Source: Gammaproteobacteria bacterium
GTDB lineage: Bacteria; Pseudomonadota; Gammaproteobacteria; Pseudomonadales; Halieaceae
Assembly: GCA_024742415.1 (NCBI GenBank)
Contig: JANSYN010000003.1
Span: 301,048-365,047, forward strand
DNA length: 64,000 bases
Direction of reading: 5' to 3'
Within the stretch, counting starts at the first letter, position 1. The number at the start of each line of letters is the position of its first letter. Of this stretch, positions 1 to 64,000 are shown piece by piece. The notes beneath the pieces were generated by a model. It had not been told where the DNA came from, made no database searches, and saw only the letters and a program-made list of their open reading frames with translations. The position numbers and the translations under genes are program-made.

Positions 1-1
1 C

Positions 2-922
2 GAGGGTATCGACATTCACTTCATCCACCTGCGCAGCCCACACGACAACGCCCTGCCGCTGATTATGTCGCACGGCTGGCCAGGTTCTATCGTTGAATTC
101 CACAAGGTAATCGATGCCCTGGCTGATCCCACCAGCTATGGCGGCAGCGCCGAAGACGCCTTCCACGTGGTGGTGCCCTGCCTGCCAGGCTATGGTTTTT
201 CCGCCAAGCCTGCGACGACGGGCACGTCCGTCGAAAAGATTGCACGTATGTGGGGCCAGTTGATGGCACAGCTGGGTTACGACCGCTACGTCGCCCAGGG
301 CGGCGATTGGGGCAGCATCATCACCCAGGCCATGGGAATCAGCGAAACCCAGCACTGCGCGGGCATCCACGTCACCATGCCGCTGGTGGCACCTGACCCC
401 GATACCATGAACGAGCTCACCGACAAGGAACAACAGGCACTGGTCGACATGGGGGCCTACGGCGATGTCGGCTCCGGTTACTCCAAGCAGCAATCGACCT
501 ATCCACAAACCCTGGGCTACGGCCTGGCCGACTCGCCCGTTGGACAAATGTCATGGGTGGTTGAAAAGTTTTATATGTGGACAGACTGCGAACGCAATGG
601 CACCCGCCACCCGGAGAACGTGCTGACGCGGGATGAGTTGCTCGACAACGTCATGATGTACTGGCTCAACAATGCCGGTGCCAGTTCCGCGCGCTTGTAC
701 TGGGAAAGCTTTAATAGTCCCAACATGGATCCTATCGACATGCCGGTGAGCTGCTCGATATTTCCACGAGAAATTTTCCGCTCCAGCAAACGCTGGGCAG
801 AAAAACGCTTCACGAACCTGGTGTACTGGAATGATCTTGACCAGGGCGGCCACTTCGCTGCCCTGGAACAGCCCGAACTGTTTATCGAAGAGGTGCGCAA
901 GGGCTTTCGACCGATGCGCTAG
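2..922 (+). CDS. Epoxide hydrolase family alpha/beta hydrolase (5' truncated)
   Basis: The reading frame is open from the window edge, so the ORF-track start at 65 is internal and about 306 C-terminal residues are visible. It has the alpha/beta-hydrolase oxyanion motif HGWPGS, the nucleophile elbow GGDWGS (Asp nucleophile, as in epoxide hydrolases) and the C-terminal catalytic-His motif GGHFAALEQPE. Family members of this EHN type open epoxides to vicinal diols in the cytoplasm. The N-terminal EHN segment is missing because the window starts inside the gene. With the oxygenases further along it could process an epoxide made by a monooxygenase, but the substrate cannot be read from the sequence. 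Haloalkane dehalogenase is a less likely alternative given HGWPGS. Confidence 0.9.
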   Translation, partial: EGIDIHFIHLRSPHDNALPLIMSHGWPGSIVEFHKVIDALADPTSYGGSAEDAFHVVVPCLPGYGFSAKPATTGTSVEKIARMWGQLMAQLGYDRYVAQGGDWGSIITQAMGISETQHCAGIHVTMPLVAPDPDTMNELTDKEQQALVDMGAYGDVGSGYSKQQSTYPQTLGYGLADSPVGQMSWVVEKFYMWTDCERNGTRHPENVLTRDELLDNVMMYWLNNAGASSARLYWESFNSPNMDPIDMPVSCSIFPREIFRSSKRWAEKRFTNLVYWNDLDQGGHFAALEQPELFIEEVRKGFRPMR

Positions 923-954
923 GCACGCGCAACCGCATCACACCCGGCAAGGGC

Positions 955-3030
955 TCAGTCGTCGAACTCTTCGCTTGTGATCAAGCTGCTGCTGAACTGC
1001 GACGGTCCGCGCAGAGGCGCCTGATCGTCGCGCTTGCGCAAGTCATGCATTATGGCTTCACCGCTTGGCTCGAGTTCATCCGACAGCAAACGCGCGTTCA
1101 CTGGCATCAGAGTGGGCGGTGGGGCGCTGTCCAGATCCACTAGTGCATCGTCGTAATCCACGCCGTTAGCCGTAGGCTTGTTGCCGTTGACCGCACTGCC
1201 GCCGGGATGGGCCAGGGGTTTGCGCTGCACAGGCGGCACCGTGCGGACCGGTTCAGCTCGCCCGGCAGACCTGTCCTGAGGCGGTAACAGGTGCGGCTCG
1301 CGCGGCTCCAGCTCCAGCGACTCTGGATCCAGCAGCTCCACCTCATAGCCCTCGATCTTGGGTTCCGGGATGGATTCGCGCAGGGTTGGCGCAGGCGCCT
1401 GATCTACCTCAAACCTGGGCAGCTCATCCAGCGGAGGATTGGGAGACTGCTGCCCGGGGCCACGTTCTGCGACATCGATGTCGCTGGCTGCAGGCGGCAG
1501 TTCCGCGGCCGAGCGCTCCAGCGCGCTCTCTTCCACCACGCTGGACGTGTCCAACGGTACTGGCGCCGTGGAGCTGGCCGGCACGGGCGCATCATAGAAG
1601 GGTCCAGCCGTGGCCCGACCGCCCGTGGCGCTGCCGATAAACGCGAGGTCCTGCAGCGGATCCTCCAATTCAGTCAGGCCATGCTGGGGCGGCGGGGCCG
1701 ACCGCTGCGGCTGCGCCGCCTGGGCAATCTCTGCCAGCGTGCCGCCCGCTTCAGTGCCGTCCTGCGCACGGGTTACGTCGCGCAAGGTGCCGGTGCTATC
1801 AGGTATTTGGGTGGGGGGTATGCGTCGCTCCGGCGTGTGAGCAGCATCGCTATCGGCAGGTTTGGCGTCCGCCCAGGCGCGCTTTGCCGCGGCCTCTGGA
1901 TCTTTTGCTGCTGCGTCTGTGCTTGCGGCGCTCGCGGCGCCGACTTCAGCTTCAGCGTCTGGCTTAGCGCGCGGCGGTGGGTCAGGCACCAACCGTGGAA
2001 ACCGCGCCAGGTTGGGTGTCTGCCCCGGTGCGGCGGACGTTTTGAAGGTATCCGGCGTCACCAGACTGGCCTGTTCGGCCAACGTCGACACCCCCTCGGG
2101 AGCGCGCGCGGCCAATTGCAGGGACCGTGTTGCCACGCTGGCGCGACTGCTGGCGGCGGCGGGCGCTGCTGTATCTGCCATCACGCGGTGCTCTGCGCCC
2201 AGGGAAGCACTCACCACGCCTGAAGCGCCGGCAGCACTGGCGGCACCAGCGGCCTGTGCCATCGGCAGGTATTGCTCGGCCTGTTCCTGTGGCAGATGTT
2301 CATCGTCGTCCTGCAGGCGTTCATCATGCTGGGCATCGCTGCTCATGGCACGCTGGCGCAGTACCTCACTGGCACAATCAGCCCACCGGCCAAAATGCGC
2401 CGACAGCGAAGGATCTGGCATGCGATGCTTGCGAAATTCACGCATGGCATTCATAAAGCGCTGCTTGACGGCACGGTAGTAGTGAATGTGATCTTCGGTT
2501 TGCAGGGGTATGACATCCGCATCCCCGCGCACCAGTAACATCTGCGGCGGCAACTGGCCCTGCAGGCTGTGCAGCAGATCCGCCATAAAGCACAGGCGAA
2601 ACGCCGCGTTGAAGGTATCCTTTGCCTGCGTGTCACAGGGGATGTACAGGAAATCGCCAAAATCAGAGTAGCCGCTGGTGCGCATGAGCAAGTTGACGTT
2701 GCCACTGAGGGGCCCCAGTGCAAGCATGCCGTTGACGATAAAATCGGCCCCGCTGCGCATGGCGTCCAGCGTGTCGGCACGCCTTCTTGCCTCGCTTTGC
2801 TGCCACGGGATGAGTACGACATCCCTGCCCTCTTCACGCAGGGTCTCGACCATGTCGTCCTGGGGCAAGGCGTCGTCTACGGGCGCCTCAGTGCCGGCAT
2901 CCGGCAGGATCCCGTGGTCAGGATTTTCGAGGGTCAGGCGCTCCATCCACAGGGCAAAAGGTGACTCCCTGAAGAGCAAAAAATCATTTGGCGTGTACGT
3001 GACGGCCTGATCGACCTTGTAGCGATACAT
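955..3030 (-). CDS. Large protein with RecB-nuclease-like N-terminal region and long Ala/Pro/Glu-rich tail
   Basis: About 691 aa from the ATG at 3030 (MYRYKVDQ); the ORF-track start at 3177 adds a non-conserved-looking leader. Residues 1-240 look folded: a YTPNDFLLFRESPFALWMER opening, a GADFIVNGML stretch, then a CDTQAKDTF segment and a helical region ending near QGQLPPQ. This order resembles TM0106-type RecB-like nucleases. However, the positions expected to hold the catalytic Asp and the Asp-x-Lys read GNVNLL and CDTQ, so nuclease activity is doubtful. The remaining 450 residues are low-complexity, rich in Ala, Pro, Glu and Asp, with no recognisable domain. It is transcribed convergently to the epoxide hydrolase. 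The resemblance is from memory of the family pattern; otherwise treat it as a conserved hypothetical. Confidence 0.75.
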   Translation of the reverse strand: MYRYKVDQAVTYTPNDFLLFRESPFALWMERLTLENPDHGILPDAGTEAPVDDALPQDDMVETLREEGRDVVLIPWQQSEARRRADTLDAMRSGADFIVNGMLALGPLSGNVNLLMRTSGYSDFGDFLYIPCDTQAKDTFNAAFRLCFMADLLHSLQGQLPPQMLLVRGDADVIPLQTEDHIHYYRAVKQRFMNAMREFRKHRMPDPSLSAHFGRWADCASEVLRQRAMSSDAQHDERLQDDDEHLPQEQAEQYLPMAQAAGAASAAGASGVVSASLGAEHRVMADTAAPAAASSRASVATRSLQLAARAPEGVSTLAEQASLVTPDTFKTSAAPGQTPNLARFPRLVPDPPPRAKPDAEAEVGAASAASTDAAAKDPEAAAKRAWADAKPADSDAAHTPERRIPPTQIPDSTGTLRDVTRAQDGTEAGGTLAEIAQAAQPQRSAPPPQHGLTELEDPLQDLAFIGSATGGRATAGPFYDAPVPASSTAPVPLDTSSVVEESALERSAAELPPAASDIDVAERGPGQQSPNPPLDELPRFEVDQAPAPTLRESIPEPKIEGYEVELLDPESLELEPREPHLLPPQDRSAGRAEPVRTVPPVQRKPLAHPGGSAVNGNKPTANGVDYDDALVDLDSAPPPTLMPVNARLLSDELEPSGEAIMHDLRKRDDQAPLRGPSQFSSSLITSEEFDD

Positions 3031-3205
3031 AGTTTCCAGCCTGTTGCCCCAAAACTGCCTGAAAACAGCGTAAGTCGCATTTCTACTTATGCCGTTTATG
3101 TATTTATATCGGAATGGCCCGCCACTGTAAACGCTACGACCAATAAAGTAGCCCGAGCGGTGTTCTTGCAGCCGCAATCACCTAAAAAATGACCGCGACT
3201 GATGG

Positions 3206-4927
3206 TTACCGACGCTGATAGATGGTTGCGCCGCCAACGATGGTGCGATCCACCTTCAAAGCGCGCATGTTGATTGGGTCCTCCAGTGGATTCCCGGACA
3301 GCACCACCAGGTCGGCATACTTGCCGGGCTCAAGCGAACCCCGGTTGTCCTCCTGGAAAATCTGCCAGGCAGCATCAATGGTTACAGATCGCAGCGCTTG
3401 CATCACACCAATACTTTGCTGCGGCCCCAACACGTCACCACCATAGGTGATGCGGTGTACCTGGCTCCACACCGCCTGCAGCGGCTCCATCGGTACAACC
3501 GGCGTGTCCAGGTGCGAGGTGAAGCGCACCCCGTACTGCAGCGCCCATGCCGCCGGACTGATCGTTGCCGCCCGTTGTGGACCCATAAAAATATCGCGGT
3601 GACGATCACCCCAATACCAGGTGTGGGCACTGAAGAAACTCGGCGTGACGCCCAGGGCCTGCATGCGTTGGATCTGGTCTTCGCGCGCCATCTGCGCATG
3701 GATGATAATCAGGCGCGGGTCTACGACCGGCCGCTGGCGCTGCGCGGCCTCAAACGCATCGAGAATATCCTCGATAGACTGATCGCCGTTGCCGTGAATG
3801 GCCATCTGGTAACCGGCCGCATGCAGGGCGGCCACCTTCTCAAAAAGCGCATCACGACTGATCGTTGGGTAACCGGCATACTCGGCATCGCCCTTATAGG
3901 GCGTGTAATACGGACGACTGAGATAACCGGTGTAACCCTGAATACTGCCATCAGCAATCAGTTTCACGGGGCCCACCAGCAGCTTGTCGGTGGTGTATTT
4001 GCCCGCATCGAAATCGCCGCTGAGCAGCGCGTCATAGAACGCGATCTCGGCGGGAAATATCACCAGCCGCTGATGCACCATTCCCAGTTTGCTGAACAAT
4101 GCCAGGCCGCTTGCCAGTTGCTGGTCAACCCCGCCCGACTGCGCGGTCGTCACGCCCCGGGCGGAGTAATCCTGTGCTGCGGCCTTGACCATGCGGAACA
4201 CGTCCAGCAGCGGCATGTCCTGCGCCTTCAGCAGTAAATCCATGCGCGCGTTTTCTTCCAGCAATCCGTTGGGCTCCGCAGAACCTGCCTGCCGCCCGAT
4301 GACGCCGCCAGGAGGATCCGGCGTTGCAGCGGTAATACCCACCAACTCCAGGGCCGCGCTATTGGCAACCACCATATGACCAGAGACATGAATGGCCACC
4401 ACGGGGTGTTCGCTCGACACGCTGTCCAGCTCAGCTCGCGTGGGGTGACGCTGCTCTTCAAGCAACGTGTCGTCATAGCCCCAGCCCACCACAAACTCAC
4501 CGGGCTCTCGTTGCCTGGCCAGCTCACGCAGGGCATCCAGCACCTGCGGGATGGTCGTGTGGGTGCCAATCGGTGGGCTGTTGAGGTCGGCATTCACACT
4601 CATCATGCCAGAGCCGGGGAAGTGCCCGTGGGCATCAATGAAACCCGGCAGCAAGGTGCGCCCCTTGAGGTCAAACACCAGGGTAGTGTCATCCACCAGT
4701 GACATGATGTCGTCGGTTGTACCCACGGCCTCAATCCGATCACCGCGCGCAGAGAGTGCCTGCGCAATGCGGTTGCTGGCGTCCATGGTCAGCACCGTGC
4801 CATTGATAAACACCTGGTGCTCAGGCGCCGGCGGCGTACGAGTGGCTATTTGGAACAACACACCCAGCCCTGCGACCAGGGCGAGCACTATAAGTATTGC
4901 GGTCTTCCAGTTCATACTGAATGGCAT
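3206..4927 (-). CDS. Membrane-anchored amidohydrolase (YtcJ/Amidohydro_3 type)
   Basis: 573 aa. Residues 5-30 form an uncleaved-looking hydrophobic anchor (MNWKTAILIVLALVAGLGVLF), so the catalytic domain should lie outside the inner membrane. The metal-binding signature GFIDAHGHF follows near residue 95. AIHGNGDQSIEDILDAFEAA, IIIHAQMA and the C-terminal SLEPGKYADLVVLSGNPL are typical of the Amidohydro_3/YtcJ family, which hydrolyses amide-type bonds of mostly unknown substrates. The start could also be the Met at 4915, and neither has a strong ribosome site. It ends 176 bases after the RecB-like gene's start and is probably transcribed alone. Confidence 0.9.
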   Translation of the reverse strand: MPFSMNWKTAILIVLALVAGLGVLFQIATRTPPAPEHQVFINGTVLTMDASNRIAQALSARGDRIEAVGTTDDIMSLVDDTTLVFDLKGRTLLPGFIDAHGHFPGSGMMSVNADLNSPPIGTHTTIPQVLDALRELARQREPGEFVVGWGYDDTLLEEQRHPTRAELDSVSSEHPVVAIHVSGHMVVANSAALELVGITAATPDPPGGVIGRQAGSAEPNGLLEENARMDLLLKAQDMPLLDVFRMVKAAAQDYSARGVTTAQSGGVDQQLASGLALFSKLGMVHQRLVIFPAEIAFYDALLSGDFDAGKYTTDKLLVGPVKLIADGSIQGYTGYLSRPYYTPYKGDAEYAGYPTISRDALFEKVAALHAAGYQMAIHGNGDQSIEDILDAFEAAQRQRPVVDPRLIIIHAQMAREDQIQRMQALGVTPSFFSAHTWYWGDRHRDIFMGPQRAATISPAAWALQYGVRFTSHLDTPVVPMEPLQAVWSQVHRITYGGDVLGPQQSIGVMQALRSVTIDAAWQIFQEDNRGSLEPGKYADLVVLSGNPLEDPINMRALKVDRTIVGGATIYQRR

Positions 4928-5155
4928 CCAATGTGAGTGCTGGCGTCTATGGGCGCCAGCGACAATAAAAACTCAAGGGCTGTTACGCGTGGAAACGCGT
5001 CGCCGGCCACAGGGGTGGCATTGGCTTCGACGCCTGCAGTGGCCGTTGTTGAGCGCAGCGCCTGCACGCATACCTGGCACCTCCCGCGCGCATGCGCCGG
5101 CTGCCACCTGCAGGCCAGCCAGCACAGCATCAACACCGGCCAGGCCAGGACCCGG

Positions 5156-6286
5156 TCAGGCCGCGTCTCCAATGAGAATGTCTGCCAGTGCCGCGCGATG
5201 CCAGGCCGCATCGCCAAACAACAGCTGGCTGTGTTTCTGGCGCTTGAAGTACAGGTGCAGGAAGCACTCCCAGGTAAAGCCAATACCGCCATGACACTGT
5301 ACCGAGCGGCCCGATGCAAACGCGGCAGTTTCGCTGGCCGAGGCTTTTGCCATGTGCGCGTACTTCGCTGCTTTTTCGGGCTCGGTATCGCAGGCGCAGG
5401 CTGCGTTGTACACCAGGGATTTGGTTTCATCGATTTGGATCATCACGTTGACCAGTGGGTGCTTGACCGCCTGGAAAAACCCCAGCGGTCGCTCGAACTG
5501 CTGGCGCGTCGAAACGTATTCAACCGTCGTTTGCAGCTGCCACTCCGCCGCACCGACGATATCCGCCGCCAGAATACTCCAGATGGCCGGCATGGCCGCG
5601 TCCAGGGCTGCGGCGCCGTTCGCACTGACCTGCGTGGCAGCGGCCGCATCGAACACGATATGCGCCTGGTCACGGGTCAGATCAACGATTGCATCGGCCT
5701 GTACTGTCACCCCGGGTGCGTCTGTGGCGATCCAGTACAATTCGATCGCACTGCCATTGCGCGCACTGACCAACACGCGGTCAACCTTGCCGGCATCCTG
5801 CACGAAGCAGGCAACGCCGCTGAGCCTGCCGTCCTGCACCACAACATCGGTGGCGTCAACACGCCAGTCGCCGCTGGCCGGTGTCACCGCCAGCGATGCA
5901 GCGGTGCCCTGCGCGATCTCCGCCAGTGCCTGCTCTGCCGCAGCACCCTCGCAAGCAGCCAGGACGTAAGTTGTATTGAGTGTTGCCAGCAGGGGGCACG
6001 GGAAAGCCGCGCGACCCAGTTCCTCAACCAGCCCGGCGACTGCCACCACAGGCATGCCCAGGCCCTCGGCAGATTCGGGTACGGCGAGGCTGGTCCAGCC
6101 CAACTCTACCATCTGGCGCCACAGCACCTGGTCCCACAAAACCTGTGGAGCCTTTTCCGGATCCGGATTGCCGGCAACCATGGCGTGCAGTTTATCGGTG
6201 GGAAAATTGTCGCTGAGAAACTTGCGCGCCGATGCTTTCAGCAGGGCGGCTTCTTCTGTGAAGCCAAAGTTATTCGGTTGTGTCAT
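5156..6286 (-). CDS. Acyl-CoA dehydrogenase, second subunit of a paired set
   Basis: 376 aa. It has the acyl-CoA dehydrogenase fold: an N-terminal helical domain (FTEEAALLKASARKFL), a beta middle domain, and a C-terminal domain with the FAD-binding stretch QFERPLGFFQAVKHPLVNVM and QCHGGIGFTWE. Where many family members have the catalytic EGTxE, this one reads LFGDAAWHR. It follows another acyl-CoA dehydrogenase gene by 11 bases, and the start has AGGAG seven bases upstream. Paired, sequence-diverged dehydrogenases of this kind form heterotetramers in steroid side-chain degradation (FadE28/FadE29 type), oxidising an acyl-CoA to the 2-enoyl-CoA. Complex formation here is inferred from adjacency. 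Confidence 0.92.
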   Translation of the reverse strand: MTQPNNFGFTEEAALLKASARKFLSDNFPTDKLHAMVAGNPDPEKAPQVLWDQVLWRQMVELGWTSLAVPESAEGLGMPVVAVAGLVEELGRAAFPCPLLATLNTTYVLAACEGAAAEQALAEIAQGTAASLAVTPASGDWRVDATDVVVQDGRLSGVACFVQDAGKVDRVLVSARNGSAIELYWIATDAPGVTVQADAIVDLTRDQAHIVFDAAAATQVSANGAAALDAAMPAIWSILAADIVGAAEWQLQTTVEYVSTRQQFERPLGFFQAVKHPLVNVMIQIDETKSLVYNAACACDTEPEKAAKYAHMAKASASETAAFASGRSVQCHGGIGFTWECFLHLYFKRQKHSQLLFGDAAWHRAALADILIGDAA

Positions 6287-6297
6287 GCAAATACTCC

Positions 6298-7533
6298 TTA
6301 CTTTGACTTGGGCATGCCAAGCACGCGCTCACCGAGGATGTTGCGCTGCACTTCACTGGTGCCTGCAGCGATGGTCATGCCGTAGCTGTTCATATACGCC
6401 ATGGGCCACTGTCCGCCGGCCGGTGCATTCTCGTCCCCGAGGTACAACGAAGACGCTGCGCCGGCAATCTCCATCGCCAGCGCTGCCGTGTCCTGGGTGA
6501 TTTCGCTGGAGAGGAGTTTATTCTGCAGTGGCAGTCGCGCCGGGTGATCGAGCAAGGCCGCGACGCGCGCACGGCGCTGGTTCTGGTTGAGACCCTCTTC
6601 GCGGATCACCTGGCGCATCATGCGATCACGAATCACCGCGTCCGCCGCAGCGGGTGCTCCATTGCGCTGCACGCCGCGCGCCAGATCAATCAAGTTGGCG
6701 GCATTGGTCGAATGGGTCGATTTGCTTTTCAAGCCACCGGAACGCGGCGTCACTTTCTCGCCTGCGCCGCGCTCATGCGCGAGTGTGGTCATGGCAACCT
6801 GCCAGCCTTTACCCGCGTCATCCAGGCGATACGTATCATCCACTTCAAGGTTGTCGAAGATAACCTCGTTAAAACCGGTTTCACCGGTGATCTTGATCAG
6901 CGGGCGTACTGTCACGCCCTTGCCGATCTGGGATTGTATCGGCACCACGAAATAAGACAGCCCATCGTACTTGTGCGACTTGTCTGTGCGCAGTAGCAAA
7001 ATCATCCACTGGGCAAAATGCGCCAGCGAGGTCCACACTTTATGACCGTTGATCACCCACTTGTCGCCGCGGCGCTCCGCAAAGGTCTGGACACTTGCCA
7101 GGTCTGACCCTGCACCTGGCTCGCTGAAGCCCTGACACCAGATATCCTGGCCGGAAAACAGCCGCGGCAGAAGGCGCTGCTTAAGCGCTTCCTGGCCGTG
7201 GTAGAAAACCGTGGGAGCTGCCATGCCCAGTCCAATCACGTTAGGCATATACGGTGTTCTGGCGCGAATCATTTCCTCGTTGGCAACGCGCTGGCAATCC
7301 GTTCTGCCGCCGCCGCCCACCTCCTGTGGATAATCACAGCCGACCATGCCCGCGTCGTAGGCCGCTTGCTGCCAGTGCTGCAAATACTCCATTTGTCCGG
7401 GAGTCATGATTTCCAGTGGCGATAGCGGCAGGCGCACGGGGGGCTCGCCGGGCCTGTTGGCCTGCAGCCAATCGCGGCAATGCGCGCGAAACTCTGCCTG
7501 CTCTGGAGAGTCCTTCTTTGCGGATTCAGACAT
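6298..7533 (-). CDS. Acyl-CoA dehydrogenase, first subunit of a paired set
   Basis: 411 aa, first gene of a two-gene operon with the dehydrogenase at 5156-6286. It shows the FAD/substrate motifs WCQGFSEPGAGSDLAS and the C-terminal YGMTIAAGTSEVQRNILGER. The residue before GTSE is Ala rather than Glu, so a catalytic base at that position is absent; related enzymes place it elsewhere on the fold. It is predicted to introduce a 2,3-double bond into an acyl-CoA in the cytoplasm, passing electrons through FAD to ETF. The middle region around residues 255-275 (GLKSKSTHSTNAAN) is longer and more polar than in short-chain enzymes. Substrate unknown; a steroid, terpenoid or branched acyl side chain would fit the neighbourhood. 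Confidence 0.93.
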   Translation of the reverse strand: MSESAKKDSPEQAEFRAHCRDWLQANRPGEPPVRLPLSPLEIMTPGQMEYLQHWQQAAYDAGMVGCDYPQEVGGGGRTDCQRVANEEMIRARTPYMPNVIGLGMAAPTVFYHGQEALKQRLLPRLFSGQDIWCQGFSEPGAGSDLASVQTFAERRGDKWVINGHKVWTSLAHFAQWMILLLRTDKSHKYDGLSYFVVPIQSQIGKGVTVRPLIKITGETGFNEVIFDNLEVDDTYRLDDAGKGWQVAMTTLAHERGAGEKVTPRSGGLKSKSTHSTNAANLIDLARGVQRNGAPAAADAVIRDRMMRQVIREEGLNQNQRRARVAALLDHPARLPLQNKLLSSEITQDTAALAMEIAGAASSLYLGDENAPAGGQWPMAYMNSYGMTIAAGTSEVQRNILGERVLGMPKSK

Positions 7534-7694
7534 GTGATGCTCCTGTGGGGGCTCGCAGCGTAAAGGGCGTAGATTCTAACGGCGCAGGCGCACGATGCAA
7601 ACGCGGCCGGACACAGCAGATACGCAGCACGGCACGGATAACCTCCGCGCGTGCGGGCGCCGGCGAACGTCGTCGCACCATTGCGAGGGGCGCA

Positions 7695-7928
7695 TCAGTA
7701 GTGCGGGGGTTTTTCGTCCAGGGGCGAATCGGGCGCTGCCGCCTCGTGCTGCGCGATAAACGCCTCGTGACGCGCCTGCAGCAGCTCTATCTGACGGCGC
7801 AATAGCAGCAACTCACGCTGCTGTGCAGCGAGCGCGTCGTCCAGTCCACGCACGGTGTCCTCCTGGAATGCCACCTGGGCTTGCAGTTCCGCGACCTGCT
7901 GTTGTACTTCCTGTAGGGTATCGGCCAT
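7695..7928 (-). CDS. slyX: SlyX family protein
   Basis: 77 aa, the usual SlyX length. It is almost entirely a coiled coil (LQEVQQQVAELQAQVAFQEDTV, then ALAAQQRELLLLRRQIELLQ) ending in the family's characteristic C-terminal PPHY. Function in the cell is not established; in enterobacteria it lies near slyD, which is not the case here. It is divergent from the SUI1 gene with 81 bases between the two start codons. Confidence 0.9.
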   Translation of the reverse strand: MADTLQEVQQQVAELQAQVAFQEDTVRGLDDALAAQQRELLLLRRQIELLQARHEAFIAQHEAAAPDSPLDEKPPHY

Positions 7929-8009
7929 GGTTTACTCCGGGCGGGAAACACACCTGTTATGTACCGCGCAACGATACACTGTCACTGACACAGGAGACAC
8001 TCAAGACCC

Positions 8010-8375
8010 ATGCCCAAATCCAAAAAAGCGTCCGGTGGACTGGTCTACTCGACCGATCGCGGTCGGCTCTGCCCCCAGTGCCAGCGAGCGGTTGCCGAGT
8101 GCGTTTGCGGCAAGGCAAGGCCCGCCAGCGTCGGCGACGGCATTGTGCGCCTGCACCGTGAAACCAAAGGTCGCGGCGGCAAGGCCGTGACGCTGGTCAA
8201 AGGCCTGCCACTGGCTGGCGATGAGTTGAAGTCACTGGCCAAAATACTCAAGCAGCGCTGTGGGGTGGGAGGCTCCATCAAGGACAATTGTATCGAAATA
8301 CAGGGAGACCAGCGGGCAACGCTCAAGCAAGAATTGGAAAATCGCGGGTACCGGGTAAAAATCGCTGGCAGTTAG
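8010..8375 (+). CDS. yciH: SUI1/eIF1-like translation factor (YciH family)
   Basis: 121 aa. The N-terminus carries four cysteines (CPQCQRAVAECVCG) that look like a small zinc-binding knuckle. From residue 45 the SUI1 fold follows (RLHRETKGRGGKAVTLVKGL, then LKQRCGVGGSIKDNCIEIQGD), ending with the conserved ELENRGYRVK. Bacterial YciH resembles eukaryotic eIF1 and is thought to act in initiation fidelity or stress-time translation. Single-gene unit divergent from slyX. The nearest purine-rich stretch, CAGGAGAC, is somewhat far upstream of the ATG. Confidence 0.93.
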   Translation: MPKSKKASGGLVYSTDRGRLCPQCQRAVAECVCGKARPASVGDGIVRLHRETKGRGGKAVTLVKGLPLAGDELKSLAKILKQRCGVGGSIKDNCIEIQGDQRATLKQELENRGYRVKIAGS

Positions 8376-8732
8376 CCATAAATCGAAAGTTTTGAGCTTT
8401 TAATACCTTTTTCGTTCATTTTAGCCACATTTTTAGCGCATATAACATGTCAACAAGAGCCTGACACGCCCCCGTTTCAACCCTTTGTGGACTCAGTTAC
8501 ATGCACTTTCCATATAAATTGTGAAATTACCGCTTTAACTCGTTATTTTTATTGGACTATTTCGTTCCATGTGGTAAAACATACGCCGTGAGCACGGAAA
8601 TGTCGCGAACAGGGGGTCTTCTTGCCAAGCCGGAAGCCCGCCCCGTAAAAGACCAACGATACCGCGCCACACCCATAATAAAGATACACCGCAGTATCTA
8701 ATGGATTAGTCATCCATACGAGGACGTGGGAT
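8376..8732. other. A+T-rich intergenic region without a gene
   Basis: No supported ORF on either strand. The first 200 bases are visibly richer in A and T than the surroundings. A weak AAAG-loop-CTTT hairpin follows the SUI1 stop and precedes a T-run, which could act as a terminator. Near the right end, TGGAT-TAGTC-ATCCA (8702-8716) is a small inverted repeat just before the ribosome site of the next gene. The base-composition shift suggests either a promoter-rich leader or an insertion scar beside the phage-like gene. Confidence 0.5.
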
Positions 8733-9122
8733 ATGTATGTCACTGCTGAACACCTGAGAGATCAGGTTATACGCCCTACTTTGGAATACATGGGGGCGTG
8801 GACAGCCACCAGCGAAGCCTTCCTGCTCAATGCCGCCGTCAGTGCACCCGATCTCGGGTTGTTCTGCGCGCGCAAGGATGGTCTCGGGCTGTTCCACATC
8901 ACCGCGGCTCAACACCGCGATCTCTGGGACCGGTATCTGGCTTTCAACCCAGACCTTGCCAGTCGCGTGCGCGGCCTGGCAAGCCAACGGGCCTTCCTCA
9001 GCGACCCCGACAGCGAGTTACAGACTAACCTGAGCTATTGCACCGCAATAGCCTGGTTGCTCTACCATCGCGCTGGCGGCAGCGTGGAACAACCGGATAT
9101 TGATGTTGCCGTAAGCGCCTGA
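8733..9122 (+). CDS. Orphan phage-lysozyme-like small protein
   Basis: 129 aa, preceded by AGGA eight bases upstream of the ATG. The sequence (VIRPTLEYMGAW, then GLGLFHITAAQHRDLWDRYL, then NLSYCTAIAWLLYHR) follows the pattern of small proteins found in tailed-phage and prophage genomes, which read IRPTL..LG, ALGLWQMEP.TH..IW..YL and the like. In those proteins a Glu lies after the first helix (TALVES-type); here the equivalent stretch is LNAAVSAPDLG, so the usual acidic residue seems to be lost. No other phage genes are near, so it looks like a domesticated remnant. Function unknown; family resemblance is recalled, not searched. Confidence 0.7.
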   Translation: MYVTAEHLRDQVIRPTLEYMGAWTATSEAFLLNAAVSAPDLGLFCARKDGLGLFHITAAQHRDLWDRYLAFNPDLASRVRGLASQRAFLSDPDSELQTNLSYCTAIAWLLYHRAGGSVEQPDIDVAVSA

Positions 9123-9280
9123 GGGCACTGCGGGGCACTCACCGTTTTGCTTCGGGGCAGAAGCGCAGGCGCGTGATCGCCAGCAGGGCGGCGTGAGCGC
9201 GCGGCGGCACCATTACGCTGCCCCTGGCGCTGTAACATGCACACCCCCGGCCGCTAACTGTGGCCGGTCGGCCCGCCGCC

Positions 9281-9976
9281 TTACAATCGCCCGCTGATTG
9301 CCTCCCAGTGCGCCAGGTCCCCGGGGCGGTCGATATCAGCCAGGGTGGGCAGCAGGGCATAGCGCATCGCGAGCCGCTGCGCGTTGGCAACCGTACTGAC
9401 AAGTACCGTTTCACTACCCCAGGCCACATCGGCAAAGAGCGCATTCAGGGCCTCTGTCGCAGCATCCCGGTTGAGGCCAATCAATACGAACCCGCCGTCC
9501 TGTGCCGGCCCAATCACCAGTTCATTCTGTTCGAGCGCGTTGCTGGCCACGTGCAGATATGCGGGTGTAATCGCCGGGCAATCACTGCCCACCAGCAGCA
9601 CTTTGCGCGCGCTCTGCAAGCCCGCTGCAAGAGCGACCGCCATGCGCTCGCCCAGATCCCGACCGGACTGCGCCACCAGCGCTGCAACCCCCGCCTGCAA
9701 CTGCTGCGTGAATACTGGGTGATCGGTCGCGCCAGCCACGTGCAGCTGTACCGCGCCGAGGTCGGCCTGCAGCAGCTGCGTGGTGGTCCAGCGCAGCAGC
9801 TGCACGTGGATTTCACAGGCCTGCGCTGCACTCAGGTGCGGTATGAGCCGCGTTTTGACCTGACCCGGTACCGGTTCACGGGCGAACTGCACAAGCAGAC
9901 ATTCCGCACTTGCCAGGCGGGTGCTCGTGCATCGTTCACCGGCCGCTCGTTTGGAGTGGCGGGGCTCAGCGGCCAT
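9281..9976 (-). CDS. TIGR04282-type glycosyltransferase of arsenosugar clusters
   Basis: About 231 aa from the ATG at 9976, which lies inside the overlap with the upstream gene; the ORF-track start at 10015 is a TTG further up. The protein has a GT-A-like nucleotide-binding fold of the DUF2064 family: LLVQFAREPVPGQVKTRL at the start, VLLVGSDCPAITPAYL in the middle and GPAQDGGFVLIGL after it. These genes repeatedly accompany arsS and a GT2 gene and are assigned to arsenosugar synthesis. It overlaps the preceding glycosyltransferase by 11 bases, suggesting translational coupling. The glycosyl donor is not evident. Confidence 0.88.
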   Translation of the reverse strand: MAAEPRHSKRAAGERCTSTRLASAECLLVQFAREPVPGQVKTRLIPHLSAAQACEIHVQLLRWTTTQLLQADLGAVQLHVAGATDHPVFTQQLQAGVAALVAQSGRDLGERMAVALAAGLQSARKVLLVGSDCPAITPAYLHVASNALEQNELVIGPAQDGGFVLIGLNRDAATEALNALFADVAWGSETVLVSTVANAQRLAMRYALLPTLADIDRPGDLAHWEAISGRL

Positions 9977-10694
9977 AGTAGTAATACCAAAGGCGCTCAG
10001 GCGAGACGCCAGCAAAATAGGCCAGGCGCAGGCCCCACATGCGCAGAACCGTGCGCGCTATGCCCTGCTCTTCCCAACGCCGGCTGGAGGTCAGCACCGG
10101 CGCAGCGGGAACCAGCGGCGCTGCGACCGTTTTAAGGCGCTTGCAATAGGCGATGTCTTCCATGAGCGGAATGTCGTCAAATCCGCCGGTCTGCCGGTAG
10201 GTTTCACGCTGCATGAACAACATCTGGTCACCGGTGCCGATACGCGTCAACCGCGAACGCATGTTGATAAAGGCTTCGATCACGCGCAACGCAAAGCGCT
10301 GGCCACTCAGGCGCAGCGGAAAAAAACCCCACGCGGGCCTCGTCATCAGCAGCGCCATCAGCGACTGCTGATCGAACTGTGGTGCGCTGTCCGCATGCAG
10401 GAAGAACAGAAATTCACCGCGCGCAGCGCGCGCACCAAGATTCATCTGGCGCGCGCGACCCGGCTCGCAGATCAACAACTGGTCACTGTGCGGCAACGCC
10501 TGACGAACGGTCTCATCCTGGCTGCCGCCATCGACGACCAGCAATTCGGCATCGGGCCACGACAGACGCAGCTGACCCAACAGATCGGCAATATGGCCCG
10601 CCTCGTTCAGTGTTGGGATAATGACACTGACCGTTGGTGCATCATTTGCCAAGCGCACCACCACAACTGCTGCCCTGCCCCGCGGTGCAGCCAT
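9966..10694 (-). CDS. TIGR04283-type family 2 glycosyltransferase of arsenosugar clusters
   Basis: About 242 aa. N-terminal GT2 fold with VSVIIPTLNEAGHIADLL, LLVVDGGSQDET and the metal-binding region FLFFLHADSAP. The C-terminal half, PLMEDIAYCKRLKTVAAP, matches the TIGR04283 pattern. The start is uncertain: GTG at 10706, ATG at 10694, or a later start that would reduce the overlap with arsS (about 50 bases as drawn). It sits between arsS and the TIGR04282 gene, the order seen in arsenosugar loci. It likely transfers a sugar-type group in the cytoplasm during arsenosugar assembly. Confidence 0.9.
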   Translation of the reverse strand: MAAPRGRAAVVVVRLANDAPTVSVIIPTLNEAGHIADLLGQLRLSWPDAELLVVDGGSQDETVRQALPHSDQLLICEPGRARQMNLGARAARGEFLFFLHADSAPQFDQQSLMALLMTRPAWGFFPLRLSGQRFALRVIEAFINMRSRLTRIGTGDQMLFMQRETYRQTGGFDDIPLMEDIAYCKRLKTVAAPLVPAAPVLTSSRRWEEQGIARTVLRMWGLRLAYFAGVSPERLWYYYYGR

Positions 10695-11598
10695 AACAGT
10701 GCTCACCCGTTACCACCGCGTTGCCCGCAAGCGCATCTGGACCAAGCAGGTCGCTGAGGTGGCGGCGTCGATCTGACACCAGCAGCGGCAGGTCCAGCAT
10801 CTGGTTAAAATCACAATCGAACAGAAACCCCTGCCAGTCCACGCTTATCAGGTTGCGGCACATGACGGTGTCGAGGTTGTCCTGGCTGAAGTTGTCACGC
10901 AGCAGCTGCATGTAGGGGACGTATTCGCCCCGGGCCAGCAGGACCGCGCCGAACCGGCTGATCGGCATATTGGTGAGCGTGAACAGCCCGGTAAACCGGA
11001 TGTTGAAACGCGCCTGCAATTCACGCCGATAATCCTGCTCCAGCGCAGCCTGCGGGGGCGGCAGCGCGGCGCCGGTTGGATTGTAGACAAGGTTCAACGG
11101 CAGGGTGTCACCGTAGCCCAGCGTATTGAGTAGCTGCAGCGCCTCGATACTGGTTTCATACACGCCCTTCCCGCGCTGCGCGCGCACATTCTGTTCTTCA
11201 TAACACGGCAAAGAGGCCACGATCTCAACACCCTGCTGCGCCAGGAATGTGGCGAGATCTTCCTGCCCGGGCTCCATCAGCACGGTCAGGTTGCAGCGAT
11301 CTATAACATGCACCCCCAGCTCGCGCGCGGCGACCACCAGGGCGCGAAAATGCGGGTTGAGCTCGGGGGCACCGCCGGTGAGGTCCAGCGTTTTTATGTC
11401 CAGCGCGGCCACTGTCTGTAGCACCTGGTCGATGGTCTCGCGGCTCATCGACTCGGTGCGCGTCGGCCCCGCATCAACATGGCAATGTACACAGCTCAGG
11501 TTACACACATAGCCCAGGTTAACCTGCAGGGTGTGGATGGTGCTGCGTTGCACCGTGGGAAAATCGCTTTCGAGTAAAAGTGGACGTGTATCCTGCAT
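10642..11598 (-). CDS. arsS: Arsenosugar biosynthesis radical SAM protein ArsS
   Basis: About 318 aa from the ATG at 11598 (MQDTRPLL, GGGA upstream); the ORF-track start adds 65 implausible residues. The radical-SAM cluster motif is CNLSCVHCHVDAGP, followed by the SAM-binding LTGGAPELNPHF. The C-terminus has the extra cysteines typical of this family (CRNLISVDWQGFLFDCDFNQ, then HCYGCTAGQGSSCGGALG). ArsS is thought to transfer an adenosyl-derived group to dimethylated arsenic on the way to arsenosugars. It is first in an operon with two glycosyltransferases. No arsM methyltransferase is visible nearby, so the arsenic substrate would have to be made elsewhere. Confidence 0.95.
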   Translation of the reverse strand: MQDTRPLLLESDFPTVQRSTIHTLQVNLGYVCNLSCVHCHVDAGPTRTESMSRETIDQVLQTVAALDIKTLDLTGGAPELNPHFRALVVAARELGVHVIDRCNLTVLMEPGQEDLATFLAQQGVEIVASLPCYEEQNVRAQRGKGVYETSIEALQLLNTLGYGDTLPLNLVYNPTGAALPPPQAALEQDYRRELQARFNIRFTGLFTLTNMPISRFGAVLLARGEYVPYMQLLRDNFSQDNLDTVMCRNLISVDWQGFLFDCDFNQMLDLPLLVSDRRRHLSDLLGPDALAGNAVVTGEHCYGCTAGQGSSCGGALGK

Positions 11599-11807
11599 GC
11601 GGTTTCCCGACGGTTTAGGGGCGCTAATGCGCCACAGCATTGAAATCAGAGGGTTGCCAGGGCACCTGGCCCGGTGGGCACCGGTATGTGAGCCGCCAAC
11701 AACGCGCACTGTACCCAGAAGCTTGCGCAGCGGCCAATGCACGTCTGCGAACGCTCGAACTTTGGCATCACAGCATGACAGCGCGCGGCGCACTGCGCCA
11801 GTGGCGG

Positions 11808-13736
11808 CTAATACTTGTGTTCGCGCTCGGCCGCAGATAGCAGCACCATTGACTGCTGCCCCTGCAGATACTGGAATACAAGATTGTACGCCAGCACCGC
11901 CTGCACATAGTTGCGCGTTTCCTTGAACGGGATGGTCTCTACCCAGACGTCCAGGGGCTGCGCCTTGTCTGGCGGGTTCTGCCAGCGATCAACCCGATGC
12001 GGCCCGGCATTGTAGGCCGTCAAGGCAAAAATACGGTTGCCGCCAAAGCGATCGAGCAACTCGCGATAGTAGGTACTGCCCAGCCGTACATTGTGTTCCA
12101 CGTCATACAGCTTGGCAGTGCTGTGCGGCACATTTATGCCCGCTGCCACCTGACTGCCCGTAGCCGGCATTATTTGCATCAACCCGCGGGCACCGACTGG
12201 CGAGCGCGCTTGCGGGTAGAATGCGCTTTCACGTCGTGCGATAGCCTGCAGCTCATTCGGCGGCAGCTGCTGCGCGGCTGCGTGATACTCAAACACATTG
12301 CCATAAGCCAGAGGAAAGCGCAGTTCAAGCGCATCCCACAGCCTGGCTCGACTGGCCGCATCAATACCCTTGCGGTGCCAGCCCTTGTCAAAAGCGATAC
12401 GTGACAGCTGTGCCACGTCGTTCTCTGCATAGCGTCCCATCAGGGCATGCCACTCCGAGTGCGCGAGCGCGTACTCTTCGTGAAAGCGCAGCTCCTCGAT
12501 ACGTTGTAATGCAGGCAACTGCAGCAGCGCCGGATTGGACACCTCAGGAGCAGGCTGGTGTTGGAAGTTATAGGGCTGGCCGAGCTTGTCGGCGGCGAGA
12601 AAACCGTAGTAGCTGCGCTCACCTGCCAGGCGCTGCAGGCTTTGCAATGCGCCTGCGCTGTCACCGCGCTGTTCCGTGGCCATGGCTGACCAATAGCGCC
12701 ACACGTCTGCGTCGCGCTCCTGTTCGCTAAGCAGGGGTAACGTGCTGCCGATGGTTTCCCAGTCGCGCTCCTCCAGCGCCCAGCGCAGGCGAATGCCGGT
12801 GAGCTTGTCATCGTCCAGCCTGTCCAGCGCACCATGCAACCACTGTCGATGCAGGTCGCTCTTGGCAAACAGGCTACGCAGGGCGATTTCCGATTCAACC
12901 TCTTTCGCCTGCCCGGGCGTAAACGGCAACCGCTGGTTCATGCCATTCCAGCCGGCGAGGGCTTTCTCGGGGCTGTAGCGCGCCAGGTAGACCAGGCCGC
13001 GTGTCGCGATATCGGCAGAGCGTGTATCCTCTTGGGGTAGTGCTTCTGTGAGAACACGCTGGGGCTGTGCATAGATGCTGTCGAGTCGGTCCGTCCATGG
13101 GCGCAGTTGCGCGCTGCCCTGACGTGCCACGTAGCGCATCAACGAACGTTGCCCGGCGGCGAAGGCCGCCAGCGAACGCTGCCATACCAGTTCATCGGTG
13201 AGGCCGCCGGCTTTTCTCCAGGCGTCGAACAGCGGATCGCATTCATCGGGCTGCGAGTGGCCATGCACCCACAGGCTGCTGGCACCCTGCCACGCCTGCG
13301 CGGCGTCACCACTGGCCAGCCGGGCTCGAAAGTAATAGCACTTGAGTACCACGCTGTTGGGTTCACGCGGCATCACCGCAAGGAAATCATCCCAACGTTT
13401 GCGCTTACCCACGTGATCCAGGTAGGCACCAAGCAAACGGTTGGGCAATGGCGTGTCGGCAGCGCGCTCAATGAAATCGTTGACCTGGGCGGGCGATGCC
13501 TGATGCAGTTGCCGCAACAGCGCAGAGAAATCCAGGTAGATGGCCAGTGGGTAATCATCAAGGCGCGTACGCAGTTGCTGGTAGTCATCCCAGCGGCGCT
13601 CGCTGATGGCCGCAGATGCATCGTGATAGAGCTGACGCGAGACCGCCTGGGACGCTTCGGGTGTTGCGGCTACGGGAAGCGCCGCCACCAATAGCAACAA
13701 TAAGAACAAGACAGGTACTGAACCTGGCCACACCAT
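11808..13736 (-). CDS. slt: Soluble lytic murein transglycosylase (Slt70-like)
   Basis: About 642 aa from the ATG at 13736 (MVWPGSVP), which gives a clean signal peptide (LFLLLLLVAALPVAATPEA); the ORF-track start adds 46 residues that would bury it. A long alpha-superhelical U-domain (residues 40-450) precedes the C-terminal SLT domain. The latter carries the catalytic Glu in ARRESAFYPQARSPVGARG and the motifs GLMQIMPATG and LTAYNAGPHRVDRW. The enzyme cleaves the MurNAc-GlcNAc bond in the periplasm to yield anhydromuropeptides. Length and architecture match Slt70 of gammaproteobacteria. Confidence 0.95.
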   Translation of the reverse strand: MVWPGSVPVLFLLLLLVAALPVAATPEASQAVSRQLYHDASAAISERRWDDYQQLRTRLDDYPLAIYLDFSALLRQLHQASPAQVNDFIERAADTPLPNRLLGAYLDHVGKRKRWDDFLAVMPREPNSVVLKCYYFRARLASGDAAQAWQGASSLWVHGHSQPDECDPLFDAWRKAGGLTDELVWQRSLAAFAAGQRSLMRYVARQGSAQLRPWTDRLDSIYAQPQRVLTEALPQEDTRSADIATRGLVYLARYSPEKALAGWNGMNQRLPFTPGQAKEVESEIALRSLFAKSDLHRQWLHGALDRLDDDKLTGIRLRWALEERDWETIGSTLPLLSEQERDADVWRYWSAMATEQRGDSAGALQSLQRLAGERSYYGFLAADKLGQPYNFQHQPAPEVSNPALLQLPALQRIEELRFHEEYALAHSEWHALMGRYAENDVAQLSRIAFDKGWHRKGIDAASRARLWDALELRFPLAYGNVFEYHAAAQQLPPNELQAIARRESAFYPQARSPVGARGLMQIMPATGSQVAAGINVPHSTAKLYDVEHNVRLGSTYYRELLDRFGGNRIFALTAYNAGPHRVDRWQNPPDKAQPLDVWVETIPFKETRNYVQAVLAYNLVFQYLQGQQSMVLLSAAEREHKY

Positions 13737-13994
13737 AGGCCTGTGCCAGTGTCGACCCTGCCGGCTCCCGGCATCCTGAATGCTTCGCGCGAGCGACCTT
13801 ATACCGGCCCTCTGCACGGGTTTTGCTGCCCCTGTTTGCACCTGCACTGTCCTGCCACCCCGGCTTGAATCCATGGCCCCACTTGCGGCTGGAGCCTTGC
13901 GCTAGAGTGATATTTGCGCTGCTGGAATGCAATAGGTCAATGCAACTTTCGCCAACTTTTCGCTGCAACCGCAGGTGCTGCCAACGCCCTGCCG

Positions 13995-14555
13995 CTAAAA
14001 CAGCAGGCCCAGTGTGGGCTTATCGATGTCGGCATAATCGAGCACCACTTCGCGTCGCAGGATACCGAAACTGGCACCCTTGCTGACCAGCGTGTCGCGG
14101 CGCTGCCCACTGTAAATAAACTCGCGTGCTCCGGGCCTGGCATAGAAAAGAAGGAAATTACTCACCACGTTCAGTTCACCCGCCTGCTTGTTCAGCAGCT
14201 CGATGTTACCGACGATACGTCGGGTGCGCGGCGGCGGGTTTTCTGACCAGGAGTTGACCTTGTAGGCGCGCTCGACCCGCAGCATCAAATGCACAAAGCG
14301 TTCATCTCGTAGCGGATTGCCGACACCAGCGGCTGTTTCCAGTTCGCGCTCCACACTGATCATGTGCTCGTTGCCGCGTTCGCGGTTGTCGACCTGCACA
14401 TTGGTGCGCGCCGGCAGCGTGTAGTGGATAGACTCCTCCACCAGGGCTAGCCACTGCTGGTACTGGCGGTTGTCGAGCAAGCGTGCTTCGCGAAAATAGA
14501 ACGCCTCCAGCGCTCGCTGCTCCGCCGGGCTGGCCTGGTACACCGCATCGTTCAT
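13995..14555 (-). CDS. Aromatic-ring-hydroxylating dioxygenase, beta subunit
   Basis: 186 aa, a single NTF2-like domain of the dioxygenase small-subunit family (FYFREARLLDNRQYQQWLAL, IVGNIELLNKQAGELNVVSNF, SFGILRREVVLDYADID). The ATG overlaps the alpha-subunit stop codon (ATGA), so the two are translationally coupled. Beta subunits are structural partners of the Rieske alpha subunit in alpha3beta3 enzymes. No ferredoxin or reductase gene lies next to it, so electrons must come from elsewhere. Confidence 0.94.
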   Translation of the reverse strand: MNDAVYQASPAEQRALEAFYFREARLLDNRQYQQWLALVEESIHYTLPARTNVQVDNRERGNEHMISVERELETAAGVGNPLRDERFVHLMLRVERAYKVNSWSENPPPRTRRIVGNIELLNKQAGELNVVSNFLLFYARPGAREFIYSGQRRDTLVSKGASFGILRREVVLDYADIDKPTLGLLF

Positions 14556-15838
14556 GCGTCACTCTCCACTGCCTTGAGTTCGTCACGCCAGCGCTGGAAA
14601 AAACTGCGGGCATAAAACTCATTGGCGGTCACACTGACCAGGCCAGGCATGTGCGGATGGGGCTGTTCCTCACCCAGCCCCAGGCCGTAGAAGTAGGGCT
14701 GTTGATCGGCAAAGTCGATGTCGCTGCCAAGATACTGCTGTGCCCATACCTCGGCGTCCTCTTGCTCCAGCAGGCCACCGGGGCCGAAAAATGAACTGTA
14801 GTTGGTGCGCAGGATCTTCTTGATGGCAGCGGGTGCATCTGCCGGCACCACAGCCCACGACCAGTACTCCACCTTACCCGGCCCTCGCGGGTGCGATACT
14901 TTGAAGGAGGTGTTTGACCACAGGAAAGACAGGTTCGGGTAGATGCCATAAGTCAGGCCCTTCATGCGCGCGCGCAGTTCACCCACCCGCTCCGCAGCCC
15001 GTGCCTGCACTTCGCGCAGATAGTCCTGCACTTCGCTACCGCCCAACAGCGAACCCATGGCCTCCATTCCCCAGGCAACATCCTGCCAGGGGGCGTCTTC
15101 AGGCATCACCCGAAACGTCGCACCATGGCCCGGTGTGGTAACCACGCTATGCCCCAGCGATTCGATCAGGGTCTGTGCCTCGCGCGGGATAATGGCACTG
15201 TGCAGGAAGGCGCCGTGGTTGACATCGCCCAGTTGATTCTCAACCGGGAGTTTCCAGTTCGCGTCGATCAACCAGCGGTGCGGCGCCCCGATAAATTCGA
15301 TGCCCTGCGGAAAACGCAGGAAAAACGCATCCAGATAAAAGCGCATATCTCCCAGGTAGTCTTCAAGCGGGATGATGCTTTCATCAAAGCTGCCAAAGAT
15401 CATTCCACGCCAGCGCTCTACACGGGGTACCCGCTGCAGCCCCAGGGCAGACTTGTCAGGTTGGCCCTGCAGGGCCGATTCCTGCGGGATCGCAACCAGC
15501 GCGCCCTCCACGGTGTACGACCAGTTATGGTACGGGCAGATAAAGCGCCGCGTGTTGCCATGATCGGCACGACACACGGGCAGACCCCGGTGGCGGCAGC
15601 TGTTCACGTTCGCATAGACCTTGTGATCCTCGCCGCGCGACAGGATGATCGGCGTTTCACACATATAGGCCTGGACGAAATCTCCCGCATTGGGGATCTG
15701 CGTTTCATGACCCAGAAACAGCCAGCTGCGGCCAAAAATAGCGCGCTTCTCCAGCGCGTAAACTGCCGGATCTGACCAACAACGCCGGCTGATCAGCGAG
15801 GCATCTGCATTGACCAGTTCATCCACCTTCAGTGGCAT
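14552..15838 (-). CDS. Rieske ring-hydroxylating dioxygenase, alpha subunit
   Basis: About 428 aa from the ATG at 15838, preceded by GAGGTGG at good spacing; the ORF-track start at 15943 is too far up. The Rieske [2Fe-2S] ligands are SCRHRG and CPYHNW (C-x-H ... C-x2-H). The mononuclear iron site is GDVNHGAFLH (D-x2-H-x4-H). The enzyme adds dioxygen across an aromatic or related ring, or performs a monooxygenation. Divergent TetR gene 135 bases away is the likely regulator. The substrate cannot be read; an aromatic acid or terpenoid/steroid ring is possible. Confidence 0.95.
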   Translation of the reverse strand: MPLKVDELVNADASLISRRCWSDPAVYALEKRAIFGRSWLFLGHETQIPNAGDFVQAYMCETPIILSRGEDHKVYANVNSCRHRGLPVCRADHGNTRRFICPYHNWSYTVEGALVAIPQESALQGQPDKSALGLQRVPRVERWRGMIFGSFDESIIPLEDYLGDMRFYLDAFFLRFPQGIEFIGAPHRWLIDANWKLPVENQLGDVNHGAFLHSAIIPREAQTLIESLGHSVVTTPGHGATFRVMPEDAPWQDVAWGMEAMGSLLGGSEVQDYLREVQARAAERVGELRARMKGLTYGIYPNLSFLWSNTSFKVSHPRGPGKVEYWSWAVVPADAPAAIKKILRTNYSSFFGPGGLLEQEDAEVWAQQYLGSDIDFADQQPYFYGLGLGEEQPHPHMPGLVSVTANEFYARSFFQRWRDELKAVESDA

Positions 15839-15973
15839 ATCCACCTCGACTTGAGCAATTAAATTATCAATCGTTAATATTTTGCCCAGTATACCCGGCA
15901 GTGCATCGAACGATCGAGGGGGATATGCTACTTTTTGACCCACCAGCGGCGATCAAGTGATCATTTTTAGACG
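15839..15973. promoter_or_regulatory. Divergent promoter region between dioxygenase and TetR genes
   Basis: The 135-base region is A+T-rich in its left half (AATTAAATTATCAATCG, then TTAATATTTTG). It holds two small palindromes that could be TetR half-site pairs: ATCG-AA-CGAT at 15905-15914 and GATCA-AG-TGATC at 15951-15962, the latter just before the TetR start codon. The arrangement suggests that the TetR protein represses both its own gene and the dioxygenase operon. The operator assignment is tentative. Confidence 0.45.
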
Positions 15974-16621
15974 ATGTCAGACACCGGCATGACAGCGAAG
16001 CGGCAAACCAAAGGAGAAAAAACGGCACAGCGGATACTCGACGCCGCTGCAGACCTGTTTGCCAGCCAGGGCTATGACGGCACCAGCCTGCGCCAGATCG
16101 CGCAGGGTACGGGCATCACTGAGCCGGCACTGTACAACCACTTTGCGAGCAAACAGGCACTGTATGAAGCGGTGCTGCACCGCGGCTTGAACCCCATGGC
16201 GCAGGCCCTTGCCGAACACATAGACGGAGCGTCACGCCTGCGCGACTACACCGAGTTACCCGCCATCATGACGGACTTACTGCTGGAGCATCCGCAAATG
16301 GCCGCCCTCTTCCAGCAGGCTATGCAGGGCGATGCGAATTCACTGGGAACGCAGCTGGTCGCTGCCTGGCTGGAGCGCCTGTTCGATGAGGGACGCCGCA
16401 GCCTGACCCGTTATGGTGCGGTCGCAAACAGCGGTGACCGCGATCAGGACAATGCCGCGCTGGCGATCAACCTGATCGCGATGTTTAACCTGACTACCGG
16501 CTACTTTTTGTCACAGCGCGCCTTTGCAACACTGGCCAACGGGAACATAACAGACCCGGATAACATCGCGCGGCAAAAACGTCTGCTGCACAAGGTCATC
16601 CGGGCGATGCTCGTCAGTTGA
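15974..16621 (+). CDS. TetR/AcrR family transcriptional regulator
   Basis: 215 aa. The N-terminal helix-turn-helix is clear (QRILDAAADLFASQGYDGTS, LRQIAQGTGITEPALYNHFA, SKQALYEAVLHRGL). The C-terminal ligand domain is unremarkable and gives no ligand clue. Divergent from the Rieske dioxygenase, which it probably controls in response to the substrate or a CoA derivative. Its last 8 bases overlap the end of the convergent hsp20 gene. Confidence 0.95.
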   Translation: MSDTGMTAKRQTKGEKTAQRILDAAADLFASQGYDGTSLRQIAQGTGITEPALYNHFASKQALYEAVLHRGLNPMAQALAEHIDGASRLRDYTELPAIMTDLLLEHPQMAALFQQAMQGDANSLGTQLVAAWLERLFDEGRRSLTRYGAVANSGDRDQDNAALAINLIAMFNLTTGYFLSQRAFATLANGNITDPDNIARQKRLLHKVIRAMLVS

Positions 16622-17036
16622 TTTCGATGCGACGCCGCTCGGGTTCCTTTTCGAGCTGCTTCGGCGCCCGCAAGGTGAGTACGCCGTTCTCAAAACTGGC
16701 CTGGATATCACTTTCCTTGACGTCTGTTCCGAGATTGAAGCTGCGCATGAATTTGCCATAGCGACGCTCGCGGCGAATGACCCGCCCTTGCGCTTCTTCG
16801 GCGTTTTTCACTTCGGATTCAGCTTCGAGCGTGAGCACGCCGTCCTTGATATGCACGTGGATATTGTCCTTGCTCACGCCGGGCAGCTCAGCGGTAATCT
16901 CATAGTGCTCATCGGCGTCCCGAATATCGACGCGAGGGGCAAAAAATGAAGGCTCCTCTGCGCTGGCCGGCTGCGGCCATGCATTGTTAAAAAAGCGGTC
17001 CACGTCAAACAAGTTGCTTCTGGTTATCAGTGACAT
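16614..17036 (-). CDS. Small heat-shock protein Hsp20/alpha-crystallin family
   Basis: 140 aa. The alpha-crystallin domain spans residues 30-125 (FFAPRVDIRDADEHYEITAE, LPGVSKDNIHVHIKDGVLTL) with the conserved ENGVLTLRAPK near the C-terminus. An ATP-independent holdase that binds unfolding proteins in the cytoplasm. The start has GCAGGAG upstream. A sigma-32-like promoter lies about 45-70 bases upstream (separate entry). Alone on this strand; it converges with the TetR gene. Confidence 0.95.
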   Translation of the reverse strand: MSLITRSNLFDVDRFFNNAWPQPASAEEPSFFAPRVDIRDADEHYEITAELPGVSKDNIHVHIKDGVLTLEAESEVKNAEEAQGRVIRRERRYGKFMRSFNLGTDVKESDIQASFENGVLTLRAPKQLEKEPERRRIEIN

Positions 17037-17078
17037 AGTCGTTCTCCTGCATTGTCTTGTGCGTTGCGTTGAGAGGGT

Positions 17079-17106
17079 TTATGGAGCATAAAAGTGCCTT
17101 TTCAAG
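17079..17106 (-). promoter_or_regulatory. Sigma-32 (heat-shock) type promoter of hsp20
   Basis: Read on the minus strand: CTTGAAA (17106-17100), 13 bases, then CTCCATAA (17086-17079). The -35 box is identical to the sigma-32 consensus CTTGAAA and the -10 box is close to CCCCATNT. The spacer is within the accepted range. The predicted start is about 35 bases upstream of the hsp20 ATG. Confidence 0.8.
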
Positions 17107-17264
17107 TGTCGACACATTCCTGCTCGCGCCCGTTGTTATTGATGTGGTGGCGATTCACTGGTTTACAAGAGCGACAGACGTTATTCTCTGCGGGTCGGGA
17201 ACAGCAGCCGGTGGCCGCTCCAGTTCGCCGTATTCCATACAAAAAGATAACGATGGAAAGCCAG

Positions 17265-18776
17265 ATGCCGGATCAAACCGAACAGCCCACAGACAGTGCC
17301 AACAATGCCGACTGGGCGCAGGCCGGCAGGCCACCGCGCATCGCCATTGTCGGCGCCGGTATGTCGGGCATTGCCGCCTGCGTCAAACTTGAAAAAGCCG
17401 GCTACAGCGATGTGACGCTTTTCGAAAAAGCCGATCGCGTTGGCGGCACCTGGCGTGAGAACACCTATCCCGGCCTGTCCTGCGATATTCCCTCGCGCTG
17501 GTACTGCTTCAGCTTTGCCCTCAAGGCCCAGTGGTCGCACCGCTACTCCTACGGCCCTGAGATCCAGGCCTATATGGAGAGCGTTGCCCAGACCTTTGGC
17601 GTGACACAAAAAACGCGCTTCAATACCGCAGTTACTGACCTGCAGTACCTCAATGGCCAGTGGCAACTGACCACGGAGCGCAACGAGGTGATGACCTTTG
17701 ACATCATCATTTCGGCCACAGGCATACTGCACAAGCCCGCGTATCCGGCTATCGATGGGCTGGACACCTTCGCCGGTCACAGCTTTCACAGTGCACGCTG
17801 GGACCACAGCGTTGACATACGTGACAAACGGGTGGGCGTGATCGGCACCGGCTCAACCGCCTGCCAGATTGTGGGCGCCATCACACCGCAGGTGAAAAAG
17901 ATGCTGGTATTCCAGCGCACGCCACAATGGATGATGGCCCTGCCGCAAATAGAATACTCAAAACGCTGGAATGCCATGATGGAGCGCTTCCCCAGCCTGC
18001 AAAAGTTGAGTTATCACTACTACATGCAACTGATGGCAACGACCTTCGCCGCAGGAACGGTAGGAAACAAAACAGTGCAACGGCTTATACACTGGGCATG
18101 CCGCAAACACTTGCGCGAAAGCGTCGCTGATGACGCACTGCGTGAAAGACTCACCCCGAATTACCAGGCCGCCTGCAAGCGGCTGATTTTTTGTTCTGAT
18201 TTCTATCCGGCGATATCCAGCGATAACGCAGCGCTGATCACCGAGCGCATCGAGAACATCGAGTCAACCGGTGTACGCACCACCGACGGCACACTGCATG
18301 AACTCGATGTGCTGGTGCTGGCCACGGGCTTTGATCCGGGGGCGTTTATTTTGCCCACGCGCGTGCGCGGTGAAAACGGCGTGGATCTGGAAACGCGCTG
18401 GGCAGGTGCACCGCGCGCGCATCGCGCTGTTGCATTGCCTGATTTTCCGAACTTCTGGATGCTCGAAGGCCCTACCGGCCCTGTCGGCAATATCTCATTG
18501 ATTACCATCACCGAGTATCAGGTGGACTACGTGATCAGCATGCTCAACAAGATGAAAGCCGAGGGGCTCAGCGCCATCAAGGTGAAATCGACGGCCTGTG
18601 AAAACTACAATGCCAGCATGCGCCAGGGCATTAAGAACACCATCTGGTTTACCGGCGGCTGTGATAGCTGGTACTTCGATGCCAGCGGCCTGCCCAACTT
18701 GTATCCATTCAAACCCACCCGGTACCTGAAAGATATGCGCCACCCGGATTATTCCGAGTATGAGCTCATTCGGTAA
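17265..18776 (+). CDS. Flavin-binding Baeyer-Villiger type monooxygenase
   Basis: About 503 aa from the ATG at 17265, chosen because GGAAAG lies six bases upstream; the ATG at 17253 is an alternative and the track start at 17094 is too early. The FAD site is VGAGMSGIAACVKLEKAGY and the NADPH site VGVIGTGSTACQIV. The Baeyer-Villiger fingerprint FxGxxxHxxxW appears as FAGHSFHSARWDH. Such enzymes insert oxygen next to a ketone to form an ester or lactone, common in steroid and terpenoid breakdown. It is divergent from hsp20, with no partner gene in the same unit. Confidence 0.93.
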   Translation: MPDQTEQPTDSANNADWAQAGRPPRIAIVGAGMSGIAACVKLEKAGYSDVTLFEKADRVGGTWRENTYPGLSCDIPSRWYCFSFALKAQWSHRYSYGPEIQAYMESVAQTFGVTQKTRFNTAVTDLQYLNGQWQLTTERNEVMTFDIIISATGILHKPAYPAIDGLDTFAGHSFHSARWDHSVDIRDKRVGVIGTGSTACQIVGAITPQVKKMLVFQRTPQWMMALPQIEYSKRWNAMMERFPSLQKLSYHYYMQLMATTFAAGTVGNKTVQRLIHWACRKHLRESVADDALRERLTPNYQAACKRLIFCSDFYPAISSDNAALITERIENIESTGVRTTDGTLHELDVLVLATGFDPGAFILPTRVRGENGVDLETRWAGAPRAHRAVALPDFPNFWMLEGPTGPVGNISLITITEYQVDYVISMLNKMKAEGLSAIKVKSTACENYNASMRQGIKNTIWFTGGCDSWYFDASGLPNLYPFKPTRYLKDMRHPDYSEYELIR

Positions 18777-18783
18777 GCAGCAC

Positions 18784-18812
18784 TTGCGATCAGGCGCCAT
18801 GCGGGGAATAAT
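18784..18812 (+). promoter_or_regulatory. Promoter of tRNA-Arg(CCT) with GC-rich discriminator
   Basis: TTGCGA (18784-18789), 17 bases, AATAAT (18807-18812), followed by the GC-rich CCCCCGC before the predicted start near 18819. A GC-rich discriminator is typical of stringently controlled stable-RNA promoters. The same bases can also fold as GCGGGG-AATAATC-CCCCGC, so a terminator for the upstream monooxygenase is the alternative reading. Confidence 0.5.
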
Positions 18813-18822
18813 CCCCCGCTTT

Positions 18823-18899
18823 GCCCTTGTAGCTCAGTTGAATAGAGCATTCGCCTCCTAAGCGAAGGGTCGCAGGTTTGAGTCCTGCCAAGGGCACCA
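18823..18899 (+). tRNA. tRNA-Arg (anticodon CCT)
   Basis: A 77-base cloverleaf. Acceptor stem GCCCTTG pairs with CAAGGGC, followed by discriminator A and an encoded CCA. The D arm begins GCTCAGTTGAATAGAGC, the anticodon arm is TTCGC-CTCCTAA-GCGAA (anticodon CCT, reading AGG), and the T arm contains the GTTTGAGTC loop. A single tRNA, not part of an array. Confidence 0.97.
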
Positions 18900-18976
18900 T
18901 GCTATTGGCGTCGTCATGCAGCGCGACAACTGCCGAACGCTACCCGGTAAGAACCATCAGCAGCAGGACAATAACA

Positions 18977-19582
18977 ATGACATTCAAACGCGCTCTAATA
19001 CGCCTCATGTCGCTTACCGGAGCGTTTACTTTGACCCTCATTGCCGGCTGCGCCAGCCAGCCCAGCTACTACATCGACCACAATGACAGCGTCGACTTTT
19101 CCAGCTTCAAGACCTACCGTTGGTACGATGATGTTCACCCTTCCAAGGAAGCGGACTATCGCAAATACAACAGTTCGGATAAACGCGTGCGCACCTATGT
19201 GGATTCGGAACTGGCTGACAAAGGCTTTGTAGAGCGCAGCGCCGGGCCAACGGATTTCTGGATGAACTACCATGTGTCCAAGCAAGACCATATGAAGATC
19301 GACAACTTCAGCGGTTATCCCCAGGGCATGCACGGCAGTGTGGGCGCTGGCACCTATGGCTCTGCGGTGAGCATCGGCTACAGCAGCGGTCCGGCGGTCA
19401 GGACCTATCGTGAGGGCACCGTTGTGCTGGATGTGATAGACACAACCGATAACAAAATTGTCTGGCGCGGTGTCGCCGAAGGTCGCCTGCAGAAATCCCT
19501 GACGCCGAGTGAGAAAAACCGCATTGCGGCCGAAGTATCGCGTGAGTTGCTGGCTGAATTTCCGCCGGGAGTCGCTCGTTAA
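18977..19582 (+). CDS. DUF4136 family lipoprotein
   Basis: About 201 aa from the ATG at 18977, with AGGA upstream; the track start at 18878 would lie inside the tRNA. A signal peptide ends in a lipobox LIAGC, so the mature protein should be lipidated at that Cys. The DUF4136 domain follows (FSSFKTYRWYDD, then VDSELADKGFVE, DFWMNYHVSKQ, VLDVIDTTDNKIVWRGVAEG). Envelope-located; role unknown. The stretch GYPQGMHGSVGAGTYGSAVS is a Gly/Ser-rich linker typical of the family. Confidence 0.92.
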   Translation: MTFKRALIRLMSLTGAFTLTLIAGCASQPSYYIDHNDSVDFSSFKTYRWYDDVHPSKEADYRKYNSSDKRVRTYVDSELADKGFVERSAGPTDFWMNYHVSKQDHMKIDNFSGYPQGMHGSVGAGTYGSAVSIGYSSGPAVRTYREGTVVLDVIDTTDNKIVWRGVAEGRLQKSLTPSEKNRIAAEVSRELLAEFPPGVAR

Positions 19583-19774
19583 CCGGCGGTAACTTCTGCA
19601 CTGGATGTCGCACCACTTGCTGGAACGCCGGCAGCGTGGGCAAATTTTCACTGCGTTAGTAGTTTTCATCACAATCATCTACCGGGCGACGAGGTGTCGG
19701 CAGAAGACAGGGCCCTTGATATCCACCGGTTTCCGGCACATCAACGATGATGCGAATACAGCGGCATACAGACT

Positions 19775-20218
19775 ATGAAGTATTACGAGGACTTTAAAAC
19801 CGGCGTCCGTTACCAACTCGCGGGTGCTTATCACATGAGCGAGGCGGAAATTATCGAATTCGCCCGGCGCTGGGATCCACAACCTTTTCACATTGATGCC
19901 GAGGCAGCATCCGCTTCCATTTTCGGTGGGATCGTAGCTTGCTCCAGCCATATCATTACCGCCTCGATCGCAATCGCAACCACAAATCCACAGGAGGCTT
20001 CTGCTGCTGTGACCAATCTGGGCTTCAAGGAAATACGCATGCTCGCGCCGGTAAGACCCGGCGACACACTGACGAGCATGGAAGAAGTGCTCGACAAGCG
20101 TTTATCCAGGAGCTACGAACACTGCGGCATCGTCACTTTTCTAGATGACATCTACAACCAGCACGGCGAACAGGTCGCCACGTTTCAAACAGCTGCCCTG
20201 TTCCGCTGCAGACCGTAA
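19775..20218 (+). CDS. MaoC-like acyl dehydratase/hydratase
   Basis: 147 aa, a single hot-dog domain. The R-hydratase active-site segment is WDPQPFHIDAEAA (Asp and His), followed by FGGIVACSSHI. The C-terminus RLSRSYEHCGIVTFLDDIYNQHGEQVATF fits the MaoC family. It probably hydrates an enoyl-CoA in the cytoplasm. Monocistronic and convergent with the SnoaL-like gene; 192 bases separate it from the lipoprotein, with nothing notable between. Confidence 0.9.
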   Translation: MKYYEDFKTGVRYQLAGAYHMSEAEIIEFARRWDPQPFHIDAEAASASIFGGIVACSSHIITASIAIATTNPQEASAAVTNLGFKEIRMLAPVRPGDTLTSMEEVLDKRLSRSYEHCGIVTFLDDIYNQHGEQVATFQTAALFRCRP

Positions 20219-20263
20219 CAGGGCAAAGCAAGTACGCAATTCTGCGGCTGGCGCCGCTGTGTG

Positions 20264-20785
20264 TTACATCGCCAACTGAGCCTGCAACCGGGCTTTCATC
20301 GGCAACACCCACTCTTGCTTGAGCTGCGCAGACAGCAGCCCGGCCTGTTCCAGCTCGTCGCAAAGGCGCATCTGGTGCGCCAGGTCAAACATGTCGAATT
20401 GCCGGCAAATCCTCGCATCGTCGTCGAGTGTGATAAATGAGATGCCTGGCGTCTCGTAAAAACTGCCGTCGGGCTTTTTGCCGGGACCGCGATTCATCCA
20501 GTGCGTGATCAGGTTGTTGGCACTGCCTGTGTAAACATCCATGTAGGGGAAGGTCCAGCCCTCCCATCCTACCTGCATATCGCGGCCGTAGTGTGTGGCT
20601 TTGATTTCGTCGATACCGTTCGCGGTAACGTTCATGACGCCCGCATACTCACAGGTATAGATACAGTCGACGGCATAGATTTCATCCACAAAAAAAGTCC
20701 ACTCGTTAGTTCTGGATGCCTGCTCGTGGGCCGCGATGAGTTTGCTGGCAGCGGCGCGCAGCACGTCGTCACTGAGTTTTTTCAT
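20264..20785 (-). CDS. SnoaL/NTF2-like protein
   Basis: 173 aa with an NTF2-like cone fold. The opening helix LAAHEQASRTNEWTFFVDEIYA... and the strands YTCEYAGVMNVTANGIDEIK and LITHWMNRGPGKKPDGSFYE fit the SnoaL-like group, which includes cyclases, isomerases and small hydratases. No diagnostic catalytic residue can be assigned. It lies 196 bases downstream of the epimerase/SDR operon on the same strand and may belong to the same pathway. Confidence 0.75.
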   Translation of the reverse strand: MKKLSDDVLRAAASKLIAAHEQASRTNEWTFFVDEIYAVDCIYTCEYAGVMNVTANGIDEIKATHYGRDMQVGWEGWTFPYMDVYTGSANNLITHWMNRGPGKKPDGSFYETPGISFITLDDDARICRQFDMFDLAHQMRLCDELEQAGLLSAQLKQEWVLPMKARLQAQLAM

Positions 20786-20981
20786 GCTGTTTTCTCCTGG
20801 CGTTGCCCCTGATGGTTAACCGCTCTACGCGCTGACGCGGGTATGCCACGGCCCATACAGGGGCCTGTCTATGACGCGTCACTTGTGCCGCACGCCATGA
20901 CTGGCGAATTGGGAAGGTATTTGCAACCGTGGCTAACCCCGGCTGTTCACAATTGCCCCCACAACACAGGCGACCATCGCC

Positions 20982-21872
20982 TCACAGATAGGCCTTGACG
21001 ACTTCGTCAACCGTTGCCGCAATGCAGTTACGCGAATAATCCAGTTCCCCTACCTCAGGCTCATAACTGACGGTAGCGTTGCGCCCGGCGTACATGATGA
21101 TGTCGGGGAACAACGGGTGTTCCTGCGTGGACACTGCGAGGTCCACCGGATTACCGGCGGCGTTGAAAAACAGTTCGAGGTAGGCCTTCCAGCTGAGGTT
21201 TTCATCGCCCACCAGATAGGCCTTACCGCCCTGTCCATGGTGCAACGCATTATGGATCGCTTCAGACATGGACTGGCTGCTGATGTGATTGACACCGCCC
21301 GCGGGTGCCACAACAGGCACCCCCTCGAGCCGACCTGCTGCGTAGTGTACCAGCGCTTCAAGGTGCGGCAGCGCAACGCCATCGACATGGCCGAGAATAA
21401 ACGGCGCGTTCAGGCTGCATACTGTGAAGCTGTCATCACTCAGCGCGCGCACGCCCTCGTCAGCGTGGAAGCGTGAGCGCACGTAGGGGCTGCTTTGGAT
21501 TTTGTTCGGAACGACCTGGGGGTAATAGGTGCCGATATACACGGCCCTGCGAACGCCAGCCTGCTTCGCGCGCGCAAAAAATTCGGGCACGCCCTTACTG
21601 TTAACCCGCTCAAAAAAAGCCGTGTCGTCCTCTGTGGGCGGCAGTTGGCGAATATCGGCACCAGCGGCAAACACCAGCGCGTCGTAGTCTTGCAACTGCA
21701 GGCCAGCGACGTCGTCGTCGAGATAACTGCCACGCACATGTGCAAACCCTTGCAGTGCTGGCACCGCGTTTGCTGAGCGTGAACACAGGGTTATCGTCAT
21801 ACCCTGTTGTTGCAGGTACAGCGCCGCGTGCGCACCCGTCAAACCTGTACCGCCTACCACCAATACCTTCAT
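20982..21872 (-). CDS. NAD(P)-dependent epimerase/dehydratase family protein
   Basis: 296 aa. Rossmann fold with MKVLVVGGTGLTGAHAALYL at the N-terminus. The extended-SDR Tyr lies in RAVYIGTYYPQV rather than in a clean YxxxK, so it could be an atypical or ligand-binding member. The C-terminal region (LSWKAYLELFFNAAGNPVDL) is typical of extended SDRs. Fifth gene of the operon running leftward from the HIBADH-like gene. Confidence 0.85.
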   Translation of the reverse strand: MKVLVVGGTGLTGAHAALYLQQQGMTITLCSRSANAVPALQGFAHVRGSYLDDDVAGLQLQDYDALVFAAGADIRQLPPTEDDTAFFERVNSKGVPEFFARAKQAGVRRAVYIGTYYPQVVPNKIQSSPYVRSRFHADEGVRALSDDSFTVCSLNAPFILGHVDGVALPHLEALVHYAAGRLEGVPVVAPAGGVNHISSQSMSEAIHNALHHGQGGKAYLVGDENLSWKAYLELFFNAAGNPVDLAVSTQEHPLFPDIIMYAGRNATVSYEPEVGELDYSRNCIAATVDEVVKAYL

Positions 21873-21924
21873 CGTGTATTACCCTGCTGCATGCGTGTTG
21901 CAAACCACCGCGAGCGCGACCGGC

Positions 21925-22746
21925 TCAGGAAATGCCGAGCAAGTCATCGCGTTGCCCCATGTAGACCTCGGCACAGTAGCCAAAATCGACGGGCAGGTTA
22001 TTGCCACTGATAAAGCCGCCCAACTTGCTGTTCAACATCACCAGCGCTTCCCCCATATCCTGGCCGGTGGCATAGCGGCCATTGGATGGAAGGAACAATT
22101 CCACGGCTTCATCGGGAATCTGCCCTTCCCCCTTGAGGGTTTTCATAAAGGCGCTGTCGGTGGGCGACGGTGCGATACAGTTGATACGAATACCACGTTG
22201 CGCCAGTGGCTTCGCCTGCGACATCGTATACACAATAATGCACTGCTTGGAAAATCCATACCCGTCCGGTACTGCATCGGTATGCTGGGTTAACCACTGC
22301 TGCGCGGTGGCCAGGGTGTTGTCCAGCGCCAGAAACTCACGAACTTTCGCCAGATTCGGCTTCCAACCCATACCGGCAGTGGAGGCGATAGACGCGATGC
22401 CGCTGCCATCGCTCATCCGTGGCAACAATGCCTCGGTGAGGTAGCGCAAACCTGAAAAATTTATCAGCACTGTATCGAGTGCGGCAAACGGTGGGCTGGG
22501 CACGCCTGCGCAATTGAACAGCCCGTAAATCTCATCCGGCAGGGCTTGCACCGCCGCATCCAGCGACGCGGCGTCTTTCATATCAACCCGCAGCGCCCGG
22601 GTAACCGGCACACTGACATCCGCAATATCAAGGGCATAAACGCTGGCGCCACAGTCCACCAGTAGCTGCGCGGCCGCCTGGCCCATACCCGAGGCCGCGC
22701 CGGTAACCACGACGTTCTTTCCGGTGTAACCCAATAAATCATTCAT
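21925..22746 (-). CDS. SDR oxidoreductase (3-alpha-hydroxysteroid/coniferyl-alcohol dehydrogenase type)
   Basis: 273 aa. Classical short-chain dehydrogenase: VVVTGAASGMGQAAAQLL for NAD binding, FNCAGVPSPP, and the active site DGYGFSKQCIIVYTM (Tyr and Lys). The insertion around TAQQWLTQHTDAVPDGYGFS before the active-site Tyr matches the 3-alpha-HSD/coniferyl-alcohol dehydrogenase subgroup. It likely oxidises a secondary or allylic alcohol. Operon member, 20 bases after the next SDR. Confidence 0.9.
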   Translation of the reverse strand: MNDLLGYTGKNVVVTGAASGMGQAAAQLLVDCGASVYALDIADVSVPVTRALRVDMKDAASLDAAVQALPDEIYGLFNCAGVPSPPFAALDTVLINFSGLRYLTEALLPRMSDGSGIASIASTAGMGWKPNLAKVREFLALDNTLATAQQWLTQHTDAVPDGYGFSKQCIIVYTMSQAKPLAQRGIRINCIAPSPTDSAFMKTLKGEGQIPDEAVELFLPSNGRYATGQDMGEALVMLNSKLGGFISGNNLPVDFGYCAEVYMGQRDDLLGIS

Positions 22747-22766
22747 GTTGTATGCCTTGCCAGTGA

Positions 22767-23558
22767 TTAATGTGTGTCAGGGGGATCAAAAAGTGTTTTG
22801 GGCGTGGCCACGTTGGGACGTATCTCCAGCAGGTCTACGGCCACGCCGGGCGGTTGCGCCAGCGCGTAACACACCGCCTGCGCCACCTGCGTTACATCCA
22901 TGCCCATATCCATGTGCGTGCCCACCGACTTCCACTGCTGCAGTGCGGCAGCGAATTTTTCTGCATCCCAGTCCTGTGAAAAATCGGTCAGTGCACCACC
23001 GGGCCGTATACAGGACACACCAATACGATCGCCCTGCAGTTCGACGCGCAGGTCGCGGCTGAAGCGCTCCACCGCCGCCTTGGTGGAGGCATAGATCGAC
23101 AGGTGCACCATTTCATCGTAGTGCCAGGCCGATGCCGACGACACATTGACGATGCGCGGGTTGTCGCCGCCGCGCAGTAGCGGAATGGCCGCCTGGCAGC
23201 AGTACACCGTGCCGAGAAAATTCGTGCTGACCTGCGCCATGACTTCATCGGCCAGCAATTCCTCTACGCGCCCCGGTCGCGCCATACCGGCATTGTTGAC
23301 CAGGCCATTGAGCTGGCCGAAGTGCGCATGAATGGCCTGCATGGCCTGCACCACCGCCGCGTGGTCGGCCACGTCGGCGCTGATACCCAGCGCCTGCTCC
23401 CTGCCCAGTGCGTCCACGGCCTTGTCCAGCGACTGCTGGCTGCGACCCAGTAAACCGACCCTGGCACCTTGCGCCACCAACTCGCGGGCAATCGCCAGGC
23501 CAAAGCCCCTGGAGCCTCCAGTGACTGCATACACGCGCCCCTGTAGCGCCTGGCTCAT
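22767..23558 (-). CDS. SDR family oxidoreductase
   Basis: 263 aa. Classical SDR: YAVTGGSRGFGLAIARELVA, LVNNAGMARPG, and the YASTKAAVERFSRDLR active site. NAD(P)-linked alcohol/ketone interconversion in the cytoplasm. Its start codon overlaps the aldehyde dehydrogenase stop (ATGA), so the two are coupled. The substrate is unknown. Confidence 0.92.
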   Translation of the reverse strand: MSQALQGRVYAVTGGSRGFGLAIARELVAQGARVGLLGRSQQSLDKAVDALGREQALGISADVADHAAVVQAMQAIHAHFGQLNGLVNNAGMARPGRVEELLADEVMAQVSTNFLGTVYCCQAAIPLLRGGDNPRIVNVSSASAWHYDEMVHLSIYASTKAAVERFSRDLRVELQGDRIGVSCIRPGGALTDFSQDWDAEKFAAALQQWKSVGTHMDMGMDVTQVAQAVCYALAQPPGVAVDLLEIRPNVATPKTLFDPPDTH

Positions 23559-25018
23559 TCAGCAATCGCTATTGTTTTGGTTTCAAGGTATTCCTCGAAG
23601 CCCTCAGGCCCCATTTCGCGCCCCAAACCACTTTGCTTATAGCCGCCAAAAGGCGCGTCCGCCCCGTAATACACGCCGCCGTTAACCGCCATGGTGCCGG
23701 TGCGAATCCTGCGCGCCACCGCAAGGGCACGATCGAGATCTGCCGACCACACGCCACCGGACAAACCATACTCCGAGTCATTGGCAATCCGTATCGCCTC
23801 TTCCTCGTCATCGTAGGGAATGATCGCGAGCACGGGGCCGAAGATTTCTTCTCGGGCAATGGTCATGTCGTTGGTGACGTCGGTAAACACCGTGGGCTCA
23901 ACCCAATAGCCCTTGTCGAGTGACTTTGGCGTTGCGCCGCCCATCAGCAGCCGCGCGCCCTCTGCCTTGCCTTTCTCTATGTAACCCAGCACACGTTCAC
24001 GCTGGCGAGCGTTGATCAGCGGGCCCATAATCTGCCCATCGGCCGATGGATCACCATACTGGATAAATTCAAAAAACGTCGGCAGCAGCTGCTCGACTTC
24101 CGCCTGGCGCGAACGTGGCACCAGCAGCCGCGTGAGAATCGCACAGCCCTGGCCCGCATGAAAACACACACCCAGGCAACTCAGCACAGCGCCGTTGATA
24201 TCAGCATCTTCAAGCATAATGTTGGCAGACTTGCCGCCCAGCTCCAGGAAGACTTTTTTCACGGTCTGCGCTGCGCGCGCCATGATGTGCTTGCCCACCG
24301 CGGTAGAGCCGGTAAAAGACACCATGTCGACCCGCGGATCGCAGACCAGCTGGTCGCCCACTTCTGCTGGGTCCTGTGCGGTGATCACATTGAACACGCC
24401 GGGCGGAATATCGGTGTATTCCTTCACAACACGGCCGAGCATGGTGGCTGACCAGGGCGTGTCCGGTGCTGCCTTGAGCACCACGGTGCAGCCCGCCGCA
24501 AGCGCGGGAATACATTTTGCCAGGTTTATCTGCAGCGGCACGTTCCAGGGCGTAACACAGGCCACGACGCCAACGGCTTCTTTCTCCACCAGACGGCGAC
24601 TGGTAATCCCCATTTTCACGGATTGGCCGGCATCGCGGCTCCAGGTAAACTCAGGCAGTGTCTCCAGGGTGTAATCGATAAAGCCAATCGGCAGATCGCA
24701 TTGTGGGCCCATCTCGCCGCAGATGAATAGCGGCGCGCCTGTTTCAGCAGAAATCTGCAGTTTGAAGTCTTCGCGAACCGCTTGCAGGCCATCGCGCAGC
24801 TGTGCGATGCACTTGTGCCGAAAGGCGTGATTGGTGGACCAGTCGGTCTCGTCAAATGCACGGCGCGCACTGGCGATCGCCCGGTCCATGTCTTGCGGCC
24901 CGGCGTCGGCCACTGCACCGATGACCTCTTCCGTGGCTGGATTGATATTGGGATACGTCTTGCCGGAGGCAGCGGCAACCAGCTCACCGTCGATAAAAAG
25001 ATTGGCTTCGGGGTTCAT
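23555..25018 (-). CDS. Aldehyde dehydrogenase (NAD-dependent)
   Basis: About 487 aa from the ATG at 25018 with AAGGA upstream; the track start at 25087 overlaps the preceding gene. Catalytic Glu in LELGGKSANIML and catalytic Cys in HAGQGCAILTRLLVP. The N-terminal segment MNPEANLFIDGELVAAASGK and the C-terminal PFGGYKQSGLGREMGPEG are standard. Oxidises an aldehyde to the acid; the SDRs beside it could supply the aldehyde. Second gene of the operon, 10 bases after the HIBADH-like gene. Confidence 0.95.
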   Translation of the reverse strand: MNPEANLFIDGELVAAASGKTYPNINPATEEVIGAVADAGPQDMDRAIASARRAFDETDWSTNHAFRHKCIAQLRDGLQAVREDFKLQISAETGAPLFICGEMGPQCDLPIGFIDYTLETLPEFTWSRDAGQSVKMGITSRRLVEKEAVGVVACVTPWNVPLQINLAKCIPALAAGCTVVLKAAPDTPWSATMLGRVVKEYTDIPPGVFNVITAQDPAEVGDQLVCDPRVDMVSFTGSTAVGKHIMARAAQTVKKVFLELGGKSANIMLEDADINGAVLSCLGVCFHAGQGCAILTRLLVPRSRQAEVEQLLPTFFEFIQYGDPSADGQIMGPLINARQRERVLGYIEKGKAEGARLLMGGATPKSLDKGYWVEPTVFTDVTNDMTIAREEIFGPVLAIIPYDDEEEAIRIANDSEYGLSGGVWSADLDRALAVARRIRTGTMAVNGGVYYGADAPFGGYKQSGLGREMGPEGFEEYLETKTIAIAE

Positions 25019-25028
25019 ACGAGGGTCC

Positions 25029-25919
25029 TTATTGCGCGGGAGGCCGGGATTCATCCCTGGCCAGGAAGACATCTTCAATTCGGTCACAGATAAACTGCGC
25101 CGTTGGCATCACCACGCCCTGTTGCGCCGCAGTACTCATCACGCACTCCATGTCTTTGCGCGCAAGGCTGCCGTGACCGCCAAAAAATTCCTGCATTTGT
25201 TCAGCGGTACAGGCCGGTGCAAGCGCGTTGCGACCACTGACAAACTGGTGCATCTGTGGGTTCACTACACCGTTGGACATACCCACCTCATGGATGACAT
25301 CGAGCGACAATCCGCAGGCCTGCGCCAGGCGGGCAGCTTCTGCCAGCGCCACAAACTCGGTGTACTGAATATAGTTATTGCATAACTTCAGTGCGATTCC
25401 GGCGCCGACGGGGCCTGCGTGGACGATTTTGTCCGCAGATGTTGCGAACACGGGCGTTACGGCCTCAAGATCCTCCTGGCTTCCGCCCACCATGTAGCAC
25501 AGCGTGCCCTCCTGTGCGCGGGCGGCACCGCCGGTGATTGGCGTATCCAGCAAGCGCAGGCCCTTGTCCTGCGCATCGGCTGCCCAGTTCAACAGGTGTG
25601 CCTGCACTACCGTGCTGTGAATCGCCACCACCGTGCCCGGCGCGGCATTAATCAGAATGCCCTCATCGCCATAGAGCAGTGCTTCCACCTGCGCGTCGTC
25701 ACGTACGCAGATACCGATATGCTCGCAGCTGCGCGCCAGTTCAACGACCGATGAACAAGCCCTTGCACCGAGAGTGACCAGTTCCTCCACCGATGCGCTC
25801 ACCAGGTCATAGACGTACGTCTCAAAGCGGTCGCACACGAGGTGCCTGGCCATCGGTTTACCGATATCACCGAGTCCAATAAAGCCTACTTTTTTTCGCT
25901 CGCCTTTTCGCTCGCCCAT
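25029..25919 (-). CDS. 3-hydroxyisobutyrate dehydrogenase family NAD(P)-oxidoreductase
   Basis: About 296 aa from the ATG at 25919, which has AGGA eight bases upstream. Rossmann motif VGFIGLGDIGKPMARHLV, substrate motif DTPITGGAARAQEGT and the catalytic-Lys region GIALKLCNNYIQY. Family members oxidise beta-hydroxyacids, and some act on related alcohols. It leads the leftward operon and is divergent from the tandem-MarR gene, so regulation by that protein is likely. Confidence 0.93.
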   Translation of the reverse strand: MGERKGERKKVGFIGLGDIGKPMARHLVCDRFETYVYDLVSASVEELVTLGARACSSVVELARSCEHIGICVRDDAQVEALLYGDEGILINAAPGTVVAIHSTVVQAHLLNWAADAQDKGLRLLDTPITGGAARAQEGTLCYMVGGSQEDLEAVTPVFATSADKIVHAGPVGAGIALKLCNNYIQYTEFVALAEAARLAQACGLSLDVIHEVGMSNGVVNPQMHQFVSGRNALAPACTAEQMQEFFGGHGSLARKDMECVMSTAAQQGVVMPTAQFICDRIEDVFLARDESRPPAQ

Positions 25920-26182
25920 GGTGACCATCCTGCACTGATGTAACGTTGTTATTGTTGATCGGACGCTGGCTGTCCTGGCGTCCATGCCTGTGATGCCGAT
26001 CCTGCAACGCCCTCATAGCCATTGTTGAAAGCGTTCTTGCGGCCGCCTCGGAGGCTGCTTGAGAAGCCCGCCGCCATCAAGGAAGCGCCATGGTGCTCGG
26101 GCTCGCAACTTGGGCAGTGGCAGTCAACGCTGCCTGGACGCCGCTTGCTCCGAAAGTGTAGACGCGCCCTGAACATCATGTC
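25920..26182. other. Intergenic segment upstream of the HIBADH-type operon
   Basis: With the operator beside it, this makes a 308-base gap between divergent genes. No supported ORF. It presumably holds the leftward operon promoter, but no convincing -35/-10 pair stands out. Confidence 0.4.
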
Positions 26183-26219
26183 AACACAGATTGACTACCC
26201 GTCAATTTGTGTTTACTAT
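26183..26219 (+). promoter_or_regulatory. Promoter and operator of the tandem-MarR gene
   Basis: AACACAGATTGAC (26183-26195), five bases, GTCAATTTGTGTT (26201-26213): 13-base arms with one mismatch. A promoter is embedded in it: TTGACT (26191-26196), 17 bases, TACTAT (26214-26219). A protein bound to the inverted repeat would cover the -35 box and spacer, so autorepression by the MarR product is the natural reading. The predicted transcription start (about 26226) is nearly at the ATG (26228), so the mRNA may be leaderless. Confidence 0.75.
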
Positions 26220-26227
26220 TTTTGCCA

Positions 26228-27337
26228 ATGAGCGCATCCATTCCCCCACACTCCGGCGCCGCCAACGGCTCTGCCACCGGCGCGGGCGACCGCCACGTCA
26301 AGGCTGCACAGGACAGCTACCGTGACAACTTCTCACGGCATCTGATTGGTGTTTCACGCTATTTGCAAACGCGCATGATGACAACACTGCAGCGCGACTA
26401 TCACCACAACAACCTGCGACTTGGCTTTGCCCCCTACCTGATCCTGGTGGGACAACAGGGGCAGCGCCTGTCACAGCTGGCCGACACACTGGGTATTTCG
26501 CGTCAGGCCTGCAACCAGGCCGTCAAGCAGATCGAACAGGCCGGCTACCTGAAGCGCTCCTCAGATCCCGGCGATGGTCGCGCCAAGCAAGTAACGCTCA
26601 CGCCAGCCGGCGAGAAACTGCGTCGTGACGGCGCCCTCATCGTGGGTGAACTGGACACCCAGTTCGCCGCCATTGCCGGTACCCGGCAGGTCCAGGCGGC
26701 GGCGAAAACCCTGGGACAGCTGCACAAACACCTGCGGCTCGGCCAAAGCCCGGGCGAGCCGCGCCCGTTCCTGTACGGCGGCCTTGGTGGCCTGCTGCCA
26801 CGATTATCCGATTACATTAACCAACGCCTGATGCAGCTGACCATCGCCAGGGGCCACCCCAGCCTTAAACTGGCCTTCGGACAGGTACTGACCCTGATAG
26901 GCCCTGCCGGTGGACGCATCCAGCAGATGGCAGTGATGCAGGATGTCAGCAAGCAGGCGATCAGCGCCATCACCATGGAGCTGGAAGCACTGGGGTACCT
27001 GCGCCGCGAGCAGGACCCACAGGACGCACGGCAAATCGTGCTGTTCTTTACACCGCAGGGTGCAACCCTTATCGCGGACTCCGTCAGCAGCGTATCTGAT
27101 TTACGAGCGGAGTTCGTCGACATCGTGGGTGAGTCCGCCATGCATAAAACGACCAGTACGCTACGCACGCTCTATCACGGCTTCGGCCTGGAGAGCGAGA
27201 TATTCAATCACGGCAATACGACAGATATCCAACAGCTCGCGCAGCAACTGCGGGCGCGACTGGATGCAAGCGACTGTCACGCGCTTGGCAATTTACTGCT
27301 CCGTACAACAGGCAATGGCACGCAACAATTGAGGTGA
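26228..27337 (+). CDS. Tandem double-MarR transcriptional regulator
   Basis: About 369 aa from the ATG at 26228; the track start is a TTG within the operator. It holds two winged-helix MarR domains in one chain. The first, about residues 55-150, includes LSQLADTLGISRQACNQAVK and a wing SSDPGDGRAKQVTLTPAGE. The second, about 215-330, includes IQQMAVMQDVSKQAISAITM and a wing EQDPQDARQIVLFFTPQG. Ordinary MarR proteins are about 150 aa and dimerise; this one looks like a covalent dimer. It starts an operon with the hydroxylase gene (10 bases downstream) and likely controls the divergent operon too. Confidence 0.88.
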   Translation: MSASIPPHSGAANGSATGAGDRHVKAAQDSYRDNFSRHLIGVSRYLQTRMMTTLQRDYHHNNLRLGFAPYLILVGQQGQRLSQLADTLGISRQACNQAVKQIEQAGYLKRSSDPGDGRAKQVTLTPAGEKLRRDGALIVGELDTQFAAIAGTRQVQAAAKTLGQLHKHLRLGQSPGEPRPFLYGGLGGLLPRLSDYINQRLMQLTIARGHPSLKLAFGQVLTLIGPAGGRIQQMAVMQDVSKQAISAITMELEALGYLRREQDPQDARQIVLFFTPQGATLIADSVSSVSDLRAEFVDIVGESAMHKTTSTLRTLYHGFGLESEIFNHGNTTDIQQLAQQLRARLDASDCHALGNLLLRTTGNGTQQLR

Positions 27338-27347
27338 GGTATCGGGT

Positions 27348-28076
27348 ATGAACAACGAATGGGTTATGGCAGTTTGGGAGCACTACAATATTCTGGCATC
27401 CGCCATCGCACTGGCTGCCATTGTAGTGATTACCAAGGTCGGCAAGTGGGCAGTATTCAAGGTGCCCGCGCTGAGCGAAACGCGCGAGCAAAATCGTGCC
27501 GAAGACAAGATCAAATGGAAAAAAGACAAGTACCCTCCAATGGTGCGCGGCACGCAGAAGATGGGCCTGTATTGCAATGTCACCTTCTATGCGCTGGTGT
27601 TGCCCTTTTGCCTGACGATGCAGGCACAGCCCGTCTGGAAGGTGCTGCTTGACGTGTTCGTGATCCTGATGTTCTACGACTTCTTTTACTATCTGTCACA
27701 TCGCTTCTGGTTCCACGGCAACGGCAAGATGCGCCAGATACATGCCGTGCACCATCAGGCGCGCAATCCCACCTACCTGGATGCGCACTATGTGCATCCC
27801 ACAGAAACCTTCATTGGCCTGGCCCTGTACATCGGCTCAATTGCTGTACTTGCTGCCGTGATGGGCAAGTTTCATGTTGCCACGGTTGTCATTACGTCGA
27901 TTGTTTTCTACCAGTTGAACCAGATCAATCACACGGCGGTGAACCTACCCAGGTTCCCCTACCGGGCACTCACTTGGATTACCGCCAAGCATCACGTCCA
28001 CCATGAGAATATGCACAAGGGTAATTACGCGACCATTACGCTGTTCTACGACAAGATTTTTGGCACTCTCGACTAG
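27348..28076 (+). CDS. Sterol desaturase/fatty acid hydroxylase family membrane di-iron enzyme
   Basis: 242 aa with about four membrane helices. All His boxes are present: HRFWFH, HAVHHQ and HHVHHENMHKGNYA, plus HPTET and NHTA. These ligands hold a di-iron centre on the cytoplasmic face. Family members hydroxylate or desaturate C-H bonds of lipids, sterols or carotenoids. It follows the MarR gene by 10 bases and precedes a CMD-family gene, so it is probably induced by the ligand sensed by the MarR protein. Confidence 0.93.
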   Translation: MNNEWVMAVWEHYNILASAIALAAIVVITKVGKWAVFKVPALSETREQNRAEDKIKWKKDKYPPMVRGTQKMGLYCNVTFYALVLPFCLTMQAQPVWKVLLDVFVILMFYDFFYYLSHRFWFHGNGKMRQIHAVHHQARNPTYLDAHYVHPTETFIGLALYIGSIAVLAAVMGKFHVATVVITSIVFYQLNQINHTAVNLPRFPYRALTWITAKHHVHHENMHKGNYATITLFYDKIFGTLD

Positions 28077-28148
28077 CACGCCGCGAACTACCCATCACCC
28101 GTTACAGCGCCGCCCTGTTGCAGCGGCGCACTTGCCCAGGAGAAGCAC

Positions 28149-28529
28149 ATGAGTGACCCGGAACGCCGCGCACGTGGCGAAGCAATGATCAACGAAGTCT
28201 ATGCAGGCGACGTGGTCGTCCCGCCTGAGGGCTACGCTTTCACCGATGTAATGCTAAGCCAGCTGTTTGCCGAGCTGTGGACGCGTGACACCCTGAGCAT
28301 GCGCGACAAACGCATACTCCTGCTGGGCATCATCGCCGAGAAAGGCGAATCAATGACGTTCAAGATTCAGGTCAAGGCGTCCCTCAAGCGCGGGGAAATA
28401 ACACCGGATGAAGCCCGCGAATTCCTGCTTTTTATCGCGCAGTATGCGGGCTATCCACGGGCGGCCTCCATGCTCGGCCCGTGCGAGGAAGCGATTGCAG
28501 AGTTCGAAAAAGAACGCGCCGACGACTAA
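28149..28529 (+). CDS. Carboxymuconolactone decarboxylase (CMD) family protein
   Basis: 126 aa, all-helical CMD fold. The core LSMRDKRILLLGIIAEKGES is followed by LKRGEITPDEAREFLLFIAQ, as in the gamma-CMD/AhpD group. The Cys of the AhpD CxxC motif is not present here, so peroxidase activity is unlikely. Last gene of the MarR/hydroxylase operon. The stop codon lies in the first unit of a 17-bp tandem duplication. Confidence 0.88.
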   Translation: MSDPERRARGEAMINEVYAGDVVVPPEGYAFTDVMLSQLFAELWTRDTLSMRDKRILLLGIIAEKGESMTFKIQVKASLKRGEITPDEAREFLLFIAQYAGYPRAASMLGPCEEAIAEFEKERADD

Positions 28530-28560
28530 CTCGAAGCGCCTGCTAACTCGAAGCGCCTGC
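28527..28560. repeat. 17-bp tandem duplication at the CMD stop codon
   Basis: TAACTCGAAGCGCCTGC occurs twice in direct succession without mismatches. The first copy starts with the TAA stop of the CMD gene, so translation is unaffected. Looks like a recent slippage event. Confidence 0.97.
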
Positions 28561-28583
28561 GCGGACGGCCGGTACGCTGAATG

Positions 28584-28607
28584 AGCAGCCTGACTAGGCT
28601 GCTTTTT
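28584..28607 (+). terminator. Rho-independent terminator after the MarR/hydroxylase/CMD operon
   Basis: AGCAGCCT-GACT-AGGCTGCT followed by TTTT: an 8-bp perfect stem, a 4-base loop and a T-run on the plus strand. It overlaps the last codons and the stop of the convergent P450 gene. Confidence 0.9.
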
Positions 28608-29862
28608 CCGTTTTCTTCTGCTCGGGGTCAAACGTAATCTTCATGCTCTTGATGCCGTTCACCAGGTTGGAGCGCGTATAGCGGATTTCTTCGGCGAGCC
28701 TGGGGTTGCGCAGGCGTGGAATGATCTCCTCGAACATCACCTGTACTTCCAATCGCGCCAGGTGGGTGCCCAGGCAGAAATGCTGCCCGATACCGAACGC
28801 GCGGTGCTCGTTGTACATATTCGGCATTTTCTCGGGGCGGCGTACATCAAACTCCATGGCGTCATCACCAAAGATCGTTTCATCATGGTTGACGGTGTGA
28901 TAGTGCATGATGATCTTGTCGCCCTTCTTGATCAGCTTGCCACCGACTTCGGTGTCTTCCAGGCACTGCCGGCGCATCAGGATAAACGCCGTGTTGTAAC
29001 GAATCATCTCTTCAGTCGCCCCGGCAATTTTATCGGGGTTGTCCACCAGGTATTGCAGTTGGTCGGGGTGATCCATCAGCAGGCGCATACCATGGCTGGT
29101 AATGGTGCGCGTGGATTCATTGCCCGCTGCAATCAACAGCAGGAAGAACCACACGAACTCTTCGTCGGTCAGACCCTCAACCCCGCCGTGTCCGCGCAGC
29201 AGCGCGCCGACGATGTTGTCCTCGGGGTTGTCCTTGTGCATCTCTGCCAGTTTCATCGCATAGGCGATCACGTTGGCGGAGGCCTCTTCAGCGGCCTGCT
29301 GATCCTCGGCCATTTCCGAGTCCTGGTTGAACATCATTGCGTTGGTCCATTCGAAGAAATCCTTGCGGTCCTCCGCTGGAACGCCACACAGTTCGAGGAT
29401 CGCAAGCAACGGCAGTTCCGCTGCTACCTCCTCCACAAACTCACACTCGCCACGGGACGCAACGCGATCAACAATATTGCGCGCATGCTGGCGGAAACGT
29501 TCCTCATAAGAGCCGACCGCGCTGGGCGTAAAGGCAGCGCGCACAATCTTGCGATACTTGAGCTGGCGTGGCGGATCCATGTTGATGATCATGTGGTTGT
29601 GGATGCCCTTGATCTCTTCCTCGGACCACTCTTCAGCAAGCGCCGTATTGGTCTCGCTGGAGAACAGCTGCGGATGCTTCGAGATAAAGTCGATTTCATC
29701 GCGCCCTGTGACCAACCAGTAAGGCACGCCCTGGTAGGAATCGCTCATCCAGTGGATCGGTCCCGACGCTCGAATATCCTTGAGCACGTCGTAGGGCATA
29801 CCCTCTTCATAGGTTTGCGGGTCAATCATGTTGGGAAAGTTGGCAAACGGACATCCGCTCAT
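28594..29862 (-). CDS. Cytochrome P450 (soluble bacterial class)
   Basis: About 422 aa from the ATG at 29862 (MSGCPFAN) with GGAGA upstream. I-helix oxygen-activation motif AAGNESTRT, K-helix EEMIR, and heme-thiolate loop FGIGQHFCLGTHLARLE. In family terms it resembles the CYP125/CYP142-like group that oxidises sterol or terpenoid side chains, but subfamily cannot be fixed here. It needs a ferredoxin and reductase that are not encoded next to it. Promoter and operator are described separately; the gene appears monocistronic. Confidence 0.95.
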   Translation of the reverse strand: MSGCPFANFPNMIDPQTYEEGMPYDVLKDIRASGPIHWMSDSYQGVPYWLVTGRDEIDFISKHPQLFSSETNTALAEEWSEEEIKGIHNHMIINMDPPRQLKYRKIVRAAFTPSAVGSYEERFRQHARNIVDRVASRGECEFVEEVAAELPLLAILELCGVPAEDRKDFFEWTNAMMFNQDSEMAEDQQAAEEASANVIAYAMKLAEMHKDNPEDNIVGALLRGHGGVEGLTDEEFVWFFLLLIAAGNESTRTITSHGMRLLMDHPDQLQYLVDNPDKIAGATEEMIRYNTAFILMRRQCLEDTEVGGKLIKKGDKIIMHYHTVNHDETIFGDDAMEFDVRRPEKMPNMYNEHRAFGIGQHFCLGTHLARLEVQVMFEEIIPRLRNPRLAEEIRYTRSNLVNGIKSMKITFDPEQKKTEKAA

Positions 29863-29915
29863 CGTTATAGTCTCCACTTTGCGTGCGCGCTGCACTGACA
29901 GATCATGTTGAAAAA

Positions 29916-29944
29916 ACTATAGACTAATAGGTATTAGTTAGCAA
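29916..29944 (-). promoter_or_regulatory. P450 promoter with a palindromic operator filling the spacer
   Basis: Minus strand: TTGCTA (29944-29939), 17 bases, TATAGT (29921-29916). The spacer is almost entirely the perfect palindrome ACTAATA-CC-TATTAGT (29938-29923). A repressor bound there would occlude RNA polymerase, so the P450 is likely an inducible gene. The regulator is not identified; no adjacent regulator gene exists. Confidence 0.8.
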
Positions 29945-30056
29945 GCATCTCCCGACAGGTAAAAAGTGCCGCTTTTGCCCGGGCCAAAGCGCATCGAAAT
30001 CTACCGGGAAGGCCAGCGCTGGCTGGCAGCGGAGCCAGGGAATACGGCCCTGAGCG

Positions 30057-31511
30057 TTACCGGGCGCGTTGGGGCTTGAGTAGCGCCCAGGTTTGCAGCA
30101 GGGAGCTGCGATCAATAAAAAACATCAACGCCAGATACACCGCAGCACCCGTTCCTGCCAGTATCAACAGGCGCAGGCCCGCGCTGAACGCGTCGTGCAC
30201 GTAATCCCCCAGGTACAGCACTACCACGTACATCAGTACCCCGGCGATCACCGGCTTGCGCAGCTCTCCCAGATACTCCACCACGCTGATTCCCGCCGCA
30301 TTGCATGAGCGCCAGGCGGTTATCAAAAAAACCAGTGGATAAGCCGCCAACCAGGCGTAGGCCATGCCCAGCGCACCTGCCCACAGGGCCCCGGCTGCGA
30401 ATGCCAGCGGCATGATGATGGCGGCAATCGCGTAATTGATGGCGCTGACACGGGGCTGCCCAATGCCCCACAGCAGGGGCGGAAACACATTGCTGAGCAA
30501 CTTGAACGGCATGACCAGCCCCAGCAATTGCAGCAAGGGGGCAACGGGCATCCACTTTTCGCCCAGAAGTACAGCCACGATAGGATCAGCCGCGCAGGAT
30601 AGTCCAAAAAACACCGGCACGGCGGCAATCGATAGCAATCGCGTTGCCGTTAGCAGGTAGGGGCGCACTGCTGCGGCATCCTCACGAGAATGCACGCGTG
30701 AGAACGCGGGCAGCGCTACTGCGTTGAGCAATCCGGCAAGTTTCTGTATCGGCAAGGACGCCAGTTGCGCGGCTACGGCATAGAACCCCAGCGCGTGCTG
30801 GCCCAGTAGCTTGCCGCCAATAAACTTGTCGGATTCACTGAACAGGTACCACAAGCCCCGGTCGGTAGACACGAACGCTCCGAACGAAAAATGTGCAGAC
30901 ATGTTGCCAAAGGAGAAACTCGGCCACACCAGCGCACGCGCAATCATGTTCAGGCCGATAACGCGAGACGCCGTAGTGGCGAGCATGCCCCACACCAGCG
31001 CCCACACGCCATAGCCCAGCAAGGCCAGTACAAGCGTCACCAGGCTGCCCAGGACCAGGGTGACAAAGTCCACCACCGAACGCCGGGCAAAATCGATCTC
31101 GCGCTCCAGCTGCGCCTGCGGCAGCGTTTCAAAAATCAGCAGCAGAAACTGTACCGACAGCACGCGGACGACGGCGCTCAACGACGGTTCATCAAAAAAA
31201 GCGGCCGCTAGCGGAGCGCCCATAAACAACAGGCCAAAGCAGGCGCAATTGGCAAGTATTACTACACCGAAGATCTGCCGGCGGGTGTGCTCCTGTAAAT
31301 CTTTCTGCTGGATAAGAATGGCATCCAGCCCCAGGGTGTTGAGCAGGAACAGGAATGACACCAGCACCGTGGCCATCGCCATAAGGCCGTAATCCCCCGG
31401 AGTGAGCATCCGTATCACCAAAATAGTGATCGCCCAGGAAAACGCCTGCCCGAGAAAACGAGCCGCCGCACTCCAGCGCAGGGCAGAAAGGACTTTTTCG
31501 CGTAGTTCCAT
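30057..31511 (-). CDS. Polysaccharide/LPS-type flippase (MOP superfamily)
   Basis: 484 aa with about 12-14 hydrophobic segments along its length. The N-terminus (AARFLGQAFSWAITILVIRM, then LTPGDYGLMAMATVLVSFLF) and the segment GLDAILIQQKDLQEHTRRQI match the MviN/Wzx-like lipopolysaccharide-exporter family, which moves lipid-linked glycans across the inner membrane. No glycosyltransferases adjoin it, so the cargo is unknown. It may be transcribed alone. Confidence 0.9.
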   Translation of the reverse strand: MELREKVLSALRWSAAARFLGQAFSWAITILVIRMLTPGDYGLMAMATVLVSFLFLLNTLGLDAILIQQKDLQEHTRRQIFGVVILANCACFGLLFMGAPLAAAFFDEPSLSAVVRVLSVQFLLLIFETLPQAQLEREIDFARRSVVDFVTLVLGSLVTLVLALLGYGVWALVWGMLATTASRVIGLNMIARALVWPSFSFGNMSAHFSFGAFVSTDRGLWYLFSESDKFIGGKLLGQHALGFYAVAAQLASLPIQKLAGLLNAVALPAFSRVHSREDAAAVRPYLLTATRLLSIAAVPVFFGLSCAADPIVAVLLGEKWMPVAPLLQLLGLVMPFKLLSNVFPPLLWGIGQPRVSAINYAIAAIIMPLAFAAGALWAGALGMAYAWLAAYPLVFLITAWRSCNAAGISVVEYLGELRKPVIAGVLMYVVVLYLGDYVHDAFSAGLRLLILAGTGAAVYLALMFFIDRSSLLQTWALLKPQRAR

Positions 31512-31942
31512 CTCGGGCGTGCCTTGAACCTCTTATTCGGGTGATGTCTTGTGGCGAAAGAGCGCGCCCGTCCCTGCACATCAAGCTGTTTGCCTGCTAC
31601 ACGCCGCCTGCCTGCACAAGAAACGGGTCAGTCAGCGCAAGTACCCTGGGGCACAAATACCCAGGGGCACAAGCAGCCTGGGGCAAAAGCGGCCGGGGGC
31701 AGCAGCGCTAGTGATTGTCAGGGATTTAACCGCCGATTGCATCTGCCCCGCTCGATCGCGCGACGAGCCGCGCTCAGCGCTTGCTGAAACTGTGACACAC
31801 ATCGCCCTCACCGGGCCTGCCAGATGGTTCATCCACAGTCTGCAAGTCAGTGACGCGGCAAGGACCGCGCCAACGCCTGCGGGCAACGATCTCCAGGCAG
31901 CAGCACCACGGCGGCCAACGCCGCTGGCTGGCACCGCGCTGA
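31512..31942. other. Intergenic region with 16-bp tandem repeats
   Basis: The 431-base gap between the flippase start and the CoA ligase stop carries no ORF with recognisable protein character. It contains the 16-bp repeat described separately. A weak ORF track entry on the plus strand (31549-31956) has no plausible start site or domain. Confidence 0.5.
31645..31708. repeat. 16-bp imperfect tandem repeat, four units
   Basis: Units CCTGGGGCACAAATAC, CCAGGGGCACAAGCAG, CCTGGGGCAAAAGCGG and CCGGGGGCAGCAGCGC follow each other without gaps. The left edge also forms a CCCTGGG/CCCAGGG hairpin (31644-31666). Non-coding. Confidence 0.9.
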
Positions 31943-33808
31943 TCAATCGGCGGTGATTGCCAACCCCATGGCCTGCAAGGTGCTGGTGATCTCGTCGAGG
32001 ATCGCCGGGTCGTCAATGGTCGCGGGCATCGACCAGGGTTCGCCATTGGCGATACTGCGCATCGTGGCGCGCAGTATTTTGCCGGAGCGCGTCTTGGGCA
32101 GGCGCTTGACCACGGTACACATCCGGAATGCTGCCACCGGGCCAATGCGTGTGCGCACAGCGCCAATGACCCGCTGTACGACCTCCTCAGCACTGGCCTG
32201 TGCACCGCTGTTGAGAACCAGCAAACCCAGGGGCAACTGCCCCTTCAGCGCATCCTGCACACCGATGACCGCGCACTCGGCCACGTCAGCATCGTCGGCC
32301 AGCACCTCCTCCATCGCGCCGGTAGACAGCCGGTGTCCGGCAACATTGATGACGTCGTCCGTGCGCGACATGACATAGACGTAGCCATTGTCATCTATGT
32401 ACCCGGCATCGCCAGTTTCGTAGAAGCCCGGATAGCGCTCGAAGTACGCTGTGCGATAGCGCTCACTGGCATTCCACAGCCCGGTAAAGGTGCCCGGCGG
32501 CAACGGATTGCGAATCACCAGCGCGCCAATCTCGCCGGGCGCAAGCTCTCGCCCGCTTTCGTCGACAACACACACCTGGTAGCCGGGAACGGCGCGCGCG
32601 GGCGAGCCCGGCACAATCGGCAGTTGCTCAATGCCCAGGCAGTTGGAGCACACCGGCCAGCCGGTTTCGGTTTGCCACCAGTGGTCGATCACCGGCACAC
32701 CGAGCAGATCACCTGCCCAGTGCAGTGTTGCCGGGTCGCAACGCTCGCCCGCCACAAACAGCGCGCGCAGTTGCGATACATCGTATTGCTGCAGCAACCG
32801 GCCCTGCGGGTCCTCCTTGCGGATGGCCCGAAACGCGGTGGGCGCGGCGAACATCACCCTTACCCGGTACTCCTGCAGGATACGCCAGAAGGCGCCGGGA
32901 TCCGGCGTTCCCACGGGCTTTCCCTCGTACATCAGGCTGGTGCAGCCGGCAAACAGCGGCCCGTACACAATATAGGAATGCCCGACCACCCAGCCCACAT
33001 CCGAGGCTGCCCAGAACACGTCGGGCGCGCGCACGTCATAGATATTTGACAGGCTCCAGCGCAGCGCAACGATACTGCCTCCGGTATCGCGCACTACCCC
33101 CTTGGGTTGCCCGGTTGTGCCCGAGGTATACAGAATGTAGAGCGGGTGATTGGCCTCCACCGGAACGCACTCAACAGGCCGCGCATCGCGTATGGCCTCG
33201 TGCCAGTCAACGTCGCGCTCGAGCGCGTCTGCCACCGGAGCCTGCGGGCGATTGAGCACAATGCAATGCCCTGGCTTATGCGCTGCCAGCGCAATCGCCT
33301 CGTCAACCAGTGGCTTGTAGGCAACGATGCGACCGGGCTCAATACCACAGCTGGCGCACACAACGGCGACAGGCCGGGCGTCGTCTATACGCACCGCCAA
33401 CTCGGCACTGGCGAATCCACCAAACACCACCGAGTGCACGGCGCCCAGGCGCGCGCAGGCAAGCATGGCGACGGCCGCCTCGGGCACCATCGGCATGTAA
33501 ATGATCACGCGGTCGCCCTTGCCCACCCCCCGCTGTGCCAGCGCCCCGGCAAAGAGACTGACCTGCTCAAGCAGTTGGGAATACGTAAAGCGCGCTTTGC
33601 TGTTGGTGACCGGACTGTCGTAGATGAGCGCGGTCTGCTCACCGCGGCCCTGCGTGACCTGCAGGTCCAGCGCGTTGTAACAGGCATTGGTCACACCGTC
33701 GGCAAACCAACGGTAGAAAGGCGGGTTCGCGTCATCCAGGATTTGTGTCGGGGGGTGGTACCAGAACACCTGTTGCGCAGCGTCCTGCCACATCTGCAGG
33801 GAATTCAT
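31943..33808 (-). CDS. prpE: Propionyl-CoA synthetase-type acyl-CoA synthetase (PrpE-like)
   Basis: 621 aa. Acetyl-CoA-synthetase fold: an N-terminal WFADGVTNACYNALDLQV, ALIYDSPVTNSKARFTYSQL, the AMP-binding P-loop YTSGTTGQPKGVVRDTGG, WWQTETGWP, and the C-terminal catalytic Lys in RLPKTRSGKILRATMR. ALIYDSPVT is characteristic of the propionate-CoA ligase (PrpE) group. Activates a short acid to its CoA thioester. Its start overlaps the crotonase stop (ATGA), so the pair is coupled. Confidence 0.9.
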   Translation of the reverse strand: MNSLQMWQDAAQQVFWYHPPTQILDDANPPFYRWFADGVTNACYNALDLQVTQGRGEQTALIYDSPVTNSKARFTYSQLLEQVSLFAGALAQRGVGKGDRVIIYMPMVPEAAVAMLACARLGAVHSVVFGGFASAELAVRIDDARPVAVVCASCGIEPGRIVAYKPLVDEAIALAAHKPGHCIVLNRPQAPVADALERDVDWHEAIRDARPVECVPVEANHPLYILYTSGTTGQPKGVVRDTGGSIVALRWSLSNIYDVRAPDVFWAASDVGWVVGHSYIVYGPLFAGCTSLMYEGKPVGTPDPGAFWRILQEYRVRVMFAAPTAFRAIRKEDPQGRLLQQYDVSQLRALFVAGERCDPATLHWAGDLLGVPVIDHWWQTETGWPVCSNCLGIEQLPIVPGSPARAVPGYQVCVVDESGRELAPGEIGALVIRNPLPPGTFTGLWNASERYRTAYFERYPGFYETGDAGYIDDNGYVYVMSRTDDVINVAGHRLSTGAMEEVLADDADVAECAVIGVQDALKGQLPLGLLVLNSGAQASAEEVVQRVIGAVRTRIGPVAAFRMCTVVKRLPKTRSGKILRATMRSIANGEPWSMPATIDDPAILDEITSTLQAMGLAITAD

Positions 33809-34704
33809 CGGTCGTTCTCCGTGCGGCCGTGAGTGGGCGACAGGGGCCGGCTTGCCTGCGGAGCAATAGGCGCCCCACTGTCGCGCTCCTGCACTGCCTG
33901 CTTGAAGCCCACCTCCTCCGCCCGTTGCTTGAACCAGACGCCCTCGGGGCTGTGTCGCGTAATCCCGTCGAACAGTGTCGCCAGCATCTGGGTGTTTTCC
34001 AGGCCCATGGCGTTGTAGGCCTGGTTCACCATCATCTTTTGCATCATCAACTGGTTTTTGGGCACGCCGGCCATGCGCTGTGCCAAGGACAGCACGCGCT
34101 CATCGAGATCAGCCGCAGGCACCGCCTCCAGCACCAGGCCCATCGCGGCAGCTTCAGTACCAGTGACCAGATCGCCCGTGAGCAGCATGCGCTTGGCACG
34201 CTCGGCGCCCAGTCTGTAAACCCACATGGCGGTGGTAGGACAACCCCAGACGCGGGCCGGAGGATAGCCAATCACGGCATCATCGGCCATCACGGCGAGA
34301 TCGCAGCACAGCGCAATATCGCTGCCCCCTGCAACCGCCGGGCCCTGTATCCGTGCAATCGTCGGCTTGTAGCTGCGCCACAACGCCATGAAGTCCTCGG
34401 TATTTTTCTTCATGCCGTAGTAGTCCGTCATTGGGTCCCACGCCGCCGTGCCGGAACCCAACTGTGATCCCGGCTGTTCTCCCGCACGCTCGGCGAAGTC
34501 GATCAGGTCATAACCGCTGCAAAAGGCGCGGCCCTGGCCAGTCAGCACAATCACATGGATGGCATCATCCTGGTTGGCCTGCTCCACCGCGGCACGAATT
34601 TCGGCAGGCATACCCAGTGAAATGGCGTTGAGTCGCTCCGGACGATCAAGCGTAATCGTCGCGATACGACCGGAGGTCTCATAACGTACATCGTGCAATC
34701 TCAT
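33805..34704 (-). CDS. Enoyl-CoA hydratase/isomerase (crotonase) family
   Basis: About 299 aa from the ATG at 34704; the track start at 34758 adds a non-conserved leader. Crotonase fold with ITLDRPERLNAISLGMPAEI, FCSGYDLIDFAERAG for the CoA pocket and RIQGPAVAGGSDIALCCDLA for the oxyanion hole. Where hydratases carry two Glu residues this one reads IGYPPARVWGCPTTAMW, so it may be an isomerase or hydrolase-type member. Acts on an acyl-CoA; coupled to the CoA ligase downstream. Confidence 0.9.
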   Translation of the reverse strand: MRLHDVRYETSGRIATITLDRPERLNAISLGMPAEIRAAVEQANQDDAIHVIVLTGQGRAFCSGYDLIDFAERAGEQPGSQLGSGTAAWDPMTDYYGMKKNTEDFMALWRSYKPTIARIQGPAVAGGSDIALCCDLAVMADDAVIGYPPARVWGCPTTAMWVYRLGAERAKRMLLTGDLVTGTEAAAMGLVLEAVPAADLDERVLSLAQRMAGVPKNQLMMQKMMVNQAYNAMGLENTQMLATLFDGITRHSPEGVWFKQRAEEVGFKQAVQERDSGAPIAPQASRPLSPTHGRTENDR

Positions 34705-34873
34705 GGGCGGGCTCCAAAGCGGGAATTCGCGCGGGTGATGGGTATGATCATAACGCAAAAATCCCGTAGACTAAGGCCGCCGGACCGCACCGCCCTGCCC
34801 ATGCGCAGCGCTGCGGCCCAAATAGCAGCACAGACTAACAACCGGCCCATCGAATCAGTGAGTGTCACGCCTT

Positions 34874-36130
34874 ATGGAACTTCGCAATACCATCGCCTAT
34901 GCCGAAGAGCAGGCCCTGCTCGACCCCTACGACCTTGCCCTGGAAGACATCGACGTTGCCAATCCCTTTCTGTTTGGCCGTGATGTGCATGGCAAGTGGT
35001 TCAAACGCCTGCGCGACGAGGCGCCCGTGCACTACTGTGCGGACAGCTTTTTCGGACCCTACTGGTCTGTGACCCGCTACGAACACATCATGCAGGTGGA
35101 CACCTCACACCAGATCTACTCGTCGGAACCGGCGATCACCATTCGCGACACCATGGACACCATGCCCCTGCCAATGTTTATCGCTATGGATCGTCCCAAG
35201 CATGACGAACAGCGCAAAGTCGTCAGCCCCGTAACGGGCGCAGAAAACCTGCGTCGTTTTGCGCCCATCATTCGCGAGCGCACCATCGATGTGCTGGACA
35301 GCCTGCCGCTTGGAGAGAGCTTTGACTGGGTAGACAGGGTCTCCATCGAGCTGACCACGCGCATGCTGGCCACGCTGTTTGACTTTCCCTTTGACGAACG
35401 ACGCAAACTGACCTACTGGTCGGACGTTGCGACTGCCATACCCGGCATGGGCCTGATTGAAACAGAACAGGAGCGCCAGGACGTCATGCTGCAGTGCCTG
35501 GCCTACTTTACCGAACTGTGGAATGAGCGCGTAAACACAACGCGCGGCGATGACCTTATTTCCATGCTGGCACACGGTGAGGCCACCAAAAACATGCCAC
35601 CGGAGGAGTACCTGGGCAATTTGATGCTATTGATCGTGGGCGGCAATGACACCACGCGCAGCACCATGACAGCCAGTGTCTACACCATGCACAACAACCC
35701 CGCGGAGTTTGCCAAACTCAAAGCAAATCATGAGTTGATTGACACCATGGTGGCAGAGACCATTCGCTGGCAAACGCCACTGGCCCACATGCGACGCACC
35801 GCCAAGGAAGACACCCAACTGGGTGACCAGTTCATCCGCAAGGGCGACAAAGTCATCATGTGGTATGTGTCTGGCAACCGTGACGAGCGCTTCTTCGACA
35901 ACCCGGATGATTTTATTATCGAGCGCGACAACGTGCGCAAGCATCTGTCATTCGGCTTTGGTATCCATCGCTGCATGGGCAACCGACTGGCTGAATTGCA
36001 ACTGCGGATATTATGGGAAGAGATACTCAAGCGCTTCGAACGCATTGAAGTCGTGCAGGAACCGGACCGTACCATCTCCTCCTTCGTACACGGCTACACC
36101 GGCATGCAGGTGAAGTTACATCCACTGTAG
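34874..36130 (+). CDS. Cytochrome P450, CYP153-like
   Basis: About 418 aa from the ATG at 34874; a GTG at 34862 is the alternative. I-helix VGGNDTTRSTMTASVY, K-helix ETIR, and heme loop FGFGIHRCMGNRLAELQLRI. The heme-loop sequence with LRILWEEILKRF is typical of the CYP153 family, terminal hydroxylases of alkanes, fatty acids or related chains. The ferredoxin and reductase partners are not in the window. Divergent from the crotonase/CoA-ligase operon, which suggests joint use in degrading an alkyl chain. Confidence 0.9.
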   Translation: MELRNTIAYAEEQALLDPYDLALEDIDVANPFLFGRDVHGKWFKRLRDEAPVHYCADSFFGPYWSVTRYEHIMQVDTSHQIYSSEPAITIRDTMDTMPLPMFIAMDRPKHDEQRKVVSPVTGAENLRRFAPIIRERTIDVLDSLPLGESFDWVDRVSIELTTRMLATLFDFPFDERRKLTYWSDVATAIPGMGLIETEQERQDVMLQCLAYFTELWNERVNTTRGDDLISMLAHGEATKNMPPEEYLGNLMLLIVGGNDTTRSTMTASVYTMHNNPAEFAKLKANHELIDTMVAETIRWQTPLAHMRRTAKEDTQLGDQFIRKGDKVIMWYVSGNRDERFFDNPDDFIIERDNVRKHLSFGFGIHRCMGNRLAELQLRILWEEILKRFERIEVVQEPDRTISSFVHGYTGMQVKLHPL

Positions 36131-36249
36131 TGCTGGCATGAGTGCTGGCATGAGTGCTGGAATGGGTGCTGGAATGGGTGCTGGAATGAGTGCTGGGATC
36201 AGTAGTGGTGTGAGTGCTGGCATCAGTGCCGGAATCAGTACCGGCATGA
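36130..36249. repeat. 12-bp minisatellite, ten units
   Basis: Ten consecutive 12-base units of the form GTGCTGGMATGA start on the last base of the P450 stop codon. Units 1-2 and 3-4 are identical pairs and the later units diverge gradually (GTAGTGGTGTGA, GTGCCGGAATCA, GTACCGGCATGA). Since the period is a multiple of three, several frames stay open, but none looks like a gene. Confidence 0.95.
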
Positions 36250-36537
36250 GTACCGAGCCCCGTGCCGCACTGTAATGTCCGCTGTGATGAATGCCATGAT
36301 AAGCACCCCCAAGCAGCACCACGCCACTCCCATGCAGTGTCCGTGAGCACTGCCGCTCGACGTTGACAGCGTCGACGCTCATCACCAGCGCAGCGATGCG
36401 CTCTCCAGTGCCACTCGTGGCCTGTGACTCCCTGCAACACCGCTTGCTCGCCCAGACCCAACAGGCGCACTGGGCTGCTGGCAACAAGCTCGCCCGCGCG
36501 CCCTGCTTGCAGGGCACGCGCCAGGTTTTGGAACCGC
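36250..36537. other. Intergenic remainder downstream of the minisatellite
   Basis: Together with the repeat this is a 407-base gap between the convergent P450 and SDR genes. No supported ORF or hairpin terminator. Nothing further recognised. Confidence 0.4.
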
Positions 36538-37413
36538 CTACAACTGCGGGATTTCTGCCAGGTCGATGGGTAGTTCGGCACGGCCGATACGCGCGGCGCG
36601 ATCCTGCAACGTCGCCTCGGCTTCCTCAACACGGATCATGATCACGAAGTGCTTGTCGAGAATACCCTGCAGGCAAAATCGCGCCAGTTCATCGAGATCC
36701 TGGAACTCCAGTTCCATGCCAGCCGCCTGCGCGGCCACCTTGAAGTCCTGCACGGTAGGCACAGGGTCGTAGGGCTTCTCACGCGCGAGGTCTTTGGGAC
36801 GATTGCGATCGGTGGTCCAGATACCGGTGTCCAGCAATCCACCTGAAGGATAAAAAATGGACGCACCCAACTGGGTCCCCTCACTTTGTAACTGGGCTGC
36901 CAGACACTCGGTGATAGTTGATACGGCCGCTTTGCTGGACGCGTAAACCGACTGGTATGGCAGCGGAGAAATACCGCCGTCGCCGGAGGAGGTGTTAATC
37001 ACATGGCCCTCTTCGCCACCGGCAATCATGCGTGGCACAAACGCCTGAATGCCGTGGATAACGCCGTGCACGTTGACACCGTGCACCCACTTCCAATCAT
37101 TCACGGTTGTTTCCCAAACGTTGGCCGAGGGGGCGGCAACACCGGCATTGTTAAACAGCAAATGACACACCCCGTGCTGCGCATACACCTTTTCTGCCAG
37201 TGCATCGACCGAGGCCGGGTCAGACACGTCGGTGACCACACCGCTGATTTCACCGGCGCTGGCAAATTCCTCATTGACGCGATCCAGCGCACTTTGCTCT
37301 ACATCGGCGATCACCACTTTGGCACCGGCTGCCAACAATTCCTTGACCAGCGAACGTCCAATACCGCTGGCGCCGCCGGTGACCACTGCTACCTTTCCTG
37401 CGAAATCCTTCAT
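36538..37413 (-). CDS. SDR family oxidoreductase
   Basis: About 291 aa from the ATG at 37413 (MKDFAGKV) with CAGG upstream; the track start at 37608 is not credible. VAVVTGGASGIGRSLVKELL for NAD(P) binding, LLFNNAGVAAPS, and the active site YQSVYASSKAAVSTITECL. A C-terminal extension of about 50 residues (KVAAQAAGMELEFQDLDELA) goes beyond the minimal SDR. Substrate unknown; a hydroxyacyl or steroid alcohol is plausible. Divergent from yjbQ-glc. Confidence 0.92.
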   Translation of the reverse strand: MKDFAGKVAVVTGGASGIGRSLVKELLAAGAKVVIADVEQSALDRVNEEFASAGEISGVVTDVSDPASVDALAEKVYAQHGVCHLLFNNAGVAAPSANVWETTVNDWKWVHGVNVHGVIHGIQAFVPRMIAGGEEGHVINTSSGDGGISPLPYQSVYASSKAAVSTITECLAAQLQSEGTQLGASIFYPSGGLLDTGIWTTDRNRPKDLAREKPYDPVPTVQDFKVAAQAAGMELEFQDLDELARFCLQGILDKHFVIMIRVEEAEATLQDRAARIGRAELPIDLAEIPQL

Positions 37414-37558
37414 TGATACCTGTATCCTGTGAATGCGTGGGCTGGGAGTTATGCCACAGTTTTTGTACAGGCTCCACCCCGAACCCCACCGGAAGCGCCC
37501 ACAGGCGTCGCCGGTAGTGCAGAAGGTGGCCAGTGGGATAACATAGTAACCACTGTGC

Positions 37559-37981
37559 ATGCACAAGCGGCGAGCGAACGTGATCCAACAGCTATCCATC
37601 AACGTCAAAGGCCAGGGCCTTTACCCGATCACAACCGCGGTGGCGCCCCTGGTAGCCAATGCCCGGGATGCAGAAGGTCTGTGCACCCTGTTCCTTCGTC
37701 ACACGTCTGCCAGCCTGCTGATACAGGAAAACTACGACGACAGTGCCAGGGTTGACCTGGAAAACTGGCTGAACCGACTGGTCCCTGAAAACGATCCGTT
37801 GTTTACGCACACGCTGGAAGGCCCGGACGACATGCCCTCGCACATTAAGGCCGCACTGACGGCAACCACGCTCAGTATTCCCTTCCAGCGCGGTGAACTC
37901 ATGCTCGGTACCTGGCAGGGTATCTACCTGTGGGAACACCGCCATCACCCAGGTGCCCGCACCCTTGTGGTTCACCTGTGA
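37559..37981 (+). CDS. yjbQ: YjbQ/UPF0047 family protein
   Basis: 140 aa, the family's usual length. Conserved segments: FLRHTSASLLIQENYDDSAR, EGPDDMPSHIKAALTATTLS and GTWQGIYLWEHRHHPGAR. The conserved His and Asp residues form the active site of a small trimeric enzyme. Members show weak thiamine-phosphate synthase activity, but the physiological role is unclear. Its stop codon overlaps the GTG of glcD (GTGA), an unusual partnership. Confidence 0.93.
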   Translation: MHKRRANVIQQLSINVKGQGLYPITTAVAPLVANARDAEGLCTLFLRHTSASLLIQENYDDSARVDLENWLNRLVPENDPLFTHTLEGPDDMPSHIKAALTATTLSIPFQRGELMLGTWQGIYLWEHRHHPGARTLVVHL

Positions 37982-39441
37982 GCCAGCCCCCCCCGGGCAC
38001 GCGACCCGACATCGACAGGGCTGCACTGGCGGCGCGGATGACAGCCTGCGTAGGTGCGCACAATGTGCTCAGCGACCGGGAATCGATGCGCCCCTATGAA
38101 TGCGACGCCCTGACCCTGTATCGCGATATGCCGCTGCTGGTGGTGCTGCCTGAGAACGACCAACAGGTGCAGGCCGTGATGCGCTGCTGCAGCGAGTTGC
38201 AGGTACCGGTGGTCGCGCGCGGTGCCGGTACCGGGCTGACCGCCGGTTCCATGCCGCACCCTGAAGGCATACTGCTGAGCCTTGCAAAGCTCGACCGGAT
38301 TGTCCGCATCAGCCCGCAGTCCTGCTCCGCCACGGTACAACCGGGCGTGAGCAACCTGGCGATATCGGCGGCGGCCAGTCGCTACGGACTCTATTACGCA
38401 CCGGACCCTTCCTCCCAGATTGCCTGCAGCATCGGCGGCAATGTCGCCTCGAATTCCGGAGGCGTGCACTGCCTCAAATATGGCCTGACGGTACACAATC
38501 TGTTGTCGATGACCGTGATCACCGCGCAGGGCGAGCGCTTGCAACTGGGTAGTGCGGGCCTGGACAGCCCGGGGCTGGACATGATGGCCATCATGACAGG
38601 CTCTGAAGGTCTGCTCGGCATCGTCACGGAAATCACCGTAAAGCTGTTGCCACAGCCTCCCGCGGCACGCGTGTTGCTCGCAGGGTTTGACAGTATTCGC
38701 GCAGCGGGCGATGCCGTGGGTACCATCATCGCCGCAGGCATTATCCCCGCCGGACTGGAAATGATGGACGCGCTGGCCGTGCAGGCCGCCGAGGACTTCT
38801 GTCAGGCAGGGTACCCGCGCGCCGCCCAGGCGATTTTGCTGTGTGAGGTAGACGGTACCGAGCAGGAGGTAGAACAGCACACTGGCCGCCTGCATGAACT
38901 GCTGCAGCGCGCAGGTGCGAGCAGCCTGCACATTGCGCAAAGTGAAGAGGAGCGCGCGCTTCTGTGGCGTGGCCGCAAGGCTACATTCCCCGCCGTGGGC
39001 AGACTCGCGCCCGATTACTACTGCATGGACGGCACCATTCCGCGCTCCGCAGTCTCCACTGTACTGGAACAGATCGCAGGCTTGTCAAAACACTACGGTT
39101 TACGGGTCGCCAATGTTTTTCATGCCGGCGACGGCAACCTGCATCCCTTGATCCTGTTTGATGCGGGCGATTCAGAGCAGGTGCGCAAGGCGGAGTCCTT
39201 TGGTGCCCGTATACTGGAGCTCTGCGTGGCAGCCGGCGGCTGTATCACCGGTGAGCACGGCGTCGGCCTCGAGAAACTACGCCAGATGCCCGTGCAGTTC
39301 TCGCACGAGGAACTGCTGCAGCTGGAAGACATCAAGGCAGCATTTGATCCGGCACTCAACCTCAACCCCGGCAAGGGCGTTCCGATACTCAAGCGCTGCC
39401 AGGAGTATCGCGCACTACCGGGCCGGCACCAGCATGACTGA
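37978..39441 (+). CDS. glcD: Glycolate oxidase subunit GlcD (FAD-linked)
   Basis: About 487 aa from the GTG at 37978, which overlaps the yjbQ stop by four bases; the track start at 37930 would overlap yjbQ by 52. FAD-binding type-4 domain with VPVVARGAGTGLTAGSMPHP and QIACSIGGNVASNSGGVHCL. The C-terminus has NVFHAGDGNLHPLILFD and the GEHGVGLEK motif. Catalytic subunit that oxidises glycolate (or D-lactate) to glyoxylate, acting with GlcE and GlcF at the inner membrane. Followed by glcE with an 8-base overlap. Confidence 0.96.
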   Translation: MSQPPPGTRPDIDRAALAARMTACVGAHNVLSDRESMRPYECDALTLYRDMPLLVVLPENDQQVQAVMRCCSELQVPVVARGAGTGLTAGSMPHPEGILLSLAKLDRIVRISPQSCSATVQPGVSNLAISAAASRYGLYYAPDPSSQIACSIGGNVASNSGGVHCLKYGLTVHNLLSMTVITAQGERLQLGSAGLDSPGLDMMAIMTGSEGLLGIVTEITVKLLPQPPAARVLLAGFDSIRAAGDAVGTIIAAGIIPAGLEMMDALAVQAAEDFCQAGYPRAAQAILLCEVDGTEQEVEQHTGRLHELLQRAGASSLHIAQSEEERALLWRGRKATFPAVGRLAPDYYCMDGTIPRSAVSTVLEQIAGLSKHYGLRVANVFHAGDGNLHPLILFDAGDSEQVRKAESFGARILELCVAAGGCITGEHGVGLEKLRQMPVQFSHEELLQLEDIKAAFDPALNLNPGKGVPILKRCQEYRALPGRHQHD

Positions 39442-40510
39442 AACGCCGGAGCAGGACATCAGCCCAACGCTGCTGCAACGCATCACAGAAGCCGCCGCGC
39501 GACGAGAGCCGCTGCGCATTCACGGTGGCGACACCAAGCGCGACCTGCTGGGCAGGCCGGTCGCCGGCACCGCCCTGGACATCAGCGGCCACCGGGGCAT
39601 TGTTCATTATGAACCGGCCGAACTGGTGGTGAGCGTCAGGGCCGGGACAACCATCGATTACCTGCTGAGCGCGCTGCGCGAACAGGGGCAAACGCTGGCC
39701 TGCGAGCCTCCCTCACTGGGTGGTGGCGCCACGGTCGGTGGCACCCTGGCGTGCAATCTGTCCGGCCCCGCCAGACCCTGGGGGGGCGCCATGCGCGATG
39801 CGGTACTGGGCCTGGAGATGATCAATGGCAAGGGGCAGCGCCTGAACTTCGGCGGCACGGTTATGAAAAATGTTGCAGGCTACGATGTCTCGCGCCTGCA
39901 AGCCGGCGCCATGGGCACTTTGGGTGTGATTACGCAGATCAACCTGAAGGTCATGCCGCTGCCGGAATGTGTGCAAACACTGGCCTTTGAATGCACCGCC
40001 ATCGACGCACTGGGCATGATGCGCGAGCGCGCTCGCCAGGCGTTGCCCCTGAACGGCGCCTGCTGGCATGCGGGTGTCTTGCAGCTGCGCCTGGCGGGCG
40101 CAGAAACTGCCGTGACCCATACCGCCAGGCAGTTGGGTGGCCAGGCCCTTGCAGAATCCGACACCCTCTGGCGCGACCTGCGGGAACTGCGCCTGCCGTT
40201 GTTCACGCAAGCAACGCCGCTGTGGCGGCTCTCACTGGACCCCGCCGCCCCCCTGGACGATGCATTGACGGTCAGCGCAATCGATTGGGCCGGCGCACAG
40301 CGCTGGGTTGCCACAGAGGCAGATTTCGATACCGTGTGCGCCAGCGCTGCTGCGGCAGCGGGTCACGCCTGCCTGTTCAGGGGCGGCGAGCGTCACGCTG
40401 AGGTGCGCAGCCCTCTGCACGCGCCTGACGCGGCCATTCAGCAGCGCCTGAAACTGGCCTTTGACCCGGAGCGTATTTTCAACCCCGGCCGCCTGTATGG
40501 CTGGATGTAG
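39434..40510 (+). CDS. glcE: Glycolate oxidase subunit GlcE (FAD-binding)
   Basis: About 358 aa from the ATG at 39434; the track start at 39158 is inside glcD. FAD-binding segments PLRIHGGDTKRDLLGRPV, LACEPPSLGGGATVGGTLAC and GYDVSRLQAGAMGTLGVITQ are typical of GlcE. It ends FNPGRLYGWM. The protein pairs with GlcD and GlcF in the glycolate oxidase complex. Eight bases separate its stop from the glcF start. Confidence 0.95.
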   Translation: MTETPEQDISPTLLQRITEAAARREPLRIHGGDTKRDLLGRPVAGTALDISGHRGIVHYEPAELVVSVRAGTTIDYLLSALREQGQTLACEPPSLGGGATVGGTLACNLSGPARPWGGAMRDAVLGLEMINGKGQRLNFGGTVMKNVAGYDVSRLQAGAMGTLGVITQINLKVMPLPECVQTLAFECTAIDALGMMRERARQALPLNGACWHAGVLQLRLAGAETAVTHTARQLGGQALAESDTLWRDLRELRLPLFTQATPLWRLSLDPAAPLDDALTVSAIDWAGAQRWVATEADFDTVCASAAAAAGHACLFRGGERHAEVRSPLHAPDAAIQQRLKLAFDPERIFNPGRLYGWM

Positions 40511-40518
40511 GTACCATT

Positions 40519-41733
40519 ATGCACGTTGATTTGCATGCCACCCTGGCAAACGACAAGCGCGCGCAGCAGGCCGCCGAACTCACCACGGCCTGCGTGCACT
40601 GCGGCTTTTGCCTGGAAACCTGCCCCACCTACCTGGACAGGCGCGACGAGCGCGACAGCCCGCGCGGACGCATCTACCTGATCAAGCAACTGCTGGAAAG
40701 CGGCGAGGCGACGGACGTCTCACAGACGCACCTGGATCGCTGCCTGACCTGCCGCAACTGCGAAACCACCTGCCCTTCGGGCGTACAGTACGCGCTGCTG
40801 CTGGACATCGGACGCAGCCTGGTCGAGCCACTGGCACCGCGGCCGCTGTCCCAACGCGCCCTGCGGGCCCTGCTGCGTCGTGGTCTGACGCAACCGGCCG
40901 TGCTGGCATGCGGGCTGTGGCTGGCAAGGCTGGTACGGCCCCTTCTGCCGCAGGCACTGGCACGCAAGATTCCGCCGCGGCAGTCCACCGGTAAGCGGCC
41001 CGTGGCGGTGCATGCGCGCAAGATGCTGATATTGGAAGGCTGCGTGCAACGCGCAGCAACCCCGAGAACCAACGCCTGCGCCAGGCGCGTACTGGACAAG
41101 CTGGGTATCACCCTGGTCAGTGCCGCGCAGGCCGGCTGTTGTGGCGCGCTGAATCACCACCTGAACGCCCAGCGCGAAGCGCTTGAAGACCTGCGCCGCA
41201 ACATCGATGCCTGGACACCCGCTTTGGAAGACGGCATCGAAGCGATTGTCAGCACGGCATCCGGCTGCGGTGTGATGCTGGCCGACTACGGCCGCCTGCT
41301 CGCGGATGATCCCGACTACGCCCAGCGCGCGGCACGCGTCTCCGCGCTGCACAAGGATTTATGTGAAGTTCTGCTGGACGAAGACCTCAACCGCCTGCAG
41401 CTCGACACAACGATCGGCAAGGTCGCCGTACACACACCGTGTACATTGCAGCACGGACAAGCACTGCCCCATGCACTGGATGACTTGCTCAGCGCCGCAG
41501 GCTTTACGCTGGGCCAGCACCGGGACGGGCATCTCTGCTGCGGCTCGGCGGGCACGTACTCCATCCTGCACCCGGGGGCGAGTGAACGGCTGCGTGAGCA
41601 AAAACTGCAGCGCTTGCTGGAGGACTCACCGACACTGATCGCCAGCGCCAACATCGGTTGCCAGATGCACCTGCAGGCGGGCACGAGCGTGAGCGTCAAG
41701 CATTGGATCGAGTTATTCGACAGCGACGCCTGA
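40519..41733 (+). CDS. glcF: Glycolate oxidase iron-sulfur subunit GlcF
   Basis: 404 aa. Two [4Fe-4S] motifs at the N-terminus: CVHCGFCLETCPTY and CLTCRNCETTCPSG. Two cysteine-rich CCG domains follow (GCCGALNHHL; HLCCGSAGTYSILHP). It passes electrons from the flavin subunits to the quinone pool. End of the yjbQ-glcDEF unit. Confidence 0.97.
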   Translation: MHVDLHATLANDKRAQQAAELTTACVHCGFCLETCPTYLDRRDERDSPRGRIYLIKQLLESGEATDVSQTHLDRCLTCRNCETTCPSGVQYALLLDIGRSLVEPLAPRPLSQRALRALLRRGLTQPAVLACGLWLARLVRPLLPQALARKIPPRQSTGKRPVAVHARKMLILEGCVQRAATPRTNACARRVLDKLGITLVSAAQAGCCGALNHHLNAQREALEDLRRNIDAWTPALEDGIEAIVSTASGCGVMLADYGRLLADDPDYAQRAARVSALHKDLCEVLLDEDLNRLQLDTTIGKVAVHTPCTLQHGQALPHALDDLLSAAGFTLGQHRDGHLCCGSAGTYSILHPGASERLREQKLQRLLEDSPTLIASANIGCQMHLQAGTSVSVKHWIELFDSDA

Positions 41734-41856
41734 TCTCTTCCGATAACCCGTAACGTCTATTCGATTAGTTCGAGCATAGCGGCGCCGGGCGAGCGCCCCA
41801 CCGCGTGCACTTTCTGCTACAGTTTGGGTTTAACAACAACAATTCCAGGACACACC

Positions 41857-43530
41857 ATGACGCACAAACTGCTGCTGGATGCCGTTTACGAGTGGGAGCA
41901 AACCGCACCTGATCGCGTATACATGACCCAGCCCATCGGCAATGGGGAAGCCATTGACTACACCTGGGCAGACACCCTGCGTGAGGCGCGCCAGATGGCC
42001 GCGCATTTGCGCGCGCTGGATCTGCCGCCCAACAGCAATATCGCCATGGTGTCGAAGAACTGCGCGCACTTTATCATCGCGGAACTGGCGATCTGGATGG
42101 CGGGACACTGCACAGTCGCCCTCTACCCCACGCTCAACGCCGAGACCGTTGCCTATATCCTGGAGCACTCGGAAGCAAAGCTGCTGTTCGTCGGCAAGCT
42201 CGACAACTGGCAGGAGATGCAAAGCGGTGTGCCCGACGACCTGCCGAAGATCGCCTTCCCACTGGCACCGGACACCGACCTACCCCAGTGGGACGACATT
42301 ATCGCGCGCTATGAACCCATCGCCGACAACCCGTCTCCCGCAGGCGACCAGCTTGCGCTGATCTGCTATACCTCGGGCAGTACCGGCAAACCCAAGGGAG
42401 TCATGCACAGCTTCGCTACCGCCTCAACACCGGCTATCAACGGCATACGGGATCTACAACTCAGTGCCGACGATCGCATGCTGTCCTACCTGCCGCTGGC
42501 GCACGTGATGGAGCGGGCGATTGTAGAGTGTGCGTCGTTCTACTCGGGCTTCCGAATCTATTTTGCAGACTCGCTCGATACATTTGTTGAGGACCTCAAG
42601 CGCGCCCGACCTACCCTGTTTATCTCCGTTCCCAGGCTGTGGTTGAAATTCCAGATGGGTGTCTTCAAGAAGTTCCCCGAGAAAAAGCTGTCGCGCCTGC
42701 TCAAGCTGCCCATCATCGGCCGCAAGGTACGCGCCAGGGTACTGGAGGGCCTGGGGCTGTCACACGTGCGCCTGGCGGGCAGCGGTTCCGCCCCCATCCC
42801 GGCAGACCTCATCACCTGGTACGAGTCGCTGGGCATAGAAATCCTCGAGGGCTATGGCATGAGTGAAGATTTCGCCTACTCCCACGCTTCCAAACCCGAT
42901 GTCCGCAAAGCGGGCTATGTCGGCATCCCCAGCCCTGGTGTGGAAACACGCATCAGTGAAGATGGCGAAATCCAGATCAAATCGCCGGGCAATATGGTGG
43001 GCTACTACAAGGCGCCCGATCTGACTGCGCAGTGTTACACCGAAGATGGCTTTTTCAGGACCGGCGACCGCGGTGAATACTCGCCAGAGGGCCTGCTGCG
43101 CATCACTGGCAGGGTGAAGGAACTGTTCAAAACCAGCAAGGGCAAATACGTCGCGCCCGTGCCTATTGAGAACCTGCTGAACACCGATGCGCACATCGAA
43201 CTGTCCTGCGTTTCCGGGCCCGGCCGGCCTGCCTGTCACGCCATAGTACAACTGGCCGAAGACTTGCGCCCGCGACTGGCCAATGATGCCAGCCTGCGGC
43301 AGAGCCTGAGTGCCAAACTCGAGGCACTGCTGGAACAGGTCAATGCACAAATCGAGGAGTTTGAGGTTATCCAGTTTATTGCTGTCGTCGCGCAGGAGTG
43401 GGATATCGACAACGGGTTTCTCACGCCCACTTTGAAGATCAAGCGGGACGCTATTGAGACAGCCTACGCGCCCTATCTCGACGACTGGTACAACAGCGGC
43501 CAGCGCGTCGTCTGGCACGGCCTCGATTAG
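41857..43530 (+). CDS. Long-chain acyl-CoA synthetase/AMP-binding protein
   Basis: About 557 aa from the ATG at 41857; the track start at 41824 is upstream of the likely promoter end. AMP-binding P-loop CYTSGSTGKPKGVMHSF, motif YLPLAHVMERAIVECASFYS, adenylate motif EGYGMSEDFAYSH and TGDRGEYSPEGLLRITGRVK. Like FACS-type enzymes it lacks a separate ACP domain. The order YLPLAHVxER is typical of long-chain or very-long-chain ligases. Activates a fatty acid with ATP and CoA. Monocistronic, 123 bases after glcF. Confidence 0.93.
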   Translation: MTHKLLLDAVYEWEQTAPDRVYMTQPIGNGEAIDYTWADTLREARQMAAHLRALDLPPNSNIAMVSKNCAHFIIAELAIWMAGHCTVALYPTLNAETVAYILEHSEAKLLFVGKLDNWQEMQSGVPDDLPKIAFPLAPDTDLPQWDDIIARYEPIADNPSPAGDQLALICYTSGSTGKPKGVMHSFATASTPAINGIRDLQLSADDRMLSYLPLAHVMERAIVECASFYSGFRIYFADSLDTFVEDLKRARPTLFISVPRLWLKFQMGVFKKFPEKKLSRLLKLPIIGRKVRARVLEGLGLSHVRLAGSGSAPIPADLITWYESLGIEILEGYGMSEDFAYSHASKPDVRKAGYVGIPSPGVETRISEDGEIQIKSPGNMVGYYKAPDLTAQCYTEDGFFRTGDRGEYSPEGLLRITGRVKELFKTSKGKYVAPVPIENLLNTDAHIELSCVSGPGRPACHAIVQLAEDLRPRLANDASLRQSLSAKLEALLEQVNAQIEEFEVIQFIAVVAQEWDIDNGFLTPTLKIKRDAIETAYAPYLDDWYNSGQRVVWHGLD

Positions 43531-43544
43531 GGGCGCGGGGCAAG

Positions 43545-43565
43545 AATTGTGACATTTTCACACTT
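43545..43565. promoter_or_regulatory. Candidate operator upstream of rmf
   Basis: AATTGTGA-CATTT-TCACACTT: 8-base arms with one mismatch around five bases. The half-sites recall TGTGA/TCACA of CRP, but the spacing is one base short of the CRP consensus. It lies 230 bases before rmf and just after the acyl-CoA synthetase stop, in an otherwise featureless 264-base gap. Confidence 0.35.
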
Positions 43566-43794
43566 TGGTTATATCAGCATCACAACTTAGAGCAAAACAA
43601 TAGTCGACTTGCCTGCAGCGATTTGCTTCTATTTGAGTGTGCGCAGTGCGCACCGTCCAGCGGAGTCTCCTGCCGCTACCGGGGCAGGAGCCACCACAAC
43701 ACCGTTGGTGCAGTCACCAGAACAGGCCGGGGCAGGTGTGATCAGCGATTATCTCCTTGCCCTGCACTGGCATCTTGCCCAGGAGGCGCTATCT

Positions 43795-43998
43795 ATGAGA
43801 AGACAGAAACGCGATATGAGTTCCAGAGCCTACGACCGTGGTTATCACGCGGGGGTTTCCGGTCGCAGTCTGGACGATTGCCCACATTCAGATATGGAGC
43901 ACCGCCAGAACTGGGTTGCCGGTTGGCGCGAGGGACGTTCAGACCAGTGGGACGGCCTCACCGGGATCTCCGGCGTGCACAAGCTGCGCGCGCTTTGA
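43795..43998 (+). CDS. rmf: Ribosome modulation factor RMF
   Basis: 67 aa from the ATG at 43795, which has a near-perfect CAGGAGGC ribosome site; the ORF-track start at 43609 is an upstream in-frame codon with no such site. Sequence MRRQKRDMSSRAYDRGYHAG, then GRSLDDCPHSDMEHRQNWVA and GWREGRSDQ, matches RMF throughout. It binds 70S ribosomes and drives 100S dimer formation in stationary phase. About 12 C-terminal residues (GISGVHKLRAL) extend past the enterobacterial protein. Confidence 0.95.
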   Translation: MRRQKRDMSSRAYDRGYHAGVSGRSLDDCPHSDMEHRQNWVAGWREGRSDQWDGLTGISGVHKLRAL

Positions 43999-44060
43999 CC
44001 ACAGCGCGCCTGTCAATTATCGCGATTTAACCCGGGGGGTGCGGGGTACACTGCCGAGCG

Positions 44061-44414
44061 CTAGAAGCCCGTAACCCGCACGCCGGACAGACCCAGACCG
44101 CACTCCCTGCGACCTGCTTCCAACAACTGCTCTACCACATCCTGCGAATCAGCAGCGGCAAACGCCTCTCTTCCGGCAAGGAACTGTTCGGGGTGCTTTT
44201 CATAACCCACGCCGGCATCGCGCACCAGACGATTCCAGCCCAACCAGAGCTCGGTACGCTGATCACCCTGTGGCACCCGTGAGGACAAACCCGCTGTTAA
44301 CAGGCCCTTGCAGTACTCCACCTGCTCGACCTCTGTTGCGGACCCGGGCCATTCGAAGGCCATGCTGACATTAGCGCTGGCCAGTAATACGGCGGCAAAG
44401 AGCATTCTGCACAT
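44061..44414 (-). CDS. Hypothetical secreted protein
   Basis: About 117 aa from the ATG at 44414 with AGGAGA upstream; the track start is nine residues earlier. A signal peptide (MLFAAVLLASANVSMA, cut before FEWPGS) precedes a small mature domain with two cysteines (VEYCKGLL and GRRECGLG) that could form a disulfide in the periplasm. The family was not recognised. It is convergent with rmf and separated by 62 bases. Confidence 0.75.
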   Translation of the reverse strand: MCRMLFAAVLLASANVSMAFEWPGSATEVEQVEYCKGLLTAGLSSRVPQGDQRTELWLGWNRLVRDAGVGYEKHPEQFLAGREAFAAADSQDVVEQLLEAGRRECGLGLSGVRVTGF

Positions 44415-44617
44415 TGGGTTATCTCCTGGGGTCTGTGTCACGTCAGTGATTCGAGGTTTGGTCAGCGGGATTTTCTTCCCGGTCGTAAGGTCGTCCGTCG
44501 CCAGGCACGTTTAACCGGCATTGCCTGAAGCGGGGTCATGAGTAGCATTGATGTTAACGCATTACACCAGGTGGGCAAACGTCAGCGCCGCTTTTTGTCG
44601 CAACCCAGGCCGGGTGT

Positions 44618-45241
44618 TCACGGCGACCCTGCCCAGGGCAAAGGCACCAGGCGGCGGGCAAGGCGCGACATTATGGCCGAGCGCTTGCGCAATGCCGCTT
44701 CGAAGCTCTGGCCGGTGCGCTGCATCCACGCGGCATTGGCCAGCACAAAGGCCAATGAGCGGTTTTTTTTGCGCAACGGAATGAGATACGCAACATAGCC
44801 CAGCCACGGAATCGCGGCCACTAGCAGTACCTGCAGAGAATGCAACCGGGCCCTGTCGTAATTGCCACGAACCGTTTCAGTCAACCTTGCGCCGGCAACC
44901 CAGCCCACGCGGGCGATCGTGCCCAATGGCAGTGGCACAACGTCAAACGCGAACACCACGCCGATGCTCAGGTGAGCACCAAAATGCTTCAGCACGTAGC
45001 GCGATTGGGGGTACTGAATAGGCAACTCGGCTCGCAGGCGCAGCGCCTGCAGATCGGTAATTTCGTTATCCAGGTGCAAGCGGTCCACGGTGGCCAGCAA
45101 CTGCTGCAACGAGGGCACCTTGCTGTCACTATCGACCGGCTCCTGCCCGGCTTTCGCGTTTTGCACCGGATTCGCCGACGAACCTTTCACTTCCGGGGCT
45201 TTATCGTTCAATCGAGCGACCCTCCTGACGCGGCGCCCCAT
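44618..45241 (-). CDS. Hypothetical membrane protein
   Basis: About 207 aa from the ATG at 45241. Upstream of this codon an 8-bp repeat shifts frame, so the track start at 45307 is unlikely. Cytoplasmic-looking first 70 residues, then hydrophobic segments FGAHLSIGVVFAFDVVPLPL and LHSLQVLLVAAIPWLGYVAY, and a basic C-terminus. No domain recognised. The ribosome site is weak. Confidence 0.65.
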   Translation of the reverse strand: MGRRVRRVARLNDKAPEVKGSSANPVQNAKAGQEPVDSDSKVPSLQQLLATVDRLHLDNEITDLQALRLRAELPIQYPQSRYVLKHFGAHLSIGVVFAFDVVPLPLGTIARVGWVAGARLTETVRGNYDRARLHSLQVLLVAAIPWLGYVAYLIPLRKKNRSLAFVLANAAWMQRTGQSFEAALRKRSAIMSRLARRLVPLPWAGSP

Positions 45242-45245
45242 CAAC

Positions 45246-45277
45246 GCCTGTGCGCCTGTGCGCCTGTGCGCCTGTGC
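45246..45277. repeat. 8-bp tandem repeat, four units
   Basis: GCCTGTGC repeated four times without a mismatch, directly upstream of the hypothetical membrane protein start. A period of eight cannot preserve a reading frame, so this is non-coding and a slippage-prone site that could vary expression. Confidence 0.97.
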
Positions 45278-45553
45278 GATACTAGCGCAACTGACAATGG
45301 CAACCAACGGCTGCAGCAGGCCCTCACTCCGGTTGCGCTGCAGGTTGTGCAGAAGCAGCGCTGGTAGCGCCCTGGCACCGACAACGGAACCACACTGTTA
45401 TGCTGCAGTCTCAGGATGCGACGATGACGCGGTCGCGGGCATGCACTGGACGCGCGCCTGTGGTTAGTTAAAATGCCTGCTGCCCGCAGGGCGTCCAGGC
45501 GATGCACGCCACTGAAAATCCCGTAATACAACGTAACTTCCTCAGGAGAAAGC
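45278..45553. other. Intergenic region before the moxR operon
   Basis: With the 8-bp repeat this is a 312-base gap between divergent genes. No supported ORF. It should contain the moxR operon promoter; none stands out clearly. Confidence 0.4.
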
Positions 45554-46510
45554 GTGGCTAACTCAGAGATTCGATTGCTTAACGACTGGCTCAGCGAACA
45601 GATTATCGGCCAGGCACATCTCGTTGAGCGCCTACTGATTGCGCTGCTGGCAGACGGCCACCTACTGGTTGAAGGCGCGCCTGGACTGGCCAAGACGCGC
45701 GCCATCAAATCACTGGGCGATGGCATTGAAGGCAGCTTTCACCGGGTGCAGTTTACGCCGGACCTTCTGCCCGGCGATGTCACAGGCACAGATATCTACC
45801 GGCCACAGGAAGGCAGCTTCCATTTCCAGAAAGGACCCATATTCAACAACCTGGTGCTGGCCGATGAGGTAAACCGTGCACCTGCCAAAGTGCAGTCGGC
45901 TCTGTTGGAGGCAATGGCCGAACGCCAGGTCAGTATTGGCAGCCAGACCTACGCTCTGCCGGATTTGTTCCTGGTGATGGCAACACAAAACCCCATCGAG
46001 CAAGAGGGCACTTACCCGTTGCCCGAGGCACAGCTGGACCGCTTTCTGCTGCACGTCAATGTGGGTTATCCGGATGCTGCGGCAGAAGCACAAATACTGC
46101 GGCTGACACGCAACGAAGCCAACCAGGTGCAGGCAAGCCGCCCTGCCCCGCTGTCCCAGGCTACGGTATTCGCGGCGCGACGCGAGGTTTTGCAGCTGCA
46201 CATGTCCGATACCATTGAGCAGTATCTCGTACAGCTGGTAATTGCCACGCGCGAGCCCGCCGCTTACAGCGAGCGCCTGGCCGGTTGGATAGACTACGGC
46301 GGCAGCCCGCGCGCGACGATTGCGCTGGATCGCTGTGCACGCGCCCACGCCTGGCTACACGGTCGTGACTTTGTCAGCCCGGATGACGTCCAGGCCGTGG
46401 CTGGCGATGTGCTGCGCCACCGCCTGCTGCTGAGCTTCGAGGCAGAAGCAAACGGGGTAACGCCCGACAGCGTCATCAATGAACTACTCAACCTGGTGCC
46501 TGTGGGCTGA
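45554..46510 (+). CDS. MoxR family AAA+ ATPase
   Basis: 318 aa from a GTG preceded by CAGGAGAA. Walker A GAPGLAKTRAIKSL, Walker B LVLADEVNRAPAKVQSALLE, sensor region MATQNPIEQEGTYPLPEAQL. MoxR ATPases act as chaperone-like factors for the vWA proteins encoded downstream. First gene of a six-gene operon (moxR, DUF58, DUF4381, vWA, vWA/TPR, BatD) of the aerotolerance type. Confidence 0.95.
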   Translation: MANSEIRLLNDWLSEQIIGQAHLVERLLIALLADGHLLVEGAPGLAKTRAIKSLGDGIEGSFHRVQFTPDLLPGDVTGTDIYRPQEGSFHFQKGPIFNNLVLADEVNRAPAKVQSALLEAMAERQVSIGSQTYALPDLFLVMATQNPIEQEGTYPLPEAQLDRFLLHVNVGYPDAAAEAQILRLTRNEANQVQASRPAPLSQATVFAARREVLQLHMSDTIEQYLVQLVIATREPAAYSERLAGWIDYGGSPRATIALDRCARAHAWLHGRDFVSPDDVQAVAGDVLRHRLLLSFEAEANGVTPDSVINELLNLVPVG

Positions 46511-46517
46511 ACAGATC

Positions 46518-47459
46518 ATGCTATCTGGCGATGTTCAATCACCCGCACACGGCGCCTACGTCGAACTGCGCGATCTCATCAGTGGGCGTTATCCCGCACG
46601 AGCGCTCAAACTGTCACGGCGCAAGCGTGCACTGAGTGTGCTGGCCGGCCCGACTAAAACGAACTTTCGCGGGCGCGGCATCGACTTTGAGGAGGTTCGC
46701 AGCTACCAAAGTGGTGATGACATACGCACCATTGACTGGCGCGTCACCGCTCGCACGGGCGATGCGCATACCAAACTGTTTCGCGAAGAGCGTGAAAGGC
46801 CGGTGCTGGTAGTGGTTGATCAACGCAACAGCATGTTCTTTGGGTCCAGCTATTGCTTTAAGTCTGTGCTGGCGGCCCATCTTGCCAGCCTGATCGCTTG
46901 GAGCGCGCTGGACAACGGCGATCGCGTCGGCGGCCTGGTCTTTAGCGATGCAGAACACCGCGAGATTCGACCCAAGCGCAGTCGCAGGAACGTACTGACT
47001 TTGTTATCTGAAGTTGCCGCGTACAACCATGCACTCCCACGTGCGACGCCCCCTGTGCCGGACAGCTTCAGCCAGATGCTGGACAAGCTGCGCCGTATCG
47101 CCCGGCCGGGAAGCAGCCTTTACCTGGTCAGCGATTTCATTGGCGCCAATAGCGAGGCTGCCCGTGAGCAGCTGTTTGAACTGGCCAAGCACACTGAAAT
47201 GACAGCGCTGTACTGCAGTGACGCGCTGGAAAACGACCTGCCCCGCGCAGGCACCTACGCAGTCACCGATGGCAGTCAGCGCAGCGAACTGAACACGGCG
47301 GACCGGACACTGCGCGCACGCTATGCCCGGGAACAGCAAGACAAGCAGGCTGCCATTGCCAGCACGATGCAACGACTGGGCATTCCCCTGTTGAATGCCG
47401 CCACTGACGCGTCGCCGTTTCGGTTGCTACAGACCTACTACGGAGAGGCCCGGCGATGA
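46518..47459 (+). CDS. DUF58 domain protein
   Basis: About 313 aa from the ATG at 46518, seven bases after moxR. The DUF58 core is present: GRGIDFEEVRSYQSGDDIRT, IDWRVTARTGDAHTKLFREE. A vWA-like fold follows with VLVVVDQRNSMFFGS in place of DxSxS, so metal binding is probably lost. The stop codon overlaps the DUF4381 start (ATGA). Function in this operon type is not established. Confidence 0.93.
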   Translation: MLSGDVQSPAHGAYVELRDLISGRYPARALKLSRRKRALSVLAGPTKTNFRGRGIDFEEVRSYQSGDDIRTIDWRVTARTGDAHTKLFREERERPVLVVVDQRNSMFFGSSYCFKSVLAAHLASLIAWSALDNGDRVGGLVFSDAEHREIRPKRSRRNVLTLLSEVAAYNHALPRATPPVPDSFSQMLDKLRRIARPGSSLYLVSDFIGANSEAAREQLFELAKHTEMTALYCSDALENDLPRAGTYAVTDGSQRSELNTADRTLRARYAREQQDKQAAIASTMQRLGIPLLNAATDASPFRLLQTYYGEARR

Positions 47460-47941
47460 ATCCGCAAGATCCGTTGGCGGCATTACAGCCTTTGCGGGAG
47501 CCTGCCGCATTGCACTGGTGGCCCCCTGCACCGGGCTGGTGGCTGCTCGCACTGCTAGTGCTGGGCCTGCTCGCACTGCTGGTGTACCGGATCGCTTCCC
47601 GATGGCGCGCGAGTCGCTATCGCAGGCAGGGGTTGCAACAGCTAGAGGAACACAGGGCAGCGTATGATGAGCACGGTGATCCCACACGCTTCGTTGCACA
47701 GATCAACGCCGTGTTAAAAAGCGTCGCGCTGTGCGCCTACCCGCGCGGTGACGTCTCGCGTCAACACGGCGCTACCTGGATTGAGTTTCTCAACACACAG
47801 CTACCGCACAATGCCAATGATCATCGCTTCCCGCCCCACTGCTTCGAGGGTGTCTACCAGCGCGAGGCAGGCGCGCAGGATACCGCGCAGTTACTTCGGT
47901 GCGCACGCTACTGGATCAGGCACCACAGGTCTGCGCCATGA
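47456..47941 (+). CDS. DUF4381 membrane protein
   Basis: 161 aa. One transmembrane segment near residues 24-46 (WWLLALLVLGLLALLVYRIA), preceded by WWPPAPGWW and followed by a cytoplasmic helical domain. This small membrane protein is a constant member of moxR/Bat-type operons. Coupled at both ends by four-base ATGA overlaps. Confidence 0.92.
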   Translation: MNPQDPLAALQPLREPAALHWWPPAPGWWLLALLVLGLLALLVYRIASRWRASRYRRQGLQQLEEHRAAYDEHGDPTRFVAQINAVLKSVALCAYPRGDVSRQHGATWIEFLNTQLPHNANDHRFPPHCFEGVYQREAGAQDTAQLLRCARYWIRHHRSAP

Positions 47942-48984
47942 TTGAATGGGTATGGCCATGGATGTTTCTGCTGCTGCCACTGCCGTGGCTGGTGTACCGT
48001 TTTGCACCAAAGGCCCGCACGCAACAACCGGCGCTGCGTGCGCCGTTTTTCGAGCAATGGCAGGCACTGGACACAGCCAGGGGCAGCGGCACGGCACGCT
48101 CTGGCGCGCTGGTCAGGGTGCTGCTGTTCCTGTTGTGGCTGGCCCTGTTGACTGCCACGGCACGCCCGATGTGGGTGGGCGACGCCATTGAGTTGCCAGA
48201 CTCGGGGCGTGACCTCATGCTCGCGGTGGACATCTCCGGATCGATGCGCATCGAAGACATGCGCATTGGCGACAACCTCGCGCGCCGCATCGACGCCGTA
48301 AAGAGCGTGGGCGCGCAGTTTATCGACCGCCGCAAGGGTGACCGCCTCGGCCTGATACTTTTTGGCAGCCGCGCCTACGTACAATCGCCCCTGAGCTTTG
48401 ATACCGCTACAGTGCGACGCTTTCTGCTGGAAGCGCAGATTGGATTCGCCGGCAAGGAAACAGCCATCGGTGACGCCATCGGTCTGGCGGTAAAGCGCCT
48501 GCGTGAGCGCCCTGCGCAAAGCCGCGTTCTGATTCTGTTAACCGATGGCCAGGATACGGCCAGTTCGGTGCAGCCAGTAGAGGCTGCCCGCATGGCGGCA
48601 CAGATGGGTATCCGTATCTACACCATAGGTATGGGCGCCGATGAGCTCAGCATGCCGGGGCTGTTCGGCTCAAGTTTTGGCAGTCGTACCATTAACCCCT
48701 CGGCTGAACTGGACGAGGCCAGCCTGCAGGAAATCGCCTCATTGACCGGCGCCAGTTACTTCCGCGCCCGCAATCCCGCAGAGTTGGCAACGATCTATTC
48801 GCTACTGGATGAACTGGAACCGGTAGAGCAGCAATCCAGCCTGTACCGGCCGCGCCAGTATCTTGGTTACCTGCCGCTGGGGATCGCCCTTGGCATCAGC
48901 TTTGTTATTGCAATCCTGACGCTGTGGCGCTCGCGCTCGGGCGCTACGCAATCTGCCACAGCAGTTATTGAGGGGGCGCGCTGA
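47938..48984 (+). CDS. vWA domain membrane protein (BatA-like)
   Basis: About 348 aa from the ATG at 47938, which overlaps the DUF4381 stop. Two N-terminal membrane segments flank a PALRAPFF motif. The vWA domain carries the MIDAS sequence MLAVDISGSMRIEDM (DxSxS), plus TDGQDT further on. A C-terminal membrane helix (LGIALGISFVIAILTLW) closes the protein. The domain faces the periplasm. Stop and next start overlap by one base (TGATG). Confidence 0.94.
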   Translation: MIEWVWPWMFLLLPLPWLVYRFAPKARTQQPALRAPFFEQWQALDTARGSGTARSGALVRVLLFLLWLALLTATARPMWVGDAIELPDSGRDLMLAVDISGSMRIEDMRIGDNLARRIDAVKSVGAQFIDRRKGDRLGLILFGSRAYVQSPLSFDTATVRRFLLEAQIGFAGKETAIGDAIGLAVKRLRERPAQSRVLILLTDGQDTASSVQPVEAARMAAQMGIRIYTIGMGADELSMPGLFGSSFGSRTINPSAELDEASLQEIASLTGASYFRARNPAELATIYSLLDELEPVEQQSSLYRPRQYLGYLPLGIALGISFVIAILTLWRSRSGATQSATAVIEGAR

Positions 48985-50855
48985 TGGAGTGGCACCTGAT
49001 GCGCCCGGAATGGCTATGGGGGCTGCTGCCGACAGCCTTGCTGGCAGCACTGCTGTGGCGAGCCCGCAGCCAGCGAGGCAGTTGGGCCGCAGTCATTGCG
49101 CCAGAACTGCTTGAGCACCTGGTGAGTGAAGACACCGCAACGCGCGCGTTCAACTATCTCCCGTTACTTTTTGCAGGATGGATCATCGCCATTCTTGCCG
49201 CCGCCGGCCCGAGCTGGGAGAAACTACCCCAGCCGGTGCAACAAAAGCAGGACGCCCTGGTCATCCTGCTTGATCTGAGTTTTTCCATGAAAGCAGCTGA
49301 CCTCCCACCCTCTAGAATCGACCGGGCACGGCAGAAGGTTATCGACATCCTGGCCAGCCGTCGCGAGGGACAAACAGCGCTGGTCGCCTATGCCGGCGAC
49401 GCCCACATCGTCACGCCGCTAACAGACGATACGCCGACAATTTCCAACCTGCTGCCTGCCCTGCACCCGGACATGATGCCCCTGCCTGGCAGCGATCCGG
49501 TAGCGGCCGTCGAACTGGCGCTCGAACTGCTGCGCTCCGCCGGTATTCGTCGCGGGCAACTGCTGCTGATCACCGACAGCATCACCGAGTCTGATACGCA
49601 GGCCATTCCGGACCTTGTGCGCAATGCCAATGTGCAACTGGCTGTGCTGGGGGTGGGCACCACGACTGGTGCACCCATTCCCCTGGAGCGCGGCGGCTTC
49701 GTCAAGGATGAAAGCGGTGCGATCGTAATGCCGGGGCTGCGAATGGACACCCTGCAACAACTGGCGCAGGACAGCGCCGGCCGTTTTGCGTCGCTCACCA
49801 TCGATGATCGTGATGTGAACTACCTGCTGGCCGCCGACAACAGCGTCGAACCCGAGCAGTTGCTGGCACTGGATCGCGGAGCCGACACATGGGATGACAA
49901 AGGCTACTGGCTGGCACTGCTGTTGCTGCCGCTGGCGTTGGGTCTGTTTCGACGCGGCTGGTTGCTGTGTGCACTGCCGCTGATGCTGATACTGCCCGCA
50001 GAATCGGCCCGCGCTGATGGCTGGGACGATCTTTGGCTGACGCGGGATCAGCAGGCACAACGCGCATTACAGCAGGGTGACAATGAGCGCGCCGCCAGCC
50101 TGTTTGAACGCAATGACTGGGCAGGTAAAGCTGCCTACAACGCAGAGGACTTCACCCAGGCCGCGGAACGATTCGCCCAGGGCGACAGCGCCGATGACTG
50201 GTACAACCGCGGTAACGCGCTGGCGCGGGCGGGAAACCTCGAAGAAGCTGCGCAGGCCTACCGACAGTCGTTGCAGCGCGAGCCAGGCGCAGAGGATGCA
50301 CAGGCAAACCTGGAACTGATAGAACAGCTGCAGCAGCAACAGCAATCCCGGCAGGAAGGTGGCGGACAGCCCGGTAACCAGCAAAAAGAACAGGACGAGG
50401 GCTCGCAAGCGGGTCAATCGCCCGATGGCTCTGAAGGTGAGCAAGGGGACAGCAACGCGCAGCAGAACTCAAACGATGCCGCCGCGTCCGCAGACGATCC
50501 ACAGCAGAGCAACGACCAGCAATCACCCGGACAAGCGCAGGACGCCGCAGAGTCGCCAGCGCAAGACACCCCGCAGGCGAGCAGCCAACCCGACAGTGCA
50601 CAGGATGAACCCGAGGCCAGCGCGAACAATACTGCAGGCGCCGCAGCGGATGCTGAAGCGTCGACGGCACAGCAGGGCGAGGCCGCGGGAGCGCAAGCCC
50701 AATCGCTGGAGCAGTCTGAACTTGACCAGGCGACAGAACAATGGCTGCGCCGGGTACCGGATGATCCTTCGGGGCTGCTGCGCCAGAAGTTCCGTTTTGA
50801 GAGCGAAAGACGCAAGCGTCAGGGAAACAGGAGAAGCAATGAAACCTACTGGTAG
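48984..50855 (+). CDS. vWA plus TPR membrane protein (BatB/BatC fusion type)
   Basis: 623 aa. Membrane helices at the N-terminus, a vWA domain with MIDAS ILLDLSFSMKAADLPPSRID, two helices near residues 305-340, then TPR repeats (DDWYNRGNALARAGNLEEAA, QAYRQSLQREPGAEDAQANL). From residue about 450 it becomes Gln/Asp/Ser-rich and acidic, then ends in a basic stretch. This corresponds to separate BatB and BatC proteins in other bacteria. Its last 17 bases overlap batD. Confidence 0.93.
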   Translation: MEWHLMRPEWLWGLLPTALLAALLWRARSQRGSWAAVIAPELLEHLVSEDTATRAFNYLPLLFAGWIIAILAAAGPSWEKLPQPVQQKQDALVILLDLSFSMKAADLPPSRIDRARQKVIDILASRREGQTALVAYAGDAHIVTPLTDDTPTISNLLPALHPDMMPLPGSDPVAAVELALELLRSAGIRRGQLLLITDSITESDTQAIPDLVRNANVQLAVLGVGTTTGAPIPLERGGFVKDESGAIVMPGLRMDTLQQLAQDSAGRFASLTIDDRDVNYLLAADNSVEPEQLLALDRGADTWDDKGYWLALLLLPLALGLFRRGWLLCALPLMLILPAESARADGWDDLWLTRDQQAQRALQQGDNERAASLFERNDWAGKAAYNAEDFTQAAERFAQGDSADDWYNRGNALARAGNLEEAAQAYRQSLQREPGAEDAQANLELIEQLQQQQQSRQEGGGQPGNQQKEQDEGSQAGQSPDGSEGEQGDSNAQQNSNDAAASADDPQQSNDQQSPGQAQDAAESPAQDTPQASSQPDSAQDEPEASANNTAGAAADAEASTAQQGEAAGAQAQSLEQSELDQATEQWLRRVPDDPSGLLRQKFRFESERRKRQGNRRSNETYW

Positions 50856-52536
50856 AGGATTGCGCGCCCCACTCTTGCTGTTACTGGTATGGATGTGCAG
50901 CAGCGCACTGGCTGAAGTCACGGCCATTGTTGATCGAAATACGCTGCAGCTGGGCGATTCTTTCCGTCTTATTATCACCGTGACTGAGGATGAAGAACTC
51001 AGCACGCTCGACTTGACTCCCCTGCAGGCAGACTTCGATATTCTGCAACGCTCCACCAACAGTCAGACCAACATCGTCAATGGTCGGCGCTCACACACCA
51101 AGCAGCTGCACATCGACCTGGCACCGCGAGTTGAGGGCAGCCTGCAAATCCCGTCACTGAACGTCGATGGCACGTTTACGCGCCCGATCACTCTACGTGT
51201 CACGCCAGCAGCAGACATGGGCAGCGCAGACCAGCCGCTGGTGTTTGAGGCCGAGGTGGACAAGCAAGCGGTGTACGTTCAGGGGCAGTTGCTGCTCACC
51301 GTGCGAATCAAGCAGGCCATCAACCTCGACAACCGGACAATCAGCGAGCTGGAACTTGACAACGCGTTTGTCAAACCCCTGGAACAGGTGTCATTCCAGC
51401 GCACAATCAATGGCCGCAACTGGCTGGTGCATGAAATCCGCTATGCGATCTTCCCGGAGCAGAGTGGTGTCCTGGAGATTCCGTCGCAGGTGTTTACCGC
51501 GCGTGAAGTCGTCGCCCGGCGCAGCCTGTTTGACCTGGGCGGTACCGGCGCCAGGCTGCGCCGCGCCACAGACCCCATCCGCATCGATGTGCTGGCGCGA
51601 CCGCGGCATTTTCCCGCGAGCACCTGGCTACCGGCAAGCTCACTCACTATCGAGGAAGAGTGGTCCACACCCCCGGAGCAACTCAAGGTCGGCGAGTCGG
51701 CCACCCGCACGATAAGACTGCGCGGTGAAGGGTTGCAAGGTGCACAACTGCCACCGACCCTGTTCACGCCAGGTGACGGCGTCAAGTACTACCCGGATCA
51801 ACCACAAATCGACGAACTGGAGAACGCCTCTGGCCTGGTCGGCGTACGCGAGGATAGCGCCGCCCTGGTGCCGACGCGCGCCGGGCTGCTGGTGCTGCCG
51901 GAAATACGCCTGCCCTGGTGGGACACCGCCAACAATCGCGTGCGCTATGCGACCCTGCCCGAAAGAACGATTGATGTGGGTGCGGGCAGCCTGAACCTGC
52001 CGCCCGTATTGCCAACAAACGAGACAGCGCCCGTTGCAGCGCGCGCACCGGGCACCTCACAGACAGCGACGCAGGCGATCAGCGCAGGCACCAGCGGATG
52101 GTGGCAGCTCAGTACCGTCGCTGCCCTGCTGGGCTGGTTGGCCACCGTAGCGTTCTTCCTCTATGGTCGTCGCGGCACAACGGCCACAAGTAGCAGCACC
52201 CCCGACGATCCGAATGAAACAGCCTGCTTTAACGCCCTGCTGAGCGCCTGCAAAAACAACGACCCGCTGGCCGCGCGCAACGCGCTGCGGGCCTGGCTGC
52301 TCTGCGCGCAGCCTGCACAGGCAGCGAGCAACAACCGGCCTCCCACACTGGATCTTGAACTTCAGGACGAGACCTTACGCAGCCTGTGTGCAGAGCTCGA
52401 CGCCAGCGTATTTGGCAAGCAGCCGACGCCGTGGTCCGGCGCTGCGCTTGCCCAGGCACTGGGTGCCTATCGCTCCAGGCAGAAAAAAAACCGGAAAGCA
52501 GGGGCGAACACACTCACGCTCTACCCTGCGGCGTGA
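50839..52536 (+). CDS. batD: BatD family protein
   Basis: About 565 aa from the ATG at 50839 with AGGAGAAG upstream; the track start at 50359 is inside the previous gene. Signal peptide LLLLLVWMCSSALAEVTA, then three beta-sandwich repeats of BatD type (RNTLQLGDSFRLIITVTED; ILQRSTNSQTNIVNG; QAVYVQGQLLLTVRIKQ). One membrane helix near residue 425 (VAALLGWLATVAFFLYGRRG) and a helical cytoplasmic tail. Last gene of the moxR operon, convergent with pepN at 16 bases. Confidence 0.93.
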   Translation: MKPTGRGLRAPLLLLLVWMCSSALAEVTAIVDRNTLQLGDSFRLIITVTEDEELSTLDLTPLQADFDILQRSTNSQTNIVNGRRSHTKQLHIDLAPRVEGSLQIPSLNVDGTFTRPITLRVTPAADMGSADQPLVFEAEVDKQAVYVQGQLLLTVRIKQAINLDNRTISELELDNAFVKPLEQVSFQRTINGRNWLVHEIRYAIFPEQSGVLEIPSQVFTAREVVARRSLFDLGGTGARLRRATDPIRIDVLARPRHFPASTWLPASSLTIEEEWSTPPEQLKVGESATRTIRLRGEGLQGAQLPPTLFTPGDGVKYYPDQPQIDELENASGLVGVREDSAALVPTRAGLLVLPEIRLPWWDTANNRVRYATLPERTIDVGAGSLNLPPVLPTNETAPVAARAPGTSQTATQAISAGTSGWWQLSTVAALLGWLATVAFFLYGRRGTTATSSSTPDDPNETACFNALLSACKNNDPLAARNALRAWLLCAQPAQAASNNRPPTLDLELQDETLRSLCAELDASVFGKQPTPWSGAALAQALGAYRSRQKKNRKAGANTLTLYPAA

Positions 52537-52552
52537 CACTGTTACTACGAGA

Positions 52553-55213
52553 TCAATCCAGAGACTTGCTGACGACCTCGTTGACATCCGGCGACAGTGA
52601 CGCTGCATCGGCTATGCGCTGCAACTGCGCCTGCATCAGGGCCTGGCCACTGCGATAGTTGCGCCATTTTGTCAGCGGACCCAGCAAGCGCGCGGCAATC
52701 TGGGGATTCAGCGCGTCCAGTTGCAGCACGATGTCGGCAAGCAGCGCATAGCCAGCTCCATCTTCACGATGAAAACCTACCGCATTTTGGCCACAGAAAG
52801 CACCCACGAGGGAACGCACCTTGTTCGGATTGTGCAGGTCAAACTGGGGGTGTTGCAGAAGGCCCTGAATTCGTTCAACCGCATCCGGGCCGGGGATACA
52901 TGCCTGCACCTGTAACCACTGGTTAACGACAAGGGGCTCGTGCTGCCACTGTTGCAGGAAGTCTGCGAGCACCTGCTCACGCTGCTCGGGCTGACCATAG
53001 AACACTATGGCCTGCAGGGCCGCCAGGCGATCCGTCATGTTGCTGGCTCCCCGGTATTGTTCCATGGCCAGGTGCAGGTTGGCAGGGTCGCTACTGACCA
53101 GAAAACCCAGGCAACAGTTACGCAGTGCGCGCTGCGCCATCTGCTGCGCATCGGCCGCGTATGGCGCGTTACTGGCCAGGGACGCGTAGCGCTGCAACAG
53201 TGCGGTGCCAAGCTGCTGCCCCACAGTGCGCTTGAGGTACTCCCTCGCTGCGTGGATGGCATGCACATCAGCACCGCCCTTGCGACTGGCAAGTTCCGCC
53301 AGGTAGTTTTCACTCGGCAGGCTCAGCATTTCGGCAACCATCGCGGCGTCCAGCGATTCATCGGCAAGCAACCTTGCGATGGCCTCGATATAGAGCGGGT
53401 CGACTCCCGGATCATGGCCGTCCTGCTGCGCCTGCTGCACATGGGTAATGGTCGCCGTGGCGAGTTTCTGCGCGCTGTCCCAGCGCACAAAGCCATCGTC
53501 ATCGCGGCTCATTAGCTTCGCCAACTGCTCTGAGGTGAAATCATAGTGCAGTCGCACCGGCGCGGAAAAACCGCGCAACAGCGATGGCACCGGCCGCTCT
53601 GGCAGGCCCTCAAAAACAAAGCTGTGCTGTGCCTGCGTGAGAGGCAGCACGCGGTGGGTATTGTCGGCGGTTTCGTTATCGTCAGGCAGGCCCTTGATAC
53701 GCAGCGGCAGATTGCCACCGTCACCGAGCAAGCCCATGGCCAGCGGAATGAACATCGGTTCTTTTTCTGGCTGGCCGGGCGTTGGCGGGCACGATTGGCG
53801 CACGTCGAGGCGGTACTCGCCACTGCCCTCATCCCAATGATCGGTTACCAACAGTTCGGGCGTGCCGGCCTGTGAATACCAGCGGCGAAACTGCTGCAGG
53901 TCTACACCACTGGCGTCCTCCATGGCCACAACAAAGTCTTCACAGGTCACCGCCTGGCCGTCGTGCCGGTCGAAGTAGAGATCCGATCCCGCGCGAAAGG
54001 CCGCCGCCCCGAGTAGCGTATGGATCATGCGCACTACCTCGGCGCCCTTTTCATAGACCGTCAGCGTGTAGAAGTTGTTGATCTCCATGTACGAATCCGG
54101 GCGCACCGGATGCGCCAGCGGACCCGCATCCTCAGCAAACTGCGCAGTGCGCAACAAGGTGACATCCTCTACCCGTTTCACAGTGCGCGAACCCATGTCG
54201 GCAGAGAACTCAGCATCGCGAAAAACGGTAAAGCCTTCTTTCAGGCTGAGTTGAAACCAGTCCCTGCAGGTAACGCGATTTCCGCTCCAGTTGTGGAAGT
54301 ACTCGTGCGCCACAATAGCCTGCACGCGCGCAAACCCCATGTCGGTGGTTGTTTCCGGGCTACACAGTACACACGAGGTATTGAATATATTGAGGCTCTT
54401 GTTCTCCATCGCACCCATGTTGAAATCATCAACGGCGACAATATTGAAAATCTCAAGATCGTATTCACGACCGTAGACCTCTTCATCCCAGCGCATGGAC
54501 TGTTTGAGCGACAACATAGCGTAGTCGCACTTGTTGATGTCTTTTTCCTCAACGTAAATACGCAGGGTGACCTCGCGTGCGCTGCAGGTGATGTAGGTAT
54601 CTTCAATGTAAGAAAGCTCACCGGCGACCAGTGCGAACAGGTAGGCAGGCTTCGGGAAAGGGTCATGCCAGACCGCGCGGTGACGGCCGTTATCCAGCGC
54701 GCAACTCTGCGTCAGGTTGCCGTTGCTCAACAACACCGGGTAGCGCGCGCTGTCGGCATCTACCGTCACCGTAAACACGGACATTACGTCAGGGCGATCC
54801 AGGTAGTAAGTCATCTTGCGAAAGCCCTCGGCCTCGCATTGCGTACAAAACATCGTGCGAGACTTGTACAGGCCCTCCAGCGAGGTATTGTCCTGCGGAC
54901 GGATACGCGTGGTGCAGTTCAGGACGTACTCGTCGGGCACGTTCGCAATGATCAGGCTGTCTGCCGTGCACTCGTAAGCAGACACAGGCAGTGCGGTGCC
55001 ATCGATAGCCAGTGCGACAAGTTCCAGTTCCTGGCCGTGCAGTTGCAGCGCGGCATCGGGCCGCCCTGCTGCAGCATTGCGCTGCATCTGCAGCGTTGAA
55101 TGCACCAGCGCGTGGTCTTCAAAGAGCTCAAAATGCAGCTGCGTGCGCGTGATCAGAAAATCGGGAACGCGGTAGTCCCTGGCATAAATAGTGACTGCAC
55201 TGGCTTCGCGCAT
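52553..55213 (-). CDS. pepN: Aminopeptidase N (M1 family)
   Basis: 886 aa, normal length for PepN. Substrate motif VDDFNMGAMENKSLNIF and zinc site HEYFHNWSGNRVTCRDWFQL with the distant Glu in SLKEGFTVFRD (HExxH-x18-E). C-terminal superhelical domain complete. Cytoplasmic peptidase that removes N-terminal residues from peptides. Its start is 4 bases after the DUF2797 stop, so the two are one operon. Confidence 0.97.
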   Translation of the reverse strand: MREASAVTIYARDYRVPDFLITRTQLHFELFEDHALVHSTLQMQRNAAAGRPDAALQLHGQELELVALAIDGTALPVSAYECTADSLIIANVPDEYVLNCTTRIRPQDNTSLEGLYKSRTMFCTQCEAEGFRKMTYYLDRPDVMSVFTVTVDADSARYPVLLSNGNLTQSCALDNGRHRAVWHDPFPKPAYLFALVAGELSYIEDTYITCSAREVTLRIYVEEKDINKCDYAMLSLKQSMRWDEEVYGREYDLEIFNIVAVDDFNMGAMENKSLNIFNTSCVLCSPETTTDMGFARVQAIVAHEYFHNWSGNRVTCRDWFQLSLKEGFTVFRDAEFSADMGSRTVKRVEDVTLLRTAQFAEDAGPLAHPVRPDSYMEINNFYTLTVYEKGAEVVRMIHTLLGAAAFRAGSDLYFDRHDGQAVTCEDFVVAMEDASGVDLQQFRRWYSQAGTPELLVTDHWDEGSGEYRLDVRQSCPPTPGQPEKEPMFIPLAMGLLGDGGNLPLRIKGLPDDNETADNTHRVLPLTQAQHSFVFEGLPERPVPSLLRGFSAPVRLHYDFTSEQLAKLMSRDDDGFVRWDSAQKLATATITHVQQAQQDGHDPGVDPLYIEAIARLLADESLDAAMVAEMLSLPSENYLAELASRKGGADVHAIHAAREYLKRTVGQQLGTALLQRYASLASNAPYAADAQQMAQRALRNCCLGFLVSSDPANLHLAMEQYRGASNMTDRLAALQAIVFYGQPEQREQVLADFLQQWQHEPLVVNQWLQVQACIPGPDAVERIQGLLQHPQFDLHNPNKVRSLVGAFCGQNAVGFHREDGAGYALLADIVLQLDALNPQIAARLLGPLTKWRNYRSGQALMQAQLQRIADAASLSPDVNEVVSKSLD

Positions 55214-55217
55214 GATC

Positions 55218-56054
55218 CTAACTCCCCGCTGACAGCGTCAGGTGATAGCCACCATACTTACGCATATTGATGACGCCGGTATCAAACAAAAGGTACTGCC
55301 CCTTGATACCCAACAGCGTTCCCTCGACACTGGGCTGCTTGTCAAGGTTGAACGACGAGACCTTGTCGGGGTACTCAAGCACCGGATACGAAATTGACAC
55401 TTCGTCGGCATCGTCCAGCGGCTGAATGGACTGCAGCCCATGCTCCTGCCAGAGGCGTTCAAGGCCTTCGGCACACGCGCTGAACAGCTGCGCCCTGTCC
55501 GCTTCAAGATCGCGCGGCTCGGCATCCCCCTTGAGCATCGTGCGCCAATTGGTTTTGTCGGCCACATGCTGCCCCAACAGCACTTCGACCAGGCCAGAAT
55601 GCAGGCGCGAAGACACGCGAAAGATAGGCCTTGCCTGGGTGGCTCCCTGGTCCATCCAGCGTGTAGGCACCTGGGTGCCCCGGGTGATGCCTACCTTCAG
55701 GCCCGAGGTATTGGCCAGGTACACGATGTGGTCGATCATGCAGTGCGTCTCACCCCACTGTGGTTCACGGCATGTTCCCTGGGCGTAATGACATTTTTGG
55801 GGACTCATGATGCAGGTATCGCACTGAGCCAGTCGCTTGAAACAGGGATAACAGTACCCCTGGTTAAAACTCTTACTGGTTTTGCGATCGCAGTGGATGC
55901 AGTTGATCACCCCACTGTACTCCAGCTTCAGGTGTTGGCCGAGGAAGGGGTTGAGATCGACCTCGTGCTCGCCCAACAGCATGGTGTATTGAACGGGCGC
56001 GTCCAACGCATTGCGCATCTTGCGTACGGCACCGGCGGCGACTGTGTCGGTCAA
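55218..56054 (-). CDS. DUF2797 family protein
   Basis: About 278 aa from a TTG at 56054 that has GGAG seven bases upstream; this start gives MTDTVAAGAVRKM, the usual family opening. The track start at 56279 would translate a 12-bp repeat. Four-Cys cluster CIHCDRKTSKSFNQGYCYPC, then CDTCIMSPQKCHYAQGTC, and HIVYLANTSGLKVGITRGTQ, which resembles a GIY-YIG-like segment. Function not known; zinc binding is likely. Upstream of pepN in the same operon, as in pseudomonads. Confidence 0.92.
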   Translation of the reverse strand: MTDTVAAGAVRKMRNALDAPVQYTMLLGEHEVDLNPFLGQHLKLEYSGVINCIHCDRKTSKSFNQGYCYPCFKRLAQCDTCIMSPQKCHYAQGTCREPQWGETHCMIDHIVYLANTSGLKVGITRGTQVPTRWMDQGATQARPIFRVSSRLHSGLVEVLLGQHVADKTNWRTMLKGDAEPRDLEADRAQLFSACAEGLERLWQEHGLQSIQPLDDADEVSISYPVLEYPDKVSSFNLDKQPSVEGTLLGIKGQYLLFDTGVINMRKYGGYHLTLSAGS

Positions 56055-56079
56055 GGCTTTACTCCATGCTCTTGTGTGG

Positions 56080-56139
56080 ATTGTATTGGTCGTTGTGTTG
56101 GCCGTTGTGCTGGCCGTTGTGTTGGTCGATGTATTGATC
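56080..56139. repeat. 12-bp tandem repeat, five units, upstream of DUF2797
   Basis: Units ATTGTATTGGTC, GTTGTGTTGGCC, GTTGTGCTGGCC, GTTGTGTTGGTC and GATGTATTGATC are consecutive. They lie 26 bases upstream of the DUF2797 TTG start, in its leader or promoter. This is a second 12-bp family, unrelated in sequence to that at 36130. Confidence 0.92.
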
Positions 56140-56317
56140 GTTATTCCAAAGGCTGTGTCTGCTGTTGTACCGGGTATTGCTTCGCTGCCCGCTGTCATGC
56201 CAATGATGTCGCAGGCGGCATCCACAGTTATCCTGCAAAAGGCCGCCCTGCGCACCGTCACAGGTCTGGGAAAACTCATTCACGATGCTGGTCGAGACAG
56301 GCGCACAATCGCCCTGT

Positions 56318-56617
56318 TCAGTCTTTCCAGTTCAGCGGCTGGACCACCGCTTCATCGGTGGCATGATCGCTCGGCTGTTGCCTGCTGCTGCCCGCGCGCG
56401 CTGCGAGTGTTGTCGCCTTCTTCCCCTTGTCGATAAACCCTACACGCTCGTGCTCGGGCAGGTGCTGCTCACCCCAGGCGATCACGGCTTGCATGGTCGA
56501 TTCCATTTGCTGCGGGGTGAGTGCCCTGCCATCAGGCCAGCGGCCAATCTCCAGCGCGCGGACCATCCTGTGATAGATGTCTGGCGTCATCTGGCTGATG
56601 AGTTGATGATAGTCCAT
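56318..56617 (-). CDS. yeaC: DUF1315 family protein (YeaC)
   Basis: 99 aa. The conserved N-terminal part (MDYHQLISQMTPDIYHRMVR, ALEIGRWPDGRALTPQQMES, VIAWGEQHLPEHERVGFIDK) is the full DUF1315 domain; the tail is variable. Cytoplasmic, function unknown. The gene order yeaC, DUF2797, pepN is conserved in many gammaproteobacteria. It ends 263 bases before DUF2797 starts. Confidence 0.93.
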   Translation of the reverse strand: MDYHQLISQMTPDIYHRMVRALEIGRWPDGRALTPQQMESTMQAVIAWGEQHLPEHERVGFIDKGKKATTLAARAGSSRQQPSDHATDEAVVQPLNWKD

Positions 56618-56641
56618 GCACTGGCCCCTGCGTCGCGGCTA

Positions 56642-57517
56642 TTATAACGGTGCGGGCGGGCCAGTGTCCTCGTCCCAACGCGCTTTCAACGCAAAAATTG
56701 CACCCAGTACGCCGCCAGCGAGAATACCGGCGAGGTGTGCGGCGTTGGCGATCGCGCCAAAACCCAGCGCTTCGATCACGCCCAACAGGCAGGCCACCAG
56801 CCAACCCACCATAAACAGCATAACCGCAGGTTGTGGCTGGATTTGCCAGGCAGGATGCAACAAGGGCGCCACCCAGGCAAAACCCAACAAACCATAGACA
56901 ACTCCGGACATCCCACCAAACAGCCCGGGGCCACCGTAGACGTACTGGCAGACATTGGACACCAGCGCGATCACCATGCAAATCATCAGCGCGTTGAAAT
57001 GCCCAACGACCACCTCGACCCGCCTGCCCAACTCCCACAACCAGAGGCAGTTAAAGACAATATGCAACCAGCCAAAGTGCAAAAATACGGGTGTCAGCAG
57101 CCGCCAGTACTGGCCGTCCATGCTGTGAAAAAACAGGCGCTCGTTGTCGATACTAAAAGGAATGAAACTCAGCGCCTGGACAACCGGCAGCAGTTGCAGA
57201 AGGTACGTCGCAATAAACGCCAGCACACAGGCCAGGATCAACATCAGCATCACAGGTGCGTAGAACGCCGCCGTGCCCAGCGCCAGCCCCCGCTGAGCGA
57301 AGGCGGTTTCCTGCAACTCTATTTGCAGTTGCCCACTGCGCCATGCACGATACAGTTCAGTCACCGGGGCGACATCTTCCGCGCGCGTCACCTCAAGCAC
57401 CTGTCTGCCATGCTGCTCGCTGATCCGGTGCATCACCCCCTTTTGCTGCAGCACGGCGCTCAGGGGCAGCAAGTCCTGTTCCAGTGGTGCCTCAAGGGCT
57501 TTATACAACTGCGCCAT
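56642..57517 (-). CDS. Rhomboid family intramembrane serine protease
   Basis: 291 aa. A cytoplasmic N-terminal domain (residues 1-75) precedes about seven membrane helices. The catalytic Ser is in GGMSGVVYGLLGF and the catalytic His in ANAAHLAGILAGG; the HIVFNCLWLWELGRR segment is the conserved L1/TM2 region. It cuts membrane-spanning substrates within the bilayer. The stop lies 24 bases before yeaC, so the two may be cotranscribed. Confidence 0.94.
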   Translation of the reverse strand: MAQLYKALEAPLEQDLLPLSAVLQQKGVMHRISEQHGRQVLEVTRAEDVAPVTELYRAWRSGQLQIELQETAFAQRGLALGTAAFYAPVMLMLILACVLAFIATYLLQLLPVVQALSFIPFSIDNERLFFHSMDGQYWRLLTPVFLHFGWLHIVFNCLWLWELGRRVEVVVGHFNALMICMVIALVSNVCQYVYGGPGLFGGMSGVVYGLLGFAWVAPLLHPAWQIQPQPAVMLFMVGWLVACLLGVIEALGFGAIANAAHLAGILAGGVLGAIFALKARWDEDTGPPAPL

Positions 57518-57561
57518 TGCTTGTGCTCTTCATACCATGGGTACATGTTGTGGCTGTGGAT

Positions 57562-57608
57562 TGATGTTTGGGCCGTGGCTTGATGTTTGGGCCGTGGCTT
57601 GATGTTTG
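57562..57608. repeat. 19-bp tandem repeat, 2.5 units, upstream of rhomboid gene
   Basis: TGATGTTTGGGCCGTGGCT twice without a mismatch, followed by TGATGTTTGG. A degenerate further copy (TGGCTGTGGAT) precedes it. Located 45 bases upstream of the rhomboid start. Confidence 0.95.
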
Positions 57609-57684
57609 GAAAAGCCGAGCCGACGAACCAGGCAATACGCCAAGACAGTGCCCATAACGCGCACCACACTGCGCACAGGTGCCA

Positions 57685-58569
57685 TCAGTTCACCAAAGCA
57701 TTACTCCAGCGCAGTTTGTCGCGACAGCTGGCATAAAAGCTGTGACCTACCGGATGCAACAAGGTCATGCGATCGGGCTTCTTGCGTATGTGAACGGAAT
57801 CGCCCGGCGCTGCGATCATTGTGATGTGTCCATCGCAGGTCACCGGCGGGTGCAGGTGGTTGCGGTCCAGGATATCCACGCGGATATCAGAATTGCCATC
57901 CACCACAATAGGCCGACTACTCAGCGCATGGGGGAACATCGGCACCAGTACAATAGCGTCCAGCGCGGGGTGCATGATCGGACCGCCCCCTGACAGAGAA
58001 TAAGCCGTGGAGCCAGTGGGTGTGGAAACAATCAGACCATCAGCGCGCTGGCGATAGACAAAGGCGTCGTTGATGTACAGTTCGTACTCGATCATGCGCG
58101 CCGAGGTGCCGGAGTTCACCACCACATCGTTCAGGGCATCACCACTGGCAATGCGCTTGCCGTTGCGCAGAACATCCGCATCGAGCAAGAAGCGGCTCTC
58201 GGACTCATACTGGCCTGCCAGCACCGCAGGAATCTGTTCGCTCATATCATCTGGCGTAATATCCGTGAGGAACCCCAGCCGCCCGCGGTTAACGCCGATC
58301 ACCGGTGTTTCATACTTGGCCAGCGTCCTGGCAGCACTGAGCAGACTGCCGTCACCACCAATCACGATGACCAGGTCGGCCCGCGCGCCGATACTCTCGC
58401 GCGTTGTCATCTCGGCACGGTCATCGTGGAAAATCTCGGCCAGGTCATTCTCCACCAGAACGTCGACTGCCAGCGGTGCGAGTAACTGCAGTAATTGCTC
58501 TAGCACTTCTGCCAGGTCTGCCTGCTGGTGGCGCCCAAGGAGCCCGATGGTTTTAAACGCTGTGTGCAT
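57685..58569 (-). CDS. nadK: NAD kinase
   Basis: About 294 aa from the ATG at 58569 (MHTAFKTIGLLGR); the track start at 58641 adds residues in another gene's leader. GGDGS motif in LVIVIGGDGSLLSAARTL, then VIGVNRGRLGFLTD, ALNDVVVNSGTSARMIEYEL and DGLIVSTPTGSTAYSLSGGG. Phosphorylates NAD to NADP in the cytoplasm, an essential step. Divergent from the DUF1853 gene with 61 bases between starts. Confidence 0.97.
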   Translation of the reverse strand: MHTAFKTIGLLGRHQQADLAEVLEQLLQLLAPLAVDVLVENDLAEIFHDDRAEMTTRESIGARADLVIVIGGDGSLLSAARTLAKYETPVIGVNRGRLGFLTDITPDDMSEQIPAVLAGQYESESRFLLDADVLRNGKRIASGDALNDVVVNSGTSARMIEYELYINDAFVYRQRADGLIVSTPTGSTAYSLSGGGPIMHPALDAIVLVPMFPHALSSRPIVVDGNSDIRVDILDRNHLHPPVTCDGHITMIAAPGDSVHIRKKPDRMTLLHPVGHSFYASCRDKLRWSNALVN

Positions 58570-58630
58570 AAAGCCTGACGCCCCGATGGTATTGGCTGCT
58601 ATTATAACGTTGAAGCCACAGTGTAGCGCA

Positions 58631-59593
58631 GTGAATCCCATTTATCCCTATCGAACGCAAGCGGTCAGAGACCTCGCCTGGGCCTGCTTTTCCAACCCCT
58701 TGCTGTTACTGGCAGGGGGTACATGGCAGCGCGGCGCTGCCATCGATTGTCATCCGGCATTTACCGAGGTGGAGCAGCGCTGGCTTCAAACACTGGATGC
58801 TGCACCGGCGCCCTTGCATGCACATCTGGAGACAAGCAGTAACTCACGTGTTGGCCTGTACTTTGAAGCGCTGTGGCACTTCTACCTGCAGCACAGCGCC
58901 ACCACGGAACTCGTCGCGCACAATCTCCCGGTGCGCAACGCAACGCACACGCTGGGAGAATTCGATTGTCTGTATTTTTGTCATCGTCGCCAGCGCCCTG
59001 TTCACCTGGAACTTGCTGTTAAATACTTCCTGGGATTCTGTGCAGACAGCAGCACAGGCGCAACTGACTGGATCGGCCCCAACAAACGCGATCGCCTCGA
59101 TATCAAGCTGCAGCACATGCTGAACAAACAAATGCAGCTTGCCGACCTGTCCGAGTCTACCGCCGTTCTTCAGGACGCGGGCATTGACGATCCTGCCGCG
59201 GTACTGCGTGAAATTGGCATACGCGGCTACCTGTTTCAACCGTTCGGACACACACTGACCACACCGAACGGACATCAGCCTGACAGCAACGGTGGCCTGT
59301 GGGCGAGCTTGCAACAGTTGCCTGCACTACTGAACGAGCACCAGCAGCAGGGCTGGACCCGCTATCTCGTGCTGCCGCGCATCCGCTGGCTAAGCCCGGC
59401 GGTATTGCAACCCGCGGACGCTGACATGAACGACCAGACACTACTCAAGCATTTTTCCACCTGGTTTCGCAGCAGTACAAGGCCGCTGCTGGTTGCCGCG
59501 GTGGACGAACACGGGTTCGAGAAGCAGCGCTTCTTCGTGACACCCAATGACTGGACCGATGACTTAAATGGCACGCAATCGCAGGCCGACTGA
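58631..59593 (+). CDS. DUF1853 family protein
   Basis: About 320 aa from a GTG at 58631 (NPIYPYRTQAVRDL); the track start at 58070 lies inside nadK. Typical family segments are VGLYFEALWHFYLQH, TLGEFDCLYFCHRRQRPVHL, ELAVKYFLGF and WIGPNKRDRLDIKLQHML. The E-F-D ... E-L-A-V-K pattern resembles a PD-(D/E)XK nuclease core, though no biochemical function is established. Adjacent to nadK as in pseudomonads. Confidence 0.9.
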   Translation: MNPIYPYRTQAVRDLAWACFSNPLLLLAGGTWQRGAAIDCHPAFTEVEQRWLQTLDAAPAPLHAHLETSSNSRVGLYFEALWHFYLQHSATTELVAHNLPVRNATHTLGEFDCLYFCHRRQRPVHLELAVKYFLGFCADSSTGATDWIGPNKRDRLDIKLQHMLNKQMQLADLSESTAVLQDAGIDDPAAVLREIGIRGYLFQPFGHTLTTPNGHQPDSNGGLWASLQQLPALLNEHQQQGWTRYLVLPRIRWLSPAVLQPADADMNDQTLLKHFSTWFRSSTRPLLVAAVDEHGFEKQRFFVTPNDWTDDLNGTQSQAD

Positions 59594-59621
59594 TGCGATA
59601 ACGTTCAAAGACCAGCAGCAG

Positions 59622-61019
59622 CTAACGAAAATACAACCTCGAATTTGCCACCAGATAAAGATACGCCACATGTGCGGCCACATTCTGATCCAGCGCCCCG
59701 GGAGGCACCTTGTCCAACGTGTCATTCGGCGTGTGATGCAGATCAAAATAATCGCTGCCATCCTGCATCAGTGTGACCACGGGTACACCGGCCTCGCGCA
59801 GGTACTTCATATCGGGCCCGCCGTACGCCTGGTTGTTGCCTGGCGCAATGCCCAAGGGTTCAAGTACTTGCGCAATGGCCCTGCCCAGGTGGATTTTGTC
59901 CTGGCCAAAGCGTGTGTCGAAGCGCCAGATATCCCCCGCACCGAAGTCTGACTCCGTCGCCACAATGTGCTGCTCGAGGGTCGATGCATAGGTCTGCGCA
60001 TAGTGCCTGGCACCCACCAGACCAACTTCCTCAGCGCCAAACAACACAATCCTTACGGTACGTCTTGGCGGCTTTTCCATCCCTCCCATCAACGCCCTGG
60101 CAGCGGCAATTACAATCGCTACGCCAGCACCGTCATCCACAGCACCGGTACCCTGGTCCCAGGAATCCAGGTGCGCGCTGACAACGACGATCTCGTCGGG
60201 CGCTTCACGACCCACAATCTCGGCAATCACATTGCCGGAGGTCGCCGGTGGCAATAACTCCGGTGTCATTACTATTTTCATGGTCACCGGCTCTCCATAG
60301 GCCAGCGCGCGCTGCAGTTGGTCGGCATCCGGGGCAGTCAGCGCTGCTGTGGGAATGCCGGCTGCACCCTCCTCCACAACCGCGCGCATCTGGCCGGTAT
60401 GCGCAAAGCGATGGCTGCTGGTACCCACAGAGCGTATCAACGCAGCGCTGGCGCCCTTCTCCGCCGCGAGATAAGCGGTCATGCGTCGCTTGGCGACGGC
60501 GGCAGCGTAACCGGAGCCATCACGGCTGCGCGCCATGGGCTCATCGACAAAGACGATCCGGGACTGCAAGCTACCGGCGGGCGCGGCTGACAGTGCCGCC
60601 AAACTGTCGAATGACACGACTTCTCCAGTGACCCCCTGAACGCCGGTACTGACACTCCCTCCCAGCGTTGCAATGGTGAGCGACTGCGGAAATGGCGATA
60701 AAATCTCGGCGCGCTCCTCGCCCCGCAGCCACAGCGGCACCTGAAACTCATCAATGCGCACGTTGGCAAAACCAGACGCTTGCAGTTTCGCCACCGCCCA
60801 TTGCCGTGCGCGCGCTTCTGCGGGCGTACCCGCCAGCCGCGGGCCAATTTCTGTGGTCAGCGACTGCAACAGTTCGTAACCGTGGTTATCTGCCCTGGCA
60901 GCCTGCATCATTTGTGTAGCGGATTCGACCACGGCGTCGCTGAACACGGGCCTGGAGATAGCCACGGGGGCGATGGCAGCCAGCACAATGACGGCGAAGG
61001 TGTGACGCAAATAGCGCAT
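59622..61019 (-). CDS. M28 family zinc peptidase (carboxypeptidase Q-like)
   Basis: 465 aa. Signal peptide TFAVIVLAAIAPVAISRPVF, a protease-associated insert around residues 100-235, then the M28 core. Zinc ligands appear in VSAHLDSWDQGTGAVDDGAG, LFGAEEVGLVGARH, ATESDFGAG and YFDLHHTPNDTLDKV. Periplasmic or exported dipeptidase/carboxypeptidase. The gene starts at the edge of the repeat region. Confidence 0.94.
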   Translation of the reverse strand: MRYLRHTFAVIVLAAIAPVAISRPVFSDAVVESATQMMQAARADNHGYELLQSLTTEIGPRLAGTPAEARARQWAVAKLQASGFANVRIDEFQVPLWLRGEERAEILSPFPQSLTIATLGGSVSTGVQGVTGEVVSFDSLAALSAAPAGSLQSRIVFVDEPMARSRDGSGYAAAVAKRRMTAYLAAEKGASAALIRSVGTSSHRFAHTGQMRAVVEEGAAGIPTAALTAPDADQLQRALAYGEPVTMKIVMTPELLPPATSGNVIAEIVGREAPDEIVVVSAHLDSWDQGTGAVDDGAGVAIVIAAARALMGGMEKPPRRTVRIVLFGAEEVGLVGARHYAQTYASTLEQHIVATESDFGAGDIWRFDTRFGQDKIHLGRAIAQVLEPLGIAPGNNQAYGGPDMKYLREAGVPVVTLMQDGSDYFDLHHTPNDTLDKVPPGALDQNVAAHVAYLYLVANSRLYFR

Positions 61020-61253
61020 GGGATTTCTCTTGTCTGGAACTGTGGCTGCAGTCTAGCGAATTGGCGGGGTTCATTGTAGCTCGACGGGTTGGGCTTGACG
61101 CTTGGTGCTGCGGTTTTGGGTTTTGGGTTTTGGGCGTGGGCGTGTATCTGTGTTGGGGCGTGGGGCGGTCTGGTGCGGTGGCCGAGGGTTGGGGCCGGGG
61201 CTTGGGGCGGTCTGGCGCGGTGGCCGAAGGTTGGGGCCGGGGCTTGGGGCGGT
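61020..61253. repeat. Left border of the repeat region: 7-bp and 42-bp tandem repeats
   Basis: TTTTGGG occurs three times (61114-61134). A 42-bp unit starting GGGGCGGTCTGGTGCGGTGG is repeated from 61162 and 61204, with a third partial copy from 61246. The unit contains GGTCTGGTGCGGTGGCCG, an inverted copy of CGGCCACCGCACCAGACT at 61262-61279, so the border mirrors the start of the composite element. No gene. Confidence 0.9.
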
Positions 61254-61633
61254 CTGGAACACGGCCACCGCACCAGACTGATCGAGCAATCTTTCGACGG
61301 TTGTTTTGGCCATTACTGGCCAATAGGAGTGCCCTGTGGCTGACCGGCTGCCTGGTTGATGTACCCATCCCTGGAAAACGCTTCAGGCATTGCTGACAAC
61401 ACTCACAGTGACAGTCTCCGGGTTGACCAAATTGCGTAGCCCTGGAAAGAGCATGCGCGGGTGTAGAGTCCCTGGGCGTGCGAATATCTTGGCCGTCTGA
61501 GCGCGCCCAGGGACTCCACACCCGGGCATGCGACCCGAACAACAGCACTCGAAACCCGGTACGCGACCCCAACAACAGCACTTTTGTGATGCACTGGCCG
61601 TGTTCCAGTGCTCGAAAGGCTAAGATACTCGCT
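61254..61633 (+). repeat. Composite repeat, copy A (380 bp)
   Basis: Begins CTGGAACACGGCC and runs exactly 380 bases to the same sequence in copy B. It holds a core (TCTTTCGACGGTTGTTTTGG, TGACCGGCTGCCTGGTTGAT, TTGCTGACAACACTCAC), palindrome IR1 (61451-61531), one 33-bp unit, and most of palindrome IR2. Differs from copy B at about a dozen positions by eye. No transposase or gene. Confidence 0.93.
61451..61531. repeat. IR1 palindrome of copy A
   Basis: 31-base arms: GCATGCGCGGGTGTAGAGTC... and its near-complement ending ...CCACACCCGGGCATGC, around the 19-base centre GAATATCTTGGCCGTCTGA. Three mismatches in the arms. It would fold into a very stable stem as RNA or single-stranded DNA. Confidence 0.95.
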
Positions 61634-61646
61634 CTGGAACACGGCC
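61596..61646. repeat. IR2 palindrome at the A/B junction
   Basis: GGCCGTGTTCCAG and CTGGAACACGGCC are exact complements (13-bp arms) separated by the 25-base loop TGCTCGAAAGGCTAAGATAC... The loop is conserved in copy C. Confidence 0.95.
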
Positions 61647-61956
61647 ACCGCACCAGACTGATCAAGCAATCTTTCGACGGTTGTTTTGGCCATTACTGGC
61701 CAATAGGAGTGTCCTGTGGCTGACCGGCTGCCTGGTTGATGTACCCATCCCTGGAAAACGCTTCAGGCATTGCTGACAACACTCACGGTGACAGTCTCCG
61801 GGTTGACCACATTGCGTAACCCTGGAAAGAGCATGCGCGGGTGTGGAGTCCCTGGGCGTGCGAATATCTTGGCCGTCTGAGCGCGCCCAGGGACTCCACA
61901 CCCGGGCATGCGACTCGAATAACAGCACTCAAAACCCCGCACGCGACCCCAACAAC
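61634..61956 (+). repeat. Composite repeat, copy B
   Basis: Direct repeat of copy A with the same core. Its own IR1 (61831-61911) has only two arm mismatches. It carries one 33-bp unit (GCGACTCGAATAACAGCACT...) and ends at about 61956, where similarity to the other copies stops, 148 bases before the WYL gene. Confidence 0.93.
61831..61911. repeat. IR1 palindrome of copy B
   Basis: Same organisation as in copy A, 31-base arms with two mismatches, 19-base centre. Identical position within the 380-bp period. Confidence 0.95.
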
Positions 61957-62068
61957 CCCAATCGCTCAACCGCACAAACCGAACGTGCTACCCAGGCAAT
62001 CACCAGCGTTCGGCCGCAGACCGGGCGGCGCTGGCCGGCGAGCCAGCAACAGCCGCCAAAAATTCGAA

Positions 62069-62074
62069 TATACT
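62069..62074 (+). promoter_or_regulatory. Likely -10 box of the WYL/YkvA operon
   Basis: TATACT lies 31 bases before the WYL start codon. The hexamer at -35 distance (GCAACA, 62046-62051) is a poor match, as expected for a promoter subject to other control. The predicted start is near 62081. It lies outside the composite repeat. Confidence 0.5.
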
Positions 62075-62104
62075 GGCACTACACTGTCTTCGCTGGACCA
62101 GAAC

Positions 62105-62980
62105 ATGACAAGTCAGACCCACTCGAAATGGCCGTTCCGCTGGGACTTGCTGCTGCGCTACCGGTTTATTGAAACCATCGTATTGTGGGAAGGCCGGCTC
62201 ACCACAAGACACCTGTGCGACACCTTCGGCATCGGCCGGCAACAGGCCAGCAAGGATATCAATAACTACATAAAGGATGTGGCACCGCACAATCTTGAGT
62301 ATGACAAGTACCTTAAAGGCTACAAGCCTACGCCTGAATTCCAGCCACAGGTCACCCAGGGGCTGGCCGATGAGTATCTGCATCTCATGGCGCGCAACAA
62401 CGAGTTGATGAATGTCTTCGAATCACTATCGCTCAACGTTGCCAACGTAGAAGTGCTGTCGCTACCGGTACGCGACGTCAAGCCTGACGTACTACGACCC
62501 ATCATGCAGGCCGCACGGCAGCGCAAACGACTGGATGTGGACTACGTGTCAATCAACAACCCCGATCGGGAGGGACGGATAATCGTGCCGCACACGCTGG
62601 TCTATACCGGCTTGCGCTGGCATGTGCGCGCCTGGTGCGAAAAAAACCAGGAATACCGGGATTTTGTCCTGAGCCGCTTTCGCGATACGCCCGAAATCAT
62701 GGACGAATCGGAGCACGGTGTAGAGGGCGATGTTGAGTGGAACACGCAGGTGACGGTACGGATCACACCCGATCCCCGCCTGAATCCGGCACAGCGCGAG
62801 GTGGTCGAGGTGGATTATGGCATGATCAATGGCGCCCTGGAGATTCCTACCCGCGGCAAACTCGTTCCGTATGTGCTTAAACTATTGCATGTTGACCCGC
62901 GGGAGCCCGCAGGTGATGCCACTGCACAACAAATCGTCGTTCACAACCGCGATGAACTGCACTGCTGGTTGTTTGGTTAA
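62105..62980 (+). CDS. WYL-domain transcriptional regulator, CapW/BrxR-like
   Basis: About 291 aa from the ATG at 62105 (MTSQTHSKWPFRWDLLLRYR); the 88 upstream track residues are translated repeat. Winged helix at residues 10-70 with IVLWEGRLTTRHLCDTFGIG and RQQASKDINNYIKDV. WYL domain about 135-205: RLDVDYVSINNPDREGRIIV, PHTLVYTGLRWHVRAWCEKN, YRDFVLSRFRDTPE. A C-terminal WCX-like domain follows. This three-domain layout and these exact motifs match CapW/BrxR repressors, which control CBASS, BREX and other anti-phage operons. Paired with YkvA, 16 bases downstream; no known effector is present. Confidence 0.9.
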   Translation: MTSQTHSKWPFRWDLLLRYRFIETIVLWEGRLTTRHLCDTFGIGRQQASKDINNYIKDVAPHNLEYDKYLKGYKPTPEFQPQVTQGLADEYLHLMARNNELMNVFESLSLNVANVEVLSLPVRDVKPDVLRPIMQAARQRKRLDVDYVSINNPDREGRIIVPHTLVYTGLRWHVRAWCEKNQEYRDFVLSRFRDTPEIMDESEHGVEGDVEWNTQVTVRITPDPRLNPAQREVVEVDYGMINGALEIPTRGKLVPYVLKLLHVDPREPAGDATAQQIVVHNRDELHCWLFG

Positions 62981-62996
62981 CCGCAAGGATTCTTCC

Positions 62997-63428
62997 ATGA
63001 GCAAAGACACCCCAACAGGCCCGCAAGAGCAGACGCTGTCGTCGGACGCAGCACCACCGGCAGTTGTAGAAGCACCCTCAAGGCCAGCCACAGAGTACGA
63101 GCGGGCCTACTCGGAAAGCAGTTTCTGGGCCAAATTGAAAAGCTATGCGCTGGCGGCTGGTCGAGAGGTTGTCGAGAAGGCGCTACTTCTGTACTTCGCT
63201 GCACAGGAAGAAAAGGCCCCGGCCTGGGCAAAGGCAACGATCATTGGCGCCCTGGGCTATTTTATCGCCCCACTCGACGCCATGGCCGACCTGACGCCCG
63301 GCATCGGTTATGTCGATGACCTCGGTGTACTGGCCCTGGCAATTGCCGCCGTGGCCACTTACATCAACGATGATGTTCGAGCAAAAACCCGCGAAAAACT
63401 CCAGGAATGGTTTGGGCCTGACGCATAA
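62997..63428 (+). CDS. YkvA/DUF1232 family membrane protein
   Basis: About 143 aa from the ATG at 62997, with CAAGGA upstream; the track start at 62829 lies within the WYL gene. A polar N-terminus of 45 residues is followed by the DUF1232 core: GALGYFIAPLDAMADLTPGI, then GYVDDLGVLALAIAAVATYI. The usual family motif SPIDLIPD reads APLDAMAD. Two hydrophobic helices suggest membrane insertion. Function unknown across the family. Forms an operon with the WYL regulator and is enclosed with it by inverted composite repeats. Confidence 0.9.
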   Translation: MSKDTPTGPQEQTLSSDAAPPAVVEAPSRPATEYERAYSESSFWAKLKSYALAAGREVVEKALLLYFAAQEEKAPAWAKATIIGALGYFIAPLDAMADLTPGIGYVDDLGVLALAIAAVATYINDDVRAKTREKLQEWFGPDA

Positions 63429-63502
63429 GAGCATTGCATTGTTGCTTGTACCGACAGGCATCTGCCGGGCTCCATCGATGCTGGCGCTGCAGTGTTCTCG
63501 AG
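63429..63502. other. Short gap between ykvA and copy C
   Basis: Contains no ORF and no clear terminator. The repeat begins at about 63503, so the next 498 bases to the window edge are repeat without a supported gene. Confidence 0.4.
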
Positions 63503-63546
63503 GTCGCATGCGGGGATGGTTTGGTCGCAAAAGCGCTGTTGTTGGG

Positions 63547-63645
63547 GTCGCGTGCGGGGTTTCGAGTGCTGTTGTTTGTGTCGCGTGCGGGGTTTTGAGC
63601 GTTGTTATTCGGGTCGCGTGCGGGGTTTTGAGTGCTGTTTTTTGG
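63547..63645. repeat. 33-bp tandem repeat, three full units
   Basis: Units starting GTCGCGTGCGGGGTTTCGAG (63547), GTCGCGTGCGGGGTTTTGAG (63580) and again at 63613. Degenerate units precede (from 63503) and a fourth start, GTCGCATGCC, merges into IR1. No unique spacers, so this is not a CRISPR array. Confidence 0.93.
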
Positions 63646-63648
63646 GTC

Positions 63649-63729
63649 GCATGCCCGGGTGTGGAGTCCCTGGGCGCGCTCAGACGGCCAAGATATTCGC
63701 ACGCCCAGGGACTCCACACCCGCGCATGC
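63649..63729. repeat. IR1 palindrome of copy C
   Basis: GCATGCCCGGGTGTGGAGTC... and its near-complement ...GACTCCACACCCGCGCATGC, 31-base arms, 19-base centre TCAGACGGCCAAGATATTC. The reverse complement of the copies in A and B. Confidence 0.95.
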
Positions 63730-63913
63730 TCGTTCCAGGGTTACGCCGCGCGGTCAACCCAGAGACTGTCACCGTGAGTGTTGTCAGCAATGCCTGAAGC
63801 GTTTTCCAGGGATGGGTACATCAACCAGGCACCCGGTCAGCCACAGGGCACTCCTACTGGCCAATAATGGCCAAAACAACCGTCGAAAGTCTGCTCGATC
63901 GGTCTGGTGCGGT

Positions 63914-63964
63914 GGCCGTGTTCCAGAGCGAGTATCTTAGCCTTTCGAGCACTGGAACACGGCC
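63914..63964. repeat. IR2 palindrome of copy C
   Basis: GGCCGTGTTCCAG and CTGGAACACGGCC, exact 13-bp arms, 25-base loop AGCGAGTATCTTAGCCTTTC... complementary to the loop at 61609-61633. Confidence 0.95.
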
Positions 63965-64000
63965 AGTGCATCACAAAAGTGCTGTTGTTGGGGTCGCGTA

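Follow-up and report, generated by a model that had tools for sequence, protein, structure and literature searches.

A double-MarR regulator and its predicted paired-palindrome operator between divergent redox operons in the Halieaceae

The window analysed here, a stretch of 64,000 nucleotides from a gammaproteobacterium of the family Halieaceae (assembly GCA_024742415.1, contig JANSYN010000003.1, positions 301,048 to 365,047), carries on its forward strand a gene (26228–27337) encoding a putative repressor of 369 amino acids, with an N-terminal (26318–26743) and a C-terminal (26771–27217) MarR domain. The start of this gene was corrected to the ATG at 26228, which is kept 9–11 nt past the second of the two operator palindromes described below in 25 of 26 relatives. 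The first start in the mechanical list of open reading frames, the TTG at 26207, was rejected, because it falls inside the operator and the starts of the relatives fit the ATG. The Pfam family MarR_2 matched two stretches of the protein (1.7e-10 and 1.1e-6 for the separate halves), with a score of 66.3 bits against PF12802 for the whole chain (cut-off 27) and of 41.3 and 29.1 bits for the halves alone, both above the cut-off. Aligned over 126 amino acids, the halves share 33% identity. The original prediction of two winged-helix MarR domains in a single chain was thus confirmed. No curated single-function family claims the protein: the best NCBIfam match was BilQ (54.3 bits, cut-off 125), and scores fell below the equivalog cut-offs for BilQ, Saro_0803, HpaR, SlyA, MarR and OhrR. 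It also lies outside the SarA sequence family (TIGR01889, 22.1 bits against a cut-off of 62.6; PF22381, 23.4 against 27).

In the tree of individual MarR domains, the N-terminal and C-terminal halves of the 26 relatives adjoined each other, apart from the other MarR proteins of the same genomes (support values 90/84), except for long-branch rows of unsure placement. The simplest history consistent with this topology would be one internal duplication that preceded the diversification of the family. Other Halieaceae proteins with two MarR domains per chain (open frames of 314–403 amino acids) were represented by two types, L067/L068 (G018:C69:3000-6500 and G031:C10:430000-433500) and L069/L070 (G022:C16:77500-80800 and G035:C340:5000-7500). 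They occupied separate branches of the domain tree, with different recognition helices, and inspection of their upstream stretches by eye revealed no GTCAA doublet. Judging from these branches, the fusion of MarR domains seems to have been repeated within the Halieaceae. The earlier view that fused MarR dimers are uncommon is therefore only partly right, given at least two separately arisen double-MarR families in the Halieaceae and a solved precedent, SarS. In the literature, searches on MarR fusions and tandem MarR proteins yielded nothing relevant.

The recognition helices of the N-terminal domain (26501–26539, forward strand; residues 92–104, RQACNQAVKQIEQ) and of the C-terminal domain (26951–26989, forward strand; residues 242–254, KQAISAITMELEA) are both helical in the AlphaFold model. 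In the alignment of the 26 relatives, Q93-A94 and D116/R118 were invariant in the first domain, with N96 and Q97 nearly so, and S241-K242-Q243-A244 and D266/R268-Q269 were invariant in the second; R92 is the counterpart of K242 in the first. The Q-A pair is common to both helices, and each wing has an invariant arginine. The regulator therefore consists of two homologous halves, each retaining its recognition and wing residues, as expected of a two-halved pseudo-dimer. Each domain has a recognition helix of its own, as had been proposed, and neither has lost its DNA-binding residues in the 26 relatives. The model, which was built from five sequences and has a modest mean pLDDT of 69.5, shows the full MarR topology in each half, with helices and wing in the usual order. 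The C-terminal extension of the protein is conserved among the relatives and is modelled as two helices (334–344 and 347–358). The best fold match in the PDB was SarS (1P4X), aligned over both domains, but the overall fit was poor (TM 0.26–0.35, rmsd 11) and the relative placement of the domains differed. The geometry of a covalent pseudo-dimer is thus a candidate arrangement.

The genes on either side of the regulator are its putative targets. The divergent operon, on the reverse strand, begins with a 3-hydroxyisobutyrate-dehydrogenase-like gene (25029–25919; Pfam NAD_binding_2/NAD_binding_11), a conserved neighbour, followed by an aldehyde dehydrogenase (23555–25018; Pfam Aldedh), for which the best NCBIfam match, TIGR04284 aldehy_Rv0768, scored 687 bits, below the cut-off of 775. 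The rest of the run on this strand (20264–23558), which is likely to be co-transcribed, comprises two SDRs, an NAD-dependent epimerase-like gene (Pfam) and a gene of 173 codons without a Pfam match, in an order conserved in the relatives. On the forward strand, 10 nt past the regulator and co-directional with it, lies an enzyme of the fatty acid hydroxylase/sterol desaturase superfamily (27348–28076; Pfam FA_hydroxylase, 2.5e-21), the most constant neighbour among the relatives. This rightward operon ends with a 126-amino acid carboxymuconolactone-decarboxylase-like protein (28149–28529), also a conserved neighbour, with a weak similarity to PcaC (2.8e-10) that lies below the cut-off. Pfam assignments and the conserved neighbourhood both agree with the predicted location of the regulator between two operons of redox enzymes. 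We take this gene set (20264–28529, together with 28594–29862) to resemble the aldA/cyp123 region of Mycobacterium tuberculosis (Rv0766c-Rv0771) in its 3-hydroxyisobutyrate-dehydrogenase-like protein, Rv0768-type aldehyde dehydrogenase, SDR, carboxymuconolactone-decarboxylase-like protein and P450, the similarity to TIGR04284 being the sole point of this likeness compared by sequence.

The predicted operator in front of the regulator gene consists of two tandem 16-bp palindromes separated by 5 bp, such that their centres are 21 bp apart, or two helical turns. The first (site 1, 26180–26195) has the form GTCAA-N6-TTGAC, here GTCAA-CACAGA-TTGAC, and is found upstream of 25 of the 26 relatives; the second (site 2, 26201–26216) has the form GTCAA-N6-TTTAC, here GTCAA-TTTGTG-TTTAC. 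Both palindromes were present at exactly the 21-bp spacing in 25 of the 26 relatives, the outer ones departing from them by one or two bases. The diverged relative in genome G023 has a degenerate doublet with a 22-bp spacing, and three further weak relatives have no doublet. In a diverged group of paralogues of the regulator, represented by L138 (G459:C87) and L142 (G457:C197), the upstream regions have another motif, GACAATAACGACAAT followed by a half of the GTTTAC or GGTTAC type, with no complete first palindrome; it is possible that the operator changed together with the regulator in these cases.

The same DNA had been described as a 31-bp inverted repeat with 13-base arms, and this repeat is real: AACACAGATTGAC (26183–26195) and GTCAATTTGTGTT (26201–26213) pair with one mismatch, and the repeat finder lengthened the arms to 16 nt (26180–26216, 88% complementary). 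In the source species, the inner hexamers of the two sites are complementary to each other at five of six positions, as would be expected if the long dyad were a single operator bound by one fused dimer. Across 25 species, however, the mean complementarity of the inner bases was 2.64 of 6, against 2.36 of 6 between different genomes. Since these bases match hardly better within than between genomes, the 31-bp dyad is not the conserved unit. The six inner bases vary freely among relatives and the pentamers are kept in each palindrome, and we consider the single long operator very improbable. The conserved unit is instead the pair of tandem 16-bp palindromes: of the long operator originally proposed to match the double regulator, the overlap with the promoter stands, and the single element is replaced by two separate palindromes 21 bp apart. 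The two sites themselves differ in nearly all relatives, TTGAC in site 1 corresponding to TTTAC in site 2. The T of TTTAC is probably the first base of a −10 hexamer, TACTAT, rather than the mark of a damaged half-site; it is also kept at doublets such as L119 and L120, where we detected no convincing rightward gene, so that the −10 hexamer accounts for it only in part.

MarR genes often adjoin divergent targets, and their operators overlap the target promoters. The locus has this layout, with the doublet located between divergent operons and site 1 providing the predicted −35 region of two back-to-back promoters. The predicted promoter of the regulator, TTGACT-N17-TACTAT, lies inside the doublet, in agreement with the overlap of promoter and operator anticipated previously. 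Its −35 box (26191–26196, forward strand) is formed by the right half of site 1, in which TTGAC was present in 24 of 26 relatives, and its −10 box (26214–26219, forward strand) overlaps site 2, TACTAT or a close variant being found at N17 in all 26. For the leftward enzyme operon, the predicted −35 box TTGACA (26179–26184, reverse strand) coincides with the left, conserved half of site 1, and is followed after a spacer of 18 by a −10 box, TACACT (26155–26160, reverse strand). Of the 23 relatives in which a cluster gene lies divergently, 22 have a leftward −10-like hexamer (at least 4/6 matches, spacer of 16–18 bp), and the three that lack such a gene have none, but this element is weak and, for single genomes, mostly no better than in shuffled sequences.

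The end of the −10 hexamer lies only 6–8 nt from the ATG of the regulator in 25 of 26 relatives, and no Shine-Dalgarno-like 4-mer precedes the regulator start in any of the 26. The mRNA of the regulator is, for these two reasons, predicted to be leaderless, probably with its 5′ end at or within a few nucleotides of the ATG; a leaderless mRNA begins no more than about 5 nt from its start codon, and the geometry here predicts such a start. A Shine-Dalgarno-like 4-mer was present before all four hydroxylase starts placed under the same doublet elsewhere, which suggests that leaderless translation may be restricted to the regulator and that hydroxylase genes under this doublet are ordinary in this respect.

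In the 4.1-Mb home genome, the 37-bp doublet was unique at up to three mismatches, so that the regulon search yielded no second copy, and the reversed control gave no match. The only other exact copy of a single palindrome (C12:409129) was rejected as a regulon member: it is within chance expectation, since a pattern with ten fixed bases should match about four times in a genome of 4.1 Mb. Among 140 Halieaceae genomes, the doublet was found in 40 (reversed control pattern, 0 matches) and the regulator in 42. They occurred together in 38 genomes, or 39 if truncation at a contig end is counted, a co-occurrence with a Fisher p value of 3e-27 that is uncorrected for relatedness, the relatives sharing ancestry and the genome counts not being independent. 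In one of the two doublet-only genomes (G003), the contig ends inside the regulator gene, just past the operator; in the other (G464), the match is weak and reads both ways. In the four regulator-only genomes, the copies are diverged, with E-values of 1e-42 to 1e-109. A search that allowed any gap from 0 to 30 between the palindromes gave 33 distinct doublets in the family; 31 of them had a gap of 5, and the two exceptions were in genomes lacking the regulator. These exceptions are GTCAA-N6-TTGAC pairs with gaps of 12 (G467:C1:2335668-2335711) and 24 (G428:C61:8960-9015), and are possibly operators of another factor, or chance matches. A class-wide search of 369 gammaproteobacterial genomes revealed no other holder of the regulator at E≤1e-40, and two actinobacterial loci from the protein scan (L007/L008) were discarded as ordinary one-domain MarRs. 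No similar operator was seen by eye upstream of single-domain MarR paralogues (about 175–213 amino acids).

Rearranged genomes bear on the extent of the regulon. As the promoter of the regulator lies wholly inside the doublet in nearly all relatives and the leftward −10 box is weak, the doublet could be read as the regulator's own promoter, for autorepression only, with the divergent operon under other control. This reading is contradicted by 12 of the 13 doublets not located directly before the regulator, which directly precede homologues of the cluster enzymes (six dehydrogenase, two aldehyde dehydrogenase and four hydroxylase genes) away from the regulator, and we regard it as hardly credible. 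The doublet follows the enzymes, and not only the regulator, in these sequences, and these relocated copies support the original suggestion that the regulator probably governs both operons. On the opposite side of some of them lies a gene for a Rieske oxygenase or one for a luciferase-like oxidoreductase. At two loci, L117 (position 11532, G031) and L125 (position 11671, G525), the doublet is flanked by the dehydrogenase gene on one side and, on the other, by a Rieske oxygenase with weak similarity to the 4beta-methylsterol monooxygenase SdmA, which is at most a hint that the substrate is sterol- or terpenoid-like.

MarR-family proteins bind a palindrome of about 16–20 bp as a dimer of two winged helices, and repression relieved by a ligand is usual among them. 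We consider it likely that the regulator is a ligand-responsive covalent MarR pseudo-dimer, with one chain per palindrome, that represses itself and both neighbouring operons. Each chain would read one 16-bp palindrome, with one winged helix per half-site, and two chains would be neighbours on one face of the DNA, two turns apart. Protein on site 1 would mask both divergent −35 boxes, protein on site 2 would mask the regulator's own −10 box, and RNA polymerase would thereby be kept off both promoters. Since site 1 provides both −35 boxes and site 2 overlaps the −10 box of the regulator, repression of both operons together with autorepression, rather than activation, is the best reading. Release of the repressor would be triggered by an inducer, which is probably a compound of the adjacent oxidation pathway, either substrate or intermediate, and would switch on both the leftward dehydrogenase operon and the rightward operon of regulator and hydroxylase. 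A leaderless mRNA may hold the yield of repressor low.

The presence of two separate palindromes implies that there are probably two regulator chains per operator. These chains might themselves dimerise or oligomerise, placing four winged helices on four half-sites, the doublet then being one operator for one dimer of chains. The spacing between the palindromes, as rigid as the sites themselves (gap of 5 in 31 of 33 doublets), is in keeping with such an assembly, for which the conserved helices of the C-terminal extension could provide an additional dimerisation element. Nevertheless, this rigidity is also explained by the promoter inside the doublet, whose spacing is fixed at 17 bp; MarR dimerisation, which involves the N- and C-terminal helices (PMC9892617), could be satisfied by two tandem domains within one chain; and SarS has been reported to be a larger, non-dimeric protein whose two halves are homologous (PMC10715151). 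We therefore judge a dimer of chains to be unlikely and favour one chain on each palindrome.

In about 40 genomes, the regulator can be paired with its predicted operator and targets, making it possible to test why a MarR dimer became covalent. A covalent fusion allows the two readers to differ, and sites 1 and 2 do differ in nearly all relatives. More tentatively, the two readers of the covalent pseudo-dimer could be non-identical and could require both palindromes, locked at 21 bp, with the first site acting as the −35 region of two promoters and with a conserved leaderless repressor transcript alongside ordinary leaders on the targets. For marine bacteria, the doublet can also serve as a search string to define the regulon of what is an uncharacterised oxidation pathway. 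If true, the conservation of a leaderless start for the repressor in many species of one proteobacterial family would be a natural case for the study of leaderless translation.

Precedents are known for a covalent MarR-like pair (SarS) and for paired palindromes at divergent promoters (MexR); what is new, with good support, is that the two are combined, together with a spacing locked strictly at 21 bp, half-sites of one palindrome that supply the −35 boxes of both promoters, and a start that is probably leaderless. SarS, a member of the SarA family from Staphylococcus aureus, resembles the regulator in that its single chain comprises two MarR-like winged-helix halves homologous to each other. 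However, the two proteins have no close sequence relationship and different regulons, and their domain arrangements superpose poorly. The regulator also has a C-terminal extension, a defined pair of palindromes and a local metabolic regulon, unlike SarS. MexR of Pseudomonas aeruginosa is, like the regulator, a MarR-family protein with two sites, formed by palindromic pentamer half-sites, that overlap both its own promoter and that of the operon under its control, with one dimer bound to each of the PI and PII operators (PMC9892617). It is, by contrast, a homodimer of a one-domain chain, its half-sites are GTTGA-N5-TCAAC rather than GTCAA-N6-TTGAC, and it controls an efflux pump, whereas the regulator described here adjoins a redox pathway.
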